IMG/VR virus record: IMGVR_UViG_3300003323_000819 | Coordinates: 7,604-32,061 of that record | Direction: 5' to 3' (one strand) | From: a virus | DNA: 24,458 nucleotides | In this document: positions 1 to 24,458 of the stretch, in pieces | Numbering within the stretch: the stretch's first letter is position 1 | How the letters are laid out: the number at the start of each line of letters is the position of its first letter | The notes under the pieces: model-generated | What the model saw: only the letters and a program-made list of their open reading frames with translations | Told to the model about the DNA's origin: nothing | Database searches by the model: none | Translations under genes and position numbers: made by a program

Positions 1-1
1 C

Positions 2-631
2 ATCGTCCGGGTGCTCGAGGAAGCTAAAATCGAATTCAAGAAAAGTGCCCCGACGGCTGAGCTCGAACAGCTATTGCCGGATGAGGCCCGCATCCAGTTA
101 TTAAAAGATGCTCCGCGCAAGCAAGGTTTCTACGAGCTGATTGCCGAGTACCTGTCCATCGACCCGGACGACGAGAATCGGATGGACCGGGGCACCCGGC
201 TGGAGCCGGAGGCCCGGGCCTGGTTCGAATCGACCTATAAAAAGAAGGTCGAGGAAGTCGGCATGTGTATGAGCGACGTCGACGACCGGATTTACAACAG
301 CCCCGACGGCCTTATCCGCAAGAGCCCCAAGAGCCGGAAATATACCGAGGCCCTGGAAATCAAGTGCCTGGCACCGGCCCGCCATATCCAGGCGGTCGTC
401 GAGAAGCAGGTGCCGGAGGAATACTGGTCTCAGATGATGCAGTACTTCGTGGTCAACGAGGACCTGGAGACACTGTGGTGGGTTTTCCACGACCCGAGAA
501 TCGTCACGATACCGTACTACGTCCTGGAGATAACCCGGGAGAGCCTGGGCGATTGGCCCCAGCGTCTGCTCGAGTTCCAGGTCGCCCAGTTGCAGCGGAT
601 TGATGAAATAGTAGAGGAGCTTGCGTTCTGA
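2..631 (+). CDS. YqaJ/lambda-exonuclease-like viral recombinase, 5' end outside the window
   Basis: Probable 5'-3' DNA exonuclease of the YqaJ/lambda Red-exo group, which resects double-stranded ends for single-strand annealing in phage recombination and replication. Numbering from an in-frame GTG at 11, the sequence shows RGTRLEPEAR (60-69), SPDG with D99, LEIK with E116 and K118, and YWSQMMQY with Q141. These match the RG..LE, D, ExK and Q motifs of the PD-(D/E)xK fold. The usual N-terminal R..ITAS motif is absent and the frame is open to base 2, so the true start lies upstream of the window. The stop overlaps the next start (TGATG). With the NinB-like gene downstream and RusA on the other arm it forms a recombination set. 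Confidence 0.8.
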   Translation: MVRVLEEAKIEFKKSAPTAELEQLLPDEARIQLLKDAPRKQGFYELIAEYLSIDPDDENRMDRGTRLEPEARAWFESTYKKKVEEVGMCMSDVDDRIYNSPDGLIRKSPKSRKYTEALEIKCLAPARHIQAVVEKQVPEEYWSQMMQYFVVNEDLETLWWVFHDPRIVTIPYYVLEITRESLGDWPQRLLEFQVAQLQRIDEIVEELAF

Positions 632-993
632 TGGAAGGCTGGCGTATGTATATCAAAGAGTTCAAGACGCCACGGGAAAAGTTCGCCCTGTTCCTGTTCC
701 CGCTCGGCCTCATATTGAGTATCGTCGGGATCTTCACGCCCAACAGCTGGGACCTGGCGATGCTAGGCATCATCCTGGCCTGCGAACTGCCGATGCTGAT
801 AATCAGCCGGCGGAAGCTGAACCGTAGCAAGGAGAGGCTGTTCGAATCCAAGACTAAGGTTATCGTGATAGAGACTATCATGGAGATGTTCGACCCGGAG
901 GGCTTCGAGGCACTGAAGAAGCGTCGGGAGGCCCAGGCGGAAGTAGCAAAATTGTTTGGAGGGAAACATGGACGAAAAAGAGCTGACAGCTGA
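631..993 (+). CDS. Small membrane protein with two transmembrane helices
   Basis: Not recognised. The 120-residue product has two hydrophobic stretches, about residues 18-35 and 42-58, separated by a short polar turn. A basic, helical C-terminal tail follows (RRKLNRSKERLF, KKRREAQAEVAKL) and probably faces the cytoplasm. The ATG at 631 overlaps the stop of the nuclease gene and has GAGGAG 11 bases upstream. A second in-frame ATG at 646 has GGAAGG at 633-638 with better 7-base spacing, so the protein may begin MYIKEF, five residues shorter. The 3' end overlaps the next gene by 26 bases. Its place in the early run suggests a host-takeover or membrane-associated replication role, but that is only inference. 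Confidence 0.7.
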   Translation: MEGWRMYIKEFKTPREKFALFLFPLGLILSIVGIFTPNSWDLAMLGIILACELPMLIISRRKLNRSKERLFESKTKVIVIETIMEMFDPEGFEALKKRREAQAEVAKLFGGKHGRKRADS

Positions 994-1147
994 TATAGGC
1001 GACGCCATCTATCGGGTGCTACGGAACCACGGCATCGAACCCAAGGACGTGGGCGTCGTCATCGACCCGATGGAAATCCGGGTCCTGGTCCGACTGCCTA
1101 TTATCAAGGGCAAGCTGAAACGGCTGAAGGACCGGTTTAAAAAATGA
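968..1147 (+). CDS. Small hypothetical protein, basic C-terminus
   Basis: Not recognised; 59 residues from the ATG at 968, chosen because GGAGGG lies at 958-963 with 4-base spacing. An upstream in-frame TTG at 956 lies just before that Shine-Dalgarno. The N-terminal half is acidic and helical (MDEKELTADIGDAIYRVLRNHG). The middle is hydrophobic (VGVVIDPMEIRVLVRLP) and the end is strongly basic (KGKLKRLKDRFKK). It starts inside the preceding gene and its TGA overlaps the next start as ATGA at 1144-1147, so translation is probably coupled. A nucleic-acid-binding role would suit the basic tail but cannot be shown. Confidence 0.65.
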   Translation: MDEKELTADIGDAIYRVLRNHGIEPKDVGVVIDPMEIRVLVRLPIIKGKLKRLKDRFKK

Positions 1148-1410
1148 GCAATTTGGATTTCATGGACACCAAGGAAAAGGCCCGAAGCTCAGTGTCGCCT
1201 TTAAAAGACCCTTTCAGTAAGGAGTGTATTGATTCCATCCATATAGATATCTATCCGCGGCGGTCGTTCGGACAGCCGATGAACTGCCGGGTGGAATTCA
1301 TGAACGGAAAAACCGAAGGCACCCAGCGATTTGCCGGACACGATTTGAAAGCCATGATGGTCGAGGTCCAGTCCTTTATAGACAGTCTCGGAGGTAGCAG
1401 TGAAGTATAA
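1144..1410 (+). CDS. Small hypothetical protein
   Basis: Not recognised; 88 residues. An N-terminal polar segment is followed by a stretch with alternating hydrophobic residues (CIDSIHIDIYPRR and MNCRVEFMNGKTEG), suggesting beta-strands, and a final helix (DLKAMMVEVQSFIDSLGG). The start is an ATGA overlap with the upstream stop. The 3' end carries the GGAGGT Shine-Dalgarno (1390-1395) of the next gene and overlaps it by 11 bases. Its position between recombination genes suggests early expression and nothing more specific. Confidence 0.65.
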   Translation: MSNLDFMDTKEKARSSVSPLKDPFSKECIDSIHIDIYPRRSFGQPMNCRVEFMNGKTEGTQRFAGHDLKAMMVEVQSFIDSLGGSSEV

Positions 1411-1813
1411 CCTCGCCAATCCGGCCGAGTCGAAACAAGCCCGTGAGTACCTCACGGAGCTTATTACAAAACGGGCCAGGGTCGAGATTAAAAAAATCAT
1501 CCGCAAGCGGTCCCTGAATCAGAATAACTACCTGCATCTGCTACTCGGTTATTTCGGGCAGCACTTCGGCTATACGCTCGAGGAATCCAAGCTTATATAT
1601 AAAGAGCTCAACGCTGGCACCTACGCCTACGAAAAGAACGGCTACACTTTCCTCAAGAGCTCGGCTGTTCTTGACACCGCTCAAATGACCAGGACCATCG
1701 ACATCTTCCGAGAACGCTCCAAGGACATGGGCCTGCCGTTGCCGGCGGCCACCGACCAGGACTGGCTCCGGCAGATTGAGAACGAAATCGAAAGGTCGGG
1801 TCAGTATGTATAG
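1400..1813 (+). CDS. NinB-like recombination protein
   Basis: Probable relative of phage lambda NinB (Orf), a mediator that binds single-stranded DNA and helps recombinase loading. The diagnostic feature is RSLNQNNYLH at residues 37-46 of 137, matching the family's RS..QN...H motif, followed by a helical stretch (GYFGQHFGYTLEESKLIYKEL). The start is a GTG at 1400 with GGAGG close upstream. It sits in the same operon as the YqaJ-like exonuclease, as expected for a recombination module. The C-terminal half (AQMTRTIDIFRERSKDMGLPLP...) is compatible with the family but not diagnostic. Alternative: an unrelated small DNA-binding protein sharing the RSxxQN motif. Confidence 0.6.
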   Translation: MKYNLANPAESKQAREYLTELITKRARVEIKKIIRKRSLNQNNYLHLLLGYFGQHFGYTLEESKLIYKELNAGTYAYEKNGYTFLKSSAVLDTAQMTRTIDIFRERSKDMGLPLPAATDQDWLRQIENEIERSGQYV

Positions 1814-1826
1814 TAAGGAGGGTAAA

Positions 1827-1982
1827 ATGACCGAGGCTGAGGTGCTACATCAAATCAAAACCATCATCTTGTCGGGACCGCCGGACCTCGATGAGGTCGA
1901 GGCCGAAAAGATGGCAGTGGCGATATTCAATCAAGTAAAAGACTGGGTGTGGAAGGAGGCTCAAGATGGCGCGACCGGATAG
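1827..1982 (+). CDS. Small acidic hypothetical protein
   Basis: Not recognised; 51 residues. The ATG at 1827 is chosen because the strong Shine-Dalgarno AAGGAGGG lies at 1815-1822. Upstream in-frame codons would place the start inside the previous gene with no RBS. The product is mostly helical and acidic (MTEAEVLHQIKTIIL, DLDEVEAEKMAVAIFNQVKDWVWKEA). Its 3' end contains the AAGGAGG (1953-1959) used by the next gene, which it overlaps by 17 bases. Confidence 0.65.
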   Translation: MTEAEVLHQIKTIILSGPPDLDEVEAEKMAVAIFNQVKDWVWKEAQDGATG

Positions 1983-2349
1983 TATACGTAAGATAGGCCT
2001 GAAGCGTCACATCGACGGCCAGGTCGAGGCCCGCAACGGCTTCGATTATGAGAACTTCTGCAAGATGGTCGAGGCTAACGTCAGCGTCGCCAGCATGGCC
2101 CGGGCCTTCAAGGTGACCGTCAATACAATGAATAAGTGGCTACAGATCCACAGGGAGGAAACACGTGAACGGACGAACAGCAAAGCTACTGCGAAAAGCC
2201 AGCTCCGGCAATCGAGAAAAGTATCGGGCCCTAAAAAGCGCGTACAAAAGGGCTCCGGCCTGGAAACGGCCCGAGGCCAAGCGTCAGGCCGCCGACATCG
2301 TCGAAGTCGAACGGCAGCAAGCAATCGTAAACAGGAAAATAAAAAGTGA
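1966..2349 (+). CDS. Helix-turn-helix protein, with C-terminal half overlapping another gene
   Basis: Small DNA-binding protein, possibly an early regulator. Residues about 27-52 (FDYENFCKMVEANVSVASMARAFKVTVNTMNKWLQIH) look like a homeodomain-like helix-turn-helix of the kind seen in transposase and terminase small-subunit N-termini. The start at 1966 has AAGGAGG seven bases upstream. From about residue 67 the frame becomes an Arg/Ser/Lys-rich tail of low complexity that covers the same bases as the 2165-2362 gene, whose codon choice looks more natural there. The folded part probably ends near residue 65. The stop at 2347-2349 overlaps the next GTG as GTGA, so the long form may still be real. 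Confidence 0.55.
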   Translation: MARPDSIRKIGLKRHIDGQVEARNGFDYENFCKMVEANVSVASMARAFKVTVNTMNKWLQIHREETRERTNSKATAKSQLRQSRKVSGPKKRVQKGSGLETARGQASGRRHRRSRTAASNRKQENKK

Positions 2350-2362
2350 AAAACAAGCTTAA
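2165..2362 (+). CDS. Small basic protein overlapping the helix-turn-helix gene
   Basis: Not recognised; 65 residues, highly basic and helical (NGRTAKLLRKASSGNREKYRALKSAYKRAP..., VERQQAIVNRKIKSEKQA), compatible with nucleic-acid binding. It starts with GTG at 2165, preceded by GGGAGG at 2153-2158 at good spacing. It is translated in the +1 frame relative to the helix-turn-helix ORF and shares 185 bases with it. Codons in this frame (GCC, CGG, GTC, GAC) resemble neighbouring genes more than those of the other frame do, so this is probably the main coding frame from 2165 onward. It overlaps the next gene by 17 bases. Confidence 0.55.
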   Translation: MNGRTAKLLRKASSGNREKYRALKSAYKRAPAWKRPEAKRQAADIVEVERQQAIVNRKIKSEKQA

Positions 2363-2540
2363 AAAAGGTTGGGAGCCGAAGCACCGGTCCAGGCGGGTAA
2401 GCAAGGCCAGCCTGCTACCGAAGCCGGACCCGACGCTGAGCAACCATAAACGCATGCAGCTCCGCCAAAACGCCCGGAACTATCATAAGGAGATGGACGA
2501 GCAGTTGCAGGAGGAGCTGGCCAAGGATGCTTCATCTTGA
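2346..2540 (+). CDS. Small basic hypothetical protein
   Basis: Not recognised; 64 residues. The first half is rich in Lys and Arg (KNKLKKGWEPKHRSRRVSKASLL). The second half is a probable amphipathic helix ending acidic (RMQLRQNARNYHKEMDEQLQEELAKD). GTG start at 2346, with a weak AGGAAA at 2333-2338. It overlaps both its neighbours: 17 bases into the preceding small basic gene and 14 bases into the methyltransferase gene. The AGGAGGAG at 2509-2516 inside it serves as the methyltransferase RBS. Confidence 0.55.
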   Translation: MKNKLKKGWEPKHRSRRVSKASLLPKPDPTLSNHKRMQLRQNARNYHKEMDEQLQEELAKDASS

Positions 2541-3561
2541 TCTGTTCTCCGGCATCGGTGGGTTCGCTTATGCAATCGACCAGGTGTGGGATAATGTAGA
2601 CCATATATTCTGCGACAACGACAAGTTCTGTAAGCAAGTATTAAAAAAACACTGGCCGGAAAGCGAGATATACGACGATGTCAGAACCCTTATTACCAAC
2701 CCCGACTTCATCCGACATATACACGGGGGACCTGAAGAGTTCCCAGCGGGCGGACAACACCAAACACAGCGTCAACCTGAGTCAGGTATTCAGCCATCCG
2801 GCATATCTACCGACGCCACAGTCAAGGGATTGGAAGGGGAAATCGGGCAAGAACTTCAACAACCAAAACCTGCCAAGCGTCCTTTCATCCTCACCGGAGG
2901 CTTCCCTTGCCAGCCGTTCTCTCAGGCTGGAACTCGAACTGGAGCCCACGACGACCGTTACCTCTGGCCGGAAATGTTTGAGGTTATTAAATTTACAAAA
3001 CCCGAGTGGGTCGTCGCTGAAAACGTTAGTGGAATACTTACTTGGGGAGATGGTTTGGTCTTCGACAAGGTGTGCCTTGACCTGGAAAGTGCAGGGTACG
3101 ATGTCCAACCGTTTATTATTCCGGCTGCGGGCGTCGGTGCTCCCCATCGACGAGACCGAATTTGGTTTGTTGCCTACGCCTCGGGTCTCAGAGATCGAGG
3201 GAGCTCCGGTCAAGAACGCCGAGTACAAGAACGGGAGCTGGTCCCGGACCAACGAGCAGGGAATCCGGCACGGGGTCAAGGTCAAGGACGTCCTGGCCAT
3301 GCTACCGACACCGCGCCACGCCAATCCCGGAAGTCGCCCGAACAAGAAGGGCGGGAAAGTTTTGAACGAGGAAGTTGGGAAAGGAACTGGTATGAAGTTG
3401 CAACCGAGCTTTGTAGAGTGGATGATGGGCTTCCCGCCAGGCTGGACGGATTTGAACTCACCAAGCCCCAACACAAGGCCCAGCGAATCAAGGCCCTCGG
3501 CAACGCCATAGTCCCGGAAGTCGCCCAGGAAATCATGCGTGCTATAAAAGAGTCCGTTTAG
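2527..3561 (+). CDS. DNA (cytosine-5-) methyltransferase
   Basis: Transfers a methyl group from SAM to C5 of cytosine in DNA, probably to protect phage DNA from host restriction. All core motifs are present in 344 residues: motif I DLFSGIGGF (5-13), motif IV GGFPCQPFS with catalytic C128 (124-132), motif VI AENV (164-167), motif VIII APHRRDRIWFV (205-215) and motif X ALGNAIVP (323-330). Two segments look unlike folded protein: residues about 58-118, an insertion before motif IV, and about 216-290, where the target-recognition domain should be. Both are Gln/Gly/Arg-rich, and both lie over the conserved-looking parts of a second frame (2678-3511). AGGAGGAG ten bases upstream supports the start. 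No restriction endonuclease partner is visible. Confidence 0.92.
   Translation: MLHLDLFSGIGGFAYAIDQVWDNVDHIFCDNDKFCKQVLKKHWPESEIYDDVRTLITNPDFIRHIHGGPEEFPAGGQHQTQRQPESGIQPSGISTDATVKGLEGEIGQELQQPKPAKRPFILTGGFPCQPFSQAGTRTGAHDDRYLWPEMFEVIKFTKPEWVVAENVSGILTWGDGLVFDKVCLDLESAGYDVQPFIIPAAGVGAPHRRDRIWFVAYASGLRDRGSSGQERRVQERELVPDQRAGNPARGQGQGRPGHATDTAPRQSRKSPEQEGRESFERGSWERNWYEVATELCRVDDGLPARLDGFELTKPQHKAQRIKALGNAIVPEVAQEIMRAIKESV
2678..3511 (+). CDS. Overprinted 277-residue ORF inside the methyltransferase gene (LPTP-module protein)
   Basis: Function unknown. Read in the +1 frame relative to the methyltransferase, it stays open for 834 bases and looks like a real protein. There are four LPTP modules, at residues 6-9 (LLPTPTSSD), 44-47 (LPTPQSRDWKG), 165-168 (LLPTPRVSE) and 209-212 (MLPTPRHANPG). 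A middle block contains SGRKCLRLL and LTWKVQGTMSNRLLFRL. A C-terminal block QPSFVEWMMGFPPGWTDL spans 242-259. From memory, ORFs with LPTPTA..D repeats and LNPxFVEWLMGFPxGWT occur near or within phage cytosine methyltransferase genes, usually unnamed. The RBS at 2678 is weak. The frame is open from 2645, just after an A7 run, so a start by frameshift from the methyltransferase is possible. It could also be a conserved by-product frame. Confidence 0.5.
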   Translation: MSEPLLPTPTSSDIYTGDLKSSQRADNTKHSVNLSQVFSHPAYLPTPQSRDWKGKSGKNFNNQNLPSVLSSSPEASLASRSLRLELELEPTTTVTSGRKCLRLLNLQNPSGSSLKTLVEYLLGEMVWSSTRCALTWKVQGTMSNRLLFRLRASVLPIDETEFGLLPTPRVSEIEGAPVKNAEYKNGSWSRTNEQGIRHGVKVKDVLAMLPTPRHANPGSRPNKKGGKVLNEEVGKGTGMKLQPSFVEWMMGFPPGWTDLNSPSPNTRPSESRPSATP

Positions 3562-3570
3562 TGTTATAAT
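3562..3570 (+). promoter_or_regulatory. Extended -10 promoter, probably leaderless
   Basis: TGTTATAAT (TGn plus a consensus -10) ends six bases before the ATG at 3577. A start about seven bases downstream would fall on the A of the ATG, giving a leaderless mRNA. No convincing -35 box, as usual for extended -10 promoters. Confidence 0.6.
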
Positions 3571-3576
3571 CCGCTT

Positions 3577-3873
3577 ATGAAAACACTACTATTAGGTGCC
3601 GCGGGTGCCGTCGTCGTTCTCGGTAGTGGCGTGGCCGTAGCCAACCACTACGACAATTACAAAACTAAAACTCAGGCTCAGACAGTCAGCCAGGTCGAGC
3701 AGGCCAAGAGGGCTCAGTACAATACCGACAAGGCTTTGTACCAGCCGGTCGTCAACCAAAACAAAACACTGCAAGCCGAGTGCGAAAAGGGAGCAGCTGC
3801 GTATGCAAAACTCAGTGCTTTGGTCCAAAAGCAAACACCGGCTCCGCAATGCGGGCCGGCTACTGCTAATTAA
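3577..3873 (+). CDS. Small exported or membrane-anchored protein
   Basis: Not recognised; 98 residues. The N-terminus is a clear signal peptide or single membrane anchor: MKT, a hydrophobic run (LLLGAAGAVVVLGSGVAVA), then NHYD, with possible cleavage after AVA near residue 22. The mature part is a polar Gln/Lys-rich helix (KTKTQAQTVSQVEQAKRAQYNTDKALYQPVVNQNK). Two cysteines (AEC..., PQC) could form a disulfide outside the membrane. It is the only + strand gene here with an obvious promoter immediately upstream and no Shine-Dalgarno. A superinfection-exclusion or lysis-accessory role would fit but is not shown. Confidence 0.7.
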   Translation: MKTLLLGAAGAVVVLGSGVAVANHYDNYKTKTQAQTVSQVEQAKRAQYNTDKALYQPVVNQNKTLQAECEKGAAAYAKLSALVQKQTPAPQCGPATAN

Positions 3874-3885
3874 AAAGCCGATTCC

Positions 3886-3894
3886 TGCTATACT
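3886..3894 (+). promoter_or_regulatory. Extended -10 promoter
   Basis: TGCTATACT is an extended -10 box in the gap between 3873 and 3951. The predicted transcript would start near 3901, just before a small hairpin (CAGAT/ATCTG, 3909-3921), giving a leader of about 50 bases to the ATG at 3951. Confidence 0.45.
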
Positions 3895-3950
3895 GAGTGA
3901 GGAAATCGCAGATGCTATCTGTGCTAAAAATATAAAAAAGGCCGAAAAAC

Positions 3951-4187
3951 ATGCACTATCTAAAAAGTCTCTTTGACTTCATATTCTTGTCGGTTATCGT
4001 CAAGATCATAATCGGGCACTGGCTGGCCGAGCGTATTGAAGATTGGGGCCGGAACTTCGTCTCGAAGAACGAGCGGTACCTGGCTATCTTCAACCACTAC
4101 CAGCTGAACGCCGCCGGCGCGGGTCACGCAGCCAAGGACGTACTGAACTGCGTCGAAGGCAGGTGTGCTATTTTCCACCAAACCTAG
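3951..4187 (+). CDS. Small single-helix membrane protein
   Basis: Not recognised; 78 residues. A hydrophobic segment (LFDFIFLSVIVKIIIGHWLA, about residues 7-26) is followed by a charged region (ERIEDWGRNFVSKNERYL) and a C-terminal part with two cysteines (NCVEGRC). AAAAGG about ten bases before the ATG is a modest RBS. It is the last gene of the + strand arm and overlaps, tail to tail, by 20 bases with the zinc-finger gene on the - strand. Confidence 0.6.
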   Translation: MHYLKSLFDFIFLSVIVKIIIGHWLAERIEDWGRNFVSKNERYLAIFNHYQLNAAGAGHAAKDVLNCVEGRCAIFHQT

Positions 4188-4455
4188 CTATCAAGCGGGC
4201 CTCTGAGTCCTTAGCCCGCTGATTCCAGTAGGTATTATTTATCTTTGGTACGGGGTGTCTGACGATATCGTCTACCTTCACAGACTCAATTACAGGTTCC
4301 TCTTGGACCACTGGCGGAACATAGGGTAGCGGTATGGGGACTAGTGGCCTGGGCTTCTTATAAGCTTCTTTATGAGCCGGCATGCAGAACCTACGATTGC
4401 CTGGGGAGGGCTCGAACGTACAGCCACAGTAAGCACACTTCTTAATCTTTTTCAT
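4168..4455 (-). CDS. Small zinc-finger (treble-clef-like) protein
   Basis: A 95-residue protein with one predicted zinc site: CAYCGCTFEPSPGNRRFCMPAHKEAYKK, residues 7-34. The ligands are probably C7, C10, C24 and H28. This resembles the small CxxCG.F......RYCS..C treble-clef domains common in phage proteins, with His replacing the last Cys. A Pro-rich linker (KPRPLVPIPLPYVPPVVQEEP) and a charged C-terminus follow. Likely a nucleic-acid-binding or protein-contact role. Start at 4455: an extended -10 box lies ten bases upstream on the same strand and there is no Shine-Dalgarno, so its mRNA may have a leader of only about three bases. It ends the leftward arm. Confidence 0.65.
   Translation of the reverse strand: MKKIKKCAYCGCTFEPSPGNRRFCMPAHKEAYKKPRPLVPIPLPYVPPVVQEEPVIESVKVDDIVRHPVPKINNTYWNQRAKDSEARLIARFGGK
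4194..4220. repeat. Inverted repeat at the convergent gene ends
   Basis: AGCGGGC (4194-4200) pairs with GCCCGCT (4214-4220), giving seven base pairs with a 13-base loop. It lies just past the stop of the last + strand gene and inside the 3' coding end of the - strand zinc-finger gene. No T-run follows on either strand, so it is at best a weak or factor-assisted transcription barrier. Confidence 0.3.
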
Positions 4456-4465
4456 CTGTCAAGTT

Positions 4466-4474
4466 ATTATAACA
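4466..4474 (-). promoter_or_regulatory. Extended -10 promoter for the zinc-finger gene
   Basis: On the - strand TGTTATAAT lies ten bases before the ATG at 4455. The interval carries a TTGACA copy (4457-4462) that belongs to the repeat cluster to the right and could be an operator over the transcription start. Confidence 0.6.
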
Positions 4475-4498
4475 CCGATTTTTTAACAGGGGTGGCGA

Positions 4499-4507
4499 TG
4501 GTATAAT
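4499..4507 (+). promoter_or_regulatory. Extended -10 promoter reading rightward
   Basis: TGGTATAAT on the + strand is a perfect extended -10 box. The ORF that begins right after it (ATG 4508) runs antisense through rusA and does not look like a real protein. Any transcript would therefore be a non-coding RNA crossing the repeat cluster and the 3' end of rusA. Confidence 0.4.
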
Positions 4508-4510
4508 ATG

Positions 4511-4601
4511 GTCCCGTATAGTAAAAGCTTGACACCTGTATTTTTTAAAATTTGTCAATCATCAAACGGGACACTTGTCAAAAACAGGTGCCTTGTCAAG
4601 G
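4511..4601. repeat. Interleaved inverted repeats and TTGACA repeat cluster
   Basis: GTCCCGT (4511-4517) pairs with ACGGGAC (4566-4572). CACCTGTATTTTT (from 4533) pairs with AAAAACAGGTG (4580-4590) apart from one extra A. The two pairings interleave, an H-type pseudoknot arrangement if transcribed. TTGACA or its complement TGTCAA occurs at 4529-4534, 4553-4558, 4576-4581 and 4594-4599 (the last inside the palindrome CCTTGTCAAGG), plus 4457-4462 outside this span. The region lies between rusA and the zinc-finger gene. It could be a repressor operator array, a regulatory RNA, or both. Confidence 0.5.
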
Positions 4602-4603
4602 CC

Positions 4604-5062
4604 TTAAAGTGGCAGGGCTACCTTCTCCGGACTGGCTGGCTTAGGTGCCGGTTCCGGGCCTATCTCGGTGATGTCAATCACGGCCCCGGGAATCTCCAGG
4701 GCATCCATGCCTTCGTTCGGGAACCGCTTGGCCGCCACTATTTCCACCACCTGGCTGTCGTCTATCCAAACGCCGGACTCCGTCAGGCCGTCCATCGTTG
4801 ATCTTATAAGCTTGTCCAGGTCCGGCTTCTTGCTGGGCCACGTCTGACGCCTTTTAGGAGCACTCAGAGGCTTCTTCAGCGTGAAGATGACACGGATGCG
4901 AATAGCCCCGCTCAGCGGGGCTATTCTGCCTGCTTCCATGACGGCGTACTGCACGTTTTGGCGCCAGGGTTTGACCAAGGGCGACGATTCAACCAATATG
5001 CCGTTGCCGACGTGCCTCTTGGAGCCCTGCGGGGCCGGTGTACCGTAGACCGTTATTCGCAT
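4604..5062 (-). CDS. rusA: RusA-like Holliday junction resolvase
   Basis: Homodimeric, Mg-dependent endonuclease that cuts four-way DNA junctions, resolving recombination or packaging intermediates. Of 152 residues, the core matches the RusA family: PDLDKLIRSTMDGL at 80-93 with D81 and D83, then GVWIDDSQVVEIVAAKRF at 97-114 with D101, D102 and K112. These correspond to the acidic metal site (Asp70, Asp72, Asp91 in E. coli RusA) and basic catalytic residues. The C-terminal 20 residues are Pro/Ala-rich. The start at 5062 follows an extended -10 box by six bases, so the mRNA is probably leaderless. The TGA of the holin gene supplies the TG of that box. A 27-base palindrome lies in the coding sequence at 4900-4926. 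Confidence 0.85.
   Translation of the reverse strand: MRITVYGTPAPQGSKRHVGNGILVESSPLVKPWRQNVQYAVMEAGRIAPLSGAIRIRVIFTLKKPLSAPKRRQTWPSKKPDLDKLIRSTMDGLTESGVWIDDSQVVEIVAAKRFPNEGMDALEIPGAVIDITEIGPEPAPKPASPEKVALPL
4900..4926. repeat. 27-base palindrome with perfect 13-base arms inside rusA
   Basis: Arms 4900-4912 and 4914-4926 are exact reverse complements around the single base 4913. The core is GCCCCGCT/AGCGGGGC. It codes for RusA residues about 46-54 (RIAPLSGAI). In RNA it would form a very stable hairpin; in DNA it could extrude as a cruciform or bind a dimeric protein. Confidence 0.85.
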
Positions 5063-5068
5063 GGGGCG

Positions 5069-5077
5069 ATTATATCA
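5069..5077 (-). promoter_or_regulatory. Extended -10 promoter for rusA, probably leaderless
   Basis: TGATATAAT on the - strand ends six bases before the rusA ATG (5062). Its TGA is also the stop codon of the holin gene. It gives rusA expression separate from the late operon. Confidence 0.6.
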
Positions 5078-5527
5078 GGAACTGAAGTCGACAGGTATGG
5101 AAGTGGATGTCGGTGCGACGACGGCCGGAGTTGGCGCGGGAGTGTCGGAGGGTGCCAGGCCGGGAGCGACTGTCGGAGCCGTGCCGGCGGCTAGAACCTG
5201 GGCGTTATAGTCGGCTATCCGCTTTTGGATGGCGGCCAGTCCCGGTTTGACCATGAAGAAGTAGACCGGCTGGGTCATGAAGGCCACCACGGCGGTCTGG
5301 ACAGCTATGATGCTCGGGTCGTGGGTCGGGACGTGAAGCAGGTAATTGCCGGCGACTACCAAGCCCGATGACAGGGCCACCAGGGTTATCATGACTCGTT
5401 CGGATTGGACGGAGAACCATTTCTTGACGGCTACCAGCAGAGGCGACAGGACGCCGGAGGCTGCGACGGCGCTCCAGGGTACGTGCACGGCAGCGTAATT
5501 TAATATGTTCAGTATTTGTTGTAGCAT
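5075..5527 (-). CDS. Probable holin
   Basis: A 150-residue membrane protein with three predicted transmembrane segments: about 14-35 (VPWSAVAASGVLSPLLVAV), 44-64 (MITLVALSSGLVVAGNYLL) and 72-98 (IIAVQTAVVAFMTQPVYFFMV). The C-terminal tail of about 45 residues is Pro/Ala/Thr-rich and lacks the usual strong positive charge of holin tails. Size, topology and position right after the LysM gene fit a holin that permeabilises the inner membrane at lysis. AAAGGAG lies about five bases before the ATG at 5527. Family not identified; another small membrane protein is the alternative. Confidence 0.6.
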   Translation of the reverse strand: MLQQILNILNYAAVHVPWSAVAASGVLSPLLVAVKKWFSVQSERVMITLVALSSGLVVAGNYLLHVPTHDPSIIAVQTAVVAFMTQPVYFFMVKPGLAAIQKRIADYNAQVLAAGTAPTVAPGLAPSDTPAPTPAVVAPTSTSIPVDFSS

Positions 5528-5529
5528 TT

Positions 5530-7041
5530 TTACTCCTTTACTACTTTTTTATTTTTGCTTCCTAAGAAGGTCTTCAGCCGGCTGTAGTTGGCTAAAGTTT
5601 TGGATAGCGCCACGACCCCGCGCTCTTCCAAACTTAGGTGAGAATTCATCGAGGCCCGTGTGGGCAGATCAACCTTAGCATGATACAGCTCATGCTCGGT
5701 TGTCAACGTTTCAACCGGGATGCCGAACCAATTGAAATTCATGGCCGCTTGGACCGGGCGAGCATACCGCTGGCCGTCCTTTTCGAACGTGCCGGCGATG
5801 GAAACCTCGCTCCCGGCACTGACCATCTTATCCGGACGTTTGCCCATCATATCCTGGACCCACATGCTTTTGCCGACGATGTACTTCTTGGGCCCATCGG
5901 GGAAAGACTTATAGGTCTGATGCCACTGATTGGCCGGACTCATCGGGTCGGGGTCGGGGTTACGCATGTCGATTTTGGTAGTGGGCAGGGAAGCGAAGCC
6001 GGGACTGTGTCTCTCTAGATTTTGATTAACCGCCTTTACTTTGTAGACGATGGTCCGCTTATCGCCAGGTACCGTCACCTTGGGCAATTCGGCCTTACCG
6101 TCAGCCAGGTCGGCTTCGTTGAAGCCGATGGTATATGCCGGCAGACCGGTCTCGGCGTAGTTGCCGATGGACAGTTTATCCATGTAGAACTCGACGGTCT
6201 TATCATTTATAAGCAGATGGGCCACGGCGTATATCTCGACGTCGCCGTTCTCCGGCACGGTCGGTCCGGTGGGCTTGAGGTCCTTCATCTCGCTGACTGA
6301 GCCGAAGGAGTACTTTTTGGTCCCGCCTTTTTTAGTGACGTGCATCCACTTGGGCTTATCCAGCAGCATGTAGCGGACCGGCTGGACATCCTTGGGCTTG
6401 CTCTTATTGATGGCGTAAGGCAGGTGAAGCTGATAGCCGGCTGGCAGGTTGGCCGGGTCCTTGAGGTTATTATGCTCAATCAGCTGGTCGGATGGGATAT
6501 CGAACTTGGCCGCCACGTCCCACACGGTCTCGCCCTCGCCCAGGATATAGCTGTGTCGACCCGTTATACGGCCCAGGATGCGTTTTTTTATGGTCCCTGG
6601 TTTGACTGTCTCCGGCTCAGGGTTGACGACGCTGTAGCGTCCCCAGCTGACCGGGACGCCGTAAATTGACGGCGACTTGACCTGACCGTCAGTATCGACA
6701 ATCAGGTGCTCCTGGTAATCGGCCACCTGGCAGAAAACGTCGACGATATTGGCGTGCTGTTCGCCGTTGATCTCGATATAAGGCTGGTCGTGGGGCTGGT
6801 ACTGGAACTTGACGACGGCGTCGTTGGTCGAAGGCCAGGTGCCGAGATAGCCTTCCTCGTCGAGGGCGAGGCGTTTATCGTAATCAGGTATCAGCTGCCA
6901 TATAACAGGTGAGTCTGTATGGCTCAGGAAGAATTTGGTCAGCTTATCGGGTGAGGTGCTAATCCCCAGCTTATTCAGCAAACCGCTGAAAGCTATCGGT
7001 AGGGTTTCATTTATTTTTGGTTTGTTTGAGGTGGAGTTCAT
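5530..7041 (-). CDS. LysM-domain protein, tail- or lysis-associated
   Basis: A 503-residue protein with one clear LysM module at about 164-208 (YILGEGETVWDVAAKFDIPSDQLIEHNNLKD...LPAGYQLHLP), a fold that binds N-acetylglucosamine chains of peptidoglycan. It is flanked by beta-rich regions, and one near residues 395-445 (KKYIVGKSMWVQDMMG...SAGSEVSIAGTFEKDGQRYARPV...WFGIP) looks SH3-like. I see no catalytic motif of an amidase, lysozyme or peptidase and no signal peptide. The gene lies between the tail fibre and holin genes, so it could be a cell-wall-binding tail component or a divergent endolysin. Start at 7041 with AGGAT six bases upstream, eight bases after the tail-fibre stop. Confidence 0.65.
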   Translation of the reverse strand: MNSTSNKPKINETLPIAFSGLLNKLGISTSPDKLTKFFLSHTDSPVIWQLIPDYDKRLALDEEGYLGTWPSTNDAVVKFQYQPHDQPYIEINGEQHANIVDVFCQVADYQEHLIVDTDGQVKSPSIYGVPVSWGRYSVVNPEPETVKPGTIKKRILGRITGRHSYILGEGETVWDVAAKFDIPSDQLIEHNNLKDPANLPAGYQLHLPYAINKSKPKDVQPVRYMLLDKPKWMHVTKKGGTKKYSFGSVSEMKDLKPTGPTVPENGDVEIYAVAHLLINDKTVEFYMDKLSIGNYAETGLPAYTIGFNEADLADGKAELPKVTVPGDKRTIVYKVKAVNQNLERHSPGFASLPTTKIDMRNPDPDPMSPANQWHQTYKSFPDGPKKYIVGKSMWVQDMMGKRPDKMVSAGSEVSIAGTFEKDGQRYARPVQAAMNFNWFGIPVETLTTEHELYHAKVDLPTRASMNSHLSLEERGVVALSKTLANYSRLKTFLGSKNKKVVKE

Positions 7042-7049
7042 TTTATATC

Positions 7050-8429
7050 CTAACCACTGCTTGAAGCGTGTAGATGCACCAAGGAGCTACCCGTGACGGA
7101 TGAGGCATCACCGGTTTCCACGGCCACTGTGACGTTAGTCGTCGAAGGGGCGGCGTTGATGGCAGCGACAATCTTGACCGTACCGGACGGTGTCCCGGCC
7201 ACTACGGCGGTCGGGGCGACCAGGAAAAAGCCGGCGGGCCAGGTCACTACGCCCGTGGCTTGGGCCGAGGCACTCAAGGAGATACTGTTAGTTGTCCCCC
7301 AAACTTCTTTGCGCGGACCACGCTGCTGGTAGTAGAAGGTACCACCGGCCGAACCGGCGTTGGTAAAGCTGAATACCCGGGTTTCAAATATCGGCCGGTT
7401 GATGATAATCGAAGTAGCCGGCAGGGACCAGTTGAAGGAAGCCGTGGCTCCCAAGATGGCGTTGAAACGGCCGACGTTCTCGGCTTCGTCGGTGCTGGCC
7501 GGCGCCGTGCCGGAGCCACCGAAGTAGTTCCAGTTCGTGCTGGTGGTCGAGAAGTCGGAGTAAACCCGCATGTTGGGGTCGCTGGAGAAGGCTATTTGCA
7601 CGGCACTGGTGTTGGTGTTCCAGACCAGGTAAACGAAATAGTCAGACTCGGCGGTGGCGAATATCGACGCACCCTTGCCGAACCAGCTGGTGCCGGCGTT
7701 CAGCGTCACTGATAGGGCACCCGTGATAGCCCGCACGGTGTTGCCGATACGCACGTAAACCGGATTGGTCGAGGAGGGGTCATTACCGTCGACGGTTTTT
7801 ATAGCCACCGTCAGGTTATTGGAAGCCACCGAAGTGGTAATTTTGCCGTTGATAAGCATCCCCTGGGGATAAGCTCCTTTAGGGATGACCAAGCCGGAAC
7901 CCTTGCCGTTGAACAGCAGATTGATATTGCTGTCGTCACCGTTGGCTTCGACTTTGACAGGATTGCCGGTGGCGGAGTTGGAAATCTTCACCTGGTTGAC
8001 GGCCGAGGCCACGGACCCGCGCTCCAGCCACTCATTGCCGTTATCGTCGGTCAGTGTCTTGTGATTGCCGTTCGGATTGGAGTGATCTTGTAGCAGGAAG
8101 TCGATGAGGTCGTTCCACATCTGTCCGGAGTTGACGAATTCGATGACAGCGTTGGCCAGGTGGGCCTGGGCGGTCGTGCCTTGCTGGCCCCGGACCAGGT
8201 TGGCGAGAGTGGAGCCTGACACGACACCGGTCATAAGCTCCCGCAGCGTCGGGGTTTTATTGCCGTTGCTGTCTACTCGGTCGACCACAAAGCTTACGCC
8301 GGTGTCGGTCGGGATGTTGGTGGTGTTATTCGGGGTCAGGGAAGAAGCTACGTCAGATATGCCGGAGCTGAGGGTCTTTTGAAGGTAGGAGTAGCTTTTT
8401 CTTGCTTTGTCTGATGCGGAGGCGGCCAT
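7050..8429 (-). CDS. Putative tail fibre / receptor-binding protein
   Basis: A 459-residue structural protein. The N-terminal part (LRELMTGVVSGSTLANLVRGQQGTTAQAHLANAVIEFVNSGQMWNDLIDFLLQDHSNPNGNHKTLTDDNGNEW) resembles virion-attachment regions of phage tail fibres (RG..GTTA.AH...V.......WNDLI...H). The rest is a Ser/Thr/Gly/Ala-rich beta repertoire with no charged helices, typical of fibre shafts and tips. The ATG at 8429 is chosen, with AAAGGA ten bases upstream. Upstream in-frame codons run into a terminator hairpin and cannot be the start. It is the first gene after the 8.5-kb leader, so it may be separately controlled. Receptor unknown. Confidence 0.65.
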   Translation of the reverse strand: MAASASDKARKSYSYLQKTLSSGISDVASSLTPNNTTNIPTDTGVSFVVDRVDSNGNKTPTLRELMTGVVSGSTLANLVRGQQGTTAQAHLANAVIEFVNSGQMWNDLIDFLLQDHSNPNGNHKTLTDDNGNEWLERGSVASAVNQVKISNSATGNPVKVEANGDDSNINLLFNGKGSGLVIPKGAYPQGMLINGKITTSVASNNLTVAIKTVDGNDPSSTNPVYVRIGNTVRAITGALSVTLNAGTSWFGKGASIFATAESDYFVYLVWNTNTSAVQIAFSSDPNMRVYSDFSTTSTNWNYFGGSGTAPASTDEAENVGRFNAILGATASFNWSLPATSIIINRPIFETRVFSFTNAGSAGGTFYYQQRGPRKEVWGTTNSISLSASAQATGVVTWPAGFFLVAPTAVVAGTPSGTVKIVAAINAAPSTTNVTVAVETGDASSVTGSSLVHLHASSSG

Positions 8430-8445
8430 GTTATTTGTGTCCTTT

Positions 8446-8478
8446 AAAAATAAAATAAACAGCACGGTTCAGGTGCTG
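8446..8478 (-). terminator. Intrinsic terminator in the leader of the tail-fibre gene
   Basis: On the - strand, CAGCAC (8478-8473), a seven-base loop and GTGCTG (8465-8460) form a six-base-pair stem followed by a T-rich run interrupted by A (8459-8446). It lies about 25 bases downstream of a predicted transcription start and directly before the Shine-Dalgarno of the tail-fibre gene. It is therefore an attenuator as well as a possible end for the upstream tail-protein transcript. Confidence 0.65.
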
Positions 8479-8502
8479 CTTTATGTAAGCTAGACTTCTG
8501 CT

Positions 8503-8511
8503 ATTGTACCA
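8503..8511 (-). promoter_or_regulatory. Extended -10 promoter upstream of the tail-fibre gene
   Basis: TGGTACAAT on the - strand in the 102-base gap. A heptamer TGTTGCA lies 16 bases upstream (8525-8531), and the same heptamer occurs upstream of the 16.7-kb promoter, so it may be part of the recognition sequence. Confidence 0.5.
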
Positions 8512-8531
8512 TTTTCCGAGTAGTTGCAACA

Positions 8532-10541
8532 TCACGACTTCCAATCCGACGGGTCGCTGGTCGGTAGCAGAACGCCGTCAATTACTACCTGAATCAGGGT
8601 GTAGCGGTCTGATACTCCGCTGGTCGATAAGCTCCAGCGCAAGTTGTTCAAAACCTTCTTGATATTCAGCACTTTTTTAACGGACGGCTGGGAGAACGTC
8701 GCCGCCGAACTGCCGGAATCACCGAATTGGACATCGCCCAGCAGATCAGCCCCGAAGCCGGACTCACCCAGGGAAGTGGCGATGGACCGGCTACCGATGG
8801 CCGTGAAGTCCCGCCCGCGCCGGATGCCGTAAACCGAGAAGGAGATATTGCCGTTAGGGTCAGCCAGCTCGACGTAAACCTTCCTTATATAGGCCCAGGT
8901 CATATGGTCCTTGTCCCAGTGAATCAGGCCGGAATCCAAGAGCGTGGCGAAAGCCGTCCCGGAGTCACCGGAACCTGACCCGCCGATTTCGATGAGCTTG
9001 GTTCCGGTGACCGGGACCGCCAGCAAGTGGATATTGCCGGAGCTATCGGTATATTCGAAGAACTGCTTGACGGCCAGCGTCCAAGGCAGTGCCCACACGC
9101 CCCGTCGTTCAACGTCGTAAACCCATATCTGATTATTAGTGGTTGAGCCATAAGGTACGGCCCAGTATATCCGGCCGTTGTGGGCGATGCCGGCGATTTT
9201 GGAAGCGTAGGCGTTCATGATGCCTTCGACCGATGTGCGGATAACATCCGATAGATCCGCCGTCACCAAAGTGTTCAAAATCGACTGGCGCGAACCGGTA
9301 TTGTGGAAACCTTTAGGCGACGGGAAATAAATGGCGTCGTCGTACTCTACCACGCCCAAAGGTGAGCGGGTGCCAACCGAACCCTGCTGTTTAGAGGCCA
9401 CCGGGATGACGATGACCAAGGTATCGACGGTCAGAGTGGACAGCGAAATCGCCCAGGTCGAACCGACGCCGTTAGGGTCGGCCGTCAGGACCGTGGCCAC
9501 GGCGTCGCCTTTACCGGTCCTAAAGTGCATAACCTTCTCCGGACGCTCGGAACCGCCTTTTTCAAGATCTATATAACCGCCACCGTAGAAGGGGTTGAAA
9601 GCTCCCATGTATTGGCCGGTGCCTGACCAAGCGACCCGGTAAGGATTGGCCGGGTCCTTGGTGGCCCATATCCGGTTGCCGGACAGAGCCAGGTCACCGT
9701 ACTTGGGACCACCGGTAGTGTCAGTATCGGGTGTCGCCTGATACGGGTTCGGGACCGCTACGCCGGTGTCGGTGTAGCTGTTGGTGCTGGTGGAATCCAG
9801 GAAGACTTCCTCACCGGAGCGGTCGCTGTAGTAAATGTTATAACGAGTGGCCCCTGTTACGGCCGTCCAGGCCAGGGCGATGGAATCGGTACCGGACACC
9901 CAGTTGTCCCTGGTCTTGCCCATGGTCTGAGAACACTCGGCTGAGGCCAGGGTCTCACCGATGGCGTTGACCGCCGTGACTTTGTAATAAGCTGTGTAGG
10001 TCGAGCCGGATATACCGGTCTTGGTCGGAGTGACAGTACCAGGCGTACTGATAGAACTGTAGCTACCTAGGGCCGCTCCCGAGATGTCGTAATAAGCGAG
10101 GGCCGTGCCTTGTTGGGCTAGTAGCAGGATATTGGCGCGGGTGCCATCGGACTTGACGCCGTTGACCTGTTTGGCGACCACCTGCTTACCGGTGGTCCAG
10201 GTGACGCCAGCCTTGACCGTCCATGAGCCACCGTCCTGGGCGATTTTAAAGGAGCCGTTATCAACCACCCAGTAATAGGTCGAGGTAGTACCATCTGAGT
10301 TATAAACCGAGAAGGACCCGGCCCCGTCTATCGGGCCGGTCAGGCTGGCCCCGTAGGGCGTTGAAGGAGGCCGGGTGGTCCATACGCCATCCTGATCTAA
10401 GAACATATTTTGGGCTTGGCGGACGGCGTCGATAGGCAGACGGGTCTCATCGAACAGGGTCATCACTCCCTTACCGAACTTGTCGATGGTTATGGTGAAG
10501 GGCTTCCCGTCCTGACCGGAGAGTTTGACGGCCTTTTTCAC
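8532..10541 (-). CDS. Tail protein with fibronectin-III-like domain (P22 gp10 / tail-hub-like)
   Basis: A 669-residue virion protein. The N-terminus (MTLFDETRLPIDAVRQAQNMFLDQDGVWTTRPPSTPYG, about 27-64) resembles the start of podovirus tail-nozzle and P22 gp10-type stabilisation proteins (A..A.N......G...RPG). A beta-propeller-like region with repeated W/Y-rich strands follows. Residues about 180-268 (AYYKVTAVNAIGETLAS...SIALAWTAVTGATRYNIYYSD...YTDTG) form a fibronectin-type-III-like domain, a common insertion in phage tails. GTG start two bases after the upstream stop, with GGAGA at usable spacing. The neighbouring adaptor-like gene suggests both form the neck and tail tube. The family assignment is from pattern only. 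Confidence 0.6.
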   Translation of the reverse strand: MKKAVKLSGQDGKPFTITIDKFGKGVMTLFDETRLPIDAVRQAQNMFLDQDGVWTTRPPSTPYGASLTGPIDGAGSFSVYNSDGTTSTYYWVVDNGSFKIAQDGGSWTVKAGVTWTTGKQVVAKQVNGVKSDGTRANILLLAQQGTALAYYDISGAALGSYSSISTPGTVTPTKTGISGSTYTAYYKVTAVNAIGETLASAECSQTMGKTRDNWVSGTDSIALAWTAVTGATRYNIYYSDRSGEEVFLDSTSTNSYTDTGVAVPNPYQATPDTDTTGGPKYGDLALSGNRIWATKDPANPYRVAWSGTGQYMGAFNPFYGGGYIDLEKGGSERPEKVMHFRTGKGDAVATVLTADPNGVGSTWAISLSTLTVDTLVIVIPVASKQQGSVGTRSPLGVVEYDDAIYFPSPKGFHNTGSRQSILNTLVTADLSDVIRTSVEGIMNAYASKIAGIAHNGRIYWAVPYGSTTNNQIWVYDVERRGVWALPWTLAVKQFFEYTDSSGNIHLLAVPVTGTKLIEIGGSGSGDSGTAFATLLDSGLIHWDKDHMTWAYIRKVYVELADPNGNISFSVYGIRRGRDFTAIGSRSIATSLGESGFGADLLGDVQFGDSGSSAATFSQPSVKKVLNIKKVLNNLRWSLSTSGVSDRYTLIQVVIDGVLLPTSDPSDWKS

Positions 10542-10542
10542 G

Positions 10543-11253
10543 CTATTCTCCGATTATGGCGCCGTGTAGCAGGTCTACATCATCGACTTGGTTATTCTGA
10601 TAATCCGGCAGCACGTCGTTCATGACACGCATATTGTCCAGCGACTCGGTGGCCTGTGAATCGTAAACCTGATATTTGTTGTTCTGACTTTCCAGCAGGG
10701 CCTTTTGGGCGGCTACCCAAAAGACGATGAAGTTCGGGTCGCTCATCTCGACCTTATCGGACGTGGCCGACAGCTTGACCGGATACTTGTAATAATCAAA
10801 ATAATAGGTGGCACCATAGGTCCCGTCGCCGGAAGTCGGCGTCCAGGTCAGATTCAGAGTCCAGCCGGAATTGTTGTTGCCGGTCAGATAGGCTCCGCGC
10901 CGGCCGTTGGCGATATAGTCCTGGGCCTGTTCGGCTTGGATGAACGGGATATAAGTCGTGGCTCCGCTGAGCACGAGACGAAGGAATCCGCCGGCGAAGC
11001 GGAAGTCGGTCAGGGAAGCCAAACTGATAGTAGTACTGGCGGACAACGTCGAGCCGGTGAAAGTCTTCCACAGCTCGTTCCACAGCACGTCCTGGGTAGT
11101 GCCCCAAATCCGGATGGCGGTGTTAATAAGGTTCAGCCGGGCGTTCCACTCGTCGGAATCGTCCGTACTGGTCGGAGTATCACTGTCGTTAGAGACGAGA
11201 GTATTGATCTCGTCCATCAGGTTTTGCAAAGTTACTGGGTCGGTGTTAGCCAT
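10543..11253 (-). CDS. Virion structural protein, probable head-tail adaptor or tail-tubular type
   Basis: A 236-residue protein. N-terminal helices (DPVTLQNLMDEINTLVSN, DEWNARLNLINTAIRIWGTTQDVLWNELW) precede a Thr/Tyr-rich beta region (GWTLNLTWTPTSGDGTYGATYYFDYYKYPVKL). A final helical segment follows (DPNFIVFWVAAQKALLESQNNKYQVYDSQATESLDNMRVMNDVL). This order is typical of tail-tubular-A/adaptor-like proteins, and the next gene is a large tail protein, as in podovirus modules. No signature motif was recognised. Start at 11253 with AAGGA just upstream, after a leader containing a promoter and a terminator. Confidence 0.5.
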   Translation of the reverse strand: MANTDPVTLQNLMDEINTLVSNDSDTPTSTDDSDEWNARLNLINTAIRIWGTTQDVLWNELWKTFTGSTLSASTTISLASLTDFRFAGGFLRLVLSGATTYIPFIQAEQAQDYIANGRRGAYLTGNNNSGWTLNLTWTPTSGDGTYGATYYFDYYKYPVKLSATSDKVEMSDPNFIVFWVAAQKALLESQNNKYQVYDSQATESLDNMRVMNDVLPDYQNNQVDDVDLLHGAIIGE

Positions 11254-11271
11254 GTTTTTCCTTTTTCAAAT

Positions 11272-11295
11272 AAAAAAAGCCGCTTCGGGGGCGAC
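11272..11295 (-). terminator. Intrinsic terminator in the leader of the adaptor-like gene
   Basis: On the - strand GTCGC (11295-11291) pairs with GCGGC (11283-11279) around a seven-base loop and is followed by seven Ts (11278-11272). The GTC of the first arm is also needed for the 5' GAC/GTC helix described for the leader, so the two structures exclude each other. Confidence 0.6.
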
Positions 11296-11314
11296 TGTTT
11301 TACGAAAACTGGTC
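11279..11314 (-). ncRNA. Structured leader RNA (GACCA-hairpin-AGTC type), copy C
   Basis: The predicted transcript starts with AGACCA. GAC (11314-11312) pairs with GTC (11295-11293), then an asymmetric CA/A internal loop, then GTTTT-CGT-AAAAC as a perfect inner hairpin. Identical flanks at the same distance from a -10 box occur in the 16.7-kb leader. Runs of five Gs upstream and five Cs downstream (GGGGG, CCCCC) could extend the structure if transcription starts earlier. Confidence 0.4.
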
Positions 11315-11322
11315 TACCCCCG

Positions 11323-11328
11323 ATTATA
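11323..11328 (-). promoter_or_regulatory. -10 box upstream of the adaptor-like gene
   Basis: Consensus TATAAT on the - strand, preceded by TG with no spacer base. It lies in the 83-base gap after the stop of the small basic protein gene. The predicted start falls at the AGACCA of the structured leader. Confidence 0.5.
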
Positions 11329-11336
11329 CACTATTT

Positions 11337-11639
11337 CTAGTATTTGCCCATGTTGCCGACGGCCGGGCCACGGAAAACTTTGGGAGCGGTGGCCATGACC
11401 TGACCACGCCGGCTGTAAGCCTTGCCCTTGTTGGCAACGGCTTTTTCGCTTTTCTTTTTCATGGGAGTATTTGGTTTTTTCTGACGGGGACCGGCTACCC
11501 GGCTGTCGCCATGAATCGACGGCTGGTGGGCCTTGCTCTTAGGGACCATTTTGCCGGTGGTCGTTTTCCGTCTTTTAGGACTGCCCGGGCCAGGCGTCTG
11601 TTTGCTGAAGTTGCGAGCCCCTCCGAAATTGCGCGACAT
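11337..11639 (-). CDS. Very basic small protein, probable virion DNA-associated protein
   Basis: Not recognised; 100 residues, extremely rich in Lys, Arg, Gly, Pro and Ser (SPKRRKTTTGKMVPKSKAHQ, PRQKKPNTPMKKKSEKAVANKG) with hardly any acidic residues. It is probably disordered and nucleic-acid-binding, like small protamine-like or core proteins of virions. AGGAGG five bases before the ATG at 11639 overlaps the stop region of the 1286-residue gene. That large protein ends in a similar Lys-rich tail, so the two may share a DNA-contact role. This is inference from composition. Confidence 0.6.
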   Translation of the reverse strand: MSRNFGGARNFSKQTPGPGSPKRRKTTTGKMVPKSKAHQPSIHGDSRVAGPRQKKPNTPMKKKSEKAVANKGKAYSRRGQVMATAPKVFRGPAVGNMGKY

Positions 11640-11648
11640 ATTTTCCTC

Positions 11649-14600
11649 CTATGCCAGTTTCTTCGGCATTGTTATCTTCACCGATTTCGCCTTAGCCGTT
11701 TTGACGCTCGGTACCCCTCTTTTGTTTTTTAACTTCAAACTAGGGGCCTGTAGGGAAGAACGTGATACAACCGGACCGGAAAGGTCACTGGGCGGAGCTA
11801 CGGATATGGATGGAAGGGCCTTGCCTTTGCCACCGCCCTTGGTAAAACCGCCATAACTTTGGTATTTATCGGCCTTCTGCAACAGGTTCTCCTGCTGCAG
11901 GGTGATGGCGTCGATCTTATCGGACTGGGTGCCTGGGTCATATAATTGCTTCTTTTTCTCAAGGGCATCGTACTGCTGCTGGGCGTAGTCCATCCAGGCG
12001 TTCAGGTCACCGGCGTTTTGGGCCCGGTCCATGGCCAGGTTCAGTTTGGCGTTTTGGATGTTGAAATCGTACTCGACCTTCGGCATCGTCTGAGCGTTGC
12101 CGGAGCCGTCCTTATACCACACTTGGTCGCCATGGATGACGAACTTCTGAGACGAATCATCGGCGAATTTTTGGAAAGCGACCTTGTCTAAGACGCTCTG
12201 CGACGCACTTGATAAATTACCGGGATTCCCGGCTAAAATGTCGGCGGCCTGGGCCGACAGGTTCTTGGGGTTATTGCCGAACTCAGTGACCTGCTGGGCG
12301 TCCCGCGCCGGCGTGATGACCTGAGAGTTAATCAAATCAGCCTTCTGCTGGTCGTTGAGCTGCTGGTAAGCCGGGTCCTTCACCAGGTTATTGAGGCCGA
12401 CTTTGATGGTCGGTCCGCTTTGGGCGATGAACTGGCTGAGCTGGTCGTTGCTGACCTTGATCTTGTTGCCGTTAATCGTGAAGTTTCTATCAGGCTGGGC
12501 GATATGCGGGGCGTCGGATGAGCCGAGGGCGTCATACAATCTCTGTAGTTCGGATATGCCAGGTTCGCCCTGGTTTTGGGCCTGCATCGGGTAGAACGGG
12601 TTGACCGTGCCGATTATCCCGCCGATGACTCCGCTCCGGCCGGAACCCTGCATCGGGTCACCGTAGATATTCCGCTGGACCGGCAGGGTTTCCCGGGCTC
12701 CGGGCAGGCCGGCCTTTATGGCGTTGCCCATGGTGTCCGGGTAGGTCCGAGCCGTGGTGTCGGTGCCACGGGCGATTTGCTGCACGCCGGCTGGAATAAG
12801 CGATGTCACCGAGTTCTGCACGTAGCTTCCGGCGTAGCGGACCGGGTCTTGTAATACGTTACCGACGCCGGTGACGCCCTTCATATAAGGCTGGTCGGCT
12901 ATCAGCTTGGCTCCGGCACCGATGGCTTCGGGGATGGCGCTCTCACCGCCGGCTCCGCCATGCAGGGCCCGCTGGAAGGCTCCGCCGACGCCCAGGGCGA
13001 TGCCGACCGGGCCGAAAGCGTTCAAGGTCACCCACTTGTCGCCGATCTTAATCGAGTTCCGCTGCTTGCCTTCGGCGTTCCACAGGGCTTTTTCCTTGGC
13101 GTCTGATGGTTCCTGCAGGGTCATCCGACCGTTGGCCATCAATAGGCCACCGAGAGCTACCAAGCCGGTCCCGCCGATAGTGCTCTTTGACAGGCTTTCG
13201 GAGAATTTGCGCTGGTCGAAGCCTTTGCCACTGACGGCTTTGCCGAGCTGATAAACCGCCCGGGCGGTGCCGATAGGCGTATAGTCGACCATACCTTTGA
13301 CGCCCAGGGCGGCCGGGATGCGGGAGAAGGGTGCAATCCACTGGCCGATAGGCACGCCACCGGGTTTGAAGTGCTGAATCATCTGTGTCAGCTGGCCGGG
13401 GGCGGTTTGGTTCTGCATGGCGAACTGGGCGGCGTAATCGGTCATCTCCTTGATGGCCTTGGGACTATTCATATAAGCCTCGACGGCTTTGCTGTCGTTG
13501 CCGAACTGAGCCTCGGCCAAGCGTCGCTGGTTGGCTTCCTCGACCCTATAAGCGGCCCTGTAGAACGGCTTATAAACCGAACCGTGGACCCGGTAGATGG
13601 CCCGTTCGTACGGCGTCTGATGATGGGCGGTCCCGAAATCATGGCCGAATCCGCCGGTGTTGGGCATGTCCAAACCGGTCTTGACGTGCTTGCCGGCGGC
13701 CACCGCACCCTCGCCCAGGCCTTTGGGGCCGACCTTTATATAATCGGTCGGGCTGAAAGTGACGGTCCGCTTGCCGGTCACGGCACTGACGGCCTTGTCG
13801 GTTAAGGCGGTCACCGGCCGGGTCAGCATCTCCATCGGCGTGGTGAATAAGTGGGATGTGGCGATTTTAGCAACGGTTTCAGGACCGGTCAGCAGTCCGG
13901 CCCGCCAAAAGTCGATGCCGGCTTCCATCTTGGAGCGCGGAATCAGCTGGTTGGTGTATTCGACCAGCTTCTGAGCGGCGATAGCCCGCTGGTCGGAGCC
14001 TTCAGCCGTGCCCTTGATTTCGTCCATCCGGGCTTTGATTTGCGATTTAATCTCAGGCGTCAGTTCCACCCCGGCCTTCTTAAGCGTCCGGGTGGCGGCG
14101 TAGTGCAGGCCCTCCGGAGTCCGCTTATCCAAGGATGCGAAAGCCTGGACCAGCTGACCGCCGGTAGATCCGGTCTTGGAGGCTTCAGCGAGCAGTTCGG
14201 TCGCCAGGTGACTGTCGCTCTCGTTGCCGGTGGCGTCCAGCTTCTTAGCCAAAGCGATGGCGTTGAAGACATCCTGGTCGTTGGCTCCCTTGCGGGTTAA
14301 GCCCTGGATGGCTTCAGAGAAGGCTTGGTCGGTCGGTTTGTTCTTGATGAAGTCCTGGGCCGAGGCCATACGGCCGGCGTCGGTGTGGCCTTGATAAGTG
14401 ACGTTCTCGCCCTTGACCATTTGCTGGAGTTCGGGGCTGACTTCGGGCGACTGCGGGACGGTGCGGTTGGCGAACCGGCTGAGTTTCTCGCCGGGTGCCA
14501 GTTCGGGCGTCGGATTGGCGATTTTAACCGGTGCCGGCTGCTGGACCGGGACGCTGGGTTCAGGTCCGGGCTCACTGGCCCACGGGTTGCGGATAAACCC

Positions 14601-15509
14601 GCCTTGGCCGGCGGCCTGACGCTGACGCAGGAAGCTGACCAAATTGCCGGTATTAGCGACGTGGTCGCCGCTATAAAAGTCCTGGCCGGTCTTTTGGCTG
14701 ATGGTCCTGACGTCACGCAGGAGCTGGTTGATGGTGTTAGCATCCGGCTTATAGTCGCCCTGCATGTAAGCCAGGTAGTCCTTCAGGGTGTTCTTATCAT
14801 TGACGCTAAGACGAAAGTTCTGAGGCAGGATGGAGTTTTCGCTGGCATTTGACAAGTGTTTCATGGCACTGGCCACGTCCTGGGCGGTTGCTCCGGCTAC
14901 ACGAACGCCGGCTCGGGCCCCGGCACCGGCGACCGGCACGGCTCCGCCAAGCAGTGCTCCGCCTTCGGCTCCGGACTTGGCGGCCTGGAAGACGTTTTGG
15001 CGGTTAATCGGGTTATTAGAGGCGACTAAATTGGCTTCGTTGAAACCGGCACCCAGCGGTGCTCCGGCGACTGAGTTGGCTACTACCCGGACGCCCAGGC
15101 GGGGCACGACCGACGGCAGTATGCGGGCGGCTCCGGTCTCGGCGAACTTGCTGACGCCAGGTGCCAGGACGCTCAGACCGACGGCAGCCGTGTCACCGGC
15201 GATTTGCCGGCCGATAGAGCCCGGGTCGGTGGTTCCGAAAACCTTCTGCTGGATGTCGTCAATCGGCTTATTCTGAATTTCGCGCCATATGGCGTCCGGC
15301 GTATTGATGGCCGCACTGCCGAAAGTCGAGAACGGATGAACGATACCCCGGCCAAAACTAGATAACTGGGCTCCGACGCTCGGCCCGGGAGCGATCTGCT
15401 TGTTCTGCATGACAGTGTTATAAGTCGCCCCGTTGTCGAACGGGTTAAGCTGGGCCCCGGTTGCGTCGAGGCGTTTATGGAACCAATCGCCTAGGCCTGA
15501 AATGCCCAT
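11649..15509 (-). CDS. Large internal virion (ejection-type) protein
   Basis: At 1286 residues it is the largest gene here. Ala/Gly-rich N-terminal segments with weakly hydrophobic stretches (IAGDTAAVGLSVLAPGVSKFAE, GAEGGALLGGAVPVAGAGARAGVRVA) suggest membrane interaction. Residues about 550-600 (FWRAGLLTGPETVAKIATSHLFTTPMEMLTRPVTALTDKA) and 720-770 (HFKPGGVPIGQWIAPFSRIPAALGVKGMVDYTPIG) resemble the C-terminal type of large polyvalent protein domain found in big phage internal proteins. The tail is Gln-rich, then Lys-rich (KAKSVKITMPKKLA). Likely packaged in the capsid and ejected with DNA, like T7 core proteins. No lytic transglycosylase motif seen. GGAG eight bases before the ATG. Confidence 0.55.
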   Translation of the reverse strand: MGISGLGDWFHKRLDATGAQLNPFDNGATYNTVMQNKQIAPGPSVGAQLSSFGRGIVHPFSTFGSAAINTPDAIWREIQNKPIDDIQQKVFGTTDPGSIGRQIAGDTAAVGLSVLAPGVSKFAETGAARILPSVVPRLGVRVVANSVAGAPLGAGFNEANLVASNNPINRQNVFQAAKSGAEGGALLGGAVPVAGAGARAGVRVAGATAQDVASAMKHLSNASENSILPQNFRLSVNDKNTLKDYLAYMQGDYKPDANTINQLLRDVRTISQKTGQDFYSGDHVANTGNLVSFLRQRQAAGQGGFIRNPWASEPGPEPSVPVQQPAPVKIANPTPELAPGEKLSRFANRTVPQSPEVSPELQQMVKGENVTYQGHTDAGRMASAQDFIKNKPTDQAFSEAIQGLTRKGANDQDVFNAIALAKKLDATGNESDSHLATELLAEASKTGSTGGQLVQAFASLDKRTPEGLHYAATRTLKKAGVELTPEIKSQIKARMDEIKGTAEGSDQRAIAAQKLVEYTNQLIPRSKMEAGIDFWRAGLLTGPETVAKIATSHLFTTPMEMLTRPVTALTDKAVSAVTGKRTVTFSPTDYIKVGPKGLGEGAVAAGKHVKTGLDMPNTGGFGHDFGTAHHQTPYERAIYRVHGSVYKPFYRAAYRVEEANQRRLAEAQFGNDSKAVEAYMNSPKAIKEMTDYAAQFAMQNQTAPGQLTQMIQHFKPGGVPIGQWIAPFSRIPAALGVKGMVDYTPIGTARAVYQLGKAVSGKGFDQRKFSESLSKSTIGGTGLVALGGLLMANGRMTLQEPSDAKEKALWNAEGKQRNSIKIGDKWVTLNAFGPVGIALGVGGAFQRALHGGAGGESAIPEAIGAGAKLIADQPYMKGVTGVGNVLQDPVRYAGSYVQNSVTSLIPAGVQQIARGTDTTARTYPDTMGNAIKAGLPGARETLPVQRNIYGDPMQGSGRSGVIGGIIGTVNPFYPMQAQNQGEPGISELQRLYDALGSSDAPHIAQPDRNFTINGNKIKVSNDQLSQFIAQSGPTIKVGLNNLVKDPAYQQLNDQQKADLINSQVITPARDAQQVTEFGNNPKNLSAQAADILAGNPGNLSSASQSVLDKVAFQKFADDSSQKFVIHGDQVWYKDGSGNAQTMPKVEYDFNIQNAKLNLAMDRAQNAGDLNAWMDYAQQQYDALEKKKQLYDPGTQSDKIDAITLQQENLLQKADKYQSYGGFTKGGGKGKALPSISVAPPSDLSGPVVSRSSLQAPSLKLKNKRGVPSVKTAKAKSVKITMPKKLA

Positions 15510-15512
15510 CGG

Positions 15513-16658
15513 CTAAGCTCCGAATAGACTGAGTCCAAAGTCCTGTTCAAACGGCCGGCGGACGGCCAGGGGAGTTGGATTGGCTCCTGTCGAGGCTAAT
15601 TGTGGGACTGACTTGAGGTTGCCGATTTCACCGGCACTTATCGGGTTGACGGCGAACTGCTGCAGGCTAGGGTCGATGGACACCTGCGGACTCTTCATAT
15701 TCTGATACTGGGCGATGAGGTCCTGTGCGCTTTGACGGTACTGACCCTCGAGGGCCGCCAGCTGTGAGATGGCGTTGTTGACGTAGCTGGAGTCGAGCTG
15801 GGCCAAAGCTTGATAGCGGTCGGCGTTGGCCGATTGCATCTGCTGTTGGATGGTCTGACGCTGTTGCAGGAACTTGGTGGCGATATCGTTCAAGCTGGAA
15901 TTCTTCCAATCTTCAAGCAATTTCATGTTGCTGTTGAATTCGTTGTCCAGGTCGGTACCCTGAAGCTGGATAGCTTGACCCTGCTGGGCGGCACTGTCCA
16001 TCACCTGGCCACGGTTGCGAGACGCCTGGCCAGATAAAGCTTGCTGGATTAAGCCGGCCGCCGAGCTGTCGCCGGCACCGTAAGCACCTAACTGGTTGGC
16101 GTAGCTCATGCCCATGGTCTGGACCTGCCGTCGCAGGTCGTCCAGGCTTTGGGCCTTTTGGGTGTCGACCTGCTGCTGGGCTAAATCGAGATTGCGGTGG
16201 CCAGTGGCATTTTGGGTCTGTAGGGAGTTGGCTTGGTCCTGATATTGGTTTTGGACCTGGAGGTTGGCTGAATTCTGCTGAGGGTCGAGGGTGTCTAAGA
16301 TGCCCTGCAGACCGGCGATCTTGGTGTCATAAGATTGGTTGACGAACTGCGGATTAATGCCCGGCGAGCTGGCACCCACCCGATTCGGGTTATTCAGCGA
16401 TTGGTAAGTAGCATAAGCACTATTGATGTAATTCTTGAAATTGTTGACTGAACTGGCGGTATCGGCCGCCGTGTTACCGCCGAGATACTGGCCCAGGGTG
16501 GCGTCATTGGCGATTTTGCCGGTGTTGTCGACGAAGCCCAACCCACTGTTACCGCCGGTTATGGCATACTGGGCGTTGGTATCGCCGTTTTTGGCGAGGT
16601 AATTAAGATATCCTCGAAAGTCCTGGTTGCCCACGTACGGAGCTGATGTTGGTGTCAT
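15513..16658 (-). CDS. Gln-rich coiled virion protein
   Basis: Not assigned to a family; 381 residues. An N-terminal Asn/Gly/Ser-rich region is followed from about residue 105 by long Gln-rich helices (LQVQNQYQDQANSLQTQNATG, FLQQRQTIQQQMQSANADRYQALAQLDSSYVNNAISQLAALEGQYRQSAQDLIAQYQ) with coiled-coil potential. It ends in a Pro-rich tail. The stop is three bases from the start of the 1286-residue protein gene. Gene pairs of this sort in podoviruses encode internal core proteins that form the ejection channel, so this is a probable partner. ATG at 16658 with a weak purine-rich RBS. Confidence 0.55.
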   Translation of the reverse strand: MTPTSAPYVGNQDFRGYLNYLAKNGDTNAQYAITGGNSGLGFVDNTGKIANDATLGQYLGGNTAADTASSVNNFKNYINSAYATYQSLNNPNRVGASSPGINPQFVNQSYDTKIAGLQGILDTLDPQQNSANLQVQNQYQDQANSLQTQNATGHRNLDLAQQQVDTQKAQSLDDLRRQVQTMGMSYANQLGAYGAGDSSAAGLIQQALSGQASRNRGQVMDSAAQQGQAIQLQGTDLDNEFNSNMKLLEDWKNSSLNDIATKFLQQRQTIQQQMQSANADRYQALAQLDSSYVNNAISQLAALEGQYRQSAQDLIAQYQNMKSPQVSIDPSLQQFAVNPISAGEIGNLKSVPQLASTGANPTPLAVRRPFEQDFGLSLFGA

Positions 16659-16670
16659 GTCTCTTTTCTT

Positions 16671-16698
16671 AAATAAAAAACAGCACAGGATTGTGCTG
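16671..16698 (-). terminator. Intrinsic terminator in the leader of the Gln-rich virion gene
   Basis: On the - strand CAGCAC (16698-16693), loop AATCCT and GTGCTG (16686-16681) are followed by six Ts, then A and three more Ts. The stem is identical to that in the 8.5-kb leader. It lies before the ATG at 16658 and downstream of a -10 box. Confidence 0.75.
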
Positions 16699-16737
16699 CG
16701 TTATTTCGCTTAGCGGACTGCCCGTCTAGGCTGGTCT
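16681..16737 (-). ncRNA. Structured leader RNA (GACCA-hairpin-AGTC type), copy B
   Basis: The predicted transcript of about 65 bases starts with AGACCA, six bases after the -10 box. GAC (16736-16734) pairs with GTC (16718-16716) across a CA/A internal loop, and GCCT pairs with GGGC inside. A terminator hairpin and T-run end it. It could be a small RNA, an attenuator, or an antitermination element for the internal-protein module. Confidence 0.4.
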
Positions 16738-16743
16738 GCCACT

Positions 16744-16752
16744 ATTGTAGCA
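16744..16752 (-). promoter_or_regulatory. Extended -10 promoter upstream of the Gln-rich virion gene
   Basis: TGCTACAAT on the - strand, in the 120-base gap after the GT2-like gene. The heptamer TGTTGCA lies farther upstream at 16770-16776. The predicted start is near 16737. Confidence 0.5.
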
Positions 16753-16778
16753 CTAAAGTCTATATAATATGCAACATT

Positions 16779-17306
16779 TTAGTTGTGCTTATATAACATC
16801 TTAGGGACCACGGCGTCGGTCGCCCCTTTTTGGACCAGTTTCATGATAAAAGCCCCGTCGCCGGAGTAGGTCCAGTTATCATAACCGCCAGCCTTGATAG
16901 CGAATTCGCGCCGGACTAAAAAAGAGCCACGGGTGATTTCGCCGACCACCGGCTTAGGGCTGATGACCTCGCCGACCAGGTGGCTCTTGAAGTGGCAGTG
17001 CAGGATATCGGCGTCCAGCTTGGACAGCTCCTCGATATAGGCGGGGTCATACTCGTCATCGCTTGAAAAGAAGCCGACGTAGTCTTGAGTGGCCATCCGC
17101 AGGCCGAAGTCGCACTTACTCTGCCCGACGTCGTCCCGGTGCTTATCCAGCAGCCGGATGTCGGCCGGGATGTCGTCGAGGCTATCGACGCAGCAGACCG
17201 CCAGGATTATCTCGTCGGGCGGTTTGGTCTGATGACGCAGGTCGTAGACCATCTTCGAGATGGCTTCCTTGTTGCCGTGGCTGATGACGACGGCGCTAAC
17301 CGTCAT
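16779..17306 (-). CDS. GT2-like (GT-A) glycosyltransferase, short form
   Basis: Probable nucleotide-sugar-dependent glycosyltransferase. In 175 residues: an N-terminal Rossmann-like start (SAVVISHGNKEAISKMVYDLRHQTKPPDEIILAV), a putative metal-binding acidic motif FFSSDDEYDP (79-88), and RGSFLVRREFAIKAGGYDNWTYSGDGAFIMKLV (126-158), matching the acceptor/base region of GT2 enzymes. It is about 50-100 residues shorter than usual but keeps the catalytic core, so it may be compact rather than broken. The start lies 11 bases inside the upstream methyltransferase gene, so translation is probably coupled. Acceptor unknown: phage protein, host glycan or modified DNA base are all possible. Confidence 0.7.
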   Translation of the reverse strand: MTVSAVVISHGNKEAISKMVYDLRHQTKPPDEIILAVCCVDSLDDIPADIRLLDKHRDDVGQSKCDFGLRMATQDYVGFFSSDDEYDPAYIEELSKLDADILHCHFKSHLVGEVISPKPVVGEITRGSFLVRREFAIKAGGYDNWTYSGDGAFIMKLVQKGATDAVVPKMLYKHN

Positions 17307-17871
17307 GTTCCAGTCTCCAGTAGTGATGATAAAAGTCGCCGGGCCAGCGTAGCACCGCGCAGGGTTCGCCTTTGAGGCCGGCGGCCTCCAGGTACTTCTC
17401 CCACTGGCCGTCGGCGTAGTGGCGGATATGGATGTCTTCCGACCGGTCGGTGCCGGTCAGGATGTCGACGAAGGCGTACTTTTTCATGGCCTGCTTGATG
17501 TCTTTCAAGCTGTCGACGGCGGTTATAAAAGGCGTGTGGGTGAAGACGCTTGATGCGACCACCCAGTCGAACTTGCCGGTATGGAGCTCGCCGTTCTTGA
17601 AGACCTCGAGCTTAGCGTCGGGGTGTTCGATATGGCCCAGGCGGATGGCTTCGGGGCTGATATCGACGCCGAGATAGTCCTTCTTATTCGTGATGCCCGG
17701 CAGCATGGCTCCCCAGCCACAGCCGTAATCCAGGACCGACATGCCGTCCTCGTAGCCGAATTTCCGCCACAGCTCGATCTTGATCTGCCACTCGCCGGTA
17801 CCGGCCCCGGCTTTGCCGGAGCCTTTGTAGTGGTCGTCGTAGTGTTTGACGTACTCAGCTACTTTGTCCAT
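17296..17871 (-). CDS. Class I SAM-dependent methyltransferase
   Basis: A 191-residue Rossmann-fold methyltransferase. Motif I is VLDYGCGWGAM (46-56), the acidic residue after beta-2 is in GVDISPEAI (68-76), and a post-I region follows (KFDWVVASSVFTHTP...). No DNA-base motif (NPPY/DPPY) is present, so a small-molecule, sugar or lipid substrate is more likely than DNA. It is embedded between a cytidylyltransferase and a glycosyltransferase, overlapping both, which suggests modification of a sugar or glycan. Only a weak RBS precedes the ATG at 17871; the 17-base overlap suggests coupling. Confidence 0.75.
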   Translation of the reverse strand: MDKVAEYVKHYDDHYKGSGKAGAGTGEWQIKIELWRKFGYEDGMSVLDYGCGWGAMLPGITNKKDYLGVDISPEAIRLGHIEHPDAKLEVFKNGELHTGKFDWVVASSVFTHTPFITAVDSLKDIKQAMKKYAFVDILTGTDRSEDIHIRHYADGQWEKYLEAAGLKGEPCAVLRWPGDFYHHYWRLEHDG

Positions 17872-18280
17872 TTTGCGACCTGGCTTTTAATTCGGTTGAT
17901 GATAACGAGCCCACTCTTGGAATATAAACCAAAGCGATGCGGTTGGCATCTAAAAAATCCTGGTCGACGTCGATTTGGGAGTAGTAGTCCTTGCGGGCCC
18001 AGTCGCTCCCGATGGCGATGACGTCCGGCTGGATTTCTTCGATTAGCTCCCGGCCGGCACTGGAATTCTTGACCACCACGTAGCCCAGGCTTTCGATGAG
18101 GTTGGCCCGCTCGGCGTACTCATATAAAGGACGCCTGCCTTTGTAGCTTTCGACGAACTCGTCGGAATTGACGCCCACCACCACGTTCTCGCCATAACGC
18201 TCGCACTCTTTGAGCAGGATGGCGTGGCCCATGTGGGGCGTGTCGAACGTCCCCATGGTCAGGACGGTGCGTTCTTTCAC
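17855..18280 (-). CDS. Cytidylyltransferase-like protein (TagD/RfaE-C type)
   Basis: Probable nucleotidyltransferase that activates a sugar- or polyol-phosphate with CTP or ATP. Of 141 residues, GTFDTPHMGH (10-19) carries the HxGH signature. VVVGVNSDEFVESYKGRRPLYEYAERANLI (33-62) matches the family's nucleotide and substrate region, and SLSSTELK (125-132) matches the C-terminal ISSTxLK motif. Its closest-looking relatives are glycerol-3-phosphate cytidylyltransferases and RfaE C-terminal domains; an FAD-synthetase-like role is an alternative. The GTG start overlaps the groEL stop (GTGA). It probably makes the activated precursor used by the downstream glycosyltransferase. Confidence 0.75.
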   Translation of the reverse strand: MKERTVLTMGTFDTPHMGHAILLKECERYGENVVVGVNSDEFVESYKGRRPLYEYAERANLIESLGYVVVKNSSAGRELIEEIQPDVIAIGSDWARKDYYSQIDVDQDFLDANRIALVYIPRVGSLSSTELKARSQNGQSS

Positions 18281-19851
18281 TCGGCCCCCACGACCAAGGC
18301 ACCGGCGGTCATGCCGACCACGCCCAAACTGACGGCGGTTTCCAGGGCCTGCCTGGTTACCCGGTATGGATCTACGATGCCGACTTTGACCAGCTCGATG
18401 GTCTTGCCGGTCTTGACGTCGATTCCCTTGAGCGGACTGGTGATTTTCTGCGAAGGCTGGTTTATGGCACCCTCAGCTTCGTCTATATCCAGGCCGGAGT
18501 TGGCGACTAGCTGTTTGAACGGTTCCTGCAGGACGGTCTTGAGCAGTTTGGCACCCTCGGTCTTGCCGGTGATTGGCGACAGGTAGAGCGGGACGCCTCC
18601 GCCAGGCAGGTAGCCGTCGCTCATGGCGGCCTTAGTGGCGGCCACGGCGTCGTCGACCCTGAACTTCTTCTCCTCGATTTCGGTCTCGGTCTGTCCGCCC
18701 ACCCGAATCATGGCGACCTTGCCTTCCAGGTTGGCCTTGCGTTTTTCAAGCTGTTCCTTGTCGTACTCGCTGGGAGCGTTCTTGATTTGCTCGGCCAGCC
18801 AGTCCACCCGGCCGGCTAAATCGCCCTCGACGCCGATGAAGGTGGTCTTGTCGCGCGTAGCGATGACCTTCTCGGCCCGGCCGACATGCTCCATGGTGGC
18901 GTTCTCCAGTGAGACTGTGTCTTCGGAAATAACGGTGGCGCCGGTCACGGCCGCCAGGTCGTCGAGTATCTTACGCTGCTGGGCCCCGAAGCTCGGAGCC
19001 TTGATGGCGATGGACCGGAAAGTGCCCTGGGTGGAATTCAGGACCATCGAGGGCAGGGCGTCGCCTTCGATGTCCTCGGCGATGACCACGCACTCCTTGA
19101 TGCCGGCCTGGTCGATGTGGCCGAATATCGGCAGGATTTCCCGGAAGGAATAGACCTTGCGGTGCATGATGAGTATCGCCGGCTTGTTGGCCAGCACGGC
19201 CTCGCCCCGGGAATCGTCGGTCACCATATAAGGGCTCAGCCAGCCCCGCTCCAATTGCAGGCCGGTCGCCATCTCGGTGGTGGTCTCCCGCTGCATGACC
19301 TGGTCGACGGTCACGGTCCCGGCCGGTCCGACCTGGTGGACGGTCTCAGCCACGACCTTGCCGATTTCCTCGTCGTTGCCGCCGGAGATGGTGGCGATCT
19401 TGGTCAGCGTCTCCAAGTCATCGGCCGGCTTCTTCAGCTTTTCGAGATAGGCCAGGACCTCGTCGAGAGCTTCCTCGACTTCCCGGGCGAGCACCATCGG
19501 GTTCATGCCTTCCTCGATTTTCTTGGCCGCCTGGGCGAGCAGGTGGTAAGTCAGGACCGTGACAGTGGTGGTGCCGTCCCCGGCCACGTCGTTGAGCTTG
19601 TTGGCGGCTTCTTTTATAAGTTCCTCGCCGATGTTCTCAGCCTCGTCCTTCAGACTGATGGACTTGGCGACGGTCACGCCGTCGTGGGTGACGGTCGGTC
19701 CGAGTCCGCGCCGGCCGATGACGACGTTGCGACCTTTCGGTCCGAGCGTCGTCTTGACGGCGTTATACAGCTTCTCGGCTCCGGCCAGGAGCTTGTCCCG
19801 GGCCTCCTTGTCGAAAAATAAATCAGTAGTCTGCGGGTTCGTCGGTTGCAT
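18277..19851 (-). CDS. groEL: Chaperonin GroEL (HSP60), phage-encoded
   Basis: ATP-driven 14-mer cage that folds proteins. The 524 residues cover all three domains: TLGPKGRNVV (35-44), DGVT (57-60) and GDGTTT (91-96) at the ATP site; RVDDAVAATKAAM (398-410) with the catalytic Asp; GGGV (417-420); and DPYRVTRQALETAVSL near the end. The apical groove for substrate and GroES is conserved (ERGWLSPYMV 201-210, IAEDIEGDALPSMVLN 257-272). The usual C-terminal GGM repeat is missing; the protein ends ALVVGAE. ATG at 19851 follows AGGAAGG by seven bases and overlaps groES by 29. The likely job is folding phage capsid or tail proteins. Confidence 0.95.
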   Translation of the reverse strand: MQPTNPQTTDLFFDKEARDKLLAGAEKLYNAVKTTLGPKGRNVVIGRRGLGPTVTHDGVTVAKSISLKDEAENIGEELIKEAANKLNDVAGDGTTTVTVLTYHLLAQAAKKIEEGMNPMVLAREVEEALDEVLAYLEKLKKPADDLETLTKIATISGGNDEEIGKVVAETVHQVGPAGTVTVDQVMQRETTTEMATGLQLERGWLSPYMVTDDSRGEAVLANKPAILIMHRKVYSFREILPIFGHIDQAGIKECVVIAEDIEGDALPSMVLNSTQGTFRSIAIKAPSFGAQQRKILDDLAAVTGATVISEDTVSLENATMEHVGRAEKVIATRDKTTFIGVEGDLAGRVDWLAEQIKNAPSEYDKEQLEKRKANLEGKVAMIRVGGQTETEIEEKKFRVDDAVAATKAAMSDGYLPGGGVPLYLSPITGKTEGAKLLKTVLQEPFKQLVANSGLDIDEAEGAINQPSQKITSPLKGIDVKTGKTIELVKVGIVDPYRVTRQALETAVSLGVVGMTAGALVVGAE

Positions 19852-20113
19852 CTTTGAGCCTTCCTAGGACATCGTCCCATGCTATTAAATAGTGTTCCTC
19901 GCCGTTTAAGTTGACCTCGGTCATGGCGTAGGGCTTATAAATAACTAAATCGCCGACTTTAAAGGGGACTTGTTCCCCGACGGCGATTACTTCTGCTAGT
20001 TTCGGTGCTTCGGCTGAGCCGTCACTAAGCAGGAAGGACCCGACTTGGGTTTCTTTTTTGCTTGGTTTGGCCAGCAGATAGCCCCGGGACGGTTCTATGG
20101 TCTGCGTTGGCAT
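19823..20113 (-). CDS. groES: Co-chaperonin GroES (HSP10), phage-encoded
   Basis: Heptameric lid for GroEL; 96 residues, the standard length. Family landmarks: PSRGYLLAKPSKKE at the N-terminus; the mobile loop KETQVGSFLLSDGS (about 20-33) with the hydrophobic tripeptide that docks on GroEL; AEVIAVG; then FKVGDLVIYKPYAMTEVNLNGEEHYLIAWDDVLGRL. GGGAG seven bases before the ATG at 20113 supports the start. Its first 89 bases are also the 3' end of the glycosyltransferase gene upstream. Order groES-groEL is as in bacteria, and the coupling implies matched production. Confidence 0.93.
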   Translation of the reverse strand: MPTQTIEPSRGYLLAKPSKKETQVGSFLLSDGSAEAPKLAEVIAVGEQVPFKVGDLVIYKPYAMTEVNLNGEEHYLIAWDDVLGRLKDATDEPADY

Positions 20114-21236
20114 GCGTTTCTCCCTTAATTACTCGCTCAAAGAGCCTTTTGTACTGACTCCAGTTTTTCTCCAGCGTCCAGTTAAGCATAACATCTTCCT
20201 GAGCGTTTGTGACCAGCTTTTTACGGAGCGATTTACTATCCACAGCCCGCTTAATCTGCTTATACCACGCCTCGGGTGTGTTTTGAGGCACCAGCAGGGC
20301 GTTTTGGTTGTGTTTTAGGGTGGAATATGGCCCTATATCCGAGGCGATGAAGACGCTACCGGCCCGGCTCATCTCCTGCCACTTGATATTTGACTTACCA
20401 CGGTTGAATATGTTGTCGTTTAGCGGTCCGAGGGCGATATCGAAGTTCAAAGACGGGTAAACGTCCGAAAAGAACTTGTCACCGCGCTTGCCTTCCTCCC
20501 GAATCAGCCGGGCCCGGGGCAGGTAGGTGTCGACCAGCTGGCCGACGCACTTGAAATAGATCCGTTTGTCCTCGTGCATCAGCTTTTGGACGGCTTCCAG
20601 CACGCCGGTCTCGTGCAGGTCGGCGTAGTGGGACGCCCCGCCCATGTAGCCGATGACTATCTTGTCGCCGTTATCGAAGCCGGGGTGCTTATAAATGTCG
20701 GCGATGTAGTTGGGGATAACGGTCACCGAGTCGGCCGGCAGCATCAGGCCGTCGACCTGGCTTTCGGTCCGGCGTTCCCGGAACCGCTCGGCAAGGACCT
20801 CGCTGGGCGTGGTTATCCACGGGTTGTTGGCTATCATCCGCTGCATCCAGTAGACCTTCTCGTGGTCCATCTTCAGCCAAAACGGGTTATCCGGGTTGAT
20901 GGCGAACATGTCGTCGTCGCAGTCCATGACGAACTCGGTGCCGGTTCTCGCCCGCAGGGCCATCAGCAGCGTCCAGGCGGTCGGGTCCGGGTGATAGCTT
21001 GAGAATATCAGCTGATACTGGCTGAGATTGTCGAAGGCCTTGGCCATCTCCTCCTTGGTGAACTCGGCCTTGTCCTTGTACTTCTCGAAGCCGGGGATGA
21101 AGGTCGGGCTGTGGTCGATGGTCCAGTCGACGTGCTTGGCCAGCTCGAGCATCGGCCTATATATACGCCAGTGGTCGACCTGGCTTTGGGTATCAGGGTT
21201 AGGCAGGATGGCGGAGTGGACGGCTAATATCTTCAT
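20025..21236 (-). CDS. GT4-like (GT-B) glycosyltransferase
   Basis: A 403-residue retaining-type glycosyltransferase candidate. Visible motifs are WITTPSEVLAERF, VTVIPNYID, IVIGYMGGASHYADL, and the C-terminal donor-site block KSNIKWQEMSRAGSVFIASDIGPYSTLKHNQNALLV followed by WYKQIKRAV, as in GT4 enzymes. A DCDDDMF segment lies in the N-terminal half. The ATG at 21236 overlaps the upstream stop (ATGA), so the longer upstream reading is not used. The last 29 residues (from about 375) are read from groES DNA and look like an unstructured extension, so the enzyme proper probably ends near RLFERVIK. Donor and acceptor unknown. Confidence 0.78.
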   Translation of the reverse strand: MKILAVHSAILPNPDTQSQVDHWRIYRPMLELAKHVDWTIDHSPTFIPGFEKYKDKAEFTKEEMAKAFDNLSQYQLIFSSYHPDPTAWTLLMALRARTGTEFVMDCDDDMFAINPDNPFWLKMDHEKVYWMQRMIANNPWITTPSEVLAERFRERRTESQVDGLMLPADSVTVIPNYIADIYKHPGFDNGDKIVIGYMGGASHYADLHETGVLEAVQKLMHEDKRIYFKCVGQLVDTYLPRARLIREEGKRGDKFFSDVYPSLNFDIALGPLNDNIFNRGKSNIKWQEMSRAGSVFIASDIGPYSTLKHNQNALLVPQNTPEAWYKQIKRAVDSKSLRKKLVTNAQEDVMLNWTLEKNWSQYKRLFERVIKGETHANADHRTVPGLSAGQTKQKRNPSRVLPA

Positions 21237-21523
21237 GAGTCCTCGTCCCGCTTGGTATAAAACTGCCGTTCGATAGCCTCGAACTGTCGCTCGTGGGCCC
21301 GGATGAGGTTCTCGATTTTCCACTGCCAGTACTCGTCACGATATAAGGTGGCTTTTATAAGACGCTCGCGCAGGCGAAGCAATTGGCGGTCCTTCAGCTG
21401 GGCCATGATTTTCTTGATGGCCTTGTCGGCCTGCTGCCGGGTGAAGGGGTGCTTGGACTGGTCGTCCCGCCGCTCCTTCAGGTACTTGAGCGTGGACTGC
21501 CGGCCCCACATGAAGTCTTCCAT
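21233..21523 (-). CDS. Small basic helical protein
   Basis: Not recognised; 96 residues, almost all helical and rich in Arg, Lys, Gln and Glu (LKYLKERRDDQSKHPFTRQQADKAIKKIMAQLKDRQLLRLRERLIKATLYRDEYWQWKIENLIRAHERQFEAIERQFYTKRDED). Coiled-coil potential is evident. It is coupled to the downstream GT4-like gene by an ATGA overlap and starts a few bases after the upstream gene. It may be a virion-assembly or adaptor-type factor; no function is claimed. Confidence 0.65.
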   Translation of the reverse strand: MEDFMWGRQSTLKYLKERRDDQSKHPFTRQQADKAIKKIMAQLKDRQLLRLRERLIKATLYRDEYWQWKIENLIRAHERQFEAIERQFYTKRDEDS

Positions 21524-21525
21524 GA

Positions 21526-21783
21526 CTAATTCAGTGAGAAGGGCGTTTGTACGTGCTCGGGTCCGTTAATCAGTCCCTTGCCGGTCGGGCCGAGCTCTTC
21601 CATGTCGACCAGGTCGCCGTCGCTCATTTTGGCCGAGCCTAAGCCTTGTTCGCCGATGATTTCCAGTATCTCAGGCACGCTTACCCGGTAGATTCGGGCG
21701 TAGTCCTGGATGGAGCCCTGGCCCCGCTGGTAAAAGTCCTTGATCTGTTTCTGTTCTTCTTCAGTCAGTCTGCTCGGTTGCAT
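21526..21783 (-). CDS. Small helix-turn-helix-like protein
   Basis: Function unknown; 85 residues. The N-terminal half (LTEEEQKQIKDFYQRGQGSIQDYARIYRVSVPEILEIIGEQG, about 6-47) reads as a homeodomain-like helix-turn-helix. It resembles the C-terminal end of the 22231-22665 protein (LTDEDKSNIVSEFNQPGASVANIAAKYDLSGEEVFNIVDEH), so the two are probably paralogous domains. The C-terminal half is Gly/Pro/Asp-rich. It overlaps the upstream gene by 23 bases. It could be a late regulator or a capsid-associated protein, given its place after the capsid gene. Confidence 0.6.
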   Translation of the reverse strand: MQPSRLTEEEQKQIKDFYQRGQGSIQDYARIYRVSVPEILEIIGEQGLGSAKMSDGDLVDMEELGPTGKGLINGPEHVQTPFSLN

Positions 21784-21994
21784 CTTCTTGGTCCTCGAAT
21801 TTCGTGCTTATCTTAGGTTTCAATTGGCGGTTGACTCGCTTGGTGACGATTTCGGCTAATAGTTTGGCTGCCTCATCGGCCTCGCTGTCGTTAACTCCGA
21901 AAGCCGTAAAACCCTCACCTTCGGGCGTCGATTTGAACTTCTGCGTAATAGCCCGGCGGTTATTCTCACGGCGGAGTGCTTCACCGAAGTCCAT
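21761..21994 (-). CDS. Small hypothetical protein
   Basis: Not recognised; 77 residues. A basic N-terminal part (GEALRRENNRRAITQKFKST) is followed by an acidic helix (VNDSEADEAAKLLAEIVTKRVNRQL) and a charged end. The ATG at 21994 is directly after the upstream stop. It overlaps the next gene by 23 bases, consistent with one tightly packed late operon. Confidence 0.6.
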   Translation of the reverse strand: MDFGEALRRENNRRAITQKFKSTPEGEGFTAFGVNDSEADEAAKLLAEIVTKRVNRQLKPKISTKFEDQEDATEQTD

Positions 21995-22234
21995 CTACGC
22001 CTCACTGGGGTTTTCCGGACTTAACTTTTCAGTCTGTTCGGCGGCGACTTCCTCGCCTTTTTCGTCTTGGTGTTTTTCATCGTACTCGCTGGCGAGCATC
22101 AGGGTATAGGTAAAGTAGGTGCCTGACTTGCCTTCCTCGGACGGGATATCGACGACTACAAAATCGGTGCTGGTCTCTCCGTCAGCGTTCGGGACGCTGA
22201 TCTTATCACCGACTTTATACAGCTGGGCACTCAC
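21995..22234 (-). CDS. Small acidic protein, possible capsid accessory
   Basis: Not recognised; 79 residues. The first 50 residues look like a small beta-barrel (LYKVGDKISVPNADGETSTDFVVVDIPSEEGKSGTYFTYTLML), and the rest is an acidic disordered tail. The GTG start overlaps the upstream TGA (GTGA). Small beta proteins encoded just after the capsid gene are often decoration or head-closure factors, but no family was recognised here. Confidence 0.6.
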   Translation of the reverse strand: MSAQLYKVGDKISVPNADGETSTDFVVVDIPSEEGKSGTYFTYTLMLASEYDEKHQDEKGEEVAAEQTEKLSPENPSEA

Positions 22235-22665
22235 GCTTTGGCCTCCGCCTTAGCGACGTTGTGCTCATCGACGATATTGAAGACTTCCTCGCCGGATAGG
22301 TCATACTTGGCTGCGATGTTGGCGACCGACGCCCCGGGCTGGTTGAACTCGGACACGATGTTGGACTTGTCCTCGTCGGTCAGCTCGCGCCGGCGGGCCT
22401 TCTCTTCGGCGGCCTGGCCCAGGCTCATCTCGCCGGTATTCTCGGTGGTATTGACATGGCCATCAGGGTCCGGGCCGACGTTGACGAGGTCGTGCTCGGG
22501 CTTGTCGGCTGAGTCATCAGCGGTCGGAGCGGCCGCTCCGCCGTCGCTCGGGTCCGGGCGGTTCTGAGCGTCATTTATACGGGCGAGCAAATCCTCGTCG
22601 GATTCGCCGTCGACCGGTGTCAGACCGAGTTCGCCGGCCTTATCTAATAATTTCTTGTTGGCCAT
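22231..22665 (-). CDS. Putative capsid-associated protein with SAP-like N-terminus and helix-turn-helix-like C-terminus
   Basis: Function unknown; 144 residues. The first about 32 residues (NKKLLDKAGELGLTPVDGESDEDLLARINDA) resemble a SAP/HeH-type helix-extension-helix, often found at the ends of phage head proteins. A long acidic Pro/Asp-rich linker follows, then an ending similar to the helix-turn-helix of the 21526-21783 protein. ATG at 22665 was chosen because GGAGGA lies just upstream; an upstream in-frame TTG would include the RBS in the protein. It is the first gene after the capsid gene and has its own candidate promoter. Confidence 0.6.
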   Translation of the reverse strand: MANKKLLDKAGELGLTPVDGESDEDLLARINDAQNRPDPSDGGAAAPTADDSADKPEHDLVNVGPDPDGHVNTTENTGEMSLGQAAEEKARRRELTDEDKSNIVSEFNQPGASVANIAAKYDLSGEEVFNIVDEHNVAKAEAKA

Positions 22666-22702
22666 ACCTTCCTCCAAAACTTAGTTAGGGTTGTGTTCTC
22701 AT

Positions 22703-22731
22703 ATTATGTTACCACAATACTCCACACTCAA
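22703..22731 (-). promoter_or_regulatory. Sigma70-like promoter after the capsid gene
   Basis: On the - strand TTGAGT (22731-22726), a 17-base spacer and CATAAT (22708-22703). It lies in the 120-base gap between the capsid gene and the operon that carries the chaperonins and glycan enzymes, and could drive that whole run. Confidence 0.45.
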
Positions 22732-22753
22732 GCGCACCCTAGGGCACTGTTAA

Positions 22754-22772
22754 GAACTTAAGCTACAAGTTC
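22754..22772 (-). repeat. Hairpin downstream of the capsid gene
   Basis: GAACTT (22754-22759) and AAGTTC (22767-22772) form a perfect six-pair stem with a seven-base loop, 14 bases after the capsid stop. There is no T-run on the coding strand, so it is more likely an RNA-stability or processing element than a strong terminator. Confidence 0.35.
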
Positions 22773-22785
22773 AATCCGCTCAGGC

Positions 22786-23724
22786 CTAGGTTCGGCCGGT
22801 GGCGCCAGACTTGACGGCTATCAGCCAGTTAGCGTTAAGCGTCTTACAGACGTAAGTCGCCGCCCAGCTAACCATACTGAAGCGACCAGTGGCGTTGCCG
22901 GAGTCGATCTTGGTATGAGGGATGATGAACAGTTCCGGCTTGTCGCCGACCAGGTCGATGCAGCCGAAAGCGTTCGCACCATGTATGAAGTTCCAGACGA
23001 TGTCAGCGCTCGAGGCACCGCCATCTGCGGTTTCATACTGGTTCGGGCTTTCAGTGAATCGGACGCCTAAGATCTTACCAAGCTCACCCTGGTACAACCG
23101 CTCAGAGCCGTTGTCGTAGATGTCAGCTGATAAGAACGTGGAGTCACTGGTCAGGTCGTAGCTGGTGTCCGGTCCCAACTTGCCGACCCAAGGAGCGATT
23201 CGGGCCTGGAATCTTTTGGCTTTGTTTTTCTTCAAGGTGCGGACCGCTTTGCGGACTTCGGCCACGGCCATGACGTCGGTGATACCGACTAGTGACAGTG
23301 ACGCTTTTCCGCCGGCTAACTGCGCGGTGGCGCCGGTGGCGAGCTCGTTGCGGGTCAGCTCGTCGATTGTTTCACCCATGTTTTGTCCAACAACTTCAAT
23401 CTTTTCCTCGTTGTTTGCATCTATGGACGTGAGGCTTAAGAACCGGGAGATCTTCACGCTCGTTCCGTACTCGCTAAGCTGTGCGGACACAGTGGTAGCG
23501 GTCAGGGCGACCTCGGCAGGGTTGGTCCCTTCCGTCAGCGCGGTGGTCGCTGTTGCAAGAGGTGTGTGTCTAGTGAAGTTTACTTGCTTACCTTCATTAG
23601 CGGGCTGGCTTCGCATCTGAGCACCCTCGTTGAAGATGTACTCGTACTCGGCCCGGTCCAGGAATACCTTTTCGTAAAGAATCGACATTTCCTGGGTTAA
23701 CCCGGCAGTGGTTTGTGCAGACAT
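22786..23724 (-). CDS. Major capsid protein, N4-gp56 type
   Basis: A 312-residue HK97-fold capsid candidate. The order and composition match the N4-gp56 capsid family: an N-terminal helix (LTQEMSILYEKVFLDRAEYEYIFNEGAQ); GKQVNFTRHTPLATATTALTEGTNPAEVALTATTVSAQLSEYGTSVKISRFLSLTSID (about 45-104); then ETIDELTRNELATGAT; then the beta-rich axial part ending AATYVCKTLNANWLIAVKSGAT. The gene upstream is scaffold-like, as expected for the head module. AAGGGA lies at good spacing before the ATG at 23724. The gap of 59 bases upstream holds no clear promoter. Confidence 0.8.
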   Translation of the reverse strand: MSAQTTAGLTQEMSILYEKVFLDRAEYEYIFNEGAQMRSQPANEGKQVNFTRHTPLATATTALTEGTNPAEVALTATTVSAQLSEYGTSVKISRFLSLTSIDANNEEKIEVVGQNMGETIDELTRNELATGATAQLAGGKASLSLVGITDVMAVAEVRKAVRTLKKNKAKRFQARIAPWVGKLGPDTSYDLTSDSTFLSADIYDNGSERLYQGELGKILGVRFTESPNQYETADGGASSADIVWNFIHGANAFGCIDLVGDKPELFIIPHTKIDSGNATGRFSMVSWAATYVCKTLNANWLIAVKSGATGRT

Positions 23725-23783
23725 AATTGTCCCTTTTTATTGTTTTAAAAGCGACTGCGGGATATGTCCGACGTTATGAAGTT

Positions 23784-24458
23784 TTAAACTTTATGGTACC
23801 CGACTTTTTTACGCATCTCGTCGAGTGAAAGGTCTTCGAACTTACGGTCAGCGGGCTTTCCGCCTCCAGGCTTGGGAGCCGTGGTATCGGCGGCCGCTTC
23901 GGTGGCAGTACGTTGGTTTCCTGCAGTCTTGGCCGCGTAAGCACGTGCGGCTTTGACGTGTCGCTCAGCGATAGCGCTTAACCTCACGCTAGGGTCGAGC
24001 TGGGTTATCGGCTTGCCTTGGTTATCGTAGCCGACGACCTTGAAGGCCCGCTCCTGGTACTCTTGGGCGATTGCCTCGTCGAGTTCCGGTGTGAAATCGG
24101 GCTTGTCAGGATTGAGCTCGTCATACTTGACCGGGATAGTTTCCTGGTCCCGTTCGAAGTTATTGACCGCATCTCGATGGGCGAGCTGGCGGCTGACTTG
24201 GACTTCGGCAATTGCGGATGCCGTCTGGACCACGTCCCTCTGCAGCTGGTCGGCCGGGACTTCCTGTCCTGGCTGATACTGGGGGAATTGTGGCGACTGC
24301 TGTCCGCCGGCCGGAAACTGGTTAGGTCTCTGACCTTGCTTCACCTGAGCTTCGAGTCCGCCGATTCCTCGGCTGGCTCGTTCCTGGTCACGACGCTCCT
24401 GGCGAGTTTGCTGCGGTGCGGGCTGGGCACCACCCCCCTCGTCGGGCGTAGGCTGTTC
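23784..24458 (-). CDS. Putative scaffolding protein, 5' end outside the window
   Basis: At least 224 residues; the frame runs open to the right edge, reading EQPTPDEGGGAQPAPQQTRQERRDQERASRGIGG before the first visible GTG at 24344. The true start is therefore probably beyond the window. Composition is Gln/Pro/Glu/Ala-rich with long helices (ADQLQRDVVQTASAIAEVQVSRQLAHRDAVNNFERD; SVRLSAIAERHVKAARAYAAKTAG) and a small basic end (FEDLSLDEMRKKVGYHKV). That matches phage scaffolds, whose C-terminal helix-loop-helix binds the capsid protein. Position directly upstream of the major capsid gene supports this. No protease motif is visible. Confidence 0.65.
   Translation of the reverse strand, partial: EQPTPDEGGGAQPAPQQTRQERRDQERASRGIGGLEAQVKQGQRPNQFPAGGQQSPQFPQYQPGQEVPADQLQRDVVQTASAIAEVQVSRQLAHRDAVNNFERDQETIPVKYDELNPDKPDFTPELDEAIAQEYQERAFKVVGYDNQGKPITQLDPSVRLSAIAERHVKAARAYAAKTAGNQRTATEAAADTTAPKPGGGKPADRKFEDLSLDEMRKKVGYHKV

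Follow-up and report, generated by a model that had tools for sequence, protein, structure and literature searches.

Methylation of phage DNA probably serves as protection from restriction. Multispecific C5 methyltransferases of phages are single chains read in one frame, and the small subunit of the E. coli enzyme M.EcoHK31I is read from an overlapping frame. M.AquI and M.EcoHK31I are two-polypeptide C5 methyltransferases (PMC3404938); the latter has been called naturally split (PMC3439449) and is listed as an E. coli Type II restriction-modification system (PMC6456624). According to PMC3404938, the large subunit of M.EcoHK31I (YGGCCR) carries motifs I–VIII and X and the predicted TRD, the small subunit has only motif IX, and the natural split of M.AquI (alpha/beta) lies within the recognition region, with IX and X in beta. 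Several TRDs stand in tandem in one enzyme in the multispecific Bacillus phage C5 methyltransferases, such as those of SPR and H2 (PMC8936443). In ShiLan, a phage methylase gene contains a second protein-coding stretch in another frame; this element is a homing insertion that encodes an HNH endonuclease (PMC11855218). Cytosine methyltransferases of P. larvae phages are listed in PMC6070908, the accessible part of which contains no discussion of the overlap described below.

The locus described here lies in a 24,458-nt stretch of viral DNA (IMG/VR record IMGVR_UViG_3300003323_000819, positions 7,604 to 32,061), referred to as the window. It consists of a methyltransferase gene, whose reading is called frame 0, and an open frame at offset +1 nested in it (Table 1). 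Motifs I–VIII with PCQ and ENV, by which a C5 methyltransferase is recognised, were present in frame 0. The blocks of the window were named (I, IV, VIII, IX, and X) as is usual for these enzymes, and the Cys of GGFPCQPFS is the catalytic one. Motif IX (L-x-P-x7-GFP) was not recognisable in frame 0 of the window in the sequences and alignments; it was found in the +1 frame instead, within a block that includes FVEWMMGFPPGWTDL, and frame 0 opposite this block reads DDGLPARLDG (3421–3450). The parts of the +1 protein include an N-terminal extension, LPTP cassettes with four LPTP starts, and motif IX. Cassette 1 is opposite the frame-0 stretch separating motifs III and IV, and the N-terminal extension is opposite motif VI and the beginning of VII. 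An antisense ORF of 230 aa (2782–3474, minus strand) also lies opposite the overlap. Elsewhere the window encodes a full-length GroEL-like chaperonin (18277–19851, minus strand; phrog_5725, E=4e-128), and no match to a restriction-system nuclease was found among the 10 other window proteins scanned.

Table 1. Parts of the methyltransferase locus (positions refer to the window)
Feature	Position	Strand	Basis or remark
C5-cytosine methyltransferase, frame 0, proposed catalytic subunit, 344 aa	2527..3561	+	PF00145 (E=8.9e-40); family alignment
Motif I, DLFSGIGGF, frame 0	2539..2565	+	
Nested recognition subunit (putative), +1 frame, 277 aa, ATG start	2678..3511	+	ORF list; PHROG_1008 (E=1.1e-28); selection
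LPTP cassette 1, +1 frame	2693..2806	+	cassette family of 22 loci including the window
LPTP cassette 2, +1 frame	2807..2880 (end approximate)	+	
Motif IV, GGFPCQPFS, frame 0	2896..2922	+	
Conserved N-terminal extension of the +1 protein, contains SSTRCALTWKVQGTMSNRLLFRL	2972..3127	+	two family alignments
Motif VIII, APHRRDRIWFVAY, frame 0	3139..3177	+	
LPTP cassette 3, +1 frame	3170..3301	+	cassette family of 17 loci including the window
LPTP cassette 4, +1 frame	3302..3397	+	
Motif IX, LQPSFVEWMMGFPPGWTDL, +1 frame	3398..3454	+	alignments; spacing L-x-P-x7-GFP
Motif X, RIKALGNAIVPEVAQEIMRAI, frame 0	3484..3546	+	constraint back in frame 0 (relatives)

The division of motifs in the window is that of M.EcoHK31I, the closest known enzyme. 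However, the TRD of M.EcoHK31I is placed in the large subunit, whereas the putative recognition region of the window, with the LPTP cassettes, stands with motif IX in the +1 protein; moreover, M.EcoHK31I comes from an E. coli restriction-modification system, whereas the window family is found mostly in viral contigs and has cassettes common to its members. The split of M.AquI is matched by the tandem gene pairs of actinophages Peaches, McFly, and TaylorSipht, but not by the window, in which X is in frame 0. An out-of-frame second protein inside a phage methylase gene is common to ShiLan and the window, but the +1 protein of the window has no HNH match and looks like part of the enzyme. We consider it very probable that one C5-cytosine methyltransferase is encoded here as two polypeptides from overlapping frames, a frame-0 catalytic subunit and a +1 subunit with the recognition region and motif IX, forming a heterodimer that would methylate phage DNA.

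A family profile of frame 0 aligned with M.HhaI at residues 12–177 (I–VIII) and, with a negligible score, at residues 296–318 (X), with nothing aligned between 177 and 296. M.HaeIII aligned with the frame-0 profile as one continuous stretch (residues 1–321); the gap is thus not universal, and the absence of motif IX was judged from the sequences themselves. As judged from its motifs, the methyltransferase of the window is predicted to be complete only as a two-protein enzyme.

PHROG_1008, the family matched by the +1 protein, also matches the C-terminal parts of the single-chain actinophage enzymes OldBen gp68 and IrishSherpFalk gp71 (E 2e-72 and 1.3e-57), as well as tandem Peaches gp76 and TaylorSipht gp41, Dylan gp6, and nested Lily gp63 and Tadhana gp55. 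OldBen gp68 and IrishSherpFalk gp71 contain, in a single frame, motifs I–VIII, LPTP repeats, FPEWMMGWPxGWVT, and GNGVxPQQA, and the single-frame and tandem relatives have LPTP, EWMMGWPxGWVT or a variant, and GNGV. The spacing of the +1 block, L-x-P-x7-G-F-P, equals that of canonical motif IX, for example RRLTPKECFRLQGFP of phiC2. A strict motif-IX pattern missed some loci (52/80 in one group); 59 of these, from several groups, were inspected, and in most the +1 frame had motif IX in a variant form (LNPRFVAEMMGFPPNWTELPF and similar sequences), the region being broken or frameshifted in a few (L029, L046, L135, and L188). Because PHROG_1008 unites the +1 protein with in-frame C-terminal parts of single-chain enzymes, the +1 protein is better regarded not as an unrelated overprint but as what is apparently the missing portion of this enzyme, with its recognition region and motif IX. 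An earlier examination of the letters and open frames of the window (the sequence-only reading) had taken the +1 frame for a second, unrelated protein with LPTP and C-terminal blocks that methyltransferase motifs cannot dictate. The first view is not supported, and the second misses the nature of the blocks, which are methyltransferase parts (recognition region and motif IX) put in the other frame. Its guess of a partner in target recognition is supported.

Searches beyond PHROG gave no match to the +1 protein in Pfam at E<=1, HNH domains included, none in NCBIfam, and, with the +1 profile against PDB sequences, none at E<=1; its PHROG matches were methyltransferase or unknown-function families only, and no counterpart of the N-terminal extension was found. 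AlphaFold gave a poor model for the +1 protein alone (pLDDT 62, pTM 0.26). In a comparison with M.HhaI, the model of a single-chain relative (L355, 100% match to IrishSherpFalk gp71) had 238 aligned residues spanning positions 1–391 (Z 23.3); its LPTP region had a pLDDT below 50.

With the +1 protein of the window as the tblastn query, 57 phage records matched, 31 of which list two features under the match. The nested ORF of Paenibacillus phage Lily, gp63, is annotated as 'g62 internal gene', and that of Tadhana as a second DNA-cytosine methyltransferase. The suspicion of the sequence-only reading that the locus is widespread was borne out in viral and bacterial-genome contigs, as the +1 family overlapped the methyltransferase at offset +1 in 337 of 337 loci from six groups, copies included. 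These were 80 of 125 viral, 80 of 453 viral, and 80 of 289 genome-contig loci obtained with +1 queries, 10 of 10 and the best 80 of 582 viral loci obtained with the frame-0 query, and 7 phage records. The frame-0-query loci had the overlap in 10/10 and in 80/80 of the best 80; the frame-0 profile (A2) was built from +1-query loci and the best 80 were retained, so that 80/80 describes this family and not all C5 methyltransferases. The loci are partly redundant: of the 324 sequences left by later filters, 293 are distinct, and the contig of the window recurs twice (L009 and L089). Two genome loci had an additional overlap at offset 0. In three loci (L188, L303, and L328) one ORF matched both the +1 and the frame-0 profiles, perhaps by frameshifts or fusions.

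Viral contigs as well as genome contigs from many phyla have the nested layout; blastn found no match in E. coli genomes, and among plasmids there were 2 weak records only. The closest matches of the +1 protein in genome contigs include bins of Doudnabacteria, Parcubacteria, and Moraniibacteriota (L259, L260, L261, and L264), and the phage of the window may therefore infect a Patescibacteria host.

The length of the +1 frame was compared with that in randomised versions of frame 0. A +1 run of at least the observed 288 codons occurred in 38 of 20,000 synonymous shuffles and was reached in 5 of 20,000 codon-order permutations. By length alone (p ~0.002) the window is suggestive, not decisive, and the case for dual coding is consequently made by the relatives. 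In all 88 loci tested (the window, 7 phages, and the best 80 of 582 viral loci from the frame-0 query), the observed +1 HMM score exceeded those of all 40 synonymous shuffles of each locus, with means of 197 and 83 bits; the longest +1 run averaged 249 codons, versus 98 in the shuffles, and 20 of 3,520 shuffles were as long as observed. In a further set, the +1 HMM score was above the shuffles in 16/16 nested loci, 13/15 loci without a classified motif IX, 10/11 tandem loci, 28/32 single-chain loci, and 1/2 canonical loci, so that, with the single-chain genes included, this test is not fully specific; the single-chain excess was read as relics or shared composition. A canonical T4-like phage enzyme (L353), which belongs to the group without a classified motif IX, had no signal (14.5 vs 11.6 bits). 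Two canonical phage C5 enzymes with motif IX in frame 0, those of P0092 (L345:1898-2317) and phiC2 (L346), keep long +1 ORFs of 141 and 154 codons, compared with 65 and 57 in shuffles. The P0092 ORF is annotated as gp45 and corresponds to PHROG_16143; these ORFs are possibly a second kind of nested ORF.

Selection was followed along the locus in pairs of relatives. In 34 independent pairs, frame-0 synonymous change was suppressed, being 0.157 in the overlap versus 0.378 upstream, which is the outcome of the synonymous-site check that the sequence-only reading had proposed. Among frame-0-silent changes, the ratio of +1-changing to +1-silent ones was 0.30 (0.24–0.38) in the overlap versus 1.10 (0.79–1.78). 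Values of pN/pS were calculated from isolated differences only, with a fixed transition weight of 2 and no multiple-hit correction; 18 of the 34 pairs were usable at first, and looser patterns with a 74% identity floor gave 36 independent pairs. For the segments upstream, IV–VIII, LPTP, IX, and X, respectively, pN/pS was 0.06, 0.16, 3.11, 1.47, and 0.07 in frame 0 and 4.52, 1.29, 0.10, 0.09, and 4.59 in +1. The region between VIII and IX was constrained in +1 and not in frame 0 in these pairs of relatives. Single-chain controls (9 pairs) had low frame-0 pN/pS throughout (0.18, 0.11, 0.04, and 0.09). In the IV–VIII overlap the +1 value of 1.29 was not clearly below the 1.47 of the single-chain control, and the support there is synonymous suppression (frame-0 pS 0.22 vs 0.43 upstream, 18 pairs).

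Among isolated differences, the three overlap segments had 0 +1 nonsense changes at 596 weighted sites, versus 23 at 242 outside; this zero is in part a consequence of how the loci were chosen, only those with an open +1 hit having been retained. When clustered differences were counted, +1 nonsense changes were not depleted, their ratio to other changes being 0.77 in the overlap and 0.75 outside. From the relay of pN/pS between the frames it follows that the LPTP and motif-IX information is carried by +1, the frame-0 reading there being close to free. Dual coding of the window locus is strongly supported; the sequence-only reading of 2678–3511 stands in this respect, with the shuffles of the 88 loci and the frame-switching constraint behind it, and neither of the results it had named against itself, +1 stops as frequent as by chance or a lack of synonymous suppression, was found.

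Three architectures were distinguished by the frames of IX and X relative to I–VIII: single chain (0, 0), tandem (+1, +1), and nested (+1, 0). In a fourth, seen in L373 (1801–2649), the extension and LPTP cassettes are in +1 and IX and X are in frame 0. Tandem two-gene relatives include Peaches gp77/gp76, McFly, and TaylorSipht, and both IX and X are in the second protein in L339, L344, and L349. A catalytic-domain tree of 98 domains, which is unrooted, required 7 architecture changes versus 22.1 in shuffles, with single and tandem forms mixed in one clade and the remainder mostly nested. Two irregular loci were seen. In deep-sea phage KT997847 (L001, 1734–2659) the methyltransferase switches frame after an N-terminal piece, and the annotation has this piece and the +1 ORF. 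In Ochi17 (L340) the annotation has two methyltransferase pieces, gp73 and gp74, that differ in frame, and a +1 motif IX lies beside a frame-0 motif X.

Parsing of the LPTP region yielded 1 to 7 segments in 304 of 306 distinct +1 proteins, and 346 of 621 internal cassettes fell in 47 families of at least 3. These families were delimited by single linkage after parsing with regular expressions, and no fewer than 3 of them are pieces of the N-terminal extension. As an upper bound, ordinal position being dependent on the parse, 45 of the 47 families occurred at two or more positions. There were 1,756 cassette pairs of at least 65% identity (last segments with IX counted), of which 607 came from methyltransferases less than 50% identical. 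Cassette 4 of the window together with motif IX was 86% identical over 51 aa to a relative (L014) whose methyltransferase was only 33% identical, and the family of cassette 3 includes KT997847. Five families were common to the +1 frame of nested genes and in-frame single-chain genes, for example LPTPTTQDGSNCGGPSQFNRNSLPLNAVVTL in single-chain L355 and WATVTEQDSSNDGGPSQYKRHSLPLNAQVKM in nested L239. Different cassette strings, some of which may be parse failures, were found in 34 of 206 methyltransferase pairs at least 80% identical, such as Tadhana and Lily (85.5%). Among the 143 proteins in which the extension was recognisable, 31 resemble the window in having a cassette on its N-terminal side, and frame 0 before PCQ was longer in such proteins (median 100.5 aa, n = 28) than in the other 263 (67 aa).

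From their position, variability, and exchange, we infer that the LPTP cassettes may be recognition modules. We suggest tentatively that cassettes of about 30–45 residues might be interchangeable DNA-reading modules, whose swaps in +1 would change or add methylation targets with frame 0 passively absorbing them; the cassette order might then be a combinatorial code, allowing fast evolution of specificity in a locked catalytic gene.

For the best +1 start, a Shine-Dalgarno match of at least 4 nt was found in 66% of 325 loci. The best candidates of the other frames had one in 25% of 273 cases, and random positions in 28%; the comparison is rough, as the candidate starts per frame were not equalised. 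The +1 ATG of the window has a weak match of 3 nt. In the proposed mechanism, frame 0 would yield a catalytic subunit with the AdoMet and catalytic motifs I–VIII, a poorly conserved reading of the recognition region, and motif X. The +1 frame would yield a separately started subunit with an extension (over IV–VIII), an LPTP target-recognition region, and motif IX. In the putative heterodimer, motif X would close the fold of the catalytic domain and the +1 subunit would supply the small domain, the extension of nested and some tandem forms being a possible docking part; the heterodimer would methylate phage DNA, probably against host restriction. Translation of +1 in the phage of the window, assembly, methylation, target recognition by the LPTP region, and an anti-restriction role are what we infer from these comparisons.

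Other explanations were weighed against that of one enzyme in two frames. A programmed ribosomal frameshift might fuse frame 0 (I–VIII) to +1 (LPTP and IX), making the latter a C-terminal extension instead of a separate protein. Single-chain forms exist, and the second gene of actinophage tandem pairs is also in +1 and is annotated as starting close to, or beyond, the end of the first gene. However, a fusion would lose motif X, which the nested form keeps in frame 0, and a conserved extension of the +1 protein lies upstream of motif VIII; with the enrichment of Shine-Dalgarno matches at +1 starts and an overlap of 209 nt between Dylan gp6 and gp7, such a frameshift seems unlikely. That the +1 frame encodes an independent protein overprinted de novo, an anti-restriction protein or methyltransferase regulator with a coincidental or mimicked likeness to motif IX, would agree with the extension without a found counterpart and with the lack of Pfam and PDB matches at E<=1. 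It is very unlikely in view of the homology to the in-frame recognition half, the cassettes common to different architectures, the constraint relay, and the absence of IX from frame 0 where +1 has it.

Two further explanations would deny the +1 frame a function of its own. Conserved methyltransferase residues could make a chance open frame look conserved, and indeed shuffles that preserve the frame-0 protein still average 83 bits and window length alone gives only p ~0.002. Nevertheless, all 88 loci exceeded all their shuffles, +1 pN/pS was 0.10 where that of frame 0 was 3.1, and the canonical enzyme L353 lacked the signal; on the synonymous shuffles, which 28/32 single-chain genes also beat, and the substitution classes, this explanation was rejected and is given almost no weight. 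The frames might also be remnants of a former single-chain enzyme broken by frameshifts, as frameshifts or split frames in some loci (L001, L188, L298, and L340) would suggest. The 36 pairs contradict such decay, as pN/pS stays low for each frame within its own segments, and the layout recurs across viral contigs and genome contigs of many phyla; we regard decay as extremely unlikely.

The sequence-only reading had supposed the locus to be undescribed as a dual-coding one. Our literature search, with subscription papers mostly outside it, found no paper that presents this phage family as one enzyme split between frames, and to that extent the supposition stands; it fails in that the nested ORF of Lily already carries its annotation as an internal gene and two-polypeptide C5 enzymes are known. 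PHROG_1008 ('DNA methyltransferase') and Lily gp63 belong to the same protein family as the +1 ORF of the window and are nested by annotation in Lily and Tadhana, but they are named merely methyltransferase or internal gene, with no split-enzyme reading in their records.

In this widespread phage family, one enzyme is apparently spread across two frames, with catalysis in one and specificity in the next. In the records considered here, either a single frame is kept or both carry the name 'DNA methyltransferase', so that annotation may cover only half of such an enzyme, and expression of the annotated ORF by itself would seem to give no activity. With the single-frame control beside it, the relay of selection makes the dual coding and its division of labour unusually clear-cut, and the sharing of cassettes offers a testable route to how phages may alter their methylation targets against host restriction.
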